From positions 1 through 52,308 of the IMG/VR virus record IMGVR_UViG_3300044726_000110: 52,308 bases of DNA. One strand, 5' to 3'. The DNA is from a virus. How positions within the stretch are numbered: position 1 is the first letter of the stretch; every line of letters begins with the position of its first letter. The position numbers were made by a program, and so were the translations under genes. The notes under the pieces are model-generated. The model made no database searches, had not been told where the DNA came from, and saw nothing but the letters and a program-made list of their open reading frames with translations. Positions 1-52,308 of this stretch are shown here, piece after piece.

Positions 1-43
1 ACGGTGAACGCGAAGATGTAGAAGCCGAGTTCGGCTACCTCTT

Positions 44-313
44 TCATCGCGACAGCAGGAAGTGGAGTTCGTTGGTGTGCAGGATCGCGATGAGTGCTGC
101 TTCCTGGGTTGGGAAGCTGCCGAGTTCACGCGATTGCCCGTCGTCGGTGATCATTGCGCGCCACAGGCCGCTCATTGGTTCGGCCAGCATGTGACCGAAT
201 CCCTGCTCGTGCCATTCGCCGTCCACCGAGGATTTGAGGAATACCTCGAAATCGTTCTTGGTGTCCGGCAGGGGGCGTATGCCTACGCCAATGTACTGTT
301 CGGGTTCAGGCAT
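44..313 (-). CDS. Small hypothetical phage protein (89 aa)
   Basis: ATG start at 313, overlapping the stop of the upstream gene by 8 bp, so it is translationally coupled to it. The product is acidic and mixed alpha/beta in look, with no signal peptide, membrane segment or Cys pair; motifs such as GFGHMLAEPMSGLWRAMI do not recall a family to me. It is the last gene of the leftward left-hand operon and would face the papain-like gene across a 22-bp gap if the molecule is circular. Real gene likely from its tight packing; function unknown. Confidence 0.65.
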   Translation of the reverse strand: MPEPEQYIGVGIRPLPDTKNDFEVFLKSSVDGEWHEQGFGHMLAEPMSGLWRAMITDDGQSRELGSFPTQEAALIAILHTNELHFLLSR

Positions 314-629
314 TGCGCATCGCCTTCAGGATCTGCTCGCCTTCGGCTGTGACTGCCACGCCGATGCCGAACAGCGGTGATCCGTGCTCCTGGCGGTAGG
401 ACCAGACGACGTTTCCCGGTGCCCACAATCCTGTGCGCTTGAAAGCGGCGTCTACCCACGGTTGCGGGAGTGCAGTGTCGATGCCCGGCCCATCGAGGCC
501 ACGCATCCGTATTGCTTCACCGTGCGTGAACTGCTCGCCGATTGCAATGCTTGCACTGATATCGGCGGGCGTTGCCGGGAAGTACGGACGCGCGTGCTCA
601 GCCAGTATGTACTGGCGCGAAGTTGTCAT
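306..629 (-). CDS. Small hypothetical phage protein (107 aa)
   Basis: ATG at 629 follows a good ribosome site (TTGGAGG about 6 nt upstream on the minus strand), which decides the start. The protein contains an IGEQFTHGEAIRMRGLDG segment and a Trp-rich middle (PQPWVDAAFKRTGLWAPG). No family recognised. It begins a two-gene unit with the 44-313 gene, preceded by a roughly 100-bp gap holding a hairpin, so it may be read by leakage from upstream or from its own weak promoter. Confidence 0.68.
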   Translation of the reverse strand: MTTSRQYILAEHARPYFPATPADISASIAIGEQFTHGEAIRMRGLDGPGIDTALPQPWVDAAFKRTGLWAPGNVVWSYRQEHGSPLFGIGVAVTAEGEQILKAMRNA

Positions 630-680
630 TAATGACCTCCAAGTTTTGGTGCGTTATTTTACATGCTCAAGCATGCAACA

Positions 681-706
681 CGCAACGAAGATCTCTCTTC
701 GCTGCG
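681..706. other. Intergenic hairpin
   Basis: Stem CGCA, an A/C mismatch, then CGAAGA around a TCTC tetraloop. It lies between the stop of the 731-1003 gene and the start of the 306-629 gene. No U-run follows on the minus strand, so it is either a weak terminator or an RNA-processing/stability hairpin. A smaller palindrome (ATGCTCAAGCAT) sits next to it at about 663-674. Confidence 0.5.
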
Positions 707-730
707 TGCGGCTAGCGGGTGAGCTATCGC

Positions 731-1003
731 TCAGACATTTTGGTAGAGCGTATCGATGATCAGCCACGTGTCGTCCACGTAGCGGGCGAGGCGGATCACG
801 TCGGGCCGGTAGTGGCGGTAGTAGCCGCCGCAGCAGTCGTGTGCGTGAGTGCAGTGGTACGGCTCGAAGCGCTGTGATTCGTTGGCGAATTGCTTCACCT
901 GATCACGCGTGCCACGGGCTGACCAGATCTCGCGCACCGTGTCGCCGCTGCGGTTACAGACGTTACCGATGCTTTCGAGATCGAGTTGTGCTTCGGTTTT
1001 CAT
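731..1003 (-). CDS. His/Cys-rich small protein (90 aa)
   Basis: I start this at ATG 1003 because it makes an ATGA overlap with the stop of the upstream gene; a start at 1033 is also open. The middle carries a dense cluster YHCTHAHDCCGGYYRHY that could bind a metal, followed by a hydrophobic C-terminus. No known family recognised. It is the third gene of the chain 1661-731. Metal binding is inferred only from the Cys/His spacing. Confidence 0.62.
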   Translation of the reverse strand: MKTEAQLDLESIGNVCNRSGDTVREIWSARGTRDQVKQFANESQRFEPYHCTHAHDCCGGYYRHYRPDVIRLARYVDDTWLIIDTLYQNV

Positions 1004-1320
1004 CGGCGGCGCTTGCTGGGCGCGAGCGTCCACGTGCGCGGCAGTGCCAGTTGTTGTGCTGGCTGGCGCTTACACGTGCTCATGAATGCACACATGTTGT
1101 GGAGGATGCGAACGTGGCGGGCGATTACTCGCTCGTCGTCGTCAATGTCATCCTCGAACAATACGTGTGCAACACGATTGCGGGCGTCGTCGTTGGTGTC
1201 ACCTGGCTGTGCATCGTACCGCTTCATGACAATGTTCACGGTGCCGTTGTTATACGGCGTGCAAACAATGTCGATGAACGGCTTCGATGAAGGATGCCAT
1301 TGCATGTTGCGCAGTGGCAT
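1000..1320 (-). CDS. Hypothetical protein (106 aa)
   Basis: The start at 1320 gives a TGATG overlap with the stop of the upstream gene; the longer open frame to 1593 would run antiparallel in frame over that gene and is not credible. The product has an acidic middle (LFEDDIDDDERVIARHVRIL) and a very basic C-terminal tail (APSKRRR). No recognised domain. Part of a three-gene coupled unit of the left-hand leftward operon. Confidence 0.6.
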   Translation of the reverse strand: MPLRNMQWHPSSKPFIDIVCTPYNNGTVNIVMKRYDAQPGDTNDDARNRVAHVLFEDDIDDDERVIARHVRILHNMCAFMSTCKRQPAQQLALPRTWTLAPSKRRR

Positions 1321-1661
1321 CAGATGAACACCGTGGGGTTTTCCCAGTACGCGGCGCGCTCTGCGAGCAGATTCAGAACGTCGCGCTTTGTGTGCGTATC
1401 GTTCCACACCGACGTTTCGACATCGAGGCCGAGCAGTTGCTGCTCGAAGTTGACGTGCCAGCCGCCGGGTAGTCCGCTGACGCTGCCGAACATCTCTTTT
1501 TCGGCCCGCACGATTGCGTAGAGCAGGCATGCGGGAGTGTCCGTTTTCTTTTCGGTGATTCGCGTGCGCCCGTGACCGGGCATACGGAACCATCCCTTTT
1601 CACGGATGATCTCGGCGGCGCGATTGCAGAGTGCAGCGTTCTGGGCTGCGGTCGTGGTCAT
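1320..1661 (-). CDS. DUF6197-like small protein (113 aa)
   Basis: Start chosen at ATG 1661, just after CTCAGGAGTC, a good ribosome site. The N-terminus reads AAEIIREKGW, the middle TPACLLYAIVRAEKEMFG and the C-terminus VWNDTHTKRDVLNLLAERAA. This order (helix ending in GW, CLL(G/Y)A helix, WND-x-RT-x-DV-x-LL-x-x-A) resembles the DUF6197 family of unknown function known mainly from actinobacteria and their phages. The assignment is from memory of the family pattern. First gene of a coupled three-gene unit. Confidence 0.65.
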   Translation of the reverse strand: MTTTAAQNAALCNRAAEIIREKGWFRMPGHGRTRITEKKTDTPACLLYAIVRAEKEMFGSVSGLPGGWHVNFEQQLLGLDVETSVWNDTHTKRDVLNLLAERAAYWENPTVFI

Positions 1662-1702
1662 TGGTTTGTGACTCCTGAGTGATGTTTGCTGCACACGCAG
1701 CG

Positions 1703-1734
1703 GCAAGCCGATGAGCGTGACTCATCGGCTTTGC
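1703..1734. other. Terminator-like or attenuator hairpin
   Basis: An 11-bp perfect stem (AAGCCGATGAG with CTCATCGGCTT) with a CGTGA loop, lying 13 bp past the stop of the 1747-1962 gene on the minus strand and 42 bp before the next start. There is no clear U-run afterwards, so termination would be partial or Rho-type; it may equally cap a transcript after processing. Confidence 0.55.
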
Positions 1735-1746
1735 GCCGTGGGTGAG

Positions 1747-1962
1747 TTACTGGGCGTTGTGGCGGTCCAGGTGCGCTGCCATTTCGTGCATGAATTCGAT
1801 CGTGCGCTTGATTCGTGCGCGATCAGCGAGTGTGCGGGCGCTTTGCTGGAGCGCTGCGGCGTGAACCTCGACTGCCCACTTCCACGTGGGGTTCATCACC
1901 ACGTAGTGGGATGCGGGTAGTTCGGTGCAGTCGCAATCCGTGCTGTCGTGAGCGTCAAGCAT
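1747..1962 (-). CDS. Small hypothetical protein (71 aa)
   Basis: ATG 1962 overlaps the stop of the preceding gene by 8 bp, which sets the start. N-terminus carries CDCTELP, then a Trp motif (NPTWKWAVEVHAAALQQSART) and a basic/acidic helix ending in HEMAAHLDRHNAQ. Mostly helical by eye; no known family. Third of the coupled genes 2394-1747. Confidence 0.6.
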   Translation of the reverse strand: MLDAHDSTDCDCTELPASHYVVMNPTWKWAVEVHAAALQQSARTLADRARIKRTIEFMHEMAAHLDRHNAQ

Positions 1963-2140
1963 GGATGAGTGTCCTGCATGCGCAAGCGCATTTGAGTTCG
2001 GGTTCCACGTCGTTGACGCATTCGTGCGGGTCGAGTTGATCTCCCGCCGTACGCATGGTGTGGGCTTGATCCTCGTAACCGAGGATGCCCATGTCATACG
2101 CGGCGGTTACACACTCGTCGCATACTTCTACGTCCGGCAT
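1955..2140 (-). CDS. Cys-rich mini protein (61 aa)
   Basis: Begins MPDVEVCDECVTAAYDMG, overlapping the end of the upstream gene by 13 bp. The CDEC pair near the N-terminus and LKCACACR near the C-terminus make a plausible four-Cys zinc site. Such mini zinc-ribbon proteins are common in phage early regions. Metal binding is inferred; function unknown. Confidence 0.62.
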   Translation of the reverse strand: MPDVEVCDECVTAAYDMGILGYEDQAHTMRTAGDQLDPHECVNDVEPELKCACACRTLIHA

Positions 2141-2394
2141 TCGTGGGCCTCGATCACTTCAGCCACCGCGCGCCGTAGTTGCTCGCTTGTGGTGGTGAAC
2201 ATGGGGAGCCAGGTCGATGCGCTGCATGCTGCTTCGTGGCGCACTTGGACGTAATGCCGTCGTGTGCGTGATCCCGGTGGGGTATCGAGCGGTTCATGCA
2301 ACGTGATCTGGTACCCGTGGTACTGGTACACGTTCCCGGTTCGCGGCGTTTGCACATTGAGTGTGAACCCGCGCGCGGGGCTGGCCGATTGCAT
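2128..2394 (-). CDS. Hypothetical protein (88 aa)
   Basis: I choose ATG 2394 because GGAGGAGATCGTCA precedes it on the minus strand, a strong ribosome site; the frame is open to 2427 but without one. The sequence shows beta-like NVYQYHGYQITLHEP and RRHYVQVRHEA, then a helix LRRAVAEVIEAHECRT. No family recognised. First gene after the two-tier hairpin at 2436-2484, so possibly the head of a transcription unit. Confidence 0.64.
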   Translation of the reverse strand: MQSASPARGFTLNVQTPRTGNVYQYHGYQITLHEPLDTPPGSRTRRHYVQVRHEAACSASTWLPMFTTTSEQLRRAVAEVIEAHECRT

Positions 2395-2420
2395 TGACGA
2401 TCTCCTCCGTGTGTGGTGTT

Positions 2421-2436
2421 GGTACACAAGTGTACC
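2421..2436. promoter_or_regulatory. Perfect 16-bp palindrome, possible operator
   Basis: GGTACACAAGTGTACC: two 7-bp arms around AA. It lies in the 5' region of the 2128-2394 gene, directly abutting a long hairpin. As RNA its 2-nt loop would be poor, so it looks more like a site for a dimeric DNA-binding protein. No protein is identified for it. Confidence 0.45.
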
Positions 2437-2484
2437 GCACGGATGCCTGCCAACACTGATCTGCGTTGGCAGTGAATCCGTGCG
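2436..2484. other. Two-tier intergenic hairpin
   Basis: Outer 9-bp stem CGCACGGAT/ATCCGTGCG and inner 8-bp stem CTGCCAAC/GTTGGCAG around a 10-nt loop, separated by a small asymmetric internal loop. It begins at the base after the stop codon of the 2485-2664 gene on the minus strand. Position suggests a terminator or 3'-end stabiliser; there is no U-run. Confidence 0.6.
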
Positions 2485-2664
2485 TTATACCGGTGTCGGT
2501 GTGTTGCGCTCCATGCGTAGGAGCGCCTCGATTGTGAAGCCCAGATCCGCCTGCTCGCAGAGCGAATTGCAGTAGGTGAGCTTGAGGGATGCGTGCGACT
2601 TGTTGTAGTCGTACGCGCCATTGCAACGCTTGCAATGGCGTAGTGGGATGCGGGCATCCTGCAT
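2485..2664 (-). CDS. Cys-containing mini protein (59 aa)
   Basis: Short gene read by hand: it starts with ATG 2664 (MQDARIPLRHCKRCNGAYD) and ends with TAA at 2485. CKRC with later CNSLC makes a plausible four-Cys zinc ribbon (HCKRCNGAY then YCNSLCEQ). It fills the space between the neighbouring genes with only 2 bp to the stop of the upstream gene, and its end abuts the two-tier hairpin, which supports it over the longer arginine-rich frames on the same strand. Confidence 0.68.
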   Translation of the reverse strand: MQDARIPLRHCKRCNGAYDYNKSHASLKLTYCNSLCEQADLGFTIEALLRMERNTPTPV

Positions 2665-2666
2665 GG

Positions 2667-2978
2667 TTAGAGTCCTTTCGCTTTTTGTGTGGCGATGAGG
2701 ATTTCGTTGACCTCATCGGATGTGCGGTAGGCGGCTATGCCGTCCGGCCCCGTGGGTACGCCCTCGACTTCGTGAGTGGAGAACTTGGTGCCGATCGTGT
2801 GTCCAGTGGCGACCTCGTAATTGCGGTGGCCGTCGCTGTACAGCAGCCTGCACGATACTACGCTCACGGTGTAGCCGTTGTCGTAGTGAATCCGCGCGGC
2901 TGTGCAGCCACCGAGTGGGTGGCTGCGATGTTCACCGAACTGCGCGAGCGCAATGTCGGTGACACCATAATTATCCAT
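2667..2978 (-). CDS. Hypothetical protein (103 aa)
   Basis: Start at ATG 2978 overlaps the stop of the upstream gene by 8 bp. The sequence (MDNYGVTDIALAQFGEHRS, then TVSVVSCRLLYSDGHRNYEV) looks beta-rich, ending with a short helix (DEVNEILIATQKAKGL). No membrane segment or known motif. Translationally coupled with the Cys-rich gene before it and the 59-aa gene after it. Confidence 0.64.
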   Translation of the reverse strand: MDNYGVTDIALAQFGEHRSHPLGGCTAARIHYDNGYTVSVVSCRLLYSDGHRNYEVATGHTIGTKFSTHEVEGVPTGPDGIAAYRTSDEVNEILIATQKAKGL

Positions 2979-3171
2979 GACTGTGGTCCTTTCGCTTTTT
3001 GGCGTACCGCCAGCAAGTGGGGCACAACGCGACTGCAAATGCAATCGTGGTGGCTATCGCGCGGTTACAACAATCGCACAAATAGAGCCTCCTGGGTGTG
3101 GTGGGCGTAGGGCCGGTGAGCAGGTGTGGATCAACCGGACGTGGTTGCGTCTCGGTTGTTGTGTGCTGCAC
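2971..3171 (-). CDS. Zinc-ribbon-like mini protein (66 aa)
   Basis: GTG start at 3171 is the only reasonable start but lacks a convincing ribosome site. After a Pro/Thr-rich N-terminus come LCDCCNRAI and ALCPTCWRYAKKRKDH, a CxxC...CxxC pair about 18 residues apart, typical of a small zinc ribbon. The basic C-terminus could touch nucleic acid. Function unknown; nothing enzymatic is visible. Confidence 0.62.
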   Translation of the reverse strand: MQHTTTETQPRPVDPHLLTGPTPTTPRRLYLCDCCNRAIATTIAFAVALCPTCWRYAKKRKDHSHG

Positions 3172-3212
3172 CGGCCCCGTGCCGATTGCGATTGCGAGTG
3201 CTGCGGTTACAG

Positions 3213-3262
3213 CGCTGCGTGGTGGCGGTGAGATCTAGCAGTCTCACAGCCACCACGCAGCG
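3213..3262. other. Long two-tier hairpin
   Basis: A perfect 14-bp stem (CGCTGCGTGGTGGC with GCCACCACGCAGCG) topped by a second 6-bp stem (GTGAGA/TCTCAC) and an 8-nt loop. It sits between the stop at 3296 and the start at 3171 on the leftward strand and follows a second hairpin. Perfect pairing over 14 bp in a 52-kb genome is not expected by chance. Role is probably termination, processing or leader control. Confidence 0.65.
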
Positions 3263-3281
3263 GGCGATCTAGGTGATCGCC
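3263..3281. terminator. Short hairpin after the 33-aa gene
   Basis: Stem GGCGATC/GATCGCC with a 5-nt loop, directly adjoining the 3213-3262 hairpin and 14 bp past the stop of the 3296-3397 gene on the minus strand. Reads as the first part of a tandem hairpin terminator; no U-tract. Confidence 0.45.
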
Positions 3282-3295
3282 GCGCCGGGGTGTGG

Positions 3296-3397
3296 CTAGT
3301 AGGCGAGCGCTTGGGAGAGTGCGGCCTGAGCGTAGAGGATGATCGTGGCGACTATCGTCGCCAGTACGAACGCTCCGAATAGTGCGTGCCAGATCAT
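3296..3397 (-). CDS. Single-span membrane mini protein (33 aa)
   Basis: Read by hand: ATG 3397 overlaps the stop of the upstream gene as ATGA; TAG ends at 3296. The product begins MIWHALFGAFVLATIVATII and is one hydrophobic segment of about 22 residues followed by LYAQAALSQALAY. Such peptides are common in phage early operons and can modify the host membrane; no homology is claimed. The exact ATGA coupling and the hairpin right after the stop are the main support. Confidence 0.6.
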   Translation of the reverse strand: MIWHALFGAFVLATIVATIILYAQAALSQALAY

Positions 3398-3546
3398 GCG
3401 GCGTGGTTACCTTTGAAACGCCGTACCTGCACGCAGGTTTCCCCGCGTACTTCCCCGCAATATTGCGGGCGCATCAGCGCGGGCAGTTCCCATGTCCACG
3501 ACGCGAATCGTCGTAGCGGGACGGCCTGACAGAACGAACAAAGCAT
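3394..3546 (-). CDS. Small Cys-containing protein (50 aa)
   Basis: I start at ATG 3546, preceded by GGGAGATCTCT on the minus strand, because the upstream extension is made of the GCGATTGCAAG tandem repeat and looks non-coding. The product MLCSFCQAVPLRR has a CxxC pair at residues 3-6 and later YCGEVRGETC, giving a possible four-Cys zinc site. It is coupled by ATGA overlap to the 33-aa membrane protein. Confidence 0.58.
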   Translation of the reverse strand: MLCSFCQAVPLRRFASWTWELPALMRPQYCGEVRGETCVQVRRFKGNHAA

Positions 3547-3569
3547 AGAGATCTCCCGTGTGGTGTGGC

Positions 3570-3646
3570 GCGATTGCAGGTGCAAGATTTGCGAGTGCAA
3601 GCACGATCTGCGACTGCAAGCGCGATTGCGATTGCAAGCAGAGATC
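3570..3646. repeat. Four imperfect 18-21-bp tandem repeats
   Basis: Units start at 3570, 3591, 3610 and 3628 and follow GCGA-N-TGCA(A/G)G(C/T)-N2-GAT. They occupy the 5' region of the 3394-3546 gene. The core GATTGCAA also recurs sparsely elsewhere in the left block. Could be protein-binding iterons or the remnant of a leader; no ORF in the repeat is convincing. Confidence 0.6.
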
Positions 3647-3699
3647 GTGGGGTGTGGTGTCACACCCTGTGGAGGGGAGATAAAGTTGCATGGGGAAAT

Positions 3700-3722
3700 G
3701 GCGCCCCTCCGCTCGGGGCGCC
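3700..3722 (-). terminator. Terminator of the 3730-4203 gene
   Basis: Perfect 8-bp GC stem GGCGCCCC/GGGGCGCC with a 7-nt loop, 7 bp beyond the stop at 3730. On the minus strand it is followed by ATTTCC, on the plus strand by TTT, so it may work in either direction. Confidence 0.65.
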
Positions 3723-3729
3723 TTTCCTG

Positions 3730-4203
3730 CTAGAAACGCGAGCTACGCGTTACCGGTGCGGTGGCTTTGGCCGCCTTTTCTACCAGCGTGATGATCACGC
3801 CCGCCATAACACGCTCGACCGAAATAGCTCCGGTGCGGGCGTCGCGGTACTCGACAACGTTGTCCGAGGAACGGAAATCGACCCGGAATTGACCCGGTGC
3901 GCTTCCAAGTTCCACCGACGCGGCGAGCGCGGCGCGGCTGAAGATGTGCCGCAATTGGTTGCGGTCACCTTCGTAGATCGGCTCAGCGCGTACCGCCGTC
4001 TTGACCGTGGGGTCGTCCGCGAAGATCGGCCATGCGCGAAGGGTGACTTTGCCAGCGGTTTTGGCGCTTGCAAGCACGGTGCGTGCAAATTCGATCTGGC
4101 GGGCGTCCGCGGAGCCAGAGGCTTCGATGAGCGCGAGCAGGTCTACAGCGGGGGCGGTAGGGGCGGCCGCAGCCACCCCCTTATCGAGGGTGGACTCGGC
4201 CAT
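3730..4203 (-). CDS. Hypothetical protein, first of the leftward block (157 aa)
   Basis: ATG 4203 (MAESTLDKGVAAAAPTAPAV) has GAAAGG upstream on the minus strand; the open frame beyond it crosses the G-quadruplex tract and is rejected. After a low-complexity Ala/Pro N-terminus (about 1-25) the protein has a helical region, then a beta-rich segment with FRVDFRSSDNVVEYRDA and a hydrophobic VMAGVIITLVEKAAK near the end. No family recognised. It is the gene nearest the control region and probably the most strongly transcribed of the block. Confidence 0.66.
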   Translation of the reverse strand: MAESTLDKGVAAAAPTAPAVDLLALIEASGSADARQIEFARTVLASAKTAGKVTLRAWPIFADDPTVKTAVRAEPIYEGDRNQLRHIFSRAALAASVELGSAPGQFRVDFRSSDNVVEYRDARTGAISVERVMAGVIITLVEKAAKATAPVTRSSRF

Positions 4204-4260
4204 GCTAGGGCAAAACCTTTCTGCCGCGTGCGTACGCGGTACGTGGGGCCGCCCCCGCGT

Positions 4261-4286
4261 GGGGCGGGGGTGGCGGGGGCGGGGGG
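4261..4286 (+). other. G-quadruplex-forming motif
   Basis: Plus-strand G runs of 4, 5, 5 and 6 separated by C, TGGC and C, 58 bp upstream of the first leftward gene. This satisfies the usual G3+N1-7 pattern four times. Because the gene is read leftward, the G-rich strand is the template. Folding is inferred from the pattern. Confidence 0.6.
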
Positions 4287-4340
4287 CCGTGGCCCCTTGG
4301 AACTTCCTCATTGTAACAAAATATTCCTTGATGTACGCTC

Positions 4341-4749
4341 GTTATGTATCCAAGTCGATCTTCGCGCAAAGCTTAACACTTCGTAGTTATGTCAACGTCC
4401 GTAGGTTCACGGGGTGACATAATAGATCGTTGTGTGAGGGGGTGCCGACAGATCCCTTCCATAACGTGTACTAGACTTATGTCAAAATGAACGTATATTC
4501 ACTGGATTATGTCACCCCACGAGTCTGGAGATGACATAAGGTATGTGAGATCCGAGCACACATCGGATCCGAATATGGTGGGGTGTGCGTTCGGATCTGA
4601 GTCTGGGGGTGACATAAGTTTTGACGGATCAATATGGGGCGCACAACGCGTTATGTGGACACCCTCTCACAGAGAGACATAACGTTGGTCGATCATATAG
4701 ACATAAGTATCTTGACATAACGCGCATGGGTCCCACTCGTTATGTCAAG
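4341..4749. repeat. Cluster of TTATGTC / GACATAA sites
   Basis: About thirteen copies in both orientations. TTATGTC-type at 4387, 4477, 4507, 4741 (forward) and, as GACATAA, at about 4416, 4533, 4611, 4676, 4700 and 4714; degenerate copies at 4342, 4460 and 4651. Three share the longer GGGGTGACATAA (4411, 4506 inverted, 4607). Outside the cluster the 7-mer is rare and falls inside genes. Looks like an array of binding sites (repressor, origin or partition protein). Confidence 0.8.
4711..4749. repeat. Perfect 12-bp inverted repeat within the site cluster
   Basis: CTTGACATAACG at 4711-4722 and its exact reverse complement CGTTATGTCAAG at 4738-4749, 15 bp apart. Each arm contains one GACATAA site and a TTGACA hexamer. 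This is the strongest pair in the array and could bind a protein co-operatively or form a hairpin. Confidence 0.7.
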
Positions 4750-4915
4750 CGTGGTGTGTAGTTCACCAGGAGAACAATCCGAGTACGATTTTCAAAACCG
4801 AGATAATCGCCCAGGGGCGCATATATATTTTTGCAAAAAATCCAAATTGATCGCCTAGAGCGGGCCGGCCCAAAATGCATGTTCGCGAATCGGTCAGTCC
4901 AGGAGATATAAGGAA

Positions 4916-4956
4916 GCCCTCATGACTCATTCACCACAAAAATGAATCATGAGGGC
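4916..4956. terminator. Long hairpin, 15 of 16 pairs
   Basis: Left arm 4916-4931 (GCCCTCATGACTCATT), right arm 4941-4956, one C/A mismatch, 9-nt loop rich in A. On the leftward strand it ends about 50-90 nt downstream of the promoter at 5010-5039 and is followed by TTCCTTATA, so it may end a short leftward transcript. Confidence 0.6.
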
Positions 4957-5009
4957 CAAAGGAGAGCGCGAGCGTGTCTCGGGGGAGGTCGTTACTCGTC
5001 GCAATACAG

Positions 5010-5039
5010 AGTATAGTTCACGGGGGCACCTATTGTCAA
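5010..5039 (-). promoter_or_regulatory. Strong leftward sigma70-type promoter
   Basis: Minus strand TTGACA (5039-5034), 18-bp spacer, TATACT (5015-5010). The -35 is perfect and the -10 matches five of six positions. It points at the TTATGTC cluster and the left gene block. Its -35 lies within a 15-bp palindrome, so repression there is expected. Confidence 0.7.
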
Positions 5040-5043
5040 TAGG
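5029..5043. promoter_or_regulatory. Palindromic operator over the -35
   Basis: CCTATTGTCAATAGG: 7-bp arms around one T. It covers the -35 hexamer of the leftward promoter, the usual place for a repressor dimer. The binding protein is not identified; the HTH proteins at 5774, 8060 and 50556 are candidates. Confidence 0.55.
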
Positions 5044-5113
5044 CTACTCCGTAGTATAGACAGCTTCTATGGAGCCAGGAATGTCTACAACGGCGTCTAC
5101 GGAGTTGTAAACT

Positions 5114-5216
5114 GTTTACAAAACGGCCTTTTAGGTTCAAACCCGAACCCGCCTCGTATACAAAACCCCTTTCTAGGTTCAAACCCGAACGCCCCTCGTA
5201 TACAAAACTCTTTACC
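5114..5216. repeat. 42-bp direct repeats, about 2.5 copies
   Basis: AGGTTCAAACCCGAAC recurs at 5133 and 5175, and GTATACAAAAC at 5156 and 5198, both with a 42-bp period; TTTACAAAACGG at 5115 starts a diverged copy. The period is a multiple of three, so reverse frames stay open, but no start with a ribosome site supports coding. GGTTCAAACCC resembles a tRNA T-arm sequence; no tRNA is present. Confidence 0.65.
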
Positions 5217-5254
5217 TTCGGCCAAAAACCCATACACCGACGCATAAATATGCA

Positions 5255-5284
5255 TAGACGCCACCCGCAGTCCCGTCATATAAT
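5255..5284 (+). promoter_or_regulatory. Possible rightward promoter
   Basis: TAGACG (5255-5260), 18-bp spacer, perfect TATAAT (5279-5284). No gene starts close downstream; the first hairpin (GCTTAC-GAA-GTAAGC, 5318-5332) and a strong hairpin at 5421 follow, so a short non-coding RNA of about 155 nt could be made. Speculative. Confidence 0.4.
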
Positions 5285-5420
5285 TGCTCTGCGCAGCAGC
5301 CAAGAAATGATCGAGTAGCTTACGAAGTAAGCAACGAGTAGGATTAAGGAAGCCTCGGGAAGTCACCCGTATCAGGACGCTGATCGGACCACTCATTCCT
5401 AGAGGCCCAGCGGTGGCACT

Positions 5421-5446
5421 GGCCGGTCGGGGGCACCCGACCGGCC
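5421..5446 (+). terminator. GC-rich hairpin
   Basis: Perfect 11-bp stem GGCCGGTCGGG/CCCGACCGGCC with a GGCA loop, 15 bp before repeat copy a. No T-run follows. It separates the control region from the accessory cassette and may insulate it from upstream transcription. Confidence 0.55.
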
Positions 5447-5460
5447 CAACCCGCAAGTTC

Positions 5461-5480
5461 ATCACTGCCTCAATACCGAT
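5461..5480 (+). repeat. Dispersed 20-bp repeat, copy a
   Basis: ATCACTGCCTCAATACCGAT, forward. It shares two further bases (TC) with copy d, so a and d form a 22-bp inverted pair enclosing 5461-9259. It lies 14 bp upstream of the -35 of the 5529 gene promoter. Confidence 0.85.
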
Positions 5481-5493
5481 TCTCGATTGCGCG

Positions 5494-5522
5494 TTGCCAA
5501 CACCAAGTGGGCATGCTATTAT
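5494..5522 (+). promoter_or_regulatory. Promoter of the metzincin cassette, leaderless type
   Basis: TTGCCA (5494-5499), 17-bp spacer, extended TGC-TATTAT (-10 at 5517-5522). Six bases then separate the -10 from the GTG at 5529, so transcription would begin at or next to the start codon. Matches the layout upstream of 9691 and 44957. Confidence 0.7.
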
Positions 5523-5528
5523 AGAGGC

Positions 5529-5774
5529 GTGGAAGTTAACGCTAAAGATGCCCTCTGCCCCGGCTGCGATTGTCCCTTCACTGAGCACTATGCGTCAGTT
5601 GCGGGACCGATCCGCTGTACGAGCGTTGGCATGATCATCCTGGGCACCTACACCCGGTGTGATTGCCTCGACTACGTCAGCGCCGCCGTATCGCGGCACC
5701 GGAAGCGGGTCGCGGACTCACTCGAACTTCACAAGCAACGCGTCGATCACATCTTGCGGAGGTTTCGGAACTAA
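5529..5774 (+). CDS. Zinc-ribbon-like protein (81 aa)
   Basis: Start taken at GTG 5529, which sits 6 nt past a good extended -10 and gives VEVNAKDALCPGCDCPFTEH; a longer ATG start at 5487 would place the promoter inside the gene. CPGCDCPF and a later CDCLDY pattern with intervening Gly-rich strand suggest a small zinc-binding domain of the CxxC...CxC type seen in many phage and GC-rich bacterial mini proteins. C-terminal half is a basic helix (HRKRVADSLELHKQRVDHIL). First gene of a three-gene accessory cassette. Confidence 0.62.
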   Translation: MEVNAKDALCPGCDCPFTEHYASVAGPIRCTSVGMIILGTYTRCDCLDYVSAAVSRHRKRVADSLELHKQRVDHILRRFRN

Positions 5775-6028
5775 TGATTAGCGCACAGGAGCAAGCCGTA
5801 CTTCGCCTGATCGAGCACAACCCCGGCTTCACCAAGCATCAACTTGGGGCCGGAACCCGCCTCATGGTCCCGTATCCCCGCATGGGCCGGATACTTGATC
5901 GTTTTCTTGAGCTTGGCTACGTCCAGGTCGCGCGAAACACGCCAACTGAGAAGCACGGCTACTTCATCACCGACGCCGGCTGCGATTACCTCAATAACGT
6001 TGAGCGCGTCACCGAGATGCGACGGTAG
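5774..6028 (+). CDS. Winged-helix DNA-binding protein (84 aa)
   Basis: ATG 5774 shares one base with the upstream stop (TAATG), setting the start. The protein reads like a compact winged helix: an opening helix MISAQEQAVLRLIEHNPG, a turn FTKHQLGAG, a recognition region YPRMGRILDRFLELGYVQVA and a wing ending HGYFITDAGCDYLNN. This is the MarR/PadR-like pattern of small phage regulators. Likely regulates its own cassette or the neighbouring control region; targets unknown. Confidence 0.68.
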   Translation: MISAQEQAVLRLIEHNPGFTKHQLGAGTRLMVPYPRMGRILDRFLELGYVQVARNTPTEKHGYFITDAGCDYLNNVERVTEMRR

Positions 6029-6030
6029 CC

Positions 6031-6687
6031 ATGCGGACCATCTTCGTACTTGTCATTATAGTGGCTATGCTGCCGCTCGTGGATGTGAGCGCCTATAACC
6101 TACATCCCCACAAATTCCCGTCCGGCTGCATCACGCACTCGGGGGATGCCAACAACGAGGTGGGTGCGGCGCTGACTGAATGGGGCAAGTACGCCAATAT
6201 TCAGGACTGCGGGCCGGGTAATCAGATTACCTACACACTCGTAGATGGGCCAATGTATCCAGGCACCACGGTACGGGCCGAAGCTAACGCCAACGTCGTC
6301 AATAACGTCACCATCTCGTGTGCCATCACTGCCGACCGCGTTACCGGCATCCGATTCGAGACAACGATTCACGAAGTCGGGCACTGTCTTGGCCTGCGCC
6401 ACTCGGATGATCCGTCCGCTAACATGACGCCGAAGTGCTGCAATCCTATTAACAGCGACGACATCGCGGGCATACGCGCCTTGTACCCGTATCCGGTAAC
6501 CTCGACACCAACCTCGACACCGCGCCCGACGATTACGCCGTCGCCTAGCGCCACCCCAACCAATGTGGTACCATTCATCCCAACCTCTACACCAACGTAT
6601 ATACCCACGATGGTGCCAACATCAGTACCGATCGCGCCGCCTACGCGATGGTACCGGCTATTCGTTCCGGCGGTAGCGTATCGGTGA
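6031..6687 (+). CDS. Secreted metzincin-type metalloprotease (218 aa)
   Basis: Residues 1-21 (MRTIFVLVIIVAMLPLVDVS) form a signal peptide. The catalytic motif is at 114-124, HEVGHCLGLRH, i.e. HExxHxxGxxH with H114, E115, H118 and H124, followed by a Met-turn-like SANMTPKCC, the hallmark of matrixin-like metzincins. Residues about 156-205 are a Thr/Pro-rich linker and the end RLFVPAVAYR looks like a surface-sorting tail. No propeptide or cysteine switch is seen, and the domain is small. The gene lies 3 bp after the winged-helix gene and just before repeat copy b. Activity and export are inferred. Confidence 0.78.
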   Translation: MRTIFVLVIIVAMLPLVDVSAYNLHPHKFPSGCITHSGDANNEVGAALTEWGKYANIQDCGPGNQITYTLVDGPMYPGTTVRAEANANVVNNVTISCAITADRVTGIRFETTIHEVGHCLGLRHSDDPSANMTPKCCNPINSDDIAGIRALYPYPVTSTPTSTPRPTITPSPSATPTNVVPFIPTSTPTYIPTMVPTSVPIAPPTRWYRLFVPAVAYR

Positions 6688-6694
6688 TGACCTT

Positions 6695-6714
6695 ATCGGT
6701 ATTGAGGCAGTGAT
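6695..6714 (-). repeat. Dispersed 20-bp repeat, copy b
   Basis: Reverse copy, 8 bp after the metzincin stop codon. With copy c it forms a perfect 26-bp inverted repeat (6690-6715 and 6822-6847) enclosing 106 bp. Confidence 0.85.
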
Positions 6715-6822
6715 CCACTGATTAACAAGGCAAACGGTCCAGAACCCCTGTCAGGTATGGAGTACGGAACCGGGCCGCGCAATCAGGAGACAATGCACCG
6801 TTAGCTAGTCACTGCGGTAATG

Positions 6823-6842
6823 ATCACTGCCTCAATACCGAT
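6823..6842 (+). repeat. Dispersed 20-bp repeat, copy c
   Basis: Forward copy, sharing GATAAGGT beyond the core with copy b. It lies 49 bp upstream of the -35 of the MazG-like gene promoter, matching the relation of copy a to its promoter. Confidence 0.85.
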
Positions 6843-6891
6843 AAGGTAGTTACCGAAGTGCCGCAGGCGCTGGCGATACGTGGATGCCGGG

Positions 6892-6921
6892 TTGACAATA
6901 CGCATATTTATGCTATATAAT
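6892..6921 (+). promoter_or_regulatory. Consensus promoter of the MazG-like operon
   Basis: Perfect TTGACA (6892-6897), 18-bp spacer, perfect TATAAT (6916-6921). A 44-nt leader follows with a GGCCGG-AAA-CCGGCC hairpin and the ribosome site AAGGAGTACGCACC before ATG 6966, so this gene is led, not leaderless. It is the best promoter match in the window. Confidence 0.8.
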
Positions 6922-6965
6922 GTACTTGGGGCCGGAAACCGGCCATCCAAGGAGTACGCACCACG

Positions 6966-8063
6966 ATGACCCAGGACCAACAATTCTTGCGCTGGCTCCA
7001 CGCCCGCCTACGCGACCAGCACGCCGAGAATCCCAACTACGACTACATGCAGAAGCTCATCGCCATTGCGGAGGCGTTGCCCGAAGGCGTCGATACGCCG
7101 GTCATGTCGCCGGTGCCAAGTGAATCATACTATATGCCGCCAATCAAGCTCAGCGATGGCGAAGTGCTCATCGCGCTGAGCCGCAAGGAGGCCCGTCGCA
7201 TTCACAAGGCGGCAGATACGCTGATGTGGGCCATCGGGATGTCGCCCGCCTTCGTCAAGAAGCCGAAGAAAGCCAAGACCAAGTTCGCGGGGAACCCGGT
7301 CATCTTTGATGAGGCCGTAGATCCCGACGAAATCGTGTTCACCAACGATGAGTACAGCATCAAGGAGACGTACGAGCCAGCCGCCTACCCGTTCGAGTCG
7401 ATTACCACGGAGATCCCGCTATCGGACCGGGTCGCGAAGCTGATGATCGACGCGATGAACAAGCGCGAGGACAAGGTGGCGCGTAAGGCCGAAAAGCGGC
7501 TGAAGAAGAAACTCGCGGATACGCCGAACGTCAACTCATTCGCGGAGCCAATCACTGAGCCGCCACGTCATGATGAGGGCATGCCGCCCACGGCTGCGGA
7601 TCGGGCGTTCAAGCACTTCCAGTCCAATCTCCAGGCCCGCAGCGTCAACGAACTCGGCATCGAGATCCACACGCTGGCGAAGGAGAAGGGCTGGTACGAA
7701 GATGCGGCCCTTGAGCGCCTCATTGACGACCTCGACGCCCTACACAAGGAGAACGGTGGCGTCAGCTTCGTGATTGAAGGACTAATCCGCCAGCACTGGC
7801 CCAAGCGGAACCTCGGTGAGCAGCTTTTCCTCATCGTGACGGAGCTTGCGGAAGCCTTCGAGGAGTATCGGGCCGGTCGCCCGATCAACGAGGTCTACGA
7901 AGATGGTGGGAAGCCGGAAGGCGTCCCGGTCGAAATTGCCGACGCCATCATCAGGATCCTGGACCTGACGGAGTACCACGGCATCAAGATGGGCGAGGTG
8001 ATGCGCCAGAAGATGGACTTCAACGCCACCCGGCCCCACCGCCACGGAGGCAAGTTGGCATGA
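6966..8063 (+). CDS. MazG-like NTP pyrophosphohydrolase, C-terminal domain (365 aa)
   Basis: Strong ribosome site AAGGAG ahead of ATG 6966. The last 90 residues carry the all-alpha NTP-PPase signature: LIVTELAEAFEEYRAG (ExxEE-type metal-binding helix) and VEIADAIIRILDLTEYHG (ExxD helix), ending RPHRHGGKLA as in many phage MazG-like proteins. The N-terminal 250 residues, with a Lys-rich coiled region near 160-190 and unknown start domain, are not recognised and make this longer than a standalone MazG. Expected role: hydrolysing non-canonical or alarmone-type nucleotides. The substrate cannot be read from sequence. Confidence 0.75.
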   Translation: MTQDQQFLRWLHARLRDQHAENPNYDYMQKLIAIAEALPEGVDTPVMSPVPSESYYMPPIKLSDGEVLIALSRKEARRIHKAADTLMWAIGMSPAFVKKPKKAKTKFAGNPVIFDEAVDPDEIVFTNDEYSIKETYEPAAYPFESITTEIPLSDRVAKLMIDAMNKREDKVARKAEKRLKKKLADTPNVNSFAEPITEPPRHDEGMPPTAADRAFKHFQSNLQARSVNELGIEIHTLAKEKGWYEDAALERLIDDLDALHKENGGVSFVIEGLIRQHWPKRNLGEQLFLIVTELAEAFEEYRAGRPINEVYEDGGKPEGVPVEIADAIIRILDLTEYHGIKMGEVMRQKMDFNATRPHRHGGKLA

Positions 8064-8401
8064 GCACGCAAGTAGATCCGCGCTTTGAGGTGCGGAGTCA
8101 TCAAATTAAGGGAAAGCGGCTTGAGTTCTTCAAGCTGTACGCGCAGGGGCGCTCTTATCGCGAAATCGCCGATGAGATGGGTTGCGCCCTCGACACCGTG
8201 AACAGCTATTATCGGGATGTGTGTGGCATCCTGTATACGACGAACTTGCGCGCCGTGGTGATGCAGGTCATGTATGACTTGCTGGAGGAGGTCCACGTCG
8301 GCTGGGATAACATGGACTTCGGGTTCGGCTCCACGGATCTGCCAGGATTCGCGCCCTGCTACTACCTTGAGGACAAGATCCTGGAGGATAAGGGCGCATG
8401 A
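8060..8401 (+). CDS. LuxR-type HTH protein (113 aa)
   Basis: Overlaps the upstream stop by 4 bp. Residues about 18-70 (RLEFFKLYAQGRSYREIADE then CALDTVNSYYRDVCGILYTT) match the GerE/LuxR helix-turn-helix pattern of E-x-LxLxAxGxSxxEIAxxLxxSxxTVxxxxxxIxxKL. The acidic C-terminal 45 residues have no recognised domain. No receiver or ligand domain is present, so it would act as a small transcription factor, perhaps for the phage late genes. Confidence 0.75.
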   Translation: MSTQVDPRFEVRSHQIKGKRLEFFKLYAQGRSYREIADEMGCALDTVNSYYRDVCGILYTTNLRAVVMQVMYDLLEEVHVGWDNMDFGFGSTDLPGFAPCYYLEDKILEDKGA

Positions 8402-8655
8402 ACAGGGAACGACTACAGTGGTTGGCAAACAAACACCGACTGTGTCACTGCAAGCTAGCTATCCACGGGGTGGAGCCGCATTGCCGGGAAGATGGCAAAC
8501 TGTGGCCTTGCAGCGACTCCGAAATCATCGCCTTGGCACTGGAGGCTGAGCGGCTGCGAGCGGCACTGGATGGACACCACGCAGCGTGGGCTACCAAGTG
8601 GGAGAACTGTTCAATCTGTCGCGCCCTCGCAGGCACGGGGGCCAAGAGTGGGTGA
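8398..8655 (+). CDS. Coiled-coil/Cys small protein, reiterated set member 1 (85 aa)
   Basis: ATGA overlap with the LuxR-type gene. It contains HCKLAIHG, LWPCSDSEI, a LALEAERLRAAL helix and ends CSICRALAGTGAKSG. The EAERLRA helix and the ALAGTGA tail are encoded by DNA blocks repeated in the next two genes. Four to five Cys could form a zinc site (CHC...CSIC). Function unknown. Confidence 0.62.
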   Translation: MNRERLQWLANKHRLCHCKLAIHGVEPHCREDGKLWPCSDSEIIALALEAERLRAALDGHHAAWATKWENCSICRALAGTGAKSG

Positions 8656-9237
8656 ACTAAGCGGCACCGGGTTCCAATTGAACGAATCGCGCAGGAGGTT
8701 GGAGGACAACGGCTGGCGGGATGACCGCATCGAGGCGCTGGAGTTGGAGGCTGAGCGGCTGCGAACGGCACGACGAATTGCTGAGCGATACGCCCACTGT
8801 GACGCCAACAACAATTTCATCAAGGCGGTTCGAGACGAGTTCATCGCTGAGTTCTACACAGACGACGACTCGATCTGGGAAGAGGACGCCCTCGCGGGCA
8901 CGGAGGCCAATGTAGATCGCCTGACAGAGGTTATCGAGCGCGAAGGCTGGGAGGATACAAAGCGATGACTGAACCGCTTACGGCTGAGGAACTGCGGAGG
9001 CTACGGTCTGATACGGAGGCTGGCTATACCGCGAAGGCACCTACCGTCGCGGCGTTGCTTGCCACCATCGACGACCTGGAAGCGGAGGCTGAGCGGCTGC
9101 GCGCTAGGTTGTCGGATGCTGAACGGAATCTCGAAGACGCGGGGCGCTGGGCTAATCAGGCACGGAACCTATGCGCGTCGATTGTAGGAATGGCAGATGC
9201 ATACAAGAGTTACAGCGCCCTTGCGGGCACGGGGGCC
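8539..9237 (+). repeat. Two DNA blocks each repeated three times
   Basis: Block A, GGAGGCTGAGCGGCTGCG, occurs at 8541, 8746 and 9084 and encodes EAERLR each time. Block B, GCCCT(C/T)GC(A/G)GGCACGG(G/A)GGCC, occurs at about 8623, 8888 and 9217 and encodes ALAGT. One A and one B fall in each of three consecutive genes, in the same frame within each gene, which indicates duplication of a gene module. Confidence 0.7.
8648..8968 (+). CDS. Coiled-coil small protein, reiterated set member 2 (106 aa)
   Basis: I choose GTG 8648, overlapping the upstream stop by 8 bp; an ATG at 8492 would overlap the preceding gene by 160 bp. Contains DRIEALELEAERLRTARRIAE, an acidic region FYTDDDSIWEE and ALAGTEANVD. 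Helical, charged, without Cys clusters. It shares blocks A and B with its two neighbours but the rest has diverged. Confidence 0.55.
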   Translation: MGELSGTGFQLNESRRRLEDNGWRDDRIEALELEAERLRTARRIAERYAHCDANNNFIKAVRDEFIAEFYTDDDSIWEEDALAGTEANVDRLTEVIEREGWEDTKR

Positions 9238-9258
9238 GAATCGGTATTGAGGCAGTGA
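8965..9258 (+). CDS. Coiled-coil small protein, reiterated set member 3 (97 aa)
   Basis: ATGA overlap with the previous gene. Predicted as mostly coiled coil: LLATIDDLEAEAERLRARLS then DAERNLEDAGRWANQ, finishing SALAGTGAESVLRQ. The stop codon falls inside repeat copy d, so the last codons are made of the dispersed repeat. Function unknown; likely oligomeric. Confidence 0.65.
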   Translation: MTEPLTAEELRRLRSDTEAGYTAKAPTVAALLATIDDLEAEAERLRARLSDAERNLEDAGRWANQARNLCASIVGMADAYKSYSALAGTGAESVLRQ

Positions 9259-9259
9259 T
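9240..9259 (-). repeat. Dispersed 20-bp repeat, copy d
   Basis: Reverse copy, overlapping the stop of the 8965-9258 gene and the GTG start of the next. Its extension GA on the 5' side matches copy a (reverse complement), so a and d are a 22-bp inverted pair 3.8 kb apart. Confidence 0.85.
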
Positions 9260-9683
9260 TAACGGATCAGTTTGGCCTCTGCATCCAACCTGTCACAGCA
9301 ACGGCCTGTGGGTGCGCCAAGTATACTGGAGCGACGAGGAATCCCAGATGGACGGGGTGATGCGCCGCTGGTGCAGCTTTTGCCGCGGCCTCCATCCCGG
9401 CGACCTCATGGATGCGCTAGCAATGGGGGCGGGGCTAACGTGCGCGGTCCAGGATCCCTATAAGTACGGGATGATCGTGGGCCTGCCGCCGCAAATGTTG
9501 CGCTTTTGGCCGCAGCATCTAGATGACGTGGGATGGGGCGACGGGGTGCGAGAATCGTTGCTAGACGCGATTAAGGCGGTCAGCGGGTACTGGTTCGAGT
9601 TCGGTACCGGTACCGTTCGTTGGGGACGAGGGCCGCGTTCAGCTAGCGCTAGCAGCTTGACTAGCCACTTCGCCCATTTATAA
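9255..9683 (+). CDS. Small phage protein with WCSFC motif (142 aa)
   Basis: GTG 9255 makes a GTGA overlap with the upstream stop; an ATG at 9171 is possible but would overlap 88 bp. Features: CHSNGLWVRQVYW, then RRWCSFCRGLHPGDLMDALA and KYGMIVGLPP. The CSFC-GLHP-x-DL pattern followed by Tyr-Lys-Tyr is a recurring theme in small phage proteins of unknown function (a zinc-knuckle-like segment). Its last 15 residues run through the promoter of the following gene, so the true end could be trimmed by regulation but no frameshift is seen. Confidence 0.55.
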   Translation: MINGSVWPLHPTCHSNGLWVRQVYWSDEESQMDGVMRRWCSFCRGLHPGDLMDALAMGAGLTCAVQDPYKYGMIVGLPPQMLRFWPQHLDDVGWGDGVRESLLDAIKAVSGYWFEFGTGTVRWGRGPRSASASSLTSHFAHL

Positions 9684-9684
9684 T
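9657..9684 (+). promoter_or_regulatory. Promoter of the nuclease-terminase operon, leaderless type
   Basis: TTGACT (9657-9662), 16-bp spacer, perfect TATAAT (9679-9684), then exactly six bases to ATG 9691. The transcript would start at the A of the ATG or within 1-2 bases. It is the likely promoter for the packaging genes. Confidence 0.75.
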
Positions 9685-9690
9685 GAGCAC

Positions 9691-10113
9691 ATGGACTTGG
9701 ACAGCGTTCCGGTGCGAGCACGCACCCCGCACGGCGTGCCGCGATCTGCGACATCTAAGGCATTAAAGGCGAAATGGATGGCCGATAACCCCACGCCGGG
9801 GGAAGCTGCATTCCGCCATATCCTGATGAGCCTGGGCATTGAGCACGAGTTCCAGACGCAAGCCCAGATCGCGGGGTTCATCGTTGACTTTTATCACTGC
9901 GGTCTACGTACTGATGGCAAGGTTTGCCGGCCCTTTGTGGTCGAAATCGATGGTGCTAGCCATTTCACGGCGGCGGGCAAGAAGAAGGATGCGGAGCGGA
10001 CGCGGGCGCTGAAAAGGACCGGCGTCAGCCAGGTAATCCGCTTTACGAACACTGAAGTGATCAAGAATCGGAAGAGTATCCTGCAAGTTGTGATGAGCGC
10101 CCGTGGCAACTGA
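9691..10113 (+). CDS. DUF559/Vsr-type PD-(D/E)XK nuclease (140 aa)
   Basis: After a short basic N-terminus comes TPGEAAFRHILMSLGIEHEF, then IAGFIVDFYH, FVVEIDGASHF and ERTRALKRTGVSQVIRFTNTEV. E (in PGE), D (in VDF) and E-x-D (VEIDG) match the catalytic pattern of the very-short-patch-repair/DUF559 nuclease fold. In phages such proteins can be homing-type, recombination or packaging-associated nucleases; the position directly before terminase suggests a part in DNA processing, which is inference. Confidence 0.75.
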   Translation: MDLDSVPVRARTPHGVPRSATSKALKAKWMADNPTPGEAAFRHILMSLGIEHEFQTQAQIAGFIVDFYHCGLRTDGKVCRPFVVEIDGASHFTAAGKKKDAERTRALKRTGVSQVIRFTNTEVIKNRKSILQVVMSARGN

Positions 10114-10966
10114 TCCAATCGCACTTCTGCTCGAACAAATGGTCGAGGGCATCGAGGGACTCAAGGGCGACGACAAGGCCGCGTACGATGACCTGGAGTT
10201 CTACTCGCGCTACGTCATTGGATACGGGAATCCTGACTACAAGAGCAACAGTAGGTTTCTGCGCAAAATCTACCAGGAATTGCAGTATTCGACGGATGAG
10301 GAGTTCCTGATCCTTGGTCCGCGGCAGTCTGCGAAGTCTCAGGCCGTCACGATTACTTATACCACGTGGTCAATTGGCCGAAATCCGCTTTTGCGGTTCC
10401 TTTTGGCGTTTGCATCGATGGATGTGCAGGGTTTGGCCTTCGCTCGGCAGCTAGATCAGATCATTTCGGGCAATGAGCGCTATATCAAGATATTTGGGCA
10501 GCTTAAGCCCGATAAGCCCGAAAAGTGGGATGCGAAAGAGAAGATCGTGTCGAGGGACACGCCTCCCGGCGGTTTGAAAGACCCCACGATCAGCGTGGTG
10601 GGTCTTGGAAGCGCGGTTCCGTCGAAACGCGCCGATGTCATCATTTGTGACGACTTGGTCACGGGGGAAAACGCGTACTCGCCCGCATTGAGGAAGATGG
10701 TCAGCAGCTTTGTGAAGCAGAGCCTGATGCCCATCCTGGTGCCGGGTGGCAAGACCATCGTGGTCGGGTCGCGCTGGGATCCACGAGACATCTATGCTGA
10801 ACTGAGCAACGACTGGGGAAAGCCCTTCCCACGTACGGTTCCCATCGATACCAAGATCCTGTATGATAAGAGCGGCGGCGACGCGGTCACCGAAGAGGAA
10901 CTTGAAGAGTTCTATGATGACGTTGAGCTTAGTCCTGACGAGAAGCGCGAAACGATCCTTGTATGA
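10103..10966 (+). CDS. terL: Terminase large subunit, ATPase part (287 aa)
   Basis: GTG start overlapping the nuclease gene by 11 bp. Walker A GPRQSAKS at 72-79, Walker B VIICDD at 179-184 and the coupling segment VVGSRWDP at 220-227 identify the packaging motor ATPase. The nuclease domain expected after it is absent: the frame ends with two tandem stops TGATGA at 10964-10969, and the remaining domain starts in the next gene in the same frame. The C-terminal 40 residues are acidic (TEEELEEFYDDVELSP). Confident as terminase; the split is the odd point. Confidence 0.9.
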   Translation: MATDPIALLLEQMVEGIEGLKGDDKAAYDDLEFYSRYVIGYGNPDYKSNSRFLRKIYQELQYSTDEEFLILGPRQSAKSQAVTITYTTWSIGRNPLLRFLLAFASMDVQGLAFARQLDQIISGNERYIKIFGQLKPDKPEKWDAKEKIVSRDTPPGGLKDPTISVVGLGSAVPSKRADVIICDDLVTGENAYSPALRKMVSSFVKQSLMPILVPGGKTIVVGSRWDPRDIYAELSNDWGKPFPRTVPIDTKILYDKSGGDAVTEEELEEFYDDVELSPDEKRETILV

Positions 10967-10984
10967 TGAGCTTTAGGTGAAATC

Positions 10985-12082
10985 ATGGCGGTCCTGATCT
11001 ACGAGAGAGCCATACATGTGCATACGTCCCGGCACAGCCAGTATTGTGAGAAAGGCTGTGATCTAGAGGACGGGGACTTGCAGAGCTACTGGCCTGAGCA
11101 CTGGCCGGTCGAGAAGCTGGCACGCAAGTGGCGAGCCGTCACATCAGGGCCGTTCGGGGCTGGATACCAGAATGATCCGAATGCGTTGTCGGGAAACGCG
11201 CTGGAACGCGATTGGGTCCACTTCTACGACCAGGAGATGCTCGATGCTCATCGCAGACTACTGGGAGTACCGCGCGGTTCTCTACATGCCGGGGCTGACC
11301 CAACAAGAGGAGGATCAGGACGGGATCCAGACTTTTTTGCGTGTATTCACGCTGAGCGACTCGAAAACCGGGCATACTTTCTTGACTTCTTCAATCGTCG
11401 GCTCCGAATCGACGAACAGGCCCAATTTCTTGAAGATTGGATCACTGTACGGGGTGGGATACAGACTGGGGTTATCGAGGACACGTCAGAGAAGGGTTAC
11501 GTTTGGAATGACCTCCAGCAGGTAAACAAGGATCCCGTAACCGGGCGGGCGCAGGGCACAAGGTTCAACTGGGTCGTTGAGAAGGCGCAGGGGCGCAACG
11601 CAGTGGGTGCCAAGGAACTCCGATATCTGGCGATGGCACCACGCTTCAAGAACGCCCAAATCATGATTCCTGGCATCAGGGACGGGTTGGAGTGGCGAGT
11701 TGATCCGCGCTGGGACATATTCATGCAGGAATGGTGCGCCTTTCCATCAGGTCACGATGACTTGCTGGATGCGGCGTTTTGGACCTCATTTGCGTGTTTT
11801 GGGAAGGAAGCGCCCGCATCAGCGATCCTGTCGGAGAAAAGCGCGTCAGATCGGTTGAGGGAAAAGGTGAAGGGCCGCGTGTGTGATCGAGAGGCCCATG
11901 TGCGCTTTGGTCAGCCGCTTGACCTCTGTGGGCGCTGTATGGCAGAGTTTGAAGCCAGCCAATCGCTGGCGGCTGGCCGCGAACAACTTGGCTCGCAACA
12001 AGCGGGCCAGCCGTCAGCGAGGGGTCTTGAAGTCCATCGATACGACCGGCCAAGCGTAGGGATGGGATTAAGGGGACGGTAA
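10985..12082 (+). CDS. terL: Terminase large subunit, nuclease part (365 aa)
   Basis: Own ribosome site AGGTGA 5 nt before ATG 10985, 18 bp after the ATPase gene. YWPEHWPVEKLARKWRA and FGAGYQNDP continue the terminase consensus; the RNase H-like nuclease acidic residues are D105 (HAGADPTRGG), E165/D166 (VIEDTSEKG) and the terminal GHDDLLDAAFW (D258, D259, D262). A C-terminal extension of about 100 residues with a CxRC pair (DLCGRCMAE) is unusual. Together with the ATPase gene it would supply a two-chain packaging motor. Confidence 0.87.
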   Translation: MAVLIYERAIHVHTSRHSQYCEKGCDLEDGDLQSYWPEHWPVEKLARKWRAVTSGPFGAGYQNDPNALSGNALERDWVHFYDQEMLDAHRRLLGVPRGSLHAGADPTRGGSGRDPDFFACIHAERLENRAYFLDFFNRRLRIDEQAQFLEDWITVRGGIQTGVIEDTSEKGYVWNDLQQVNKDPVTGRAQGTRFNWVVEKAQGRNAVGAKELRYLAMAPRFKNAQIMIPGIRDGLEWRVDPRWDIFMQEWCAFPSGHDDLLDAAFWTSFACFGKEAPASAILSEKSASDRLREKVKGRVCDREAHVRFGQPLDLCGRCMAEFEASQSLAAGREQLGSQQAGQPSARGLEVHRYDRPSVGMGLRGR

Positions 12083-12526
12083 GTGTTTAAGAGTACGCGA
12101 AGAGATCAGGAGTGTCAGCCACTCTCCTGGACCAGCATGATCCCAACGATGAGTACAGATCCTAACGATGGCGCCACAATGGAAATATGGAGCCTAGATC
12201 CGCTCGACTGTGGCGTCTTTTGGTTGGATTTCGGCAAAATCGATGCCAACAACACTTATACAGTGCGTGTGCTGGCTTTGCTGGATAATGGCGAGGAGCG
12301 GGTTGTGAGTCGGGCGGATATCAACTTTTTGAAGCCCTTTCCGAACTGGCCGGTGAGTGTGCATGTAAATGGCACCCCGCAGCGCTTTGACGGGATCCTG
12401 GACGTTGGGTTTGATGTGTATCCCTTTGAGCGGCGTTTGACAATTGTGCAGACGCAAGGCAAGGGATCGGTGTTGCGGTGGAGCGCCTTGACGGGCTTCA
12501 CACAGCCAGCTACCGTTAGCGCGTGA
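12083..12526 (+). CDS. Hypothetical protein between terminase and portal (147 aa)
   Basis: GTG directly follows the terminase stop. The sequence is beta-rich with CGVFWLDFGK, TYTVRVLALLDNGEERVVSR and GILDVGFDVYPFERRLTIV, resembling a small immunoglobulin-like or jelly-roll sandwich. No known family. The GTGA overlap with the portal gene shows it is co-translated with it, so it may be a head accessory protein. Confidence 0.6.
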   Translation: MFKSTRRDQECQPLSWTSMIPTMSTDPNDGATMEIWSLDPLDCGVFWLDFGKIDANNTYTVRVLALLDNGEERVVSRADINFLKPFPNWPVSVHVNGTPQRFDGILDVGFDVYPFERRLTIVQTQGKGSVLRWSALTGFTQPATVSA

Positions 12527-14043
12527 GTGCTCCCCTATACCCGGTTCGAGCTTCGGAGTCGTCCTACAGCAGCCTCCCCGTGCAATACGAGACGGGGCGC
12601 AAAGAGGACCGCGGATATCGCCTGATTGGGCAGAACGGCAACGGTCGCGAGCTTCCTGAGTACATGCAGGATCGCATGATCGTCAACTCGTTCAAAGCCT
12701 GGAGGACGAACCCGCTGGCGAAGCGCATCATTGAGATGCAGCTAAACTTCATCCTTGGTAATGGGCTGAGCGTCAACGCGCCGGAACCGGAGCATGCAAG
12801 TGCCATTTTTCAGTGGTGGAATGATCCATACAACAACTGGCCGTATAAGATGCCCCGGCGACTTCGTGACCTGGGGATCTATGGGGAATGGCTCCATCGT
12901 CCCCTCGTTGACCGAGACGGCTTCGTTAGGGTTGGTGACGTACAGCCGGATGCAATCAGTGTGGTTCGCCCTGATCCACTAGACCACGGTGAGGTTGACC
13001 AGATCATCCTGAAGTCTGTTGTGCAGGGCGGGCAGGTTACCGAGCTTCCGCCCATCAACGTGATCAGGAAGCGGCTCATTGTGTACCCACAGGGCCACAT
13101 CGGGCTTGATGAGGACTACACGGGCGACCTGTTCTACTTCGGGATGAATAGGACGACTGACTCGCTGCGCGGCGTCGGTGAACTGTTCACGCTGCTCGAC
13201 TACATGGACGCGTACGATGACATGCTTTTCTCCCGTGTGGAGAAAGTGCGCCTGATGAACCAGTTCTTCTGGGATGTATCTATTGACGGTATGACTGAGA
13301 CTGAGATCGGGCAGTGGCTGGAACGTCAGACCGATTTGCCGCCGAAGGCTGGTGGCGTGTTTGCGCACAACAGCGCAATCGTGGCTCAGGCCGTTGTGCC
13401 GGACCTGAAGGCTGATGACCACAGCAAGGACGCCGAGCTGATCAACTCACATATCATCAGCGGTGCGGGCTGGCCGGGGACGTTCTTTGATAGCCCTGGA
13501 TCCGCTGGGCGCGCGGTTGGTGCGGAGATGGCCGAGCCTGCACTGAGGAATGTGGTGAACCTGCAATCCCAGGTTAACGCGATGCTGCGCTTCGAGATTG
13601 ATTATCATCTTTGGAGCATGTACAAGGCCGGTAGCTTTAAGACGGATCCCCGCGATGTTGAGTATAGCTTGAGTTTTAACAAGCCCTCTGCAAGGGATAT
13701 CTCAAGGATCGGGCCAGCGCTCAAGAACCTGATCGTGGGTATCAAGGACGCGCAGGGCATGTATGCGCTGAGCCAGGAAGAGGCGCGCCAGATCATTGTG
13801 AGCGCCGCTAACCAGCTTGGAATCAGCGATCTGCCGCTAGACATGGAACTGCCGCCCGAACTGGTGAAGATGGCCGAGGATGCCCGCACAATGGCTGCGG
13901 ACGCGATGAAGGCCAAGAGCGAACCGGCAGTGGCGGGTAAGCCTGCGGCTAATGGTAAATCGGCAAGGGAACACCTGGATGAAGTGCTACAGCCAAAGCA
14001 CAAGTCCAGCCGCCGGATCCTATGGGGAGCCGGTACAGGTTAA
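12523..14043 (+). CDS. Portal protein (506 aa)
   Basis: Length and position directly after terminase fit. N-terminal NPLAKRIIEMQLNFILGNGL and WWNDPYNNWPYKMPRRLRDL, the middle GVGELFTLLDYMDAYDDMLF and RVEKVRLMNQFFWDV (the long clip/stem helix region), then SAGRAVGAEMAEPALRNV match portal proteins of long-tailed phages (SPP1/HK97-like superfamily). It forms the dodecameric ring through which DNA is packaged. Starts with GTG in a GTGA overlap. The C-terminal about 50 residues are Ala/Lys-rich. Confidence 0.85.
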   Translation: MSAPLYPVRASESSYSSLPVQYETGRKEDRGYRLIGQNGNGRELPEYMQDRMIVNSFKAWRTNPLAKRIIEMQLNFILGNGLSVNAPEPEHASAIFQWWNDPYNNWPYKMPRRLRDLGIYGEWLHRPLVDRDGFVRVGDVQPDAISVVRPDPLDHGEVDQIILKSVVQGGQVTELPPINVIRKRLIVYPQGHIGLDEDYTGDLFYFGMNRTTDSLRGVGELFTLLDYMDAYDDMLFSRVEKVRLMNQFFWDVSIDGMTETEIGQWLERQTDLPPKAGGVFAHNSAIVAQAVVPDLKADDHSKDAELINSHIISGAGWPGTFFDSPGSAGRAVGAEMAEPALRNVVNLQSQVNAMLRFEIDYHLWSMYKAGSFKTDPRDVEYSLSFNKPSARDISRIGPALKNLIVGIKDAQGMYALSQEEARQIIVSAANQLGISDLPLDMELPPELVKMAEDARTMAADAMKAKSEPAVAGKPAANGKSAREHLDEVLQPKHKSSRRILWGAGTG

Positions 14044-14058
14044 CTAGGAGTACGCACC

Positions 14059-14478
14059 ATGTCTGAAATCGTCAATGTCCCATGTAAGTTGCGCCTGACC
14101 GAGATTCGCCGCAAGAATGGCGAGTTGGATCCTGCACTTCATGTGCAAGGGATGAGCAGGCTCAGCAACTCACTCATTGATCAAACCTGGCAGCAGAACG
14201 GTTCGTGGGTCGAACCGGTGGTCAAGATCCATGTGGACAACAACTTTGTCTACGTGGCGTTCTTGGCGCGGAGCATGGAGGAGACACCCGATGTCGGCAT
14301 CCAGTGGAGACACCGGTTTGACGACATGGCATTCAGGCGGAATGTGGAAACCGCGGTGCGCATGGCCTTTGATGACTATGCATCCGCGCGTCATGATCGC
14401 GGCTTGCTAGTCACGAAGGACGGTCTTAATATCGTCACCGTAGACGCGCTAGCCGGGCCGATGCCTGGACGAATCTAG
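14059..14478 (+). CDS. Hypothetical protein (139 aa)
   Basis: Preceded by AGGAGTACGCACC, the ribosome leader used by several virion genes, implying high expression. Contains KLRLTEIRRKNGELDPALHV, HVDNNFVYVAFLA and FRRNVETAVRMAFDDYASAR. Mixed alpha/beta, no membrane segment, no motif I know. Its place after the portal suggests a head or scaffold accessory. Confidence 0.65.
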   Translation: MSEIVNVPCKLRLTEIRRKNGELDPALHVQGMSRLSNSLIDQTWQQNGSWVEPVVKIHVDNNFVYVAFLARSMEETPDVGIQWRHRFDDMAFRRNVETAVRMAFDDYASARHDRGLLVTKDGLNIVTVDALAGPMPGRI

Positions 14479-14480
14479 AG

Positions 14481-14792
14481 GTGCTTCCGATGATTCAGGG
14501 GTTGGGGTTATTCCTTGCGGAGTCGGTCCCAATCACCTTGCCCGAAGGCGGGATCATCGGCCTTGCTACCGTTGCAGTCGGTGTACTCTGGAGGCGCGCA
14601 ATCATACTTGAGGACCGATCCCATAATGACTCGTTAGCCAGCCTCAAAGCCGTTGAAGCTATGGCGAACGCGTTGAAGGATTCGGTCAAGACCGTCGAGC
14701 GCCAAACATCTGAGATTAAGGTGCTTACGGAGGAGGTCCGCGCCCTACGTGCGCAGATCCACGATCTGCCGAGTAAGGTAGCGCACAAATGA
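14481..14792 (+). CDS. Membrane-anchored coiled-coil protein (103 aa)
   Basis: GTG start 2 bp after the previous stop. One membrane segment at about 22-42 (GIIGLATVAVGVLW), followed by a long amphipathic helix with heptads (KAVEAMANALKDSVKTVERQ, IKVLTEEVRALRAQIHDL). This layout is frequent in phage holin or spanin-like proteins and in small scaffolds; with two more membrane proteins 3' of it, lysis function is a reasonable guess. Confidence 0.62.
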   Translation: MLPMIQGLGLFLAESVPITLPEGGIIGLATVAVGVLWRRAIILEDRSHNDSLASLKAVEAMANALKDSVKTVERQTSEIKVLTEEVRALRAQIHDLPSKVAHK

Positions 14793-14971
14793 TCGTAAAG
14801 AAGCTGTTACGGGCCTTTGCGCCGTGCCGACGTTACAGTATGACTCCCGAGGTTGCAGACGCCGTTAAGTCTGCGTATGCTGAAGTCCATGCCGCGAACA
14901 CAGTCATCCAGCGCATTGCGGATGAGAATGCAGTCGCGGCGCAGAAAAAAGCGCTTCGGAGAGTCCGGTGA
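14789..14971 (+). CDS. Small hypothetical protein (60 aa)
   Basis: ATGA overlap with the membrane coiled-coil gene. Basic N-terminus MIVKKLLRAFAPCRRYSM, then a helix TPEVADAVKSAYAEVHAANT and a basic tail KKALRRVR. No family recognised; real by packing and the ATGA/GTGA couplings on both sides. Confidence 0.58.
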   Translation: MIVKKLLRAFAPCRRYSMTPEVADAVKSAYAEVHAANTVIQRIADENAVAAQKKALRRVR

Positions 14972-15291
14972 GTGAAAGCATCTACGTATCCTTGAGTGTG
15001 GTGGTCTTGGTGTCGTGGTTGGTGACGCAGGGCACCTGGTTACGGAGATTACGCCGTGCGAATGGGACGAGGCCGTTCATCCGGCTTACGTTAGCCGTAG
15101 GATCGTTGAACACCTTAATTGGTGTTCTTTTCGTCATTACCGCGTTCCACAGCGTGCCGGACGATATCTTCCACTACGCGGCGGGCTGCACCTATCGGGC
15201 GGTATCGTTGTTGACCTGCGCCCTTATGTGGCAGTTGCAGCACCGCCTCCATGATGCTAAAACTCACTTGAGTATGCACGCGGAGGAGTAA
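14968..15291 (+). CDS. Membrane protein, holin-like (107 aa)
   Basis: GTG start with 4-bp overlap. Three hydrophobic spans by eye: ISVVVLVSWLVTQ region at 5-20, LTLAVGSLNTLIGVLFVITAF at about 40-60 and AVSLLTCALMWQLQ near 80-92, with basic residues between. Class and size fit a holin, but no holin family is recognised. Clusters with two other membrane proteins before the capsid gene, an unusual place for lysis genes. Confidence 0.62.
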   Translation: MSESIYVSLSVVVLVSWLVTQGTWLRRLRRANGTRPFIRLTLAVGSLNTLIGVLFVITAFHSVPDDIFHYAAGCTYRAVSLLTCALMWQLQHRLHDAKTHLSMHAEE

Positions 15292-15292
15292 T

Positions 15293-15493
15293 ATGGGTGA
15301 CCTAGATCCAAGAGGTCCGTTCAGAGTGGCGGCGGCTGCGGTCAGCGGCGCGCTTACGCTCACGCTCAATGCGGTGTTCCCAGATGTCCCCACGGAGATC
15401 TGGATCGCCTGGGGCGCGGCAATCATGGCTATCGTCGGCGTCGGCGAAGTCATCTACGATGGGCGGCGTAAGCCAGTGGTGCCCGTTCCGTAA
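15293..15493 (+). CDS. Small membrane protein, holin candidate (66 aa)
   Basis: ATG 15293, just after GCGGAGGAGTAAT, a clear ribosome site. One hydrophobic segment AAAAVSGALTLTLNAVF and a second IWIAWGAAIMAIVGVGEVIY make a two-span protein with short charged ends, as in class II holins. No enzyme motif. Interpretation as holin is inference from size and topology. Confidence 0.6.
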   Translation: MGDLDPRGPFRVAAAAVSGALTLTLNAVFPDVPTEIWIAWGAAIMAIVGVGEVIYDGRRKPVVPVP

Positions 15494-15501
15494 ATTTGTA
15501 G

Positions 15502-18123
15502 TTGACGGCTGCGCCGCGTGAGGTTACTCTTGCGCGGCGAGCCAGTCAGGTTGTCCTCGTGGTGCAAGTTACCGAAAGTGTAGCGTCGCTTCAAGCGGCG
15601 CTTTCTGCTGTCCGTAACGCCTTCGACGCGAATGTGCTCGAAGAAGATGCCGTTACCCGGCTGCGGTACATCCAGGGCGCGCTCTCAGTGGCGGTTAATG
15701 GTGACTGGGTTAGCCCAGTGGGGATCCCCAGTGTCGAGGCTCTGGCCGGATGGCCCGCCGAGACTGCGAGTGAAGCTGGCGCGAAGTTCAGCGCCGCCAC
15801 CCGTGCCGCCATCCTTAGTATGGCAGACACGCTCAAGGGACTCCTGGGTACGCAGCCCGACGATGCCGACAAGACTGCGCTCACTGCCGCCGTTGACGAG
15901 ATCAACGACAGCGTCGAGGCCATGATCAAGGAAATCATGGGGAAGAGCGAACCGGCGACCGAGTCGCTGGCCGCGATCACGTTCTCGTCCATGACGTTCG
16001 TGCAGGAAGGTACTGTTCCTGCGGACGCCAAGTACCGGATGTTCGTCATCCGCGAAGGCTTGAGCGGCAACCGCAATAACTGGACAAGGCCGGTATTGGA
16101 GGCCGCTACGGCAAGCCTTAATAACCGGCCTATCTTCTTGGACCATGCGCGCGGTAGTGAACGGGGCGCGCCTGAGCCACGGAGCCTTGCTGACCGCGTG
16201 GGCTGGTGGAGCGATCCCGCCTACGTCAAGGATTACCCCGTCAGCGAGGGCGTGAAGGCGAGTGGCATCATTGCTACCGCCAATATTCTTAGGCACTCAG
16301 CGCATTCCTGGGTCAATGACATGATCAAGGAATCGCTTGAACGCAACATGCCGGAACTCGTGGGCGTAAGTGTTGACGCCGCAATCACGGGCAAGGTCAA
16401 GACCGGATCAGATGGAAAGATGTTCCGGGACATCGAGAGCATCGTTGGGTGGCACTCGGCCGATTTGGTCGCGACCCCCGGCGCTGGTGGACAACCATTG
16501 GCGGTCCTTGAAGGATTGCTACGCGACGAGGAGATCATGGCACTCGAAGATATGACTCTCGAAAGTCTGCGGGAAGCGCGACCGGAACTCTATGAGGCCA
16601 TCGTCGCGCAGGCCAAGGAAGGGATGGTTCCGGTAACGGAAGCCACGCCTCCCCCGCCCGCAGCAGATCCGCCGCCGGCCCCAGCCGACGACAAGACCGA
16701 TGCTGTCACGGAGACGCTCACGCGCATCCAGCAGATCGAAACCAACATGAAGCTCACGCAGCAGGCGGCTGTCGTTGAGGCCATGCTGATCACTTCGGTA
16801 CTTCCCGAAGAGGTCCGCAAAGTCATCCGCACGGAGATCGGCACCACCGAACTCCGCACCGTGGAGGAACTTCAGGCCACCATCGACAAGTACGTCTCCG
16901 TGGCGCGGACGCTGGTGCAGGAGTCCCAGACCCTGACCAACACCACGCTGATCCCGTTCAGGGGCAGCGTCGTGATGGAAGGCCAGAACACTCCGCTCGA
17001 CCAGGTGATGAACGCGCTCGACGACTGGTTCGGTGCCGGGGATCCTGCCAAGAAAGGCACCTTCCGGCCCATCGAGTCGATGCGGCAGTTCTACCAGGCC
17101 GTCACCGGCGACTACGATTTCAACGGCGTGTACAACGCCAAGGAATCCGCCATCGGCAGCTACCTCGACATGCGTGTTACCGAGGCTCTCCCCGGTCAAA
17201 CACACATCGTCGGCGGCTCCACGATCACGCTTCCCAGCCTGTTCGGGCTGTCGATGAACCGGGCGCTCACCAAGAAGTACGCGGCACAGCGTCTCTGGTG
17301 GGAGCCGGTTGTTGAGAAGAAGCGCCTCAACAACTTCAAGGAGCAGGAGCGCACCCGGCTGCACTCCTTCGGATCTCTGACCCAGCGCACAGTCGGTACT
17401 GAAGAGTACGTCGAACTGGACTGGGCTGAGACGAAGGAAGTGTACACGCCGACCGGATACGGCAACGTTGTCCCGGTCAACCGGCGCGGCTTCATCAACG
17501 ACGACATGGAAGGCATTCGCCGGATTCCCACCCTGCTGGGCGAATCCGCTGGATACACCATCAACGAAGTCGTTGCTGCTCTCTTCACCGCCAACTCGGG
17601 CGCAGGCGTTGCCCTCACCGATACGTTCGCTGTGTTCCACGCCAACCACCAGGGCAACCTGGGATCGGCGGCGCTGGACCAAGCGTCCCTCGAAGCGGCC
17701 ATCGTGCTCGTCTCGGGCATGACCAACGATGCGTCGAAGGCAATCGGCTGGCAGTTGAAGCACCTGTTGGTGCCGAACACGCTGATGCCGACCGCCTACC
17801 GGCTCACTCAGTCCCAGCAGACGCCGGGAACCGCGAACAACGATCCGAACTTCATCGCTTCCCAGTGGGGCGTGTCGAACGTGATCTACGTTCCGCAGTT
17901 CAACGCCGACGCCAACAACTGGTACGCGATGGCAGACCCGTCCGAGATCACGCTGATTGAAGTCGGCTTCATCCTCGGCCAGGAAGAGCCTGCCATGTTC
18001 GTCCAGAACGGGCCGACCGAGGGCATCGTCTTCACCAACGATGTCATCAACTACAAGGTCCGTCACGAATATGGCGCGGACTTCATCGATTACCGCGGCG
18101 CTTACGGCGCAGTCGTCGCCTAA
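15502..18123 (+). CDS. Prohead protease, scaffold and major capsid protein fused (873 aa)
   Basis: One continuous frame, TTG start at 15502. Residues about 155-345 are a capsid maturation protease: FVIREGLSGNRNNWTRPVLE, PIFLDHARG with H215, and LVGVSVDAAITG with S290. A Pro-rich linker (about 382-400) and a helical scaffold-like region follow. From about 480 the sequence reads as a major capsid protein of the Mu gpT/HK97-fold type, ending YGADFIDYRGAYGAVVA. The first 155 residues are Ala-rich helix of unknown role. Self-cleavage would release capsid subunits. Fusion of all three is unusual but no frameshift is visible. Confidence 0.85.
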   Translation: MTAAPREVTLARRASQVVLVVQVTESVASLQAALSAVRNAFDANVLEEDAVTRLRYIQGALSVAVNGDWVSPVGIPSVEALAGWPAETASEAGAKFSAATRAAILSMADTLKGLLGTQPDDADKTALTAAVDEINDSVEAMIKEIMGKSEPATESLAAITFSSMTFVQEGTVPADAKYRMFVIREGLSGNRNNWTRPVLEAATASLNNRPIFLDHARGSERGAPEPRSLADRVGWWSDPAYVKDYPVSEGVKASGIIATANILRHSAHSWVNDMIKESLERNMPELVGVSVDAAITGKVKTGSDGKMFRDIESIVGWHSADLVATPGAGGQPLAVLEGLLRDEEIMALEDMTLESLREARPELYEAIVAQAKEGMVPVTEATPPPPAADPPPAPADDKTDAVTETLTRIQQIETNMKLTQQAAVVEAMLITSVLPEEVRKVIRTEIGTTELRTVEELQATIDKYVSVARTLVQESQTLTNTTLIPFRGSVVMEGQNTPLDQVMNALDDWFGAGDPAKKGTFRPIESMRQFYQAVTGDYDFNGVYNAKESAIGSYLDMRVTEALPGQTHIVGGSTITLPSLFGLSMNRALTKKYAAQRLWWEPVVEKKRLNNFKEQERTRLHSFGSLTQRTVGTEEYVELDWAETKEVYTPTGYGNVVPVNRRGFINDDMEGIRRIPTLLGESAGYTINEVVAALFTANSGAGVALTDTFAVFHANHQGNLGSAALDQASLEAAIVLVSGMTNDASKAIGWQLKHLLVPNTLMPTAYRLTQSQQTPGTANNDPNFIASQWGVSNVIYVPQFNADANNWYAMADPSEITLIEVGFILGQEEPAMFVQNGPTEGIVFTNDVINYKVRHEYGADFIDYRGAYGAVVA

Positions 18124-18129
18124 CAGAGA

Positions 18130-18155
18130 GGGGGCTGCACATTGCAGCCCCCTTT
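18130..18155 (+). terminator. Rho-independent terminator after the capsid gene
   Basis: GGGGGCTGCA paired with TGCAGCCCCC around a 3-nt loop, then TTT. Six bases after the capsid stop codon. Probably lets the capsid be made in excess of the downstream tail genes. Confidence 0.8.
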
Positions 18156-18174
18156 CAAAACGCAAACTTGTGGG

Positions 18175-18203
18175 TAGACATTTCGATATCCGCGTGGTAC
18201 GTT
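18175..18203 (+). promoter_or_regulatory. Possible promoter of the connector-tail operon
   Basis: TAGACA, 17-bp spacer, TACGTT, located right after the capsid terminator. A leader of about 100 nt follows with GAGGT/ACCTC pairing and CCTACTCCCTACTACC repeats before the 18312 gene. Hexamers match only partly. Confidence 0.45.
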
Positions 18204-18311
18204 CCCGTCAGCACTGGTAGTTGGGCGAGAGTCCAGAGGTTACGGGAGTCGGACAGTAGCGCGGATAAGAGGTGAAAGCCTACTCCCTACTACCTCGATG
18301 GAGTACCCAAC

Positions 18312-19232
18312 ATGGCCGGTGAAACAGGATTCCCTGGTGGCATCCTTACCCGTGGCAACCAGCCGTTTCTTCCGGCTGGTCGGGCAGCTTCGCAGATCTT
18401 GCGAATCCTCGCCAACGTAACCCAGAACGACCCCAACGTGATCGGCAGCGACACGTACCGGGCCGCGAACATCGCGACCGACAGCACCAAGACGGTCACC
18501 GGCCTCGCGACCACCGGCCCCGGCAACAGCCCGCAGGCCACCATCACGATGGCGGCGCACGGCCTCAAGGTCAATGACGTAATCCGCATTGAGAACGAGA
18601 TCATGCTCGTCATCGGTGTGCTGAACGTCAACCAGATCGTGGTCCGGCGCGGCACGCATGGCACGTCCATTGCGACACACGCTGACGCCACCGCGATCTT
18701 CGTGGAAGTGGCACTCGGCGGGGGCAGCATCCCGGTCGCGATGAACAACGGCGTCACCCCGACGCTGTACACCGCGAGCCTGGTGTGGGCGATCAATAAT
18801 TTGGGTAGGGAGCGCGTCAAGGCTTACCTGATCGACGTGAACACCGTGCTGGTCGTGGCCTGCGATAGGCCCGCCAAAGATGGCGGCGCGCCGAGGTCGG
18901 GTGCCAGCGCAATCGCTACCACCGAAACCTTCACTTCTGGCTCCAACGTCTGGGATGCGGCGACACTCGCCGGTGGCCGCGATGCTGGTGGCGTGGAAAT
19001 GATCAGGCATGTCCCCACGGCGGCGCAAGTCACCGCTGGCAAGATCGTGCTGGCCTTCCCCTACGTCCCGGTCGTGGAAGCGATCTACGCTCAGGTCACC
19101 TCGTCCGGTGCCGTCAAGGTCTGGGATGGCGCAGCCACCGTCTCGGGCACCAACGTCGTCATCGACAACGCGGGCGGCGTTGACTGGGCCGCAACCGACA
19201 CGCTCTGGATCTTCATCCGAGCCACCACGTAG
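18312..19232 (+). CDS. Probable head decoration or virion structural protein (306 aa)
   Basis: ATG preceded by GGAGTACCCAAC. Sequence is beta-rich and Ala/Thr/Gly-rich: ATITMAAHGLKVNDVIRIEN, IVVRRGTHGTSIATHADATA and a C-terminal FPYVPVVEAIYAQVTSSGAV/KVWDGAATVSG module ending WIFIRATT. The DVIRIENEIMLV stretch resembles beta-sandwich decoration or tail proteins. Its place right after the capsid, behind its own promoter, fits a capsid-decorating protein. No specific family claimed. Confidence 0.65.
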   Translation: MAGETGFPGGILTRGNQPFLPAGRAASQILRILANVTQNDPNVIGSDTYRAANIATDSTKTVTGLATTGPGNSPQATITMAAHGLKVNDVIRIENEIMLVIGVLNVNQIVVRRGTHGTSIATHADATAIFVEVALGGGSIPVAMNNGVTPTLYTASLVWAINNLGRERVKAYLIDVNTVLVVACDRPAKDGGAPRSGASAIATTETFTSGSNVWDAATLAGGRDAGGVEMIRHVPTAAQVTAGKIVLAFPYVPVVEAIYAQVTSSGAVKVWDGAATVSGTNVVIDNAGGVDWAATDTLWIFIRATT

Positions 19233-19244
19233 GAGTACGCAGTC

Positions 19245-19802
19245 ATGGCAGAACTTTCCGAATTCGACGCGATGCGCCTCGCGGTCAAGCAAGAGGCGAA
19301 GAATTCTCTGGAGGATGCGCACACGTATCTGAAGGACAACTACATCGTTGCGAAGTTGACGGAATTCGCGGAGGAGGCCGGGATTGAAGACCCGGCCACC
19401 ACCAAGGATCCCCTCATTGAGCAACTGATCGCCAAGCTCACCAGTGGTGAGGATGCGGAAACCGGCGACGAGTCCGAGGCCGAGGAGGAATCCGAGGCTG
19501 AGGATGAAGAAGCAGTCCCCGACGAAAAAAGCGTACTCTCGTCGGGGAAGGGGCGTGCGAAGGGCGTATCTCTCCCAGCGAAGGTGGCTTCATATCCACC
19601 GGACCAACTCTGGCCGCAGATCTCTGGCTGGGAACTCGACCAGGGTCTGGACGAGGACGCCCAAGCCGCCTACAGCGAAGATGAGCTTCGTGAATACCTC
19701 GCCTACCTGTGGGCCGAGGGACGCACGGGCCAGGATCCGGCGAGGCGCCTGCGTATCGTCGATTACAAATTCAAGGGAATCAACAGGCCGGAGGCCGAGT
19801 AA
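19245..19802 (+). CDS. Acidic virion-region protein (185 aa)
   Basis: Preceded by AGGAGTACGCAGTC. N-terminal helix MAELSEFDAMRLAVKQEAKN, then a very acidic stretch at about 70-95 (EDAETGDESEAEEESEAEDE), and a folded C-terminal part with YPPDQLWPQISGWELDQGLD. This may be a connector or head-completion gene (short, acidic, before adaptor genes), but no domain is recognised. Confidence 0.62.
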   Translation: MAELSEFDAMRLAVKQEAKNSLEDAHTYLKDNYIVAKLTEFAEEAGIEDPATTKDPLIEQLIAKLTSGEDAETGDESEAEEESEAEDEEAVPDEKSVLSSGKGRAKGVSLPAKVASYPPDQLWPQISGWELDQGLDEDAQAAYSEDELREYLAYLWAEGRTGQDPARRLRIVDYKFKGINRPEAE

Positions 19803-20164
19803 TGGGTTTCCACATGTACGAGGGGGTCGGGGACGGGAACGGCACGTTCACGGTGCGCGGGCCGGTGAGCGGCCTCCTCGAAGCCATCAGTATCAGCGAT
19901 GATGCTGACGCGTCCAACGTCGCCAAAACGGTGCAGATCGTGGCGACGTTGGCTGAGGGGCTGACCTTCAACTTCGGCGCACCCACCATCGTCGGCAATA
20001 CGCCGATCCAGCTTCGTCCGCGTGTGTTGGCGAATAACGCCGCCGACTTCACGACCATCGCCAACGTCTACGAGCGATACTGGATCAATGGTAAGGTTTC
20101 CTTCGTGGTAGCCTCCGCTGATGCCGGCGACATCACCCGAGTTCGGTTGATCGTGGAGCAGTAA
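19802..20164 (+). CDS. Small virion protein (120 aa)
   Basis: TAATG overlap fixes the start at 19802. MGFHMYEGVGDGNGTFTVRG, SISDDADASNVAKTVQIVAT and ITRVRLIVEQ: an all-beta, Gly/Asn-rich protein lying between capsid and adaptor genes. No family recognised; likely head decoration or stopper. Confidence 0.62.
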   Translation: MGFHMYEGVGDGNGTFTVRGPVSGLLEAISISDDADASNVAKTVQIVATLAEGLTFNFGAPTIVGNTPIQLRPRVLANNAADFTTIANVYERYWINGKVSFVVASADAGDITRVRLIVEQ

Positions 20165-20165
20165 A

Positions 20166-20894
20166 GTGGTCGTTACCGTTGAAGCTCTGCGGACAGATGT
20201 GCGTGCCAAGTTCCAGAATCTGGACCCTGGCATGTTTTCTGATGAGGCGTTGGACCTGGACATCCGTCTGGGTCTTTCGAGGTTGTCGTCAGATCGCCCG
20301 TACGAGGCCAACTACACACTGGCCGCGACGGGCGAGAAGCACAACCTCAACAGCCTGATCTCCAACTGGCTGCATGACTTCTCCGTGATCAAGTCCATCT
20401 GGTTGCCGACACCGACAACCAGCATGGGCCGCGTTGACGCGCTCAAGTCGGATACGTACCGCGTGGTCACGATGGGGAGCACGGACTGGTTGTATGTGAG
20501 CGGTGGCGTGAGTAGCAGCGGCGCACTCATCGTGTACACCATCCCGCATACGTTGACAGGGATAGCGGGTGCAGCAGTTACGACCGTTCCGGATCTGCTG
20601 TACCCGCCCCTGCTCCACATAACGGGCCACCACGTCGCGATGAGCCAGGCATCCAAGATGAGCGGCCAGCGCGACAAGCAGATGCCTGCGGACTTCGTCA
20701 ACTTCGGCACCAGCAACGCGGACCAGTATCGGCGGCAGGCGCGCGAGTTTGAGCGCGACTACCTCAGTGCGATGAATCTGTCATTCGACCGGCCCAAGGC
20801 AATCGGCATGGTGCGGAATATGCCGTCACAGACGCCGACCGGCGAGCCGTGGATGACGCATCGCACGACCGGGGTGGGATACAGTGGCCGTTAG
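20166..20894 (+). CDS. Head-tail adaptor-like protein (242 aa)
   Basis: GTG start. N-terminal helices LRTDVRAKFQNLDPGMFSDE/ALDLDIRLGLSRLSSDRP match the helical opening of connector/adaptor proteins; middle beta strands and a C-terminal basic helix (NADQYRRQAREFERDYLSAM). Order head, adaptor, terminator, tube fits this slot. Assignment rests on gene order and the N-terminal helix pattern. Confidence 0.68.
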   Translation: MVVTVEALRTDVRAKFQNLDPGMFSDEALDLDIRLGLSRLSSDRPYEANYTLAATGEKHNLNSLISNWLHDFSVIKSIWLPTPTTSMGRVDALKSDTYRVVTMGSTDWLYVSGGVSSSGALIVYTIPHTLTGIAGAAVTTVPDLLYPPLLHITGHHVAMSQASKMSGQRDKQMPADFVNFGTSNADQYRRQAREFERDYLSAMNLSFDRPKAIGMVRNMPSQTPTGEPWMTHRTTGVGYSGR

Positions 20895-21369
20895 CTCCCT
20901 TGCAATGCGCGACTCGATCAAGACGTTGCTGGAAGCTGCCGGGGCCGAGAACGTCTACACCGAGGATCCGAAACTCGTAGACTGGCCCACCGTGTTCGAC
21001 ATGCTGGTCCAGCAGAACAAGCAGTTCATCCAGGCGTGGGTGATCCGGCGCGTTGGGAGTGTGCCGCTCACAAGTGAGACATCTCAATACGTCCCCATCG
21101 GGTGCGCCATTTACTGGAACCACACGTTCAACGTGATGCTGTTCTTTGGCTATGTCGAGGGCAGCAGCGAAGATCAGATGCATGCGCTCATCGATCAAGT
21201 CCTGACGTACATGCAGGGGAAGCGCACGTTGGGGAACACCGCATTCGGGGTGATGGCCCCGCTAACGCTCACAGGTATCCGGCCTGAGCAGTTGGGCGGT
21301 ATCGGTGGATATGAGGCTACGTTTACGCTCGTTGCCCAGCAACACGAGTCGGGAGTAGTGATGGAGTGA
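20884..21369 (+). CDS. Tail terminator/completion-like protein (161 aa)
   Basis: GTG start 11 bp inside the previous gene. MRDSIKTLLEAAGAENVYTE then AWVIRRVG, YVPIGCAIYWNHTFNVMLFF and a C-terminal EATFTLVAQQHES: the helix-strand arrangement of tail terminator proteins that cap the tube. It is directly upstream of a short gene and the tube protein, the usual location. Confidence 0.68.
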   Translation: MAVSSLAMRDSIKTLLEAAGAENVYTEDPKLVDWPTVFDMLVQQNKQFIQAWVIRRVGSVPLTSETSQYVPIGCAIYWNHTFNVMLFFGYVEGSSEDQMHALIDQVLTYMQGKRTLGNTAFGVMAPLTLTGIRPEQLGGIGGYEATFTLVAQQHESGVVME

Positions 21370-21375
21370 GCATCT

Positions 21376-21732
21376 ATGGCCTGTGGCTGCACACCAGTTG
21401 ACCTTGACGCGGTAGCCGCCGCGTGGCAGTCTTTCAAGGAACTTGAGGAGTCCGCCGTTATGACCCAGCCAACACCCCCAGCAGAGCAGCCAGCCGAGGA
21501 CGAGGAACTGACCACGGTCTACTGGACCGGGGATCCCGAAGTCACGGCTATCAGCGCGGGCGGCGTCGATAACCTGGTCATCAAGAACGGCCAAGCCAAG
21601 GTGCCGATCAGCATTGCGGTCTACCTCACGAGTGCCCAACCGAGAAACTTCAGCGCGGCCCCGCCAGCCAAGGGATCGCCAGAAGCCGCCAAAACGCCGA
21701 GTACGCCAGCGAAAGAAAACGCTCAGGAGTAA
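21376..21732 (+). CDS. Small virion-region protein (118 aa)
   Basis: ATG right after the terminator gene. Cys pair MACGCTPVDLD at the start, an acidic Pro-rich linker (PPAEQPAEDEE), a compact strand region TTVYWTGDPEVTAISAGGVDN and an Ala/Pro/Lys tail (APPAKGSPEAAKTPSTPAKE). Could be a connector or tube accessory. No family recognised. Confidence 0.55.
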   Translation: MACGCTPVDLDAVAAAWQSFKELEESAVMTQPTPPAEQPAEDEELTTVYWTGDPEVTAISAGGVDNLVIKNGQAKVPISIAVYLTSAQPRNFSAAPPAKGSPEAAKTPSTPAKENAQE

Positions 21733-21738
21733 TCCGCG

Positions 21739-22686
21739 ATGACGATGGCACGGTCCTTCCAATACAAGGTCGCCCTGAAGAAGGAAACCGTCTGGGGTAC
21801 TCCTGTTGTCCCCGACGTGACATTCCCGATCATGGACGGCTCCGGCGTCCCGCAGCTTACCGCCACTTATGATGACGGCAAGCGCGGTGTTGCAACCGCC
21901 GACTTCGACGCCCTGCTCGATGCGGGCCACGGCGAAATGTCGTTTGAGGGGTGGTACTACCCCGAGACAATCGCCCACGCCATCATGGGGCTGTTCGGTA
22001 CCGACACGATCTCGGGCGCGTCTGACCCGTACACGCACACGTTCTCGCTGAACGTCGATGTGCCGTCGTACACGATTGAAGAGACGTACCTCGCTGGGGC
22101 CAGCGGTGGCGTCCAGTACGCCGGATCCAGGTTCGGCTCGCTGAGCTTCAACTGGGATGCGTCGGGCGGCGCTCTCGGCTACAACGCGACCGCGATGGGC
22201 AAGATCCCCACGGTCGTGACCCCGGCTGCACCGGCCATCTCGATTGAGACGGCCTTCGAGGGCTGGCAGGCCACGGTCACCAGCACCGGCCTGACCACTC
22301 CCTGCGTGGTCACTCAGGGCGAGATCAACCTCACGCGTGACCTCCAGGTCATTCACACCGGGTGTGACAGCAAGGATCCGTCCTTCATCAACGCCGGTGC
22401 CATGTCGGTCGAGGGCAGCTTGCAGGTAGCCTTCAACAACATGGCTCTCTTCAACCTGTTCCTCGCCGGTACCCGCCAGTCCCTCGTGATCTCCTTCGTG
22501 AAGGGGACGCCGGAACGCAGCATTGTGTTCACGATGACGGACTGCTTCTTCGGTGCCGCGCCGCCCGAGTGGGATCGCTCAGGCATCTCGGTTCTCATGC
22601 GCCTCAGCTTCCGTGGTATCTACAACCTCACGGATGCCGGCAACATCAAGATCGTCTGCAAGAACGCCAAAGCGACGGCGTACTAG
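21739..22686 (+). CDS. Major tail tube protein (315 aa)
   Basis: FQYKVALKKETVWGTPVVPD, FEGWYYPETIAHAIMGLFGTD, then DPYTHTFSLNVDVPSYTIEE and GSRFGSLSFNWDASGGALGY read like phage tail tube proteins: a beta-barrel plus beta-loop. The WGTP and GSxxFxxx motifs are common to that family. It sits upstream of the chaperone pair and tape measure, as expected. Forms the hexameric tail tube rings. Confidence 0.83.
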   Translation: MTMARSFQYKVALKKETVWGTPVVPDVTFPIMDGSGVPQLTATYDDGKRGVATADFDALLDAGHGEMSFEGWYYPETIAHAIMGLFGTDTISGASDPYTHTFSLNVDVPSYTIEETYLAGASGGVQYAGSRFGSLSFNWDASGGALGYNATAMGKIPTVVTPAAPAISIETAFEGWQATVTSTGLTTPCVVTQGEINLTRDLQVIHTGCDSKDPSFINAGAMSVEGSLQVAFNNMALFNLFLAGTRQSLVISFVKGTPERSIVFTMTDCFFGAAPPEWDRSGISVLMRLSFRGIYNLTDAGNIKIVCKNAKATAY

Positions 22687-22743
22687 GACGCTCTCACAAA
22701 CCGGGGAGCCAGCCCCACCAATCATCAACTAGGAGTACGCACC

Positions 22744-23280
22744 GTGGCATGGAAAACAATAAGCATCGAGATCGGACGAAAGTACGATCTCGATGAACCC
22801 AACCAGGACTTGTGGATCAAGGCAATCCCGATGATGTGGTTGCCTGGTTCACAAAGCACCGACATCATCTCCCGCATTAATGCTGATGAGGCGAAGGTGC
22901 GGGAGATCGGTGAGGACGGCGAAGAGGCCATCAAGATCCGCATGGCGGGCCTCTACGACATCTTCCCGGCACTGGTCGCTTCGTGGAACCTGAAGAACGA
23001 CGACCAGGACATGCCGATCCCGAGCAAGCTGGAGGACATGTCCTTCGTCCGCTCACTCCCGGTCCAGATCATTCAGGAGGTCTGTGACGCCTGCATCAAC
23101 TACGGAGTCGAGACTGAGCCAGACAACGCGGTGGCGCTCGTTGCGGCCAATGACCCCGATGCTGGAGATGCGGCGGCACAAGCTATCCCTTTAGCGAAAG
23201 ACGGCGAATCCGAACCGCTATCCTTAGTGGCAGCGGGCCAAGCAGAGCCGTCGAGCAGCAATGGAAACTCTTACAGCTAG
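22744..23280 (+). CDS. Tail assembly chaperone G-like protein (178 aa)
   Basis: GTG 22744 with AGGAGTACGCACC just ahead. A compact helical protein (DLDEPNQDLWIKAIPMMWLP, FVRSLPVQIIQEVCDAC) with an Asp/Ala tail, which is the typical N-terminal chaperone before a tape measure. A canonical -1 slippery site lies at codon 149-150, so most ribosomes would end here at 178 residues and some would make the longer G-T form. Confidence 0.8.
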   Translation: MAWKTISIEIGRKYDLDEPNQDLWIKAIPMMWLPGSQSTDIISRINADEAKVREIGEDGEEAIKIRMAGLYDIFPALVASWNLKNDDQDMPIPSKLEDMSFVRSLPVQIIQEVCDACINYGVETEPDNAVALVAANDPDAGDAAAQAIPLAKDGESEPLSLVAAGQAEPSSSNGNSYS

Positions 23281-23624
23281 CGCAGGCACAGGGCCAGGAA
23301 ATCGATACGTCCGCGCTGGCTGAACTCATGGAGGCGACTCGACCCGGTGGCGTAAGCGATCAGGAGAAGGAGCCTCTTCCCGAATGGTACGTTGTGGCAG
23401 AATGCATGAAAGCGTATCATTGGACTGAGCGTCAGTTCTGGGAAGATAACAGTCCAGCGATGATCTTCCGTCTCCTGTGGATCGAAAAGGTCCACGCGGA
23501 GAGGGATGAAAAAGATCGAACGAGGGCGCAATCGAATGCCGCGAGCAACAGCGCAAATCAAGGTCAGCCTGGATCCGGGGGAATGGCAAGACCTCGCCCG
23601 CGAGGTCAATCGGCTCGCCGCTAA
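22744..23624 (+). CDS. Tail assembly chaperone G-T fusion by -1 frameshift (about 293 aa)
   Basis: Slip at C-CCT-TTA (23187-23193), then -1 frame from 23193 through to stop 23622-23624: AVEQQWKLLQLAQAQGQEID, then ELMEATRPGG, KAYHWTERQFWEDNSPAMIF and LLWIEKVHAERDEKD. The -1 frame is open from well before the slip and has no good start of its own ahead of 23328. Reading it as lambda-like G/GT fits its position one gene before the tape measure. Recoding is inferred from pattern. Confidence 0.78.
23187..23193 (+). promoter_or_regulatory. Slippery heptamer for -1 frameshifting
   Basis: CCCTTTA in the zero frame as C-CCT-TTA, the X-XXY-YYZ pattern. A possible downstream stem pairs CCGCT at 23215 with AGCGG at 23232, about 22 nt after the site. 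Directly supports translation of the G-T fusion. Confidence 0.75.
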
Positions 23625-24096
23625 CCTTCCCGAAGAACGTAACATCATCCTCCAGGGAATGCGCGAGACTGTGGAATCAGCCGTCATGTCTCAGTACACG
23701 GATTATCCTGTGGACGATGCACGGCCTAGCCCATCCGTCTTTAGTGGGGCATGGGGCGCGGGACTGGACGTAAAGGTGCGGCCCGATCTTGGGGCGATCA
23801 CGATTACGAACAACGCGGCACATGCCGCCGCTGTCGAGATTGGTCGCGGCCCCGGCCCGGTGCCGCAGTCGCCAATCGCGGAGTGGGCACGTGAAAAGCT
23901 GGATCTTGAGGATCCGAAAGCTATACGGCGCATTTGGCGCAAAATTGTGGAGCGCGGCTATCGAGGTGAGCACATCATTTGGAAGGCCACCAACCCGTAT
24001 GCTGATGGCGGCACCGGGCCGGATCTTCACAACGAGCTAGGCTATATTCTTCGTGACCGCATCGAGCGGCTCATGAGAAAGCATGGGTGGGGCTAG
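23506..24096 (+). CDS. Tail completion/minor capsid-like protein between chaperone and tape measure (196 aa)
   Basis: Start at ATG 23506 (after GGAGAGGG) is preferred; MPRATAQIKV at 23536 is an alternative. IKVSLDPGEWQDLAREVNRL, VAAAVEIGRGPGPVPQSPI and LRDRIERLMRKHGWG recall HK97 gp10-like neck/tail completion proteins, whose motif includes AxxVExG and an Arg helix at the end. It overlaps the T frame by 119 bp, so the three genes are tightly packed. Unusual position, since gp10-like genes normally precede the tube. Confidence 0.62.
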   Translation: MKKIERGRNRMPRATAQIKVSLDPGEWQDLAREVNRLAANLPEERNIILQGMRETVESAVMSQYTDYPVDDARPSPSVFSGAWGAGLDVKVRPDLGAITITNNAAHAAAVEIGRGPGPVPQSPIAEWAREKLDLEDPKAIRRIWRKIVERGYRGEHIIWKATNPYADGGTGPDLHNELGYILRDRIERLMRKHGWG

Positions 24097-27000
24097 TGGC
24101 TTTCGGTGGCGGCGGCTCCGCAATCTACACGGCGCAGTTGCAGATCGACACGCGGCAGGCACAGGCCGCGCTTTCGGCGTTCGGCAATCAGATGCGGACC
24201 TCGATGCGCCGCGTATCGCAGGAGACGAAGCAGGCGTCCGTTGGAGCCACGATTGGCCTAGAGCGGCTAACTAAGAACCTCGCGGGGCCGGGGCTGGGAT
24301 CGCAGCAGTTCCGTGTAGCGTCGGCTGGAGCCAAGGCCACCAAGACCAGCTTTGATAATCTCACCGCTTCGCAAATCGCTAGCATGAAGGGTAACGATAA
24401 GCTGCGCGTCTCCCTCATTGGCGTCACGCGCGCGTTCGCTGATCAGAAGAAGATGGGCCAGGTCACTAGCCAGACGCTACGGACGATGGCTGCTGATGTT
24501 GCGATGATCGGTCGTACCGCTAAGACGCAGGCCGACCGAAACATGTTCAAGGGTCTGACCGATGACTTGGTTGCTTATGCCGACGCGATGGACGCCGCCC
24601 TTAATGACGTAGGGCGCAATAAGGCAATCGTAAATCAGGCGAAGCAGCGGGTCGATTCGCTGAAGCTAGAAGCTGATCAGTTAAAGATGAATACGGCGTA
24701 CTATAAGGACGCCCAAGCCGCAATGCGCGCGCTTGCTGCCCCCGCTAAGGGAGCGAAAGGATTCACCTCTACGGCCCCGCGTGGCGGGATCCTGGGCCGC
24801 ATGGGGATGACGAAATCCACGTTCACGCCTGTGGCTGGGCCTGGTGGCGGCAAGGACTCGGATCTTGTCCGTGGGCAAATGATGCCAGAGCGGTCCAAGG
24901 CCGCCGCCAAAGCGTTGCTGAATCTTAGCTCGGCGGCACAGGGCGCAATGATCGGCGTGGCAGCGTTGGACGGAAACATCGTGGGCCTGGGCTTCTCCCT
25001 GATCTTCTTGAGCTACGGTATCGTTACCGTGGCGGTGGCGTTCGCTGCACTGACGGTTGCGATGATCGCCACTGAGCGCTTCTTCAAGATGATCATTACG
25101 CAGGGGGCCAAGGCGGGCACTGCGATGGAGAAGCTGGGCACACAGATGGCGGGCTTCTTCAAGAGCGCCGCGAAGTCGCAGGAAGTGCTCACCAAGGCAT
25201 CCGGCTTTGCTGCCGAGTTCGGCCTGGATCCTGCTGCTGCACAGCAGGTTACCTATGAACTAGAAAAAATGGGGATGGCTACCAAGACCTACATGACCGC
25301 GATGGCTAACGCGTCGGCGGCGACAGGTCAGGATATCGTAGCCATCAACGAGCAGTTCCTGGCGATCCAGAAGGCCAACGCTGCAGACCAAAAGGGCTTG
25401 ATAGAGCAGTTCTCCAAGGACTTTGATCTCAGCGCGACTAAGTACGCCTCCACGCTCGAACTGGCTATCGCCCTCAATGAGCGGTTCGCTGGCTCTGCGG
25501 AGGCAGCGGCGAATACTAACGCAGGCATCATTGCTAAGATCAAGGCGGCGTGGTTCGACTTCGTGACGACGGTTGGCTCCGTACTGGTGGGCTTCTTCAA
25601 GCCGATCCTTGAAGCGGGCCTCGCGTTCGTGCAGTCGATGCTGGCGGGCTTCAAGGCGGCGCGGGACGCTGGGATCAAGACGGGCGACCTGAACGACCGC
25701 ATGCTGGAGTTCGCCAACACGATCCGTATGATTACCCCGTACCTCATGCGCATCGGCTGGGTGCTGGGTAAGGTCGTGTACTACGGCTTATTGATCATGG
25801 CGAAGATCGTCAAGGTCGTGGCCGACACCCTCATTCGCCTATGGAACAAGATCAAGCCAGTCATCGACACCATCCGCGCTCTCATTCCTTACGTCAAGGA
25901 AATAGCCGACAAGATCATTAACTGGTACAAAGCCAATAAGGATCTCATCGACGGGCTACTCACGGCTATTGCTCTCCTATTCGCATTCGAGGGCGGCATG
26001 CGCACGGGCATGGCGGCGGCAGATCTATTCGCTAAGGCACTCGGTGGCGTGTGGGGTATGTTGGTCGGCCTCTGGAACATGCTGATGAACACCTACGTGG
26101 TGAAGTTCGCCCAGACCGGCATCGAAGCAATCACGTCTGCGATCCGTGCCCTGATGACCCTGATTGGTCAACTCGCTGGCAAGACCATCCAGTTCGCCTC
26201 GTCCGGCATCGAAGGGATCATGAGCGCGCTCCGTGGCATTGGCGGGCTGCTTGATGACATCGCAAAGAAGGCGGCGGCCATCAAGCTGCCGGGGATCAGT
26301 GGCGAGCCTGGGACACCGGGCGCACCGGGAACACCGGGCACAACTCCAGCGGCACCAAAGTTCCCAGCCTTCAATTTTGACAACTGGCCCGCGATGATCG
26401 GTGGTGCGTTGGGGCCGTTGCTCGCACAAGCGATCACTTTGGCGATGGCACATCCGCTGGTCCTGGCGGCGCTGGCAGCGGCAGCACTGGTGATCGGGGC
26501 GGCGTTGTTCCCGAAGGAGACAGGCTTCGTCACGAGTCGCGCCGCCGACTGGATTGGGGCCGCGATCGTCACGATCATTGGTGCGCTTGCCACCATGTAC
26601 TTGCGCATCATTGATAAGTTCATTGAACTGCAAATCCTGATCCGCGTGGAGTTGGCGAAGCTATTCGTCAACGCGTGGCTGGCTGTCTTTGATCTACTCA
26701 AGGAGACGGTACAGAAGGTATTCGGTGGCCTGAAGGATATCATCGTTGGCATCATTACCGGCGACTGGGAACGGGCGGTACGGGGCGCGCTCAAGGTACT
26801 GGACGCGATCTTTATTGATCTGCCGAAGGGGCTGCTGACGATCCTCAAGGATACCTGGGTGTCGGCCCTCACCGAGACTGTACCCGTCATTGCTAACGCC
26901 CTGTGGGAGGCGTTCAAGTACGTCACGGAGCCACTCGTTGATATCTTCAAGGAGCCGTTCACCGCGATCTGGGAGTGGATGAAGAACTGGTGGGCGCAGT

Positions 27001-27773
27001 TCAGCGGCCAGTGGGTGACGGAGAAGTTCGATGCCAGCAAGCGCGCATTCAAGGAGCAGCTTGCAAACATCAAGCAGGCGTTCAAGGACATCTTCGACTT
27101 CCAGGGATCGGACAGCATCGGCAGGATCATTAGCGGCGCGTTCGAGGCGCTGACCAACTTCGTCAACCGTATGCCCAATCCATTCGGGCGCTTCATGGAC
27201 CTCATGGAAGATGTCATTGAGAAGGCGCGCAGGGTAAAAGATTTCGTTAACGCTGTGCTGCCTGGCAATCCGGCTGGCGGTGGCGGTAGCTCTAGCGGCG
27301 GGGGTGGTCAGCAGCAACAGCAACAGCAGGCATATTGGGTGCCTGCACAGATTACCGATTGGAAGTTCCATTACGGGGCAAACGGATCGATCTCGTACGG
27401 CAACTACGCGATTGCAACGAGCCACTGGTCAGATCAAGGAGCAGGGGTAGCCTACGTCAATATGCCGGGGCTGCAACAGCCAGACCTGAGCAAGTACGCC
27501 CTCGGTGGCCGCGTCCCCGGCAGGCCGGGGCAGAAGGTTCCAGTGCTTGCTGAGGCCGGGGAGGTGTTCCTTGGGGCACCCAACCTCGCACGGGCCAGCG
27601 GCAGGGAAGCGGCAGCGTTGGGCGGGGGTGGCGGCGTGAACATCTACCTCGACGCTCGCGGCTCCGTCATGACCAACGATGTGGTCGATGAACTCGCTAA
27701 CCAGATCTTCGCAAAGGTGGGCCGTAATCTCTCCGGTAACCGTGGCATGACCTTCCACAGGATTAATGGATGA
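24096..27773 (+). CDS. Tape measure protein (1226 aa)
   Basis: I start at GTG 24096 (TAGTG overlap with the previous stop); GTG 24087 is also possible. The longest gene, placed after chaperones. N-terminal helical half with AQLQIDTRQAQAALSAFGNQ, TASQIASMKGNDKLRVSLIG; central hydrophobic membrane-spanning regions (LGFSLIFLSYGIVTVAVAFA; LALAAAALVIGAALF); a collagen-like GEPGTPGAPGTPGTTP near residue 735; a Gly/Ser/Gln-rich linker; and the end VGRNLSGNRGMTFHRING. Sets tail length and enters the host membrane. No lysozyme or peptidase domain is seen. Confidence 0.87.
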   Translation: MAFGGGGSAIYTAQLQIDTRQAQAALSAFGNQMRTSMRRVSQETKQASVGATIGLERLTKNLAGPGLGSQQFRVASAGAKATKTSFDNLTASQIASMKGNDKLRVSLIGVTRAFADQKKMGQVTSQTLRTMAADVAMIGRTAKTQADRNMFKGLTDDLVAYADAMDAALNDVGRNKAIVNQAKQRVDSLKLEADQLKMNTAYYKDAQAAMRALAAPAKGAKGFTSTAPRGGILGRMGMTKSTFTPVAGPGGGKDSDLVRGQMMPERSKAAAKALLNLSSAAQGAMIGVAALDGNIVGLGFSLIFLSYGIVTVAVAFAALTVAMIATERFFKMIITQGAKAGTAMEKLGTQMAGFFKSAAKSQEVLTKASGFAAEFGLDPAAAQQVTYELEKMGMATKTYMTAMANASAATGQDIVAINEQFLAIQKANAADQKGLIEQFSKDFDLSATKYASTLELAIALNERFAGSAEAAANTNAGIIAKIKAAWFDFVTTVGSVLVGFFKPILEAGLAFVQSMLAGFKAARDAGIKTGDLNDRMLEFANTIRMITPYLMRIGWVLGKVVYYGLLIMAKIVKVVADTLIRLWNKIKPVIDTIRALIPYVKEIADKIINWYKANKDLIDGLLTAIALLFAFEGGMRTGMAAADLFAKALGGVWGMLVGLWNMLMNTYVVKFAQTGIEAITSAIRALMTLIGQLAGKTIQFASSGIEGIMSALRGIGGLLDDIAKKAAAIKLPGISGEPGTPGAPGTPGTTPAAPKFPAFNFDNWPAMIGGALGPLLAQAITLAMAHPLVLAALAAAALVIGAALFPKETGFVTSRAADWIGAAIVTIIGALATMYLRIIDKFIELQILIRVELAKLFVNAWLAVFDLLKETVQKVFGGLKDIIVGIITGDWERAVRGALKVLDAIFIDLPKGLLTILKDTWVSALTETVPVIANALWEAFKYVTEPLVDIFKEPFTAIWEWMKNWWAQFSGQWVTEKFDASKRAFKEQLANIKQAFKDIFDFQGSDSIGRIISGAFEALTNFVNRMPNPFGRFMDLMEDVIEKARRVKDFVNAVLPGNPAGGGGSSSGGGGQQQQQQQAYWVPAQITDWKFHYGANGSISYGNYAIATSHWSDQGAGVAYVNMPGLQQPDLSKYALGGRVPGRPGQKVPVLAEAGEVFLGAPNLARASGREAAALGGGGGVNIYLDARGSVMTNDVVDELANQIFAKVGRNLSGNRGMTFHRING

Positions 27774-29062
27774 GTTTCTCTGTACTTATCAACGGCCTCG
27801 AATACAACGAGAACACGTTCCGCAACACGATGGAAATCCGTGAAGCCATGCAGATGAACGGGTCTGGCATGAGCGCTACCGTGCAGTTGACTGACGACTT
27901 GCCGGTGCCCACGGGTGGGAACGAGATCCGCGTATACAAGGATGACGTGCTGGAGTTCGCTGGCCGCATCAAGAACGTGGACCCGAGCTTTGCGAGCTTC
28001 GCGATGCAGTACGGCTTGGACTGTGCCGACTATACGCCAGACTTCGATTCACAGTTCATCAGCGAGACGTTCGATGAGAACAACATCGGCGACACCGTGC
28101 GGGTTATCATTGGATACGTGGGCCGGGGCTTCACCAGTAACAACGTGGAGAACGGGCCAGACATCGGTGAAGTGGTCATGGAGCTTGAGGCTCCCAGCGG
28201 TGTCATCACGCGGCTGGCGGAAGGCATTGAGCACCAGTGGTACGTGGACTATGAGCGCGATGTGCATTTCTTTTATATCAAGAACCGACCGGCCCCGGTG
28301 CCGACGCTGGACTTCGACACTGATCTAGTCAACTACAGCAACCTGACCCCGAGTGAGGATGTCTCGCAGGTCAAGAATGTTATCTACCTGACGGGCGTGC
28401 AAGTCAAGAGCCGCTACAACGCGGGCCACGCCTGGATCGCGGACGGCGACACACGCTTCTTCCCGCTGGGGTATCAACCTGTGGGCCTGAACGAGACGAT
28501 CGTGCGCGTGAACGGCGCACCACAAACGCTCAAACTAGATACCCGCGATGGTCAAATGGGTGACGGTGCCACGGACGACGGATCCGTCTACCTGTGTATT
28601 GATAACTGGGGCATCCGGTGGGCCGACAATAGCCCTCCCGCTGAGCTAGCGCAGCTAGACGTATCGTATAAGTACGTCGTGGATACCACGGTGAAGGTTG
28701 AGGAGCCACGAAGCATCGAGATGATGCGGCTCCGCGAGAATACACCGACCGCGCCATCCAATGGCAGACACGAGTTCAAGTTCGAGGTGCCGGATCTGGG
28801 CCTACAGGACAACGAGGGGCCAGTAGTTGATTACGGAAATCTGCTGCTTAGCCGCTACGCATTTCCACGTTGGGATATATCGTTCGATAGCTTGACACAA
28901 GGTTGGCAACGTGGGCAGACTTTCTACGGCCAGTCAACGCGGCACGGCTTCGCCACCGACTTCTACATCACGAGTGTGACCAAGAGATTGTACCAGTCGA
29001 GTGACGGCATAACCCGGTTCGCATATAACTTGGAGGCATCGTCCTCACCATTCCCAGGATAG
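27770..29062 (+). CDS. Distal tail/baseplate hub-type protein (430 aa)
   Basis: ATGA overlap with the tape measure stop. MSFSVLINGLEYNENTFRNT, then EFAGRIKNVDPSFASFAMQY, CADYTPDFDSQFISETFDEN and IEHQWYVDYERDVHFFYIKN resemble distal tail and hub (gp27-like) proteins: beta barrels with long loops. The order tape measure, hub, fibres is classic. No enzyme motif. Connects the tube end to the receptor-binding fibres. Confidence 0.75.
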   Translation: MSFSVLINGLEYNENTFRNTMEIREAMQMNGSGMSATVQLTDDLPVPTGGNEIRVYKDDVLEFAGRIKNVDPSFASFAMQYGLDCADYTPDFDSQFISETFDENNIGDTVRVIIGYVGRGFTSNNVENGPDIGEVVMELEAPSGVITRLAEGIEHQWYVDYERDVHFFYIKNRPAPVPTLDFDTDLVNYSNLTPSEDVSQVKNVIYLTGVQVKSRYNAGHAWIADGDTRFFPLGYQPVGLNETIVRVNGAPQTLKLDTRDGQMGDGATDDGSVYLCIDNWGIRWADNSPPAELAQLDVSYKYVVDTTVKVEEPRSIEMMRLRENTPTAPSNGRHEFKFEVPDLGLQDNEGPVVDYGNLLLSRYAFPRWDISFDSLTQGWQRGQTFYGQSTRHGFATDFYITSVTKRLYQSSDGITRFAYNLEASSSPFPG

Positions 29063-29069
29063 GTGATTA

Positions 29070-30605
29070 GTGGCCGGTCAACTAGACCAGTTCAACCGCA
29101 CGATCCGCAACCTGTACGCGGCGGTGTTTGAACGTCCTGGCGGGCCAACTGATAACAGAGTCCCGACCGCGGCGGATCTGCACTATACGCAGCAGCTTAG
29201 CATCCATGCGCGAAATCGGCTGGGGCTGGCTATCGCCAACGACGTGCCCGAGATCTGGCTACGGCTAAATGATCAGCTCCTTGACTACGGGGCCATGAAT
29301 AACCGATACGTGGACTCTGCGGCGTTGACGCGGGTCTGGGTGGATAATAAGGCAGCACTGTGGAGCGCCTCACCTACATGGACGACTACGCCACGGGTGC
29401 AGTCGGTAGACGGGCTAATCGATGGTCGGCCCAACAGCAGTAAGCGCTTCCAGGGGATCGCAGGCGGTACAGCCTACTACATCCTTTCGACCAGCCTACC
29501 GCCAACGCAGAACTTCACGGTTGAGTTCTTGATGAAAGTCATCAGTGTCCCCGGTGGATCGTGGGTAGGCGGCGGCTTGCTGGAAGGCGTTACCACCACG
29601 GGCGCGGGTCTGCTTCTCGATAGTAACGGTACAACGATCCGTCTACGCGGGGAGCCGGGAGCGTTGGTCGCCGGTGCCCTCACGATTGGACAGCTTCATC
29701 ACTGCGCGTTCGTACGCGACTATGAGGGCACGAATCGTCTGTATCTGGATGGCGTGGAAGTCGCCAACGAGGACGGCTCCGTGGGGAGTAGCTCATTTAC
29801 CGTGCCGTGGCGGATCTATGGTGGGGACGCAAGCCTCGTGTTTGAGATGGAAGAGGCCGCCATGTATCGGACCGCTCTGACGGCGGCGCAGATCGCGGCT
29901 CACTACGCAGCGTTTGCGGAGGAGGAGAACGCGGTAGGTTCGAGCTATGCGCCGCTCGCCCGCTACTACGAAGCGCTCACACCTAGCGGCGCGGACGGTG
30001 CCAACGATTCCAGCATGGCGCTCTACAGTGACAAGGTGAGCTACAGCAGTGCGGTGCTGCATGCAACGCTGATGTGGGGCATCATCAGGATCCGGCCCAA
30101 CTATGCATCCACGGCTGGTACCGACAGGACGATCTTCGACTGGAGGGTGGATGCTAACAACAGGGTTACGCTGCACTTCAATCAGGCGACCGACTCGTTC
30201 GTCCTAACGAGGTTGAACGCCGGGGCCGGGGCCACGGCGAGCGTAGTAACCGCTCACGCCGCTTACGATTATATCACTATCGCATTCAAGCTGAGCGCGA
30301 CGCAGATCTCCATCAGCTTGAATGGCGGCGCTTGGACCGATGTTGCGAACACGGCTATCCCCACGATGACGACGGCGCTCAATTTCAGCTTGTACATGAC
30401 CAACGTCCAGTACATACTTTGGTCGGCACTCGGAGTGGGAACCCTCACCGATGCTGGCCTCGCAGCCGTACACGCGAAAGGCAACGCCGACCCGGACATC
30501 AGCGACTTCGGGGACGCGGTGCTCAACGAGATATCCTTCCTCTGGCATGGCCGTGGAACTGCACACGTACCCATCGGGGCGTGGGGAGAATCGATGTATG
30601 AATAA
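29070..30605 (+). CDS. Tail fibre protein with LamG-like lectin domains (511 aa)
   Basis: GTG start. Residues about 115-290 read like a laminin-G/concanavalin-type sandwich: GGTAYYILSTSLPPTQNFTV/EFLMKV, GGGLLEGVTTTGAGLLLDSN, HCAFVRDYEGTNRLYLDGVE and a WRIYGGDAS end with a helix AALTAAQIAAHYAAFAE. A second copy, more diverged, follows around 300-470. Such tandem lectin domains bind surface glycans, so it is a receptor-binding candidate. Confidence 0.74.
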   Translation: MAGQLDQFNRTIRNLYAAVFERPGGPTDNRVPTAADLHYTQQLSIHARNRLGLAIANDVPEIWLRLNDQLLDYGAMNNRYVDSAALTRVWVDNKAALWSASPTWTTTPRVQSVDGLIDGRPNSSKRFQGIAGGTAYYILSTSLPPTQNFTVEFLMKVISVPGGSWVGGGLLEGVTTTGAGLLLDSNGTTIRLRGEPGALVAGALTIGQLHHCAFVRDYEGTNRLYLDGVEVANEDGSVGSSSFTVPWRIYGGDASLVFEMEEAAMYRTALTAAQIAAHYAAFAEEENAVGSSYAPLARYYEALTPSGADGANDSSMALYSDKVSYSSAVLHATLMWGIIRIRPNYASTAGTDRTIFDWRVDANNRVTLHFNQATDSFVLTRLNAGAGATASVVTAHAAYDYITIAFKLSATQISISLNGGAWTDVANTAIPTMTTALNFSLYMTNVQYILWSALGVGTLTDAGLAAVHAKGNADPDISDFGDAVLNEISFLWHGRGTAHVPIGAWGESMYE

Positions 30606-31500
30606 CGTGATGCAGTTCGAGGCGTATGGCTGGCTGGACATCGAACTTGAGGCACCGGACGGATCTCTTCGTACGATGAGCTTCAAGAATGCCGCCAGTG
30701 ATAACCTGGCCTCTGCCGCCGCGTCCGCACTCGCGCAACAGTCCACAGGCATTCCATACCAAATTAGGCTGGGATCCGGCGCACACTGGGCCACCGAGTT
30801 GGACGAGATCAATGACGTAGGCATACAGGGGCAGGACGGGGATCTGTCGCAGTTCTTCATCCAGAACCAGACCGACAACGTCACGATCTCCTACATCCTG
30901 GCGGGCCTGAAGCGACTGGGCACCAGTGCGGGTAACGTGACAATGCGGCTGTACCCCGCTGGCACCGACGTGCTGATCGTGGAGTCGTCTCCCGTGTCGT
31001 TCAACGGCATCAGCAGTGCGGCCTACGACTGGCGCAAGTTCGAGTTCCCCACACCCACAGCCATCGCTCCCGGTAACTACCGGATGCAGTTGTGGACGGA
31101 TGTTGTGTACAGCGCTGGCGTCACTGAGTTGCAATGGGGTGCGATCAATAGCAATCCTTATGCGAGCGGTGACATGAGGAAGCTGGTCGCGGGAAGCTGG
31201 GTGCATGTGGATGCTGACCCCAACATGGACGCCGCATTCAGGGCGGTAATCCAGACCCATGACCAAATGAGCGCGCTCGTCGGTAGTACGCACGTTCTGC
31301 CCATCGATGGATTCAGCAAGAGTGGACGTTACGTCGCCAGGTTCCTATCCGTATTTCCCGGCGAAGCGGAAGGCTCCTACGTGGGGCACGCATCTCTTGA
31401 GGATGAGGCAGGCACCGTGCTTGCGATCAGTACCGTTGCCATTAACAAGTCTGCTGCTGAGATCCTGCGGATTTACTGGAACACGGAGGTAGTTCCGTGA
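30598..31500 (+). CDS. Tail fibre-associated protein (300 aa)
   Basis: ATG 30598 overlaps the previous stop by 8 bp. MNNVMQFEAYGWLDIELEAP then LGSGAHWATELDEINDVGIQ, a carbohydrate-binding-like sandwich around residues 75-200 (NVTMRLYPAGTDVLIVESSP, YDWRKFEFPTPTAIAPGNYR, QLWTDVV) and a C-terminal SGRYVARFLSVFPGE region. The pattern suggests beta-sandwich binding modules. Specific family not identified. Confidence 0.66.
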   Translation: MNNVMQFEAYGWLDIELEAPDGSLRTMSFKNAASDNLASAAASALAQQSTGIPYQIRLGSGAHWATELDEINDVGIQGQDGDLSQFFIQNQTDNVTISYILAGLKRLGTSAGNVTMRLYPAGTDVLIVESSPVSFNGISSAAYDWRKFEFPTPTAIAPGNYRMQLWTDVVYSAGVTELQWGAINSNPYASGDMRKLVAGSWVHVDADPNMDAAFRAVIQTHDQMSALVGSTHVLPIDGFSKSGRYVARFLSVFPGEAEGSYVGHASLEDEAGTVLAISTVAINKSAAEILRIYWNTEVVP

Positions 31501-32111
31501 CAGTTAGCGGCGGACTGGGGATTGCCCCCAGTGAGTTCAATGACATCGCCATTGGTGTCCAGCCGACGCATCCGTTCGTGGGCCAGCTTTGGATTGACGA
31601 CACTCCGGCTGGTGGCATCGTGCCCTACATGTACAAGACGGGTGGCTTCGCACTGCTTGACCCGCCTGCACAGATCCGGCTGCTCTCCAGTGGGTCGCCC
31701 GCTGCGGTAGTCTCCAGCCAGACACAGGATACGTTGGCGTTCGAGATCACCGGCCTCACGGTACCTACAGCGAGCGCGCTGGCTTTGAACTTCCTATACA
31801 CGACGACAGGCTCAGGATCCCCGCTTGCCAGGATTGGCCTCGCTGTGAACGGCACCACGGTCAACACCACGCTGGTCAGCGTTGGCTACCCCATTGAGGT
31901 GGGAACCATCGAGCCGCTGCACATCCAGATTGGCCGACGCGACGGCGGCACCGTAGGCGCGTTCTTCCAGCAGGCGCTAGTCCCGCTCAAGGTGGGTATC
32001 ACCGCCGTAGTCCCCTCCGCGATCATTACGAGCATCCGAGTGAACGCACAGATGCTAGGCGCGACAAGGACTGTGACCTTCCACAGCTACAAGCTCTGGG
32101 AGTACCGCTAA
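31497..32111 (+). CDS. Tail fibre module protein (204 aa)
   Basis: GTG start in a 4-bp overlap. It opens with FVGQLWIDDTPAGGIVPYMY, a GxxWhDxxxxxxhY module also at the ends of the next two genes, followed by an all-beta domain (DTLAFEITGLTVPTASALAL, RTVTFHSYKLWEYR). Likely a fibre or receptor-binding subunit. Confidence 0.65.
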   Translation: MTVSGGLGIAPSEFNDIAIGVQPTHPFVGQLWIDDTPAGGIVPYMYKTGGFALLDPPAQIRLLSSGSPAAVVSSQTQDTLAFEITGLTVPTASALALNFLYTTTGSGSPLARIGLAVNGTTVNTTLVSVGYPIEVGTIEPLHIQIGRRDGGTVGAFFQQALVPLKVGITAVVPSAIITSIRVNAQMLGATRTVTFHSYKLWEYR

Positions 32112-33250
32112 TGGCTGAGTTCACAATTGGGCCTTACTACGGATCGTCCATTGTATCAACGATGGGCGTGACTGGCGGGCCGGTAACTAACGTGCTTGGT
32201 GTGCAGAACAGCACCTATGCATACGGCCAAGATCACGCCACCAACTGGCCGTGGCAGATCAATATACAGATGGAGCCGATGAGCATCCCGGCAGACGCCA
32301 CTATCATTGGGGCCGAGGTATTGGTGCGGGCGTTCCTCTCCGTAGGATCCCCGATCAAGAGCGTGCTCGTCGGCATGGAGAATGCTGGATACATGGTGCG
32401 GTCGTGGACGACGGCCACGGAGACGTTGGCATACGGCCAGCTCACATCGTGGTCAGGTGGCTCGACTCCTTGGGCGAAACCGGCCCCGGCAGCATTCGCG
32501 GATCTGCTACTGACGCTTGGACCTGCTGGATACTACAGCGACAACCGACACTTCCAACCCGACTTCATCTCGATTCGCGTCAAGTATAGCACCCCGCCGC
32601 AGACACTGAACCTTGCACCCGCCGTGATGAAGTTCCGGGATCCGTTGCAGACAGCAACGAAAGCGGATCCCTCCGACCCGGTTGGCTACACCAACGAGCA
32701 TCGCGCTGGGGACCGGATCCGTAAGGTGGCGGTGGACAAGCTGCGCTACCGAGACGATACGCCGACATCGTTGACTAAAGGCAACGTCTGGCTCGACCCA
32801 GGTAACCCTGGGGTCAAGATCTGGACCGGCACTGAATGGCGGCAGTTGGTCCAGCCGGGAGCCATCCTTCTTGGTACGCAAGGAGCTAAGTCTACCACGG
32901 AGACGGATTGGGTAACGATCCAGGCATACGCGCTGAACGACGTGCCCAGCACGTACGGCTTCTCGTGGATGGTGACCGGCCTCACGTCAGGGGCCAACGC
33001 ACGCGTACGTGTGAATCAGGACGACGCCAAGATCTGGGCTATGACGGACCACGGTACGTTTGCTATGTTTGAGTCGCAGAACGTGAAAGGTGTCGGTCAC
33101 CTCTGGAATACGGTGGGTGACTACATCATCAGTGATGACGCCTTCACGCTCCCGACAGAGATCAACCTCATCGAGTTTCAGATGCGGCGCGTGGACGCGA
33201 GCACGCCGAACGCCATTACATCCATGAGTATGTGGGCACACCCGAGGTAA
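32111..33250 (+). CDS. Tail fibre module protein (379 aa)
   Basis: ATG overlaps the previous stop by one base (TAATG). N-terminal beta domain (FTIGPYYGSSIVSTMGVTGG), a linker TLNLAPAVMKFRDPLQ, then NVWLDPGNPGVKIWTGTEW and a C-terminal domain ending NAITSMSMWAHPR. The L-x-PxxM-x-x-RDP linker and the WLDP-W module are shared with the next gene, so these paralogues probably diverged by duplication of fibre modules. Confidence 0.66.
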   Translation: MAEFTIGPYYGSSIVSTMGVTGGPVTNVLGVQNSTYAYGQDHATNWPWQINIQMEPMSIPADATIIGAEVLVRAFLSVGSPIKSVLVGMENAGYMVRSWTTATETLAYGQLTSWSGGSTPWAKPAPAAFADLLLTLGPAGYYSDNRHFQPDFISIRVKYSTPPQTLNLAPAVMKFRDPLQTATKADPSDPVGYTNEHRAGDRIRKVAVDKLRYRDDTPTSLTKGNVWLDPGNPGVKIWTGTEWRQLVQPGAILLGTQGAKSTTETDWVTIQAYALNDVPSTYGFSWMVTGLTSGANARVRVNQDDAKIWAMTDHGTFAMFESQNVKGVGHLWNTVGDYIISDDAFTLPTEINLIEFQMRRVDASTPNAITSMSMWAHPR

Positions 33251-33252
33251 TC

Positions 33253-35268
33253 ATGGCTTCTTTTCTTGGCGTCTGTCCTGTTGATTTCGGCATGGTTGGG
33301 AACGCGCTGTTTGGGGCAAACGGCAGCGGCACGGCGCCATTTGCGCTCTCTGTCACCGGCGGATATCTAAAGACAGGCAGCCGTTCATCGAGTCCAGGTC
33401 CGGCAGGAACACGCGGATGTGCAGCCTACGTTCCCACTTACTATGCTGCCAACTTCTGGCAGATGGCGAACAACCTCTGGAACGATACTGCTGATCCGCC
33501 CCCGAACGGTCTACCTGTAGGTGGGGCGCTCGATAACATCACCGTTAAGTTCACGGCACACTACGATCTAATCGCCGGTAGCGACGGGGCGCACTTTTTC
33601 TGGCTGATGCCCAGCTACGACTTTGACTTTCTAGACACCACGCAATGGCAGGTCCATCTGGACATGAATACCGCGAAGGAGGTGGTCATCACCAAGGCAC
33701 GGCTGGATGACTCCTCGCCTGTCACGATCCTGAACACGGGCTACGTTCTGACGGAGAACGTTGACTACGATTTTGAGATCAGCATCTACTGTGGGAGCGG
33801 TACGGCTGATGCGTGGGGACTTAAGATCAACGGCGCGCTCGTTGGCTCAGGCACCACTAAGATCGGCGAGACGGGGGCCAAGATTAAGTCGTTCGGCTTT
33901 GGGCCAAACTACGGTGGCGCGTGGCAAAACCTAGATGACATCGACTGGTACTTCAAAGACATCTCGCTGTTCCGTGACGGCTTTCCCGGTACCGGCGAAA
34001 TCGTCCGATTGAGTGTTGACGGCGCTGGTACCTACTCGACCATGACCGGCGCGTATACAGATATCGACGATGCCGCGGGAGCGATCGACGATGACACGAC
34101 ATACATATTGGGTGACGCCAACGGAGAGCGATCCACGTTTACTCTGGATACATCACCGCTGCCCGCTGACGTGGAGATAGGCGGCGTACAGATCCTGGGC
34201 ATTGGACGGTTCCCGACAGGTAGCTCCTTGGGTGGCGCATCTCTGGTGGCTGGCGGCACGCTGTACGATACGGTGACCACCGCGCATTACTTTAACACTA
34301 CCGTCTATCAGCCGACCGCCCTGTGGGTGCTACAGGAGAATCCCGATACGTCCGATCCGTGGACGCTCTCAGATCTCAGTACGCTTGAGATCGGAGCGAA
34401 GCTGCTGACCGGTGGAGCAACGTATCGCATAACGGTATTGTACGCTTTCGTGTGGGTCGAGTACCCGCCGCAAGAGATCGACTTGGCCCCGGTAGAGATG
34501 TCGCTCACAGGAGTGGCCCCGGCCCAGACGTGGCTCGGATACGGACTCGAACCCGTCGTCATGCATCTTGGCGTCAACCCGCCGACGCTGACACAGCGCA
34601 CGCTCAGCTTGAATCCAGTTGTCATGCGTCTACGCGATCCTGGTCAAGGCGTAGGTATCACGCGATACGTCGTCCCCACGGCGCGGGGCCGCTGGTGGAC
34701 AGTGAGCACCACGCAGCCGATCATTGCGGAGGAAGGCTACATCTGGGTTGACCCCACCATTCCTGCTACCCCCAGGATCTACCAGTACGTGAACGGCGCG
34801 TGGGTGGATGCGGTCGTGGGCCTGGAAGAAGCCGCGACTCGTGTATCCTGGGACGGCGGCGGATCCAGCGCCAGCGCCAACCTTGCCACGATCGCCAACC
34901 TCACCGGCCTCAACATCCCTGCGGATGAGCACATCATGATTGAGGCCACCTTCGCGAACACAGGCGGCGTGGACGCGACGGCGCTCGGCATAGAGATCAA
35001 CAACATAACCGTTATGTCGGGTGTCGCGGCACCGGGTACCACGACTGGGGAGTATGGCATATGGCGGATCATCATTCCTAGGAGGGATGTCGCCGCGAGC
35101 CTGCAAGGGCGCAGCTACATCCTTGTGCCGGGGCAGGCCCAAGTCGTGACCACGCTGGCGTCGGTCCCGATTAATACGCCCATCACTTCAATCGAGTTGT
35201 TGGCCGACCCGAATAGCACCGTCAACTTTGAAATCCGAAACGTGGTTGTAAATTCGCTCCAGACCTAG
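33253..35268 (+). CDS. Large tail fibre-type protein (671 aa)
   Basis: ATG 33253 (MASFLGVCPVDFGMVGNALF) is 3 bp after the previous stop. A lectin-like sandwich at about 60-245, a second domain to about 400, then three repeats of L-x-PV-x-M (DLAPVEMSLTG, GLEPVVMHLGV, SLNPVVMRLRDP), the YIWVDPTIPATPRIYQYVNG module and a C-terminal beta domain. Ends VNFEIRNVVVNSLQT. Likely the main receptor-binding fibre. Confidence 0.7.
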   Translation: MASFLGVCPVDFGMVGNALFGANGSGTAPFALSVTGGYLKTGSRSSSPGPAGTRGCAAYVPTYYAANFWQMANNLWNDTADPPPNGLPVGGALDNITVKFTAHYDLIAGSDGAHFFWLMPSYDFDFLDTTQWQVHLDMNTAKEVVITKARLDDSSPVTILNTGYVLTENVDYDFEISIYCGSGTADAWGLKINGALVGSGTTKIGETGAKIKSFGFGPNYGGAWQNLDDIDWYFKDISLFRDGFPGTGEIVRLSVDGAGTYSTMTGAYTDIDDAAGAIDDDTTYILGDANGERSTFTLDTSPLPADVEIGGVQILGIGRFPTGSSLGGASLVAGGTLYDTVTTAHYFNTTVYQPTALWVLQENPDTSDPWTLSDLSTLEIGAKLLTGGATYRITVLYAFVWVEYPPQEIDLAPVEMSLTGVAPAQTWLGYGLEPVVMHLGVNPPTLTQRTLSLNPVVMRLRDPGQGVGITRYVVPTARGRWWTVSTTQPIIAEEGYIWVDPTIPATPRIYQYVNGAWVDAVVGLEEAATRVSWDGGGSSASANLATIANLTGLNIPADEHIMIEATFANTGGVDATALGIEINNITVMSGVAAPGTTTGEYGIWRIIIPRRDVAASLQGRSYILVPGQAQVVTTLASVPINTPITSIELLADPNSTVNFEIRNVVVNSLQT

Positions 35269-35295
35269 TAAGGTCGCCAGCACAGGAGAACCCTC

Positions 35296-35751
35296 GTGAG
35301 CTTCGCTTATAACATCGCAAAGTTCAAAGCCCTCACTGGGGCGATGAACCTGGAATCACTCGACGTGCGCATGGCACTCATCAAGGTGCCTGGATCCACG
35401 ACGACGGACACGGAGAAGGACAAGGCCACGCTGTCAGCGTTCACTACGCTGGGTGAGCTTGTCGCGACGAACTACGTACGCAAGGCGCTCGCTGCCGAAG
35501 ATGTGGTACAGGACAACGGCAACAACCGGGCCGAGTTCATGGTGACCACACCGATCACCTGGACATCCCTCGGCGGTGGGGCCAACGATACCATCGGGGC
35601 CGTGCTGGTGTACTGTCACGTTACCAACGATGCCGACTCCTGGCCCATCGCGTACATCGACAACGCCGGGGCTAGCTTTGGGATCACCACGAACGGGTCC
35701 GACTTCAGCGTCAACGTCAATGCTGAAGGACTGCTTCAACTGACAGACTAA
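35296..35751 (+). CDS. Last virion-operon protein (151 aa)
   Basis: GTG with CAGGAG upstream. MSFAYNIAKFKALTGAMNLE, MALIKVPGSTTTDTEKDKA, then WTSLGGGANDTIGAVLVYCH and FGITTNGSDFSVNVNAEGLLQL: this pattern occurs in small tail-associated or fibre-tip proteins of long-tailed phages. Its last 35 bp overlap a gene on the opposite strand, end to end. Confidence 0.62.
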   Translation: MSFAYNIAKFKALTGAMNLESLDVRMALIKVPGSTTTDTEKDKATLSAFTTLGELVATNYVRKALAAEDVVQDNGNNRAEFMVTTPITWTSLGGGANDTIGAVLVYCHVTNDADSWPIAYIDNAGASFGITTNGSDFSVNVNAEGLLQLTD

Positions 35752-36022
35752 GGTAGTGCGCCGTCTTGCACGGCTTGCACGATGCCACCCATACACCATC
35801 GTTGGTCCGTAGGGGCACCAGTCTCGGTGCTACGGCAATGCAGGGATCGAAGTGACACCGGTACCGTTGCCAGTGGAGCGCCCGTGCGAACGTGTCGAAG
35901 AGTGAGAGATATTCCTGGGCGTAGAGCGTATCGCGGCATGAGCGATCATGGAAAAGCTGGTCTACGCGGCGGGGGACAAAGGTCGTTCGGCACTCAGGGC
36001 ATACGCGGGCGTCTAAAGCCAC
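35717..36022 (-). CDS. Zinc-binding small protein (101 aa)
   Basis: GTG 36022 preceded by AAGGAGG on the minus strand. ARVCPECRTTFVPRRVDQLF then HDRSCRDTLY, and a later ASCKPCKTAHYLSL: CxxC...C...CxxC suggests a zinc ribbon. Ends inside the fibre gene region on the other strand (35-bp tail-to-tail overlap). Function unknown. Confidence 0.65.
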   Translation of the reverse strand: MALDARVCPECRTTFVPRRVDQLFHDRSCRDTLYAQEYLSLFDTFARALHWQRYRCHFDPCIAVAPRLVPLRTNDGVWVASCKPCKTAHYLSLSVEAVLQH

Positions 36023-36076
36023 AGGGCGGGCCTCCTTCGGCGTCTAGTAAGGTTCTAGCGCTTCCGGCCACTCCTG

Positions 36077-36247
36077 TCAACTGGCTGTCGGCAGGGCACA
36101 GAACTCGCGCCCTCGGGGGCAGTACCGGCGACAGGCGATGCATCGTGGATGTGGTGACGCTTTGCTGGGTGACTCGCCTAACCAGCACTCTTTCTCGATC
36201 TTGCAACAGGCGCAGACTTGGACCCGCCAGTTAGTTGACGGCGGCAT
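36077..36247 (-). CDS. Cys-rich mini protein (56 aa)
   Basis: ATG 36247 (MPPSTNWRVQVCACCKIEKE) preceded by GAGGTG. CACC, then CIACRRYCPRGREFC: six Cys that could hold one or two zinc ions. A short zinc-knuckle protein; it overlaps the next gene by 17 bp. Function unknown. Confidence 0.6.
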   Translation of the reverse strand: MPPSTNWRVQVCACCKIEKECWLGESPSKASPHPRCIACRRYCPRGREFCALPTAS

Positions 36248-36449
36248 CGAGCACCTCCGCTGGCTGGCTGCCGATGGTGGCGTAGAAGAAGTAGTCGTGA
36301 TCGCGGCCATCTTCCCCGGCGCGGACATGTACGGGTGTGTCGTCGGTGAATCCTTGGTCGTAGGCGTGCCGGAGTATCGATGATAGCTCGCCAATCGTGG
36401 GCGGCGTGGTTGAGTGGAACTCCAGCTTGTGGACGAGTTGGACCTTCAT
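36231..36449 (-). CDS. Small hypothetical protein (72 aa)
   Basis: ATG 36449 (MKVQLVHKLEFHSTTPPTIG), 2 bp after the preceding stop, with GAAGGG upstream. SSILRHAYDQGFTDDTPVHV and HDYFFYATIGSQPAEVLDAA look like a small alpha/beta fold common in phage nucleotide-metabolism neighbours. No family claimed. Confidence 0.6.
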   Translation of the reverse strand: MKVQLVHKLEFHSTTPPTIGELSSILRHAYDQGFTDDTPVHVRAGEDGRDHDYFFYATIGSQPAEVLDAAVN

Positions 36450-36451
36450 GA

Positions 36452-36691
36452 TTAACCCTTCATCTCTACGCGGCAGACTTCGCAGTGGCTGATGTGTTGG
36501 CCGGGGCCGTGGTCGCGGCTCAGCCAGTAGAGGCCAGACATGTTGTAGATCAGCTCGATGCCGAAGTGGATGCAGAGGAACCAGAAGATGTAGTAGGGCA
36601 TCCGGTCTTGGCGGTAGACGAGCGTGAAGGTGATGATGAGAGCGACGTTGAGGGTGAATCGTACGAGGTGCCACCATGCGCCCTTAGTCAT
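36452..36691 (-). CDS. Two-span membrane protein (79 aa)
   Basis: ATG 36691 overlaps the deaminase stop by 4 bp. LVRFTLNVALIITFTLVY and PYYIFWFLCIHFGIELIYNM are two hydrophobic segments; the C-terminus HISHCEVCRVEMKG has a CxxC. Possibly a small membrane accessory; function unknown. Confidence 0.6.
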   Translation of the reverse strand: MTKGAWWHLVRFTLNVALIITFTLVYRQDRMPYYIFWFLCIHFGIELIYNMSGLYWLSRDHGPGQHISHCEVCRVEMKG

Positions 36692-37200
36692 CGCGGGGCC
36701 ACGGCGTACACGAACTTGGAGATGCTCCACGGGAAGTTCTTGAACCCATAGATCTCGTCCGTGGTGAATTCGGACTGGTAGTCGCCATCCAGGTAGTAGA
36801 TGTGTGCTATTCCAGCGCCGGCAAAGAGTTTGGTGCAATCACCGCAGGGGGCAGTGGTCACGTAGAGTACGCTGCCCAGCGTTGGGATGCCTAGCTTGGC
36901 ACACTGGATGATCACGTTGAGTTCGGCATGAATCGTGCGGCGGCAGTGGCCGTCCCGCATGAGGCATCCTGATTCGTCGCAGTGCAGGCCACCGGGGATG
37001 GATCCGTTGTAGCCGGTAGCGACCATGTGGCGACCCTGCACCAGCACGGCACCCACATGTCTACGTGGACAGGTCGCCCGCTTCGAGACTGCCTCCGCGA
37101 TCTCCATGAAGGTATCGTGGAAGGAAGGACGGGTAGAGAGGCGATGCTCCACATTCACATCCACGTATGGTGCAGCGTCGGTCATAGACTGGTCGGTCAT
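36688..37200 (-). CDS. dCMP/cytidine deaminase family protein (170 aa)
   Basis: AAGGAG upstream of ATG 37200. TIHAELNVI at 89-97 supplies zinc-binding H91 and catalytic E93; APCGDCTKL at 117-125 supplies C119 and C122. GAVLVQGRHMVATGYNGSIP is the dCMP deaminase core. It makes dUMP, the ThyX substrate, and lies two genes after ThyX in the same direction, so the pair boosts dTTP for replication. Confidence 0.85.
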   Translation of the reverse strand: MTDQSMTDAAPYVDVNVEHRLSTRPSFHDTFMEIAEAVSKRATCPRRHVGAVLVQGRHMVATGYNGSIPGGLHCDESGCLMRDGHCRRTIHAELNVIIQCAKLGIPTLGSVLYVTTAPCGDCTKLFAGAGIAHIYYLDGDYQSEFTTDEIYGFKNFPWSISKFVYAVAPR

Positions 37201-37260
37201 GTGGTTTGACTCCTTGGTGTGATTGGTTGTCGAGGATCCGTTGTTGGCGACGATAGTCCG

Positions 37261-38082
37261 TCATGCGTGGAACTTCGCCTTCCACACGGGGGCGTCGAGG
37301 ACGTTGGTGGGTGCGCTGTACTCGAAGTCCGCGAACAGCATGGGGTAGCGGTCGAAGCAGATCCTTGCAATGCCGTCAGCCACGGCGCGCATTTCTTCCT
37401 CGGCGGCATCGTCGGTCCGCATCGAGATGACGTGACGCAGGGTACGGATGTTTGCCGACCACCCCATCTGCGTTGCCACGCCGTGTGGGAGCCATTTGCG
37501 TAGAGCGGATGTGTAGCGCTTCTTCTTATCGAAGTTCATCTCATCCAGGTGCAGGAGGCTGGTCATGTAGTTGACGTGCGACTGGATGAAGCCGTTGATC
37601 ATCGCAGACTCTTTGAGGAGTTCGGCGCGGACGGCTGGCGTGAGGTCGGTGTCGTTGAACGCCTCGGGATACACGAAGTCCCAATCGTCAAGGCGCACGT
37701 AGCGCATGCTCTCCTGCGAGATCGCCACGCCCACGCGGTGCCGCACCAGTTCGTGGGTCACGACACGGGAGCAGTTGCGGATCACGAAGTTGACTTGTGC
37801 GTGTTCGAGTACGGAGCCGTGGCCGGATTCGAGGATGTTCCACAGGTACTTGGCCTGATCGCTGCGTACGCGGGTGAGGTTCTCGTTGCGGCTCGTATCG
37901 AAGCTGGCGTAGCACAAGCGGCCCATGAACTCGATCAGGTCGTTGAGCGTGGGCGAGGGGAGGTTGTCCCAATGAATGACGGTCGGGGTGTCGTATCCCG
38001 ACTCACGGAGGTACATGCCGATGGCGTGCTTGTCGGGCATCGTTTCCCCGATGAGACGGACGGACGGCTGGACGTACTTCAC
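37261..38082 (-). CDS. thyX: Flavin-dependent thymidylate synthase ThyX (273 aa)
   Basis: GTG start at 38082 in GTGA overlap. The ThyX motif is ELVRHRVGVAISQESMRYV (RHRx7S, the dUMP/FAD site); FMGRLCYASFDTSRNENLTR and SGHGSVLEHAQVNFVI precede it, and ISMRTDDAAEEEMRAVA follows. Converts dUMP to dTMP with FAD and methylene-tetrahydrofolate. Phages often carry thyX with a dCMP deaminase, as here. Confidence 0.92.
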   Translation of the reverse strand: MKYVQPSVRLIGETMPDKHAIGMYLRESGYDTPTVIHWDNLPSPTLNDLIEFMGRLCYASFDTSRNENLTRVRSDQAKYLWNILESGHGSVLEHAQVNFVIRNCSRVVTHELVRHRVGVAISQESMRYVRLDDWDFVYPEAFNDTDLTPAVRAELLKESAMINGFIQSHVNYMTSLLHLDEMNFDKKKRYTSALRKWLPHGVATQMGWSANIRTLRHVISMRTDDAAEEEMRAVADGIARICFDRYPMLFADFEYSAPTNVLDAPVWKAKFHA

Positions 38083-38642
38083 TCGAATGTCTCCAGTGTG
38101 TCGATGATGTCGGCCACGTCCCAAAAGGCGTTCTCGTCCTTGACGTACTTGAAGTCGATATCGGCCTCGGCCAGGATCTCGTTCATGTTCTTGACGGCGG
38201 TGGGGGCGTTCGCATTGTAGCGGTTGCCGGGAAGCAGGAGCAGCACGTCACAGCCCTTATCCGCGAAGTGCTTGGCTTCTTCGAGGACGCCGCTAGAACG
38301 CGTCCAGCCGGGCATGCCGATGATCACGATCTGGTCCATTGCCCCGAAGATGGAGCGGTCCACCTTCATCCAGTATTCGCCGTCAGCGCGGTAGTTGGTG
38401 CGGTTCTCGGTAGTGAGGCCATCCTTGACCTGATCAATGAGGACGGACTCGTACCCGATGGGTGTGTAGAGGAAGTAGGGCAGTGCTACCTGCCACGCGC
38501 TGTACTGGAGGATGGCCGTTTCCTGTAGCACGGTGTCAGTGCGCCACTGGATGAGATCAGCGCGATCCCTGTCGGACCATTCCTCCCACAGTTCGGGGAC
38601 GCCCTTGGGGATCTGGTAGGGACTGGCGACATAGATGTTCAT
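38079..38642 (-). CDS. DUF1937-like nucleoside hydrolase/transferase-fold protein (187 aa)
   Basis: ATG 38642 is in an ATGA-type overlap. MNIYVASPYQIPKGVPELWE, GAMDQIVIIGMPGWTRSSGV then LEEAKHFADKGCDVLLLLPG is the DUF1937 pattern (related to nucleoside deoxyribosyltransferase-like folds, PGWxxSxGxxxE). Found in phages near nucleotide metabolism genes. Substrate not known; catalytic E of PGWTRSSGVLEE. Confidence 0.72.
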   Translation of the reverse strand: MNIYVASPYQIPKGVPELWEEWSDRDRADLIQWRTDTVLQETAILQYSAWQVALPYFLYTPIGYESVLIDQVKDGLTTENRTNYRADGEYWMKVDRSIFGAMDQIVIIGMPGWTRSSGVLEEAKHFADKGCDVLLLLPGNRYNANAPTAVKNMNEILAEADIDFKYVKDENAFWDVADIIDTLETFE

Positions 38643-39031
38643 CGCGTCGCCTCGGTCGGACGCATGCCGGTGGGTTCGGGCGGCGTATGGGCGCTCTGCT
38701 TCATGATGGCGGCGTTGATCTGCTGGCCGCGCTCCTCGGTTACGCATGCCTCGATGAGAACAGCGTAGTTCACGAGGTCACCGATCTTCTCGTCCCACAC
38801 GGCTTGGCTGTGTGACTGCGGCTGTCGGACCATGTCCGCTACGCTGACGATGTGCTTTACCATCATGCCCCACGCGGCCTGTGCTGGCGACTCGCCTTTG
38901 AGGCCACCGGCGGCGTGGAAGTTGTGTAGGCGATCATCGCCGGGTGCGTACTCCTTCGCTTTGGAATCGAGCACCTTGCGGGTAAGCTCGATCCGGCGCT
39001 CTAGTACGTCGGTGAACTCGGAGGGGGTCAT
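38639..39031 (-). CDS. DUF1599/Nmad1-like protein (130 aa)
   Basis: TCATGA overlap with the upstream exonuclease gene. KAKEYAPGDDRLHNFHAAGG, then MMVKHIVSVADMVRQP and VWDEKIGDLVNYAVLIEACV match the DUF1599 pattern (RLxNF-x-mKHxxSixDm-EKixDxxNY). It is associated with nucleotide modification or NTP hydrolysis in phages. Assigned from memory of the family pattern. Confidence 0.7.
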   Translation of the reverse strand: MTPSEFTDVLERRIELTRKVLDSKAKEYAPGDDRLHNFHAAGGLKGESPAQAAWGMMVKHIVSVADMVRQPQSHSQAVWDEKIGDLVNYAVLIEACVTEERGQQINAAIMKQSAHTPPEPTGMRPTEATR

Positions 39032-40185
39032 GAATCGTCTCCATCTGGCGTTGGGAGCGCGAGGCTCGATACGTACACACGGGAGGAGGGTTCGCCCTCT
39101 TTGTAGGGAACCTCGAATCCGTGCTTGGCGGCTAGGGCAGACAGCGCGACCGTGTCGATCCCGCGCCTGCCCTTGACTGTGCCGTGCTTGACCTTGTAGC
39201 CCTCGGTGTAGAGTTGATAGCCACGGTCAACGGCTGACAGGATCTGGTCCCTGATCTCGCTTTTCTCCGCTCGGAGGGCGGATTCCCTCTCCGATATATC
39301 TCTGTATTGGGCCGCGAGATCGTCGAGGTGCCCTAACATTTTTGGGTTCGGCGGTGCCATCGTTGGGATGGCGTCGAGGTCGATAGTCTCGGACTCGGAC
39401 AGGCCAAGGAAGGCGGGACACTTGCCCTTGAACGGGCACCAGAAGCATTCCGCCTCGCGCCCATTAAAGCTCGGTTTCGGTATCCGACCCTCGTCCATCT
39501 CCTGGATCACTTCGATGTGTATACGGGCGTTGCTGCGCTCGAAGAATTCGTCATCCGGCTCGATGACACGGAAGCAGAAGTGGCTCGTCTCTTTGTTGTA
39601 GGCGCACACGAGTACCCACGACGGGCGGGCGATCCCCTTGGCGAGGACGGCGCGGAACTCGCCCGACTCCCACAGTTCATCCGACTTCACGTCCGAGAGT
39701 GTGTGGATGTACTCTTGTGTTTGGCCGTAATACTTGCGCATGAGGGTGTTCCTCATGTCGAAGCCGCGCTCTGCAAAGATCTTGTAGTTCGTGTTGTTGA
39801 GCGCCTTGGCTTCCAGCACCGCTGTCTCGCCACGGATTAATCGTTCGAGGGCTTCACCCGGTAGCCGCTCGAACAGCCAAGGGGTGATGTTGGCGAGGTC
39901 GCTGATCGCGACGATGGCTCCGTCAGGGTGGCCGGTGCGGTAGGGATCCTCGTGCGCTATCTCTAGCTGGGCGGATCCTGGCATCTCGGTGAAGTAGAGG
40001 TCGAGTCCTTGGTCGGCGCACATCTGCACGATCATGGGTTCCAGCGCCTTGCCGACACGGAACGCTACGTTGTTGTAGTCAGCCACCTTTTCGGTGCCTA
40101 TGAGTTCGTGGTAGATCTCGTGGGAGCACATGTCGCCCCACGACATGCGGACTGCGCCGGTGCCTTTGCGTGGTATAGGTGCCAT
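39028..40185 (-). CDS. Cas4/RecB-like PD-(D/E)XK exonuclease (385 aa)
   Basis: ATG 40185 (MAPIPRKGTGAVRMSWGDMC). TGHPDGAIV and AVLEAKALNNTNYKIFA supply the D and E-x-K of the nuclease motif. C20 with CFWCPFKGKCPAF (CxxC-x5-C) near the C-terminal third forms a likely Fe-S cluster as in Cas4/AddB. A long helical end (IPTMAPPNPKMLGHLDDLAA, DISERESALRAEKSEIRDQI) follows. With the RecA-like ATPase it would make recombination ends. Confidence 0.78.
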   Translation of the reverse strand: MAPIPRKGTGAVRMSWGDMCSHEIYHELIGTEKVADYNNVAFRVGKALEPMIVQMCADQGLDLYFTEMPGSAQLEIAHEDPYRTGHPDGAIVAISDLANITPWLFERLPGEALERLIRGETAVLEAKALNNTNYKIFAERGFDMRNTLMRKYYGQTQEYIHTLSDVKSDELWESGEFRAVLAKGIARPSWVLVCAYNKETSHFCFRVIEPDDEFFERSNARIHIEVIQEMDEGRIPKPSFNGREAECFWCPFKGKCPAFLGLSESETIDLDAIPTMAPPNPKMLGHLDDLAAQYRDISERESALRAEKSEIRDQILSAVDRGYQLYTEGYKVKHGTVKGRRGIDTVALSALAAKHGFEVPYKEGEPSSRVYVSSLALPTPDGDDS

Positions 40186-40186
40186 G

Positions 40187-40462
40187 TTAGTCCACCACGT
40201 TCCCTTCACCGATGGTGCAGTCCGCGATGGAGACATCGAATGCGATCTTCATGTCGCGGACAAGCTGGTGAAAGCGGTTGACGAACCAGTCGGCGTGCGG
40301 TGATGGCGTATCAGCATTATCACCGAACTTGTCTTGGATGGCGCGGATCTTCTTGATGCGCTCGAAGTCGATCACTTTGCACGCGAGGCCAACCTCTGCG
40401 ACGGCGAGCATGTCGGCGGTGAAGCCAGCGGCGTCGGCGGTGCTTATAGGACGTGGTTGCAC
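40187..40462 (-). CDS. Hypothetical protein (91 aa)
   Basis: GTG start at 40462, with CAAGGAG upstream; the promoter at 40481-40509 lies just ahead. MQPRPISTADAAGFTADMLA, IDFERIKKIRAIQDKFGDNA, VNRFHQLVRDMKIAFDVSIA: a small helical protein, no family. It heads the transcription unit leading into the exonuclease and ThyX genes. Confidence 0.6.
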   Translation of the reverse strand: MQPRPISTADAAGFTADMLAVAEVGLACKVIDFERIKKIRAIQDKFGDNADTPSPHADWFVNRFHQLVRDMKIAFDVSIADCTIGEGNVVD

Positions 40463-40480
40463 TGGTGTCTCCTTGTCATA

Positions 40481-40509
40481 AGTATACTATGCCGCGAGCG
40501 AGTTGTCAA
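40481..40509 (-). promoter_or_regulatory. Leftward promoter ahead of the exonuclease-ThyX unit
   Basis: Minus strand TTGACA (40509-40504), 17-bp spacer, TATACT (40486-40481). The -35 lies in GTTGACAAC, a 9-bp sequence present at three other leftward promoters. The -10 lies across the polymerase stop codon. Confidence 0.7.
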
Positions 40510-41278
40510 CAGGTCGCCACGTGCTGCGCGGATATGGGTGCTTGTCGGGATCGAATCCCTTGACCGTTCCCCACGATTGTCCGAACTCGAAATCCACGAA
40601 CACGGGAACCTTGAGGGTGACGGCGCTTGCCATGATAGCGGGGATGGTTTCCGCGAGCCACTGCACTTCGCCGTCCGGTGCCTCTATGACTATCTCGTCG
40701 TGGACAAGCGCTATGATTTTGCTAGCGCAGTTACTAGCCTTCATGAAGCGGTACACACGGAGGGCGGCAGTCTTGAAGTAGTCGGCAGCCGAACCCTGGA
40801 TCGGGTGGTTGATGGCACCGCGCTCAGCCTCGCCGCGCTTCTCGAAATCGCGGGACGTTATGTCGGGGAAGTAGCGCCGCCGCCCCATCATGGTTTCGGC
40901 GTACCCGTTGATCTTGCAGAACTTGATCGTGTCAAGCTGCCACTCGCGCCAGCCGGGGTAGGCATCGTAGACGCCCTTGATGAAGCTGTCGGCTTGCTCA
41001 ATGGTCAGGCCCAAGGTGGGTGTGCGCTTGAGGAGGCCGTGCCCTGCCATGCCGTAGGCTACCCCGAAGTTCACGGTCTTGGCGACGAGGCGCATATCCT
41101 TGCGGCGCTTCACGGTCGGCTCGCCACGGGCTAGTTCGGTGGCGAAGATCTGGCGGATGGTGTTCTCGTGAATGTCCCCGCCCGGTCCAAGTTCGCGGAT
41201 CATGGACTCGTCCCCGCTCAGGTGGGCCGCGATACGCATCTCTATTTGGGACAGGTCGATAGCGCATATCTTACTCAT
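40487..41278 (-). CDS. polA: DNA polymerase A, catalytic C-terminal part (263 aa)
   Basis: ATG 41278 (MSKICAIDLSQIEMRIAAHL) begins right at motif A (D-x-SQIEMR). Motif B is MRLVAKTVNFGVAYGMAG (R, K, F, Y of the O-helix) and motif C is IALVHDEIVIEAP. Ends RPVDNSLAA. The N-terminal palm start and thumb are absent here; they lie in the 42107-43924 gene with four small genes between. Start codon is in a 4-bp overlap with the previous stop, so it is translated by reinitiation. Confidence 0.85.
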   Translation of the reverse strand: MSKICAIDLSQIEMRIAAHLSGDESMIRELGPGGDIHENTIRQIFATELARGEPTVKRRKDMRLVAKTVNFGVAYGMAGHGLLKRTPTLGLTIEQADSFIKGVYDAYPGWREWQLDTIKFCKINGYAETMMGRRRYFPDITSRDFEKRGEAERGAINHPIQGSAADYFKTAALRVYRFMKASNCASKIIALVHDEIVIEAPDGEVQWLAETIPAIMASAVTLKVPVFVDFEFGQSWGTVKGFDPDKHPYPRSTWRPVDNSLAA

Positions 41279-41460
41279 GGTGCGTACGGCCCATGCATGT
41301 CCTCTTCGCGAGGCTTGAAATATCCGCAGTTGCAGCACACGACCCCGATGAGCGTCTCCCATAAGAAGAAGCCTTTTAACTTGCCGTGGAAGCAGTGGTA
41401 CGGCGAGTTAACGATGCCGCCGCAGTTGGTTACGCGACGATCAGGTTTGGGTATCGCCAT
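41275..41460 (-). CDS. Zinc-ribbon-like insert gene (61 aa)
   Basis: ATG 41460 (MAIPKPDRRVTNCGGIVNSP). NCGG and later VVCCNCGYFKP form a possible Cys4 site. It lies between the two polymerase halves, coupled at both ends. Not a homing endonuclease by sequence. Function unknown. Confidence 0.58.
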   Translation of the reverse strand: MAIPKPDRRVTNCGGIVNSPYHCFHGKLKGFFLWETLIGVVCCNCGYFKPREEDMHGPYAP

Positions 41461-41461
41461 G

Positions 41462-41638
41462 TTAGTCCTCACGTTTCCAAGGCGTGACGCTCCAGCGCTC
41501 GCCTAGATACAACATGTACTCACGGGTAGCACCGCACCAGATGCATCCTTCGATGCCGGTAGTTGTGAAGATGCGGTGGTGTTCGTGGTACTGAGCAGGC
41601 CCGTGGATCCCGAGTTTGCAGAACAGGCGCTTAAACAT
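41462..41638 (-). CDS. Small basic protein, polymerase insert (58 aa)
   Basis: ATG 41638 (MFKRLFCKLGIHGPAQYHEH) overlaps the end of the previous gene by 8 bp. Pattern CKLGIHG...HHRIFTTTGIEGCIWCGA: the CxxC (CIWC) with HG and HH may bind zinc. No family recognised. Confidence 0.58.
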   Translation of the reverse strand: MFKRLFCKLGIHGPAQYHEHHRIFTTTGIEGCIWCGATREYMLYLGERWSVTPWKRED

Positions 41639-41834
41639 TCCAGCCATCCTCTTTGTTGAGTCGTGCAATGATCAGTTCGGCCTCGGCCGCGAGATCTCGT
41701 GGGGCCACCTTGTTGTCGCGGCCAGCGTAGGCGGCGCATTCGTGGTAGCCGTTGTCATCGGCCAGCCGCCACTTGCCGTCCTGCTTCTGCTTCCATGACA
41801 GATCAGTTGCCTTGCAGTGCTTGCAGTCAGGCAC
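41631..41834 (-). CDS. Zinc-ribbon mini protein, polymerase insert (67 aa)
   Basis: MPDCKHCKATDLSWKQKQDG starts with a CxxC pair; the second Cys group is absent except HECAAYAG. An acidic C-terminal helix (RDLAAEAELIIARLNKEDGW) follows. Overlaps its neighbours by 8 bp on both sides. Unknown. Confidence 0.58.
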   Translation of the reverse strand: MPDCKHCKATDLSWKQKQDGKWRLADDNGYHECAAYAGRDNKVAPRDLAAEAELIIARLNKEDGWNV

Positions 41835-42114
41835 GATCTATCACCCACGGTATGTGTAGGTAGCGCGTGGTGTCATCACGTGGAGTCTGTACGTCTAGCG
41901 GAATCGTGACCCTGCTTCTGAGTATCAGTGCGCCCCATACGTGGATTTGTGCGACCATCACCTCATCCAGGTAGAGGCCGGGTGGTACCTCAAGCCTAAA
42001 GTTACCGGTAACTGTGCCTTGGTCGTTCCTGACGTTATGTACCTTCGGGTTCCACCAGCGATAGACTGGTCGCTCCCTCTTGCCACGGGCCAAGATAACT
42101 TGATGCTCATCCAT
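41827..42114 (-). CDS. Hypothetical protein, polymerase insert (95 aa)
   Basis: ATG 42114 overlaps the polymerase N-part stop by 8 bp, coupling it. MDEHQVILARGKRERPVYRW, beta-rich TGNFRLEVPPGLYLDEVMVA and a C-terminal PWVIDRA. No known motif. First of the four inserted genes. Confidence 0.58.
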   Translation of the reverse strand: MDEHQVILARGKRERPVYRWWNPKVHNVRNDQGTVTGNFRLEVPPGLYLDEVMVAQIHVWGALILRSRVTIPLDVQTPRDDTTRYLHIPWVIDRA

Positions 42115-43924
42115 TGTCAGGCTCCATTGGTGCAATGAACGCGTTGCGGATGAGTGAGCCATCCACCTCGAAGCTGAGGTCGTCGCGCTTGCGGGCTGGT
42201 ATGTTGGTTTGGTTAGGGTTGGCTGAGGCGAACCGTCCGGTCGCCACCGATGCCTGCTTCACCTCGCTGTGTATGCGACCGGCGTTATCCATCCACTTCG
42301 GGAGTCCCTCGATGTAGGTACCGAACATTTTCTGGATCGCCTTGTAGGTGAGGATGTCACGGACGAGGGGGTTGGCGGAGTACGGTGCGAGGGATACCTT
42401 GTCAGTCGGCATCGCCTTCTGGTTCTTGGTTACGCGGAACGTGGGGATCTGGTGTTCGGTCGGCCACACGTAGAGCGCGTTCTGGACCTGCTGCCAGGAT
42501 CCGGGATTGAAGCGCACACCCTTGTTCTTCTTGTCGGCGGGTGGAGCAAACTCATCTACGACTTCCATGATGCGGGCGTACACTGCCTCTAGGCCGGTGC
42601 GGAGGTTCGCGGCGGCTTCGGTGAGTTCGTTGGGGTCGAACAGCATCCCGTTCCGCTCGACCTCGATGACTACGTCGTTAACGGGCACTTCGAGATCAGC
42701 GTACAAGTCCCACTGGTTACGTTCCTCAAGCAGATGCTTAAGGACGTAGTAGAGGCGCAGCGAAGCGTCGGCATCTTGGGCGGCGTAGGCCACGACTGAG
42801 GGGAAGTCGGCGTCTTGAGCGGCTCGCATATCGACAACGTAGTTACCACTTCGGGGATCCTTTCGCTTGAAGCCTCGATCATAGAAGGTCTTGATCTTCT
42901 GCATCTCGATGCCAGTGGCTAGGTGAAAGCCGTCTTTCAGGCCGAGTGGGTAGTCGCCCGCCACCCACGCCATGAGCATCGTGTCATCCCAATTCTGTAG
43001 GTCGATCCCGTACCCGTGGCAGATGTGTCGCTCGAACTTGGCGTTCGACACGATCTTGAGATGCTCGGTGGACTCTAGCTGTGGCTGGATCATGACCATG
43101 ACCGCTTCGGCTTCTGCGTCATCCTCGAAGGGGTAATACAGGCCGTCGCCGGGATCAGCACAGACACCCAAGCCGATGACCTTCGCGCCGCGCATGCCTT
43201 GGTCGTTGTCATAAATTTCATCACCGCTGTCGTCGGCACCGTTGCCGGTATCGGTTTCAAGGTCGAAGCCGAAGATGGGTGCTTCCACGGCGCGGCGGAT
43301 CTCATCCAGGGTTGCCACGGTGCGGCGGAACGGGAGCGCGTTCGTCTCGTACTTGCCAGTCCGCATAATGTCTACGGCTTTGTGAAGATCCTGCCGGAAC
43401 AGCGGCGTCCAATACTGCGGGTTCTGCTGCACGAATATGGGCTGCACGGTCGGTATGATGTATCGGTCCTTGCCCCATAGGTGGCGCTTGTAAACATTGC
43501 CCCGGATCTGGAGGAGGCCAGCTTCGTCGGGCAGCATCTGCTTGACGGCAGCAGCGCCAATCACGAGGATAACGATTGGATCAACTGTCTCGCCCTCCTC
43601 ATCCAAGTAGGGGCGGCAGATGCGGGCCTCGACGTTGAGGACTTCACGATCCTTGAGGGGGCGGCAGTGGACGATGTTCGTGCGGAAGCAGTCGCGGTCC
43701 ATGTCTACGTGCATCGTGGACAGGTGGTGGGCCAGGATCTGGCCTGTCTCCCCAGCGAGGGGCTTACCGATTTGGTCCTCTCGTACGGCGGGGGCCACGG
43801 AGACGATCATCATGCGGGCATCGTGGTTGCCGTACCCCGGCACCACACGGGTGCGATGCTCACTGAGGGGGCATTTTTTGCAGCCGAGTAGGCCGTCGAG
43901 GAACATCGGTAGTGGTTCACTCAT
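42107..43924 (-). CDS. UDG-like domain, 3'-5' exonuclease and DNA polymerase A N-part (605 aa)
   Basis: Residues about 5-185: a family-4 uracil-DNA glycosylase-like domain. It keeps the iron-sulphur Cys pattern (CKKC at 15-18, then VHC and RIC) but SVAPAVRED replaces GEAPGxxED and PTVQP replaces the usual PTxHP, so glycosylase activity is doubtful. Then a DnaQ-type exonuclease: FGFDLETDT, VSNAKFERHI, YAAQDADASL. Last part is the thumb and start of the palm, with TGRFASANPNQTNIPAR, ending at IRNAFIAPMEPDNG where the split occurs. Works with the 40487-41278 product as a two-chain polymerase. Confidence 0.85.
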   Translation of the reverse strand: MSEPLPMFLDGLLGCKKCPLSEHRTRVVPGYGNHDARMMIVSVAPAVREDQIGKPLAGETGQILAHHLSTMHVDMDRDCFRTNIVHCRPLKDREVLNVEARICRPYLDEEGETVDPIVILVIGAAAVKQMLPDEAGLLQIRGNVYKRHLWGKDRYIIPTVQPIFVQQNPQYWTPLFRQDLHKAVDIMRTGKYETNALPFRRTVATLDEIRRAVEAPIFGFDLETDTGNGADDSGDEIYDNDQGMRGAKVIGLGVCADPGDGLYYPFEDDAEAEAVMVMIQPQLESTEHLKIVSNAKFERHICHGYGIDLQNWDDTMLMAWVAGDYPLGLKDGFHLATGIEMQKIKTFYDRGFKRKDPRSGNYVVDMRAAQDADFPSVVAYAAQDADASLRLYYVLKHLLEERNQWDLYADLEVPVNDVVIEVERNGMLFDPNELTEAAANLRTGLEAVYARIMEVVDEFAPPADKKNKGVRFNPGSWQQVQNALYVWPTEHQIPTFRVTKNQKAMPTDKVSLAPYSANPLVRDILTYKAIQKMFGTYIEGLPKWMDNAGRIHSEVKQASVATGRFASANPNQTNIPARKRDDLSFEVDGSLIRNAFIAPMEPDNG

Positions 43925-44126
43925 CGTCGTGGCCCCTGATTTTCTCAACTTCTGCAACGATGGCATCACCCGCCGCATTCTCCAGCAGCCACATGCAATC
44001 AATGCATAGATGGATATGACCGGGCTTAGAACCGCCCCAACGACGGCTAACCATTGCATCCACTTGGGCCGAAAGAGTTAGCGTAGCGCGCGGATCAGCG
44101 GGCTGACCACAAATACACTCAGCCAA
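43917..44126 (-). CDS. Cys-containing small protein (69 aa)
   Basis: TTG 44126 in overlap with the previous stop. AECICGQPADPR at the start and HIHLCIDCMWLLENAAG later form a CxC...CxxC pattern, a possible zinc knuckle; acidic C-terminal helix. Its stop overlaps the polymerase start by 8 bp. Unknown. Confidence 0.58.
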   Translation of the reverse strand: MAECICGQPADPRATLTLSAQVDAMVSRRWGGSKPGHIHLCIDCMWLLENAAGDAIVAEVEKIRGHDDE

Positions 44127-44316
44127 TTAGGATCTCCAGCTTCTCGCCGCAGAACGGGCAGTAGGTGACCGGAATCCGTACGATGTCCATACCACCTGGA
44201 TCGGTGGCTACCAGTCGCCAGCTTGTCCATGTTGAATCAAAGGTCAGCCGCAGCGGTTCGTAGATGCCGTCACATATGTGACTGGTCGAGTAGTTGAGTT
44301 CTATTAGGACGCTCAT
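44119..44316 (-). CDS. Small protein with CPFCG motif (65 aa)
   Basis: ATG in overlap with the methyltransferase stop. Beta-rich start MSVLIELNYSTSHICDGIYE, then PVTYCPFCGEKLEILIG: a CPxCGxxL zinc-ribbon end typical of small phage proteins. Unknown. Confidence 0.62.
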   Translation of the reverse strand: MSVLIELNYSTSHICDGIYEPLRLTFDSTWTSWRLVATDPGGMDIVRIPVTYCPFCGEKLEILIG

Positions 44317-44957
44317 CGCCGGTTCCCCATGATGGTGAGGTACTCGTGGATCATTGGGATCTCTAGTCCGACGTGGCCGTTCGACATTGTCTTGTGTTGA
44401 ATCTTGATAATGCGCAACTGCTTTTCGAGTTTGCAGCGCACCATTCGGTGCTCAGCGGTGAGATCGTCGGTGAGGAAGTAAGTCCTTGTGCTGCGTTTAA
44501 GGCGTAGGTCAGCAAGCAGGAGGGCGATCCGTCCATCAGTGCTGAGCAGAGTTGCCAGCCACTTGAGGATATCTTCGCTGCGGGCGAGGAAGCTGTCGTA
44601 TGTTGGGGCTTGAGAGAGGTCATTCTCATCATGTGTGTACCCGATCATGTTCCAGTAGGGAGGGTGCCAGAAGATGAGGTCCACGCCCGCATCCGGTAGC
44701 TCGTGTTGGACGCCCTGACGCACGACCTTCTTCATCACGTCGCCGCCCTTGCGGATGTCGGTGGCGTACCACGGGACTTTGAGATGCTCGCACACCTCGC
44801 CCGTGGTTCCGCCGCCGTGCATCGGATCGTATACGAAGCCGGGTTGGTAGGTTTCGATGAGGTCTTTGATCAGGTAGCCCGACACGTTGCCACGAAAGAG
44901 TGAGTCACCGTACGGGCCACGGTTGGGGTAAGAGGCTACGGAGTCTGCAAATGCCAT
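44313..44957 (-). CDS. DNA methyltransferase (214 aa)
   Basis: ATG at 44957, 5 nt after a TAAAAT -10, so probably leaderless. FVYDPMHGGGTTG is the AdoMet-binding motif I; LIFWHPPYWNMIG is motif IV, here HPPYW instead of the usual (D/N/S)PPY. Target-recognition region unknown. Could protect phage DNA or act as an orphan amino-methyltransferase (N6A or N4C cannot be separated). Catalytic His in place of Asp/Ser/Asn is a caution. Confidence 0.74.
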   Translation of the reverse strand: MAFADSVASYPNRGPYGDSLFRGNVSGYLIKDLIETYQPGFVYDPMHGGGTTGEVCEHLKVPWYATDIRKGGDVMKKVVRQGVQHELPDAGVDLIFWHPPYWNMIGYTHDENDLSQAPTYDSFLARSEDILKWLATLLSTDGRIALLLADLRLKRSTRTYFLTDDLTAEHRMVRCKLEKQLRIIKIQHKTMSNGHVGLEIPMIHEYLTIMGNRR

Positions 44958-44962
44958 AGCTA

Positions 44963-44991
44963 ATTTTACCCCAACGCTAGTGAGTTGTCAA
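44963..44991 (-). promoter_or_regulatory. Leaderless promoter of the methyltransferase gene
   Basis: Minus strand TTGACA (44991-44986), 17-bp spacer, TAAAAT (44968-44963). Five bases later comes ATG 44957, so the start site falls at or by the ATG. The -35 is inside GTTGACAAC, and the element begins 2 bp after the previous stop codon. Confidence 0.78.
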
Positions 44992-44993
44992 CT

Positions 44994-45812
44994 CTACTTG
45001 TGGCCTTCCCACATCTCGATGTTGGATACCGAATCCGTGACGAAGGCGTTGACCTTGGCGGCGGTGATGCCGGCCCATCCAGGGATCAGCTTGTAGGCAC
45101 CCTCACCGGAGCAGTAGAAGTTGCGCAGCGAGCCGAAGATTGCCAGAGCTTCCCGCGCCCGATCCTCGCCCACGCCGGGGAGAGTCATCAGGTTGGAGAT
45201 CCGCTTGTCGATGGGTGCGCCCACGGGGAGCACGACATCGCGGATGGCATCCTTGCTGCGGAAGAACTTGTGCGAATCCTCTGGCTTGCTCCAGTATTTG
45301 ATCAGGTTGAGCAGGTACTTGTGCTCGTTCTGCGGGCTGTCCGCGTAGGTGACGATGACGCCGTGTGATTGAGCGCCGTTCAGGACGTTCATCAGGCGGT
45401 CGTAGGTACACGCCTTTGCCATGCGTGGCAGGGAGACGTAGCCCTCGCGGTCTACTTGGACCGGCGCGGTGATCAACAAGATGACCACGTCGTAGCACAG
45501 CAGCATGTTGGAGATCTGGAAGGCGAGGCGGTCGTTGTTGATCTTGCCCACCACGTCGGAGACGGTGCTGACTTCGATCCCGATGCGTGCTTGGCGTCCC
45601 AGCTTCTCGACGTGGCACCCAAGGAAGGAGTAGTCGCCGAAATCCTGGCGCTCGCACTTGATGGGGACGCCCGCGTATTCGAGGGCTTCCGCCGTGTCTT
45701 TATGCACACGATACTCGCGGTCATCCATGATGACGGTGGGGAGGCCGGATGCGGCTTGGGCTGACGCTTTCTTCGCGGTGCCCGGTTTAGGCAGGGGTAT
45801 CGGGGTTGCCAT
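44994..45812 (-). CDS. XPF/ERCC4-type nuclease with helix-hairpin-helix (272 aa)
   Basis: VIMDDREYRV (D30, D31, R32, E33), GDYSF (D60) and IGIEVSTVSDVV (E80) give the ERCC4 fold with GDxxx-E, but the Arg-Lys of the ERKxxxD core is not seen (EVST), so its activity may differ. TLPGVGEDRAREALAIFG around 215-232 is the HhH DNA-binding part. Likely a structure-specific repair or resolvase-like enzyme in recombination. Confidence 0.78.
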   Translation of the reverse strand: MATPIPLPKPGTAKKASAQAASGLPTVIMDDREYRVHKDTAEALEYAGVPIKCERQDFGDYSFLGCHVEKLGRQARIGIEVSTVSDVVGKINNDRLAFQISNMLLCYDVVILLITAPVQVDREGYVSLPRMAKACTYDRLMNVLNGAQSHGVIVTYADSPQNEHKYLLNLIKYWSKPEDSHKFFRSKDAIRDVVLPVGAPIDKRISNLMTLPGVGEDRAREALAIFGSLRNFYCSGEGAYKLIPGWAGITAAKVNAFVTDSVSNIEMWEGHK

Positions 45813-46860
45813 CTGCTGGTGACTCGCTTTCTTCGTTCGTGTTGTTCATGGCGGCGCGGGCAGCGGTGAGTACCGCTTCGGCTTCCACGGGATCCACGAT
45901 GTTTTGGGTCTTGGTGACCTCGACGCGGAACTTCTGGAGATCAGTGTAGAAGTTCGTGAACGGGCGGGTGTAGTGACAGGCTTCGCCGCGATCCTTGACG
46001 ACAGTCATCTGCCGCAGGATACGGGGTTCGCTGCGGGTACCCTTCTCATCCATAGGCCGCGCCGACCACAGGATGACACAGGTGTCCACCATTTTTGTGA
46101 GTTTGCCCACGCCGGTTGGTTTCATTCCGAGTTGATCAAAGAGGAGGATGGGTTCGCGTTGCTCGCGGCCAGCCCCGGTCTGCATGTCGGTGACGTGGGC
46201 CAGCCCGATGAATCCAGCGCCCTTCGCGTTGTTTACGAGCGGGCGCATCGAGGCTTCGTACGTGCGGGACACGATGCCCCACGTGTCGCCGTCGAAGGCA
46301 CCGAATCCCTTCTTGCGCTCCGCTCCCCACGATACCATTCGTGAGACGACTTCGTCATCGAGTTGCAGGCCACGGATGTTGGCGATGAACTCTTGGGCGA
46401 GAGCGTAGGAACTGGACGCGAGGTCCACAATGATCCGGTCGCCACGCTTCGCTTGCCGCGTGATGTGGTTGGCAGTGCGGGCAACCATCTCCCAATTGGG
46501 GGCGTGAAAGACGTGGACGTTGCCGCCGTTGCCCTCGAACAGATGAGCGAACTCATAGCCATCCGAGAAGAACGTGGGCGCGGTGTCATCCGTGTCGATC
46601 ATGTAATACTGGTTGCCGTTCTCGGCCACGAAGTCGGCCTGAGCCATCTGCACCCACGCGTATGACTTGCCGCTGTTGGTATCACCAGCGAGGAGGATCT
46701 TGTCGCGAGGCGGGTTGAGCGTGGACACGACAGGTTTCGAGCCGAGGGTTTCGGGTGAGATCTGTGGGGCACCACTGATCGATGGCCGTGCGGTCACCGT
46801 GGGGCGGGACGCCAGTGACACCGGGGGTGCCTTTGGCGTACGTGGTAGGGGTTGAGTCAT
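45787..46860 (-). CDS. RecA/Sak4-type recombination ATPase (357 aa)
   Basis: ATG 46860 with AAGGATC upstream. Walker A GDTNSGKS at 59-66, then a Walker-B-like DRIIVDLASSS and a later FIGLAHVTD, CVILWSARPMDEK. Resembles phage Sak4-like single-domain RecA proteins. Pro-rich first 50 residues and an acidic C-terminus. It lies between the SSB-like and the XPF-like genes, forming a strand-exchange module. Confidence 0.78.
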   Translation of the reverse strand: MTQPLPRTPKAPPVSLASRPTVTARPSISGAPQISPETLGSKPVVSTLNPPRDKILLAGDTNSGKSYAWVQMAQADFVAENGNQYYMIDTDDTAPTFFSDGYEFAHLFEGNGGNVHVFHAPNWEMVARTANHITRQAKRGDRIIVDLASSSYALAQEFIANIRGLQLDDEVVSRMVSWGAERKKGFGAFDGDTWGIVSRTYEASMRPLVNNAKGAGFIGLAHVTDMQTGAGREQREPILLFDQLGMKPTGVGKLTKMVDTCVILWSARPMDEKGTRSEPRILRQMTVVKDRGEACHYTRPFTNFYTDLQKFRVEVTKTQNIVDPVEAEAVLTAARAAMNNTNEESESPADGNPDTPA

Positions 46861-46882
46861 TATAGAGATCCTTGTGATATGT

Positions 46883-46931
46883 GCTCAGTGCTGCCGATAC
46901 GTCAGGCTCCGACGTAAGGGCAGCACTGAGC
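46883..46931. other. Two-tier hairpin in the RecA-like leader
   Basis: Outer 13-bp stem GCTCAGTGCTGCC/GGCAGCACTGAGC and an inner 5-bp stem ACGTC/GACGT. Located about 23 bp upstream of the ATPase start on the minus strand. Architecture resembles hairpins at 2436 and 3213. Could block ribosome access or mark RNA processing. Confidence 0.65.
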
Positions 46932-46952
46932 CTAGATCAGTGATGAGTTAGA

Positions 46953-46982
46953 GGGCCGGGGAAAAGCGAAAAACCCCGGCCC
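46953..46982 (-). terminator. Terminator after the SSB-like gene
   Basis: 9-bp GC stem GGGCCGGGG/CCCCGGCCC with a loop of A4-GCG-A5, 17 bp past the stop of the 47000-47638 gene on the minus strand. It is followed by TCTAACT, not a U-run. Confidence 0.65.
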
Positions 46983-46999
46983 CCTGAACGCCCGATCTC

Positions 47000-47638
47000 T
47001 TAGGCGCTTGCAGCGGCACCGCGCTTGCCAGCCGGTTCCTGCCCCTTGATGTAGGCAGGCGGGAGGCCAAGCTCGGTGCGGACATCGTTGTCGATGCCGT
47101 ACAGATCTTCGGCGCGGAACTGGCGGCGGCTGGTGCCGTCACGCTGTTCCACGGCACGCTGGATGCGGCGGAAGTGGAGTCCGACGAGATCTTTGACGGA
47201 CTCGAAGTGGAAGAACGCGGCGTTGGCCGGGTTCGCGGACACACCGAGAGCTTCGAGGTCGGTGAGGAACACCCCGTAATCGGACTGCCGGCCTGGATCT
47301 GCGCGGGAGCGCTGGCCGTCCTTCTCGACTTCGCGGGGGAGGTTGAGGTACCACTGGATGTCGCCCGTCTCGAAGCCCTTCTCGAAGGCGTCATCGACCC
47401 GAAGGTGGATGATCATCTGGTCCTGGGTGGTGTAGTATTCGCCGGGCTTGGTCTTGGACTCAAGCTCCTCGCCGCCCCGCTTGCCCTCGATGCCGATGAT
47501 CGTGACGCCGAGGTCGGCCATCATGCCATCGCTGAGGCTTTCGACCGATGTGGTCAGGGTGGAGAACATGTTGAGGGTGTCATCATCGACACCGAGGACG
47601 GTTGGTCGCCCCTTGGCGACAGCGGTTGCTTCTGCCAT
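47000..47638 (-). CDS. Hypothetical protein, possible single-strand-binding role (212 aa)
   Basis: ATG 47638 with AAGGATCC upstream. MAEATAVAKGRPTVLGVDDD, then a beta-rich middle (TIIGIEGKRGGEELESKTKP, QMIIHLRVDDAFEKGF) and FHFESVKDLVGLHFRRIQRA; an Ala/Lys/Gly tail (GQEPAGKRGAAASA). Location between replication and RecA-like genes and the compact beta fold with a flexible tail fit an SSB-like protein, but no OB-fold signature is certain. Confidence 0.6.
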   Translation of the reverse strand: MAEATAVAKGRPTVLGVDDDTLNMFSTLTTSVESLSDGMMADLGVTIIGIEGKRGGEELESKTKPGEYYTTQDQMIIHLRVDDAFEKGFETGDIQWYLNLPREVEKDGQRSRADPGRQSDYGVFLTDLEALGVSANPANAAFFHFESVKDLVGLHFRRIQRAVEQRDGTSRRQFRAEDLYGIDNDVRTELGLPPAYIKGQEPAGKRGAAASA

Positions 47639-47736
47639 GTTAAGTTAGGATCCTTCTTGTAACACTGGTGGTTGGTCGTTAACGGTGGGATCGTCCAGAG
47701 GTCAAAGTGGTGGTAATTGGCAACTCCTGTAAGTAA

Positions 47737-47765
47737 ATACTAGCACACGTGAGTAGTGTTGTCAA
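47737..47765 (-). promoter_or_regulatory. Leftward promoter ahead of the SSB-like gene
   Basis: Minus strand TTGACA (47765-47760), 17-bp spacer, extended TGC-TAGTAT (47742-47737). The -35 is inside GTTGACAAC. About 100 nt then separate it from ATG 47638. Confidence 0.72.
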
Positions 47766-47772
47766 CAGTACA

Positions 47773-47809
47773 AAAACGGGCAGAACGTTATAGTACGCCT
47801 GCCCGTTTT
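47773..47809 (-). terminator. Terminator after the DinG-like gene
   Basis: 11-bp stem AAAACGGGCAG/CTGCCCGTTTT with a 15-nt loop and TTTTTG on the leftward side. It ends the helicase unit just before the next promoter and may act in both directions. Confidence 0.8.
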
Positions 47810-47832
47810 CGCTGTCAAGCCCTCATCAGGAG

Positions 47833-49596
47833 CTAGGGCACATACCCGATGGCGGCACCGATGCGGGGGAGCATCTTCGCTATGTCGGGGTAATACTTCC
47901 ACCCGTCGATGCGCATCGACTCCTTGAACCACTGCGGAAAGTGCTTCCCGTTCTTGGCCCAAAAGAACTTGAACGACTCATCCAGGATGATGGTTGGGCC
48001 GTTGTGTTCCTGCGTCCGCTTGACCCGGCCCGCCGTCTGGACGATCTGGCAGATGGTGTAGTAGTCGTAGAAGAACGGGTCTACCTCTTTGCGCTTCGCT
48101 ATCACGGGGTCAGTCGTGGGCGGGAACGACAGCTTCGTGATGATCTGCCACTGCGGTATGTTGGGTAGGTCCAAGCCAGTCGAAATCGATTGGCCCAGCA
48201 GTACCTTCGGTTCCTCATCCGCTACGAAGTCAGCGATGGCTGCGTCCTTCATCTTGAAGCGGGCGTACTCGTTAGAGCGTCCGTCGTACGAGATGATGCG
48301 GGAGCGGTAGCGGGTTTGGGTCAGGAGTTCGTCGCGCATCTTCACCGAGGGGACATGGATGAGTCCCTTGTCGGCGTGGTGCTTGGCGAGGAAGGCGTCC
48401 ATCACCGCGAAGAGGTACTGCTTGGCGCGGGGTGTGATCTTGTAGTTCACCCGCACCGTGGGACAGTACAGGATCAGCGAGCGCACCCGGTTGAACACCT
48501 TGGGGCCGATGATGACTTCGACATCTTCTTCCTTGAGGCCCAAGTTTTTCATGAGGAGGGTGGGCGCAAGGTAGGCGCTCATAATGATCACCTTCTCTTT
48601 GGCACCATCCAGGATCCGCTTGAAGCCGTACTTCCCGTAGATGGGCCGCGCCGACCACTCCTTGTTGTTGCGGTCAGGCTCGCAGATGACCCACTCCTCC
48701 AAGTCCTCATCCTTGAGTTCGCGGATGGTGTTGAAGGCTTCGGTCACGCGCTGCACGACTTGCAGTGCCTTGACGATAAGCTGGATCGCTTGGCCCTTGG
48801 ACTGGTACATCTCAGCGGTCAGGATGATCTCACCCTCGCCGTTGAAGGGGAGGCCCAGCCGTAGGGCTTCCTTGTCGATGGACTTCTTGAACTGTTGCAG
48901 CGCCTTGAGGCCGTCCAGCTTCACCCACAGGCGAAGCTCCTTCATATCATAGGTGCCGATGTTCTTGATGAGGGGGACGCCGATCTGCTTCATGTCCGCG
49001 AGGCGGAACTCCACGATGGCGGCGCTCATCAGGATCTGGTCCAGGTCGTGGCCCTCGTCGCAGATGATCCAGTCCCGCTGGCCGAAGGCGCTGATCTTCT
49101 CGCCGTCCGTTTCGTGCAGCCAGTAGGCGTAGTTGTGGATGGAGATCTTGGCGCGGGCTGCGGCAGCTTTTCTCTTGAAGTAGTGGCAGGTGGGCACGTC
49201 GAGGGGCATGCCCTGCTTGCTCCACGTTCCCTTTAGACTACATTTCGCGCCGACCGTACACGGTGCATCCTTGGCCGACTGGAACGTCAGATTGCACTCG
49301 GAGTGCGACCGCCCGTTCATCAGGATCAGCCCCTGGATATCGTTGAGGTACTGTTCCTGTAGCTGGATGGTTTGCGTCAGGACAATGGCGGTCTTGTCAG
49401 CCGCGATTGCAGCGGACGTAGGGATAATGGACTTGCCGCTGCCGCATTCGGCTTCCAGCATGATGATCTTCTTTGGCGAGTTGGCGATCATCTCTGCTAG
49501 TTCTTGTTGCCCCGCTCGCCATTCCCATTCAGGGGGCGTCAGCCCGAGGCTTGCGAGATCGTTTGGCATTGTTTGGGTGCGTACTGCTACTGGCAT
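47833..49596 (-). CDS. DinG/XPD-type superfamily 2 helicase (587 aa)
   Basis: Walker A AECGSGKS (49-56); four Cys (C101, C113, C119, C137) form the iron-sulphur domain of XPD/DinG proteins; DEGH box ICDEGHDLD around 180. C-terminal QSISTGLDLPN and QTAGRVKRTQEHNG are helicase motifs V and VI. Start at 49596 overlaps the previous gene by 68 bp; MPNDLASLG at 49569 is an alternative. Probably acts as the replicative or repair helicase. Confidence 0.84.
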   Translation of the reverse strand: MPVAVRTQTMPNDLASLGLTPPEWEWRAGQQELAEMIANSPKKIIMLEAECGSGKSIIPTSAAIAADKTAIVLTQTIQLQEQYLNDIQGLILMNGRSHSECNLTFQSAKDAPCTVGAKCSLKGTWSKQGMPLDVPTCHYFKRKAAAARAKISIHNYAYWLHETDGEKISAFGQRDWIICDEGHDLDQILMSAAIVEFRLADMKQIGVPLIKNIGTYDMKELRLWVKLDGLKALQQFKKSIDKEALRLGLPFNGEGEIILTAEMYQSKGQAIQLIVKALQVVQRVTEAFNTIRELKDEDLEEWVICEPDRNNKEWSARPIYGKYGFKRILDGAKEKVIIMSAYLAPTLLMKNLGLKEEDVEVIIGPKVFNRVRSLILYCPTVRVNYKITPRAKQYLFAVMDAFLAKHHADKGLIHVPSVKMRDELLTQTRYRSRIISYDGRSNEYARFKMKDAAIADFVADEEPKVLLGQSISTGLDLPNIPQWQIITKLSFPPTTDPVIAKRKEVDPFFYDYYTICQIVQTAGRVKRTQEHNGPTIILDESFKFFWAKNGKHFPQWFKESMRIDGWKYYPDIAKMLPRIGAAIGYVP

Positions 49597-50377
49597 CTTC
49601 TTCGACGGGATCCTTTAGGTTATCAGTGGAGACTGGAATTGCGTCCAAGTCTTGCACGGTTTGGCGCTTCGCGATGTTCACTAGGTCATCATACTGCTCC
49701 AAGATTTCTTCGTCAGTTATTTGGCCGAGCATTATCAGCTTGACGATGATGCCTGATACGTCGGGGGTGCGAATGAGCGCCTTGATCATGGCGGCTTCCC
49801 AATAGGTGTCCACCTCGCGGATGCGACGGGCACCGTCGAACCACTGAGTGATGGCGTTGGCCGCTTGTGGGTAGTCTTGATTAGCCATCATGTCCCGCAG
49901 CATATCCGCGAGGCGAGCGGCCTTCTCCTTGGCGTCGGCGCGCACATTGGCGTGGGCCACGAGTTTGCCGCCGGTCTGTTCAAGGAATAGCTGTGCGGCG
50001 AGCATGGGGGTCGTGGATACCTCGCCCTTATCCATCTGCTCCTGGATGCCGCGTAGCTTCTTGAAGCCTTCGACCGCGAACCACCGCATGAGATCGCCAT
50101 TGGTTTTCCACACCGCCTTCGGCATGCGTGAGCCGATCTTGTCACGGAACTCCTCGAACTGTCCCATCATGGAGACAGGGAGCCGCGTCGAGATGACTAC
50201 AGTCTCCTCACCCGGATACGTTCGTGCCGGGTAGTCAACGATGTCATCCAGTATGGAGACAGCCGTGGGGAATGCGTCAACATCGAGCAGCGTCTCTTTG
50301 AAGGGATCAGCCTTAGCTGGCTCCCCCTCTTTCTCTAGCGCGCTGAGGATGTCGTCGAGATCGTCCTGTGGTGGCAA
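49529..50377 (-). CDS. Hypothetical replication-region protein (282 aa)
   Basis: TTG start at 50377. Acidic N-terminus PPQDDLDDILSALEKEGEPA, then ETVVISTRLPVSMMGQFEEF (resembling a ribbon-helix-helix opening) and long helical segments with KLVAHANVRADAKEKAARLA, and a charged tail AKRSRKPRADAP. Placed before the helicase; may be DNA-binding or a loader. No family recognised. Confidence 0.62.
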   Translation of the reverse strand: MPPQDDLDDILSALEKEGEPAKADPFKETLLDVDAFPTAVSILDDIVDYPARTYPGEETVVISTRLPVSMMGQFEEFRDKIGSRMPKAVWKTNGDLMRWFAVEGFKKLRGIQEQMDKGEVSTTPMLAAQLFLEQTGGKLVAHANVRADAKEKAARLADMLRDMMANQDYPQAANAITQWFDGARRIREVDTYWEAAMIKALIRTPDVSGIIVKLIMLGQITDEEILEQYDDLVNIAKRQTVQDLDAIPVSTDNLKDPVEEDASSSTHPNNAKRSRKPRADAP

Positions 50378-50404
50378 CGTAGCTCGTCTTTCGCTTGTCT
50401 GCTC

Positions 50405-50433
50405 AGTGTACCCGGTGCGTGGTGTGTTGTCAA
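50405..50433 (-). promoter_or_regulatory. Leftward promoter of the 49529-50377 gene
   Basis: Minus strand TTGACA (50433-50428), 17-bp spacer, TACACT (50410-50405). GTTGACAAC again at the -35, and 28 bp between the -10 and the TTG 50377. Confidence 0.68.
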
Positions 50434-50446
50434 CACCACCGCACAG

Positions 50447-50563
50447 CTAATTGCGGATCGAGTAACGTTCGGGATACAGCAGCAGCAAAAGGTAAAAGAG
50501 AGTGGTGGCTAGAGCGGGCACAAGTATAGCAAGGTGCAGTACGAGGCGCAAGCGCCTAAACAT
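50447..50563 (-). CDS. Membrane mini protein (38 aa)
   Basis: Hand-read gene: ATG 50563 overlaps the HTH gene stop by 8 bp; stop TAG at 50447. MFRRLRLVLHLAILVPALAT then TLFYLLLLLYPERYSIRN, a single basic start and one membrane span. Translation-coupled to the HTH protein. Probably real by coupling; function unknown. Confidence 0.55.
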   Translation of the reverse strand: MFRRLRLVLHLAILVPALATTLFYLLLLLYPERYSIRN

Positions 50564-50792
50564 CACCGCGTTCGTTGCGAATGGCGGCGCACTGCTCGTC
50601 AATGCGGAGCTTGGAGATCCACGTGGAGAGGGTGCTGTTGTCGATGTCTAGTGCATCGGCGGCTAGCTTGTCGGTGTCGTGATCAACGAGGGCGTCGATC
50701 AGGATGTCTCGTATGTCTTTGCCGTCGTTGTCGCGCTCAAGCTGGCGCATGGCGAGCGACTTCTTTACTGGTGTCCAGCTTGCTACACTCAT
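50556..50792 (-). CDS. Small HTH DNA-binding protein (78 aa)
   Basis: ATG 50792, immediately after a TACCTT -10 (6 nt), so probably leaderless. A C-terminal helix-turn-helix (TDKLAADALDIDNSTLSTWI then SKLRIDEQ) of the Fis or Cro-like kind with acidic N-terminal helix (RQLERDNDGKDIRDILIDAL). Located next to two 10-bp direct repeats covering divergent promoters, so it may regulate itself and the plus-strand genes. Confidence 0.7.
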   Translation of the reverse strand: MSVASWTPVKKSLAMRQLERDNDGKDIRDILIDALVDHDTDKLAADALDIDNSTLSTWISKLRIDEQCAAIRNERGDV

Positions 50793-50794
50793 GT

Positions 50795-50863
50795 TTATAA
50801 GGTAGCAGTTTGAAGCTAGGTTGTCAATGCTCGTTCGTTGACAGCTACCTCTATTATAAGGTA
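50795..50863. promoter_or_regulatory. Divergent promoters with duplicated TTATAAGGTA
   Basis: TTATAAGGTA at 50795-50804 and 50854-50863 on the plus strand, 59 bp apart. The first overlaps the -10 (TACCTT, 50804-50799) of the leftward HTH gene, whose -35 is TTGACA at 50827-50822 (17-bp spacer). The second overlaps the rightward -10. Confidence 0.55.
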
Positions 50864-50867
50864 ACGT
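50838..50867 (+). promoter_or_regulatory. Weak rightward promoter, leaderless type
   Basis: TTGACA (50838-50843), 18-bp spacer, TAACGT (50862-50867), then six bases to ATG 50874. The -10 is poor, as at the divergent leftward promoter; an activator may be needed. Confidence 0.5.
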
Positions 50868-50873
50868 GCCAGC

Positions 50874-51653
50874 ATGCCAGAACCTAATGACGGCTACGAA
50901 GGCATCACTGTTCCACCAGGATTCGATCCTCTGAAGAACTGCGGCGCGAAGTTGCGTAAGAAGGGCAAGCTGTGCATGAACGAGTGCGGCTTCAGGACCG
51001 AGGATCTCGGTAATCCCCTGAAGCGGTGCTATCTTCACGGGGGGCTGACTCCGGTGAAGAGTGGTGAGTTTAGCAAGATCGTGGGTGGACGTGTGCCAGC
51101 AAAGAACCGCGTCTCCCTGCGTGACCAGATCGAGGAGATGCGGCGCAGCCCTGACCTCCTAGCACTGGACGAGCAGATCGCTGTCCTCAAGGCAGTGATT
51201 CGCCGCAAGGTAGACATCGCTGAGGATAGCTGGGATCGTTATGACGCATACTTGGACGCTTGTAAAATCGCTGCCCAAACGAATGGCGCGATGCCTGACG
51301 CTACAATGGTACCCGGCCTGCCTCATGAAGAGATGTCTCTGCTCAGTAAGCTCGTGGGCCAGGAATACGAGATGCGATTTAGCAAGCGCTTCAGCGTCCC
51401 CTTGTTGGAAGTGCAAGCGCTCGTCGCTCAAATCGTGAACGCGTTCAACGAGACTGCCACGCGCTACAATATTAGTGATGAAGCGCGGCGCTCCTTCGCC
51501 GTCAAGATCGCAAACCTCAAGACGGCCCGCGTTGGTGAGGATGCACAGCTTAGCCGCGCAGGACTCGGCCCTGTACTTGAGGCACCGCGCAGCATGGATG
51601 AGCAGACCGTTATCGACGTGACACCAAGTGGGGCCGACGTTGCAGCCGGATAA
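50874..51653 (+). CDS. HGG-motif phage protein (259 aa)
   Basis: ATG 50874. N-terminal CGAKLRKKGKLCMNECGFRT and LKRCYLHGGLTPVKSGEFSK: the C-x-A...C...RCxxHGGxxP pattern of phage proteins often found near terminase and thought to bind zinc or DNA. Then a long helical body (LRDQIEEMRRSPDLLALDEQ, RFSKRFSVPLLEVQALVAQI). A small-terminase-like role is possible, since no small subunit lies by the large one. Confidence 0.68.
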   Translation: MPEPNDGYEGITVPPGFDPLKNCGAKLRKKGKLCMNECGFRTEDLGNPLKRCYLHGGLTPVKSGEFSKIVGGRVPAKNRVSLRDQIEEMRRSPDLLALDEQIAVLKAVIRRKVDIAEDSWDRYDAYLDACKIAAQTNGAMPDATMVPGLPHEEMSLLSKLVGQEYEMRFSKRFSVPLLEVQALVAQIVNAFNETATRYNISDEARRSFAVKIANLKTARVGEDAQLSRAGLGPVLEAPRSMDEQTVIDVTPSGADVAAG

Positions 51654-52308
51654 CTTCCAGACTGGACTCATACAGAATCCATTTGATGGCCGCGACTTCG
51701 GCCATGTTATGGGTAGTGTGCTAGCACGGGTGGCACCGACGATACCGTCGTCCCGCTACTGGTATCCAGGACTTGTCACGATCAACCAAGGGAACGTGGG
51801 CGCGTGCGTTGGCTTTACCGGGGCCAACTGGATGCAGAACTCACCGGTGCGCACACCTGTTACATCACAGACGGGGTTTGACCTTTACTATGCGTGCAAG
51901 AAAATCGACGGGATCCCCAACATTGAAGGAACGTATAGCCGCGCACTACTGGAAGTCCTTCGTGGACTCGGCAAGGTCAAGCGATACCTCTGGGCGACAA
52001 CGCCAGTTGATCTTAAGGATTGGGTACTCGGAATTGGACCAGTTCTTGTGGGGACAACTTGGCGATACGGGATGTTTAACCCCGACGCCAAGGGGTTCGT
52101 ATCCTGTACGGGTGAGGTCGTTGGGGGACACGAGTATCTTGTTCGTGGATACTCTCGACCCCTCGATGCCTACCGTTGTCGAAACTCTTGGGGCAGTTCT
52201 TGGGGTATCGGACTTGGCTCACGTTGGTCCGGCTACGGTGGTGAGTTTTGGATCAAGCGAGCCGACCTAGAAGGAATGATCTGGCCGCAGCCCGGTTCCG
52301 GTAACTGG
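51640..52308 (+). CDS. Papain-family (C1A) cysteine peptidase, partial at right edge (at least 223 aa)
   Basis: TTG 51640 in overlap with the previous stop; the frame is open for 223 codons to the window end. The catalytic set is complete: NQGNVGACVGF (Q50 oxyanion, C56 nucleophile, spacing 6 as in papain), VVGGHEYLVRGY (H164) and RCRNSWGSSWG (N182). No signal peptide or propeptide is visible. If the DNA is circular, the frame would read six more codons and stop at bases 19-21 of the window. Role unknown: host-protein cleavage, virion maturation or lysis. Confidence 0.82.
   Translation, partial: MQPDNFQTGLIQNPFDGRDFGHVMGSVLARVAPTIPSSRYWYPGLVTINQGNVGACVGFTGANWMQNSPVRTPVTSQTGFDLYYACKKIDGIPNIEGTYSRALLEVLRGLGKVKRYLWATTPVDLKDWVLGIGPVLVGTTWRYGMFNPDAKGFVSCTGEVVGGHEYLVRGYSRPLDAYRCRNSWGSSWGIGLGSRWSGYGGEFWIKRADLEGMIWPQPGSGNW

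Follow-up and report, generated by a model that had tools for sequence, protein, structure and literature searches.

A dense array of XerD-arm-like words in the early control region of an uncultivated, putatively actinobacterial phage

The stretch analyzed here, hereafter the window, is 52,308 bp long and comprises an entire IMG/VR virus record (IMGVR_UViG_3300044726_000110); it has no end repeats, and the record may therefore be incomplete. Rightward genes occupy 5.5-35.7 kb and encode the terminase, portal, capsid and tail, while leftward genes lie at the left end and at 36-50 kb (helicase, a Sak4-like protein, polA in two pieces, exonuclease, ThyX and dCMP deaminase). Matches to ThyX, MazG-like and DUF6197 proteins suggest an actinobacterial host. 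Neither the control region nor the late region showed DNA homology to known phages, and single-sequence queries with the product of 3730-4203, the capsid and polA returned no relatives; those discussed below were found via the helicase and terminase. The large terminase is divided between two ORFs, an ATPase part and a nuclease part (10103-10966 and 10985-12082), a split also seen in the relatives G001, G003, L014, L016, L017 and L018, with the parts 1.6 kb apart in G003 and L014. The two polA ORFs (40487-44059) are separated by about 750 bp holding small ORFs at 41503-41739 and 41827-42162; the corresponding parts are nearly adjacent in G001 and overlap in G003. A Matrixin-like (M10) metalloprotease is encoded at 6031-6687, and G001 has a short similarity to it near 47.8 kb.

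Between 4.3 and 5.5 kb lies a non-coding gap of approximately 1.2 kb, whose features are collected in Table 1. The earlier note on this DNA had described an array of repeated words in AT-richer DNA upstream of the leftward gene block, and this placement holds: the array is non-coding, lies immediately upstream of a candidate leftward promoter, and has a G+C content of ~0.5 compared with 0.59 for the window. To its right, the strong leftward promoter at 5039-5010 is followed by a predicted RNA of ~100 nt (~5003-4905), which is very stable (z -5.1), contains a long hairpin at 4916-4956, and is a candidate small RNA or attenuator. Further right, the GTATAC and AAACCCGAAC elements of the 42-bp repeats (5114-5208) recur, by eye, in the relatives G001 and L017. 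The combined element, GTATAC/GTTTAC with AACCTAAACCCGAA (window 5107-5208; L010:1-60; L017:567-637), looks conserved across the control regions of this virus family and is possibly an operator. A GTG codon lies exactly at the expected start of the rightward promoter (5529), so that its transcript is probably leaderless.

Table 1. Features of the control region and individual sites of the TTATGTC array (window coordinates)
Feature	Position	Strand	Remark
First leftward gene	3730..4203	-	157 aa, no family match
Candidate leftward promoter CGTACA-16-TACAAT	4310..4337	-	Extended -10 TGT; directly left of array; consensus scan
Whole TTATGTC array	4342..4746		10 exact, 2 one-mismatch, 1 two-mismatch copies
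Near copy TTATGTA	4342..4348	+	Adjoins leftward promoter candidate
Site TTATGTCAACG	4387..4393	+	
Site TTATGTCACCCC	4416..4422	-	Pairs with 4507 in 13-bp inverted repeat
Weak copy TTATGGA	4458..4464	-	Two mismatches
Site TTATGTCAAAA	4477..4483	+	
Site TTATGTCACCCC	4507..4513	+	
Site TTATGTCATCT	4533..4539	-	Faces 4507, 26 bp between starts
Palindromic element	4548..4600		Four TCGGATC/GATCCGA words, in the array's largest gap
Site TTATGTCACCCC	4611..4617	-	
Near copy TTATGTG	4651..4657	+	One mismatch
Site TTATGTCTCTC	4676..4682	-	
Site TTATGTCTATA	4700..4706	-	
Site CGTTATGTCAAG	4714..4720	-	Pairs with 4740 in 12-bp inverted repeat
Site CGTTATGTCAAG	4740..4746	+	
AT-rich tract	4801..4850		36% GC, right of array; possible unwinding element
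Promoter TTGACA-18-TATACT and predicted structured RNA	4895..5039	-	Strong, near-consensus promoter (5039-5010)
42-bp repeats	5107..5208		GTATAC/GTTTAC with AAACCCGAAC
Rightward promoter TTGCCA-17-TATTAT	5494..5522	+	TG

The array comprises ten exact and three mismatched copies of TTATGTC/GACATAA, in keeping with the roughly thirteen sites reported in the earlier note. The motif scan of the full window that it had proposed shows the word to be specific to this place: ten of its 12 copies lie within 360 bp (4387-4746), four on the plus and six on the minus strand, and the two copies outside (35012 and 40858) both fall within genes. Whole-window shuffles predict 3.3 copies, with none of 100 reaching 12; across 2,000 local shuffles of the 461-bp array region the word occurred 0.1 times on average and at most three times, and no 7-mer of any kind exceeded six copies in shuffles of that region. 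All eight occurrences of the overlapping word TATGTCA in the 52 kb fall within the array. Two further elements of the original description were also found, namely an extended word, GGGGTGACATAA, occurring three times (4411-4422 and 4606-4617 on the plus strand, 4507-4518 inverted), and a perfect 12-bp inverted repeat (4711-4722/4738-4749); the array contains a second perfect inverted repeat, of 13 bp (4411-4423/4506-4518). Start-to-start spacing is irregular (14-78 bp) and the strands are mixed. Across the ten exact copies the 7-bp core is invariant and position 8 is A in eight, while the outer flanks are free. Judged by this pattern, the array is almost certainly a protein-binding cluster, and the occurrence of both orientations, the irregular spacing and the invariant core with free flanks fit a protein that would bind one asymmetric word as a monomer. 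Other properties of the region were less informative. GATC (Dam-like) sites are not significantly enriched (eight copies vs four expected from the window count), no Rfam family matched the array region, and the good fold of the minus strand (z -4.3) is one that inverted words produce anyway; an RNA-level reading was rejected.

The earlier note knew of no match for the word, but a precedent exists. In actinobacterial dif (…CATTATGTCAAGT), the XerD arm has TTATGTCA as its inner 8 bp, and full-arm arrays occur in other viruses, as described below. A scan of 84,980 genomes with the dif pattern CCGATAATNNNCATTATGTCAAGT matched at least 119 stretches, almost every one with an Actinomycetota title; the published dif of F. 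alni reads CACGCCGATAATGCACATTATGTCAAGT (PMC3025954). Like the XerD arm, the asymmetric array word would be a site for one recombinase monomer. TTATGT, which belongs to the inner bases of the arm, is present in all ten exact copies, and the full inner 8 bp are retained in eight of them. The outer arm, AAGT, is missing from most: TTATGTCAA is found at four of the ten sites and TTATGTCAAG at two. The array also differs from dif in comprising 10-13 copies within 400 bp, with neither a XerC arm nor the 6-bp centre; by inspection, no CCGATAA-type arm lies 6 bp before any array site, and so there is no 28-bp dif. The flanks of the window sites fit dif arms better than random ones (p ~0.001), whereas scoring the flanks given the core, under a full-arm model against background, yields -12.9 bits for the window compared with +76.8 for four other phage arrays. 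Some high-GC genomes have dif arms of the form TTATGTCAC(C/T)TA, which are nearer to the three TTATGTCACCCC copies of the window, and a host with a different XerD arm is thus possible.

XerD arms are also found singly beside dif itself. Lone TTATGTCAAGT-type arms, with no XerC arm, lie 250-570 bp from dif on its XerC side at ~17 of the 119 loci, with 19 hits in four 100-bp bins compared with ~2 expected from neighboring bins. Across these dif loci (L033-L151), the lone arms mostly read GTTATGTCAAGT and mostly share the orientation of dif, and one locus (L057) has two, 18 bp apart. XerD arms are thus present outside dif in host chromosomes. Among 396 genomes drawn as the 'phylum of G012', pairs of TTATGTCA were found in 15, compared with ~5 for a control; these were pairs only, and no arrays.

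A search of IMG/VR (2.9 million contigs) for three spaced copies of the word returned unrelated viruses in which the words read TTATGTCAAG. The hit count itself was rejected as evidence, since a reversed control word also returned arrays (6 stretches vs 9); what carries weight here is instead the presence of further sites, together with the consensus. With TTATGTCAAG-N5-35-TTATGTCAAG as a pair pattern, 41 stretches of viral DNA matched, a raw count with no control word, which together with L027 and L028 from the three-site scan make up 29 lineages. In 18 of these 29, which are unrelated to one another, TTATGTNAA(G/C) words form arrays of 3-11 sites, counted within 450 bp either side, and the pooled consensus of these other viral arrays, (C/T)(A/G)TTATGT(C/a)AAG(T/C), is the full XerD arm. 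Examples with 3-11 TTATGT(C/A/T)AA(G/C) words lie at L208:13256-13490, L027:11122-11510, L226:5290-5440, L026:10111-10285 and L195:8146-8335, and in L215, L214, L211 and others. At L028:8080-8200 (in G010), XerD-arm-like words are interleaved with GAACATATGTTC, a LexA box look-alike. Read whole, G007-G010 each contain exactly one XerD-arm cluster (in G010, the hits mark both ends of a single cluster). Neither across G007-G010 nor in a wider comparison of neighbors did any shared phage protein emerge as a possible reader of the sites, and no PF00589 recombinase was found in the five array viruses G007-G011. The literature searched yielded no published description of XerD-arm arrays in viruses. 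The arrays of L208, L027, L226, L026 and L195 resemble that of the window in having the same core, 3-11 copies within 900 bp, and a position mostly outside long ORFs; unlike it, they keep the full arm TTATGTCAAG, vary at position 7 and in many cases have a single orientation, whereas the window is constant at position 7 and variable at positions 9-11. By its sequence, the window array is an imperfect member of this group, in which the inner 8 bp fit and the outer arm does not.

The earlier note had named a lack of conservation in related phages as a refuting result: the syntenic relative G001 has no copies of the word, the region around the array being replaced, and G001 is distant, with another accessory region. 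The array is likewise absent from all relatives found via the helicase and terminase (G001, G003 and fragments). Because the relatives lacking it are distant, conservation cannot settle how the array is to be read. An equivalent array of another word was not established in G001, where G+C-rich repeats look like local composition; four GCGTTTACAAACGC copies and ~24 CGGCCGC words lie there between divergent genes (L012:15897-16357 and 17075-17470). In another relative (L017:251-2060), ~10 (A/C)TCGG(A/T)ACTAGG-like words lie between genes, almost all pointing the same way, and appear stoperator-like or REP-like.

If the sites are not read by XerD, they may be operators, coated by a phage-encoded monomeric DNA-binding protein that would repress or activate the leftward early promoter at ~4310; we regard this as a possible explanation, albeit a doubtful one. 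The array ends directly at that promoter candidate, its core is invariant in ten copies while the flanks are free, and winged-helix/HTH genes lie nearby, candidate binding proteins including the products of 3730-4203, 5774-6028, 8060-8401 and 50556-51038. Moreover, both the array and the winged-helix/HTH genes are missing from G001, as expected of a swapped module. Structural models were unusable for the product of 3730-4203 (pLDDT 52.7) and for that of one HTH gene (pLDDT 41). Against operators, the mixed and irregularly spaced sites mostly do not overlie a -35/-10, a dozen is many for a single promoter, and the usual binding sites of MarR-like proteins are palindromes; identity with the XerD arm over 8 bp would also have to be a coincidence.

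An unlikely reading is that of a replication origin, in which the words would be initiator iterons, the tract at 4801-4850 the unwinding element and the leftward RNA at ~5003-4905 a control RNA. The points in its favor are a repeat cluster adjoining an AT-rich tract, a strong promoter with a very stable small RNA, and a non-coding divergent region, and iteron origins of plasmids and phages similarly place repeated short words beside AT-rich DNA. However, classical iterons are regular direct repeats usually adjoined by the initiator gene, whereas the array is irregular in both spacing and orientation, and no Rep-like initiator family was found among the window proteins scanned. GC skew, which the earlier note had offered as a check, lends the origin no support, as fourfold sites show no origin-type switch at the array.

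A temperate phage or phage-plasmid could use such an array as stoperators or as a partition (centromere-like) site, analogues raised in the earlier note, but this is very improbable here. Short asymmetric sites repeated in an actinophage-like genome do recall Cluster A operators and stoperators, since L5-type repressors bind such sites as monomers, but Cluster A stoperators are dispersed in intergenic gaps with an orientation that follows transcription (PMC9283540), whereas here a different word is clustered in both orientations, with its only two outlying copies intragenic. No ParA-type ATPase (PF13614) was detected in the window, a record that may be incomplete, nor was any tyrosine (PF00589) or serine (PF00239) recombinase/integrase, which would be expected to be encoded alongside integrase attachment or arm sites. 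Some other explanation altogether takes the remaining probability.

The explanation we favor, tentatively and with less than even confidence, is that the array comprises about 12 XerD-arm-type half-sites and constitutes a binding array of the host-XerD type. In its favor are the density of the array, the 8-bp identity to the XerD arm, the lone arms near dif, the full-arm arrays of other viruses and the lack of a detected phage recombinase; against it are the loss of the outer arm, the relatives that have no array, and the fact that, with 2.9 million contigs to search, an array of a given word is no rarity. Each asymmetric word would be read by one protein monomer, most likely the host's own XerD or else one of similar specificity, which would coat the region; as no XerC arm is present, we infer that it would do so without recombining. 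At the early control region, the resulting complex may form a road-block or serve an architectural role. Array-bound XerD might, for instance, unload the host's SMC from phage DNA, which is proposed here because XerD is described as a sequence-specific SMC unloader near the Bacillus subtilis terminus (Karaboja et al. 2021, as cited in PMC12322038). On the phage array, too, XerD would bind without recombining; the B. subtilis system differs in being chromosomal and from another phylum. Alternatively, bound XerD may silence or time leftward transcription. More broadly, and more speculatively, diverse phages may carry dense arrays of host-XerD half-sites, with neither dif nor a recombinase of their own, and use XerD architecturally, for example to strip SMC/condensin from their DNA or to insulate the early control region. 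In that case, the window would represent a divergent member, with outer arms matching the XerD of another host.

If XerD does read these arrays, they would represent a previously unrecorded recruitment of host chromosome-terminus machinery by phages, and small natural DNAs would become available for testing the SMC-unloading role of XerD. A separate and directly testable lead is offered by the lone XerD arms beside actinobacterial dif. Even if a phage protein reads the array, it supplies a ready-made short binding word, in a dozen copies, with which to search for the regulator in a group of uncultivated viruses.

Follow-up and report, generated by a model that had tools for sequence, protein, structure and literature searches.

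The window, a viral record of 52,308 bases, carries on its minus strand a family A DNA polymerase (PolA) divided between two open reading frames. A first-pass annotation had described the gene as split just before motif A, with four small genes in the gap, and both parts are found where it had placed them. The locus comprises the following features, from the highest coordinates downwards.

44313-44957, minus strand: MTase-like gene, with small ORFs and then the PolA N chain downstream
42107..43924, minus strand: N chain, 605 aa, with a family-4-like UDG domain, a 3'-5' exonuclease domain, the thumb, the first part of the palm to IRNAFIAP, and the tail MEPDNG
42112..42125, minus strand: Shine-Dalgarno-like site of gap ORF1 (GGAG, 7 nt, ATG), within the codons of the N chain tail MEPDNG
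41279..42106, minus strand: gap of 828 nt, from the N chain stop to the C chain start
41827..42114 (ATG), minus strand: gap ORF1, 95 aa, orphan; 8-nt overlap with the end of the N chain
41631..41834 (GTG), minus strand: gap ORF2, 67 aa, orphan, CxxC at its start; 8-nt overlap with ORF1
41462..41638 (ATG), minus strand: gap ORF3, 58 aa, Cys/His-rich; 8-nt overlap with ORF2, AGAGGA upstream of the ATG
41275..41460 (ATG), minus strand: gap ORF4, 61 aa, Cys-containing; GAGGA upstream of the ATG, stop overlapping the C chain start (ATGA)
40487..41278, minus strand: C chain, 263 aa, palm and fingers; motifs A, B and C read DLSQIEMR, K-x2-NFGVAYG and VHDE
39028-40236, minus strand: Cas4/RecE-like exonuclease, separated from the C chain by a 91-aa ORF

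In Pfam, the N chain matches UDG (3e-17), DNA_pol_A_exo1 (5e-8) and positions 26-149 of DNA_pol_A (PF00476). Its C-terminus reads ...TGRFASANPNQTNIP...SLIRNAFIAPMEPDNG*, with the stop codon at 42109-42107. The C chain, which starts at the ATG at 41278 (MSKICAIDLSQIEMR) and ends at 40487, matches DNA_pol_A (1e-66) over positions 151-380, so that one position of PF00476 is missing between the two. PHROG 17 (DNA polymerase) is also split over both chains, at 472-1004 and 1007-1241. As both parts of PF00476 are covered, no essential segment is absent. A missing palm or finger segment, which the first-pass annotation had named as fatal to its reading, was looked for in PF00476 and in alignments to unsplit polymerases and the Klenow fragment, and nothing was missing. 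The complete PF00476, together with motifs A, B and C, is found across the two chains, as expected of a family A polymerase with 3'-5' exonuclease (Pol I type) and in keeping with the claim that the halves retain their active-site motifs. Polymerases of families B and C (PF00136, PF07733) are absent from the window, which thus holds no second polymerase that would make the split PolA dispensable.

Alignment to intact PolA shows how exact the join is. When the two chains are fused in silico, the product aligns end to end with the unsplit polymerases of two close relatives, L024 and L025; nothing is lost and 5 extra residues stand at the junction. Across the break, L024 reads ..SLIRRAFTAPPGWSICGIDLSQIEMR.. 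where the window reads ..SLIRNAFIAPMEPDNG* / MSKICAIDLSQIEMR.., and alignment to L024/L025 assigns 6 extra residues to the N chain (MEPDNG) and about 3 to the C chain. Against the Klenow fragment, the N chain aligns to chain positions 21-374 and the C chain starts at 378. In a predicted model of the unsplit L024 protein (pLDDT 88.3), the break corresponds to loop 577-580, which is flanked by a short strand (575-576) and by the strand 581-588 that bears the motif A aspartate, D587. According to this model, the break is in a four-residue loop that directly precedes the motif A strand. When predicted by itself, the C chain (pLDDT 90.2) resembles the palm and fingers of the Bacillus Pol I large fragment, with a TM score of 0.82-0.84 over the chain.

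The four small genes of the gap, taken from their preferred starts (ATG, GTG, ATG and ATG), are open frames with start sites, and their codon composition is closer to that of the window genes than is that of their own shuffles (for ORF1 to ORF4, the shuffles that scored at least as high made up fractions of 0.007, 0.000, 0.0025 and 0.026). Coding support is weakest for ORF1, because its reverse frame scores slightly higher than the forward one. The four had been described as all coupled by short overlaps; this is correct for the overlaps of 4-8 nt, including the ATGA shared with the C chain, but not for ORF3 and ORF4, which lie 1 nt apart. None of the four matches Pfam (above cut-off), PHROGs, NCBIfam or homing endonuclease families, which upholds the earlier statement that the gap holds no homing endonuclease. 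Nothing convincing was found when relatives of ORF1, ORF3 and ORF4 were sought in viral contigs, of ORF2, ORF3 and ORF4 in phage records, or of all four in the L024/L025 genomes. For ORF3, a small protein of a Klebsiella phage is weakly similar (E 0.07).

The extra tail of the N chain coincides with the Shine-Dalgarno-like site of the next gene, in the window (tGGAGcctgacaATG, MEPDNG*) as in two other split polymerases, those of L172 (AGGAGTGAATGATG, SERSE*) and MEP401 (GGAGAATAACATG, RYGE*). The C chain lacks a clear Shine-Dalgarno site of its own. All six genes, from the N chain through ORF1-4 to the C chain, overlap or almost touch, and the layout looks like one of coupled translation with independent starts.

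The nearest relatives of the window (L024, L025, L110/L111) encode PolA in one ORF, so that the unsplit gene which the first-pass annotation had proposed to seek does exist. The gene order MTase - PolA - Cas4-like exonuclease is common to the window, L024 and L025, the last two being without the gap. As these relatives are unsplit, and L024/L025 share the flanking gene order, the split appears to have arisen in the window's own lineage. The C half of the window is 61% identical to that of L024, against 55% between L024 and L025, and the corresponding exonuclease identities are 58% and 52%. By these comparisons, the halves are diverging no faster than unsplit relatives do from each other.

A wider set of 194 non-redundant C halves was gathered by similarity and is not a random sample. 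The C half begins just before motif A in 8 of them and between the exonuclease and the thumb in 21; 160 are unsplit and 5 undetermined. Relatives came from alignment-based searches with the C half, whereas viral contigs searched with the N half alone gave none; megablast against phages gave no match, and nine C halves, once aligned, proved too diverse to serve as a search query. Besides the window, the eight split before motif A are L067, L172 and L175, which form an environmental clade, and a group formed by MEP401, MW202796, MW202697 and QDWS535. On a quick tree of C halves, this split requires 3 changes by parsimony, a count that does not fix their direction or the exact number of origins. 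The window falls inside a clade with 99% support that includes the unsplit L024/L025/L110, and L172/L175/L067 inside one with 97% support that includes the unsplit L180/L186. The MEP401 group is separate and well supported. Since the window groups with unsplit relatives and three changes are needed, its split does not share descent with the MEP401-type split on this tree. Instead, judging from the sequences, PolA seems to have been cut independently at the same loop in two or more further phage lineages.

The contents of the gap differ widely among these phages, with 0, 1, 2, 4 or 7 genes. In the Alcaligenes phage vB_Af_QDWS535 (OK172329), two adjacent family A genes have the same break point as the window; unlike the window, this member of the MEP401 lineage has no gap gene, its halves overlapping by 1 nt. 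The gap of MW202697 holds an R67-type dihydrofolate reductase, and that of MW202796 seven genes in 3.6 kb. In L172/L175, a gene of its own encodes the UDG, the exonuclease-thumb ORF ends ..IRQAFVSERSE*, the gap contains a single small ORF of 96 aa or a pair of 60 and 58 aa, and the C chain starts MV(D/E)CSLLALD(Y/F)SQIE.

The first-pass annotation had mentioned similar splits in other phage polymerases, and such cases are indeed published. A family A split at the same site has been reported for the Methylophilales phages MEP401 and MEP402 (OP830906, OP830907), in which a single small ORF lies between the halves; the authors left an intron open and noted split polymerases in most of the metagenomic relatives of these phages (PMC10580990). 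The window fits this type in having two ORFs in the same order and on the same strand, parted in the loop before motif A, and a gap with ordinary small genes and no recognisable endonuclease. MEP401/MEP402 further resemble it in the orphan nature of the gap ORF and in an N tail that encodes the Shine-Dalgarno site of the next gene, but they have one gap gene rather than four, lack the UDG domain and belong to a distant clade. Thus, the suggestion that the split may be new does not stand for the break itself, already published with one gap ORF, although it does for the independent origin, the UDG-fused polymerase and the four gap genes. Another published case is gp43 of T4-related Aeromonas phages, in which a replicative polymerase is likewise made from two genes, 43A and 43B, with DNA inserted between them; in phage 25 the two proteins purify together and are active as a polymerase, and phage Aeh1 likewise has a split gene, nrdA, that works fully (PMC2988022). 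In contrast to the window, 43A/43B are of family B, and between them lies either a seg endonuclease or an insert that is not translated; an endonuclease gene in the gap, a trait of the 43A/43B and Aeh1 nrdA type, was not found in the window. Finally, in the Vibrio phages ICP2 and ICP2_2013_A_Haiti the PolA coding sequence is in two pieces close to motif A, and one of the strains has a gene in the gap. These phages differ from the window in a break about 15-20 residues further upstream, in the gap ORF of ICP2, which is weakly HNH-like (HNH_3, E 0.008, below the Pfam cut-off), and in the join that the ICP2 record annotates. ICP2_2013_A_Haiti is split as ICP2 is, with only 9 nt between the parts.

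It is very probable that the single family A polymerase of this phage is made as two separately translated chains that assemble, and that the gap is a tolerated landing site for small genes. A two-chain enzyme had been thought likely from the first, and it is supported as the best reading by the completeness of the halves, the unsplit relatives and the same break in other lineages. The N chain would provide the UDG-like and exonuclease domains, the thumb and the first bit of the palm, and the C chain the catalytic palm and fingers; N chain, four small accessory proteins and C chain would be translated successively from one run of overlapping genes. The palm would then be formed by two associated chains with no peptide bond between them, the break lying in the short interstrand loop before the motif A strand, while small genes come and go in the gap. 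By analogy with the split enzymes above, the associated chains are presumably active. The split PolA may well be the working polymerase of the phage, because no family B or C polymerase is present, the halves are not over-diverged, the motifs are intact and split phage enzymes are known to work.

Alternatively, the gap of 828 nt could be a self-splicing intron with unusual internal ORFs, the spliced mRNA giving one chain. Group I introns are frequent in phage DNA polymerase genes (PMC11878797), the authors of the MEP401 report considered one (PMC10580990), and a frame-restoring splice is compatible with the sequence. The SPO1/Bastille-type PolA genes resemble the window in having an insertion in the polymerase gene, but there the insertion is a group I intron with structured RNA, usually a homing endonuclease, and a single chain after splicing (PMC11878797). 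The window gap, instead, is occupied over its whole length by overlapping ORFs that have start sites, and its folding is not in excess of that of shuffles (z -0.91), against -4.0 for a control, the polA insert of Bacillus phage Goe26, which carries an HNH-like ORF and, unlike the window, breaks the gene at TGRLSSENP, well upstream. An Rfam search of the gap gave no match up to E 1, although the Goe26 insert, very probably a group I intron, also went unnoticed by this search. The lack of a homing endonuclease, usual but not obligatory in such introns, also speaks against one, as does MW202796, whose halves are seven genes and 3.6 kb apart. In addition, QDWS535 and ICP2_2013_A_Haiti have the same or nearly the same split with nothing to splice; therefore, unless those phages use another enzyme, polymerases of this kind work as two chains. 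Splicing in the window is unlikely, and an intron of this kind has only a slim chance of being the explanation. The repeated occurrence of such splits in unrelated phages in turn speaks against an intron reading of the published MEP401 split.

How the two chains came to be parted is a distinct matter. The split may have started when foreign genes entered the locus, one candidate being a homing endonuclease that was lost later and replaced by ordinary small genes, a history compatible with the two-chain reading. The HNH-like ORF between the ICP2 polymerase parts and its absence from the equally split ICP2_2013_A_Haiti agree with such a course, as does an HNH intein inside motif A itself in L168, and homing endonucleases tend toward active-site codons as targets (PMC2988022). 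However, the window gap bears no trace of an endonuclease, the ICP2 break is not at the same position, and no intermediate was found within the L024/L025 clade. Loss of a homing endonuclease is plausible as the origin, with a chance that we would put a little short of even. It is most improbable that the polymerase is decayed or chimeric, its genes being remnants of a pseudogene or products of misassembly. In favour of this are the nature of the record, a viral contig, and the failure to find the arrangement a second time in a near-identical phage; nevertheless, all motifs are intact, the halves diverge no more than unsplit relatives do, the flanking gene order is that of L024 and L025, the overlaps are exact and of the ATGA type, and the same arrangement occurs in sequenced isolates. 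Joining of the halves by a split intein through protein trans-splicing has a parallel in the fractured PolB gene of MIJ3 (PMC6892783). It was rejected as next to impossible here, since the tails at the break (6 and about 3 residues) are far too short for intein parts; the window has no Hint/intein match either, as the earlier denial of an intein had it. Programmed bypass, which is not known to occur over as much as 828 nt, was set aside on that ground.

Taken with the other lineages, the two-chain reading suggests that fission of phage PolA recurs at the loop before motif A. It is likely that at least three lineages have cut the gene there independently, keeping two working chains, and that the gap then became a docking site for small genes of fast turnover. 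This convergent hot spot is a more novel part of the finding than the split of the window alone; in the open-access literature searched, no description was found of repeated use of the loop with varying gap contents. Repeated cuts a few residues from the catalytic aspartate in unrelated phages point to a natural assembly point within the palm. Such phages would supply polymerases already split for biotechnological use, and would be a clean setting in which to study how foreign genes settle in essential genes without killing them. A second such point probably lies at the boundary of exonuclease and thumb in many phages with UDG-polymerases, where the two parts may overlap or stand up to 2.6 kb apart; L041 has an MT-A70 methyltransferase there, and L061 has small ORFs.

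Two domains of the N chain, the first half of the split polymerase, were compared by alignment, the uracil-DNA glycosylase (UDG) domain with relatives and the exonuclease domain with L024, L025 (the nearest relatives, in which PolA is unsplit) and Klenow:

within 42107-43924, minus strand, UDG domain, family-4-like
within 42107-43924, minus strand, exonuclease domain

The UDG domain is the most divergent part of the window polymerase (43% to L024). Its cysteines are retained in the alignment to relatives. VSVAPA stands where GEAPG is expected and where L024 has GQSPG, while QPIF occupies the position at which relatives carry HPA. Because of these two replacements, the domain may be catalytically dead. 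In the exonuclease domain, the Exo II residue is Asp in Klenow (NLKYD). The window polymerase has Glu there, as do L024 and L025 (NAKFE/NVKFE), a substitution that may alter proofreading.

Other actual or apparent interruptions of PolA or UDG genes occur among the compared sequences. In L168 (IMGVR_UViG_3300023443_000216; 2649-5702), motif A is interrupted by an HNH-bearing intein (..THN/SQIEMR). L172 (1263-2882) encodes UDG as a stand-alone gene, with a stretch that looks like an intein in the ORF directly before CRTNEKDRDP; this stretch is absent from L175, of the same clade. In Bacillus phage Goe26 (L247, 2510-3430), PolA is broken after TGRLSSENP by an insert that folds well and contains an HNH-like ORF; a search of this insert with Rfam models gave no intron-like match, even at E 1. 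The deposited record of MW202697 (L244, 2489-3253) has an apparent frame break at an A run near motif A of the C half, possibly a sequencing error.

A second recurrent split separates UDG-exo from thumb-palm-fingers, with varied gap genes and gaps of at most 2.6 kb. It is found in L041, L061, L112, L115-L118, L121, L123, L127 and L129, and also in L136-L138, L147, L152, L213 and L228.
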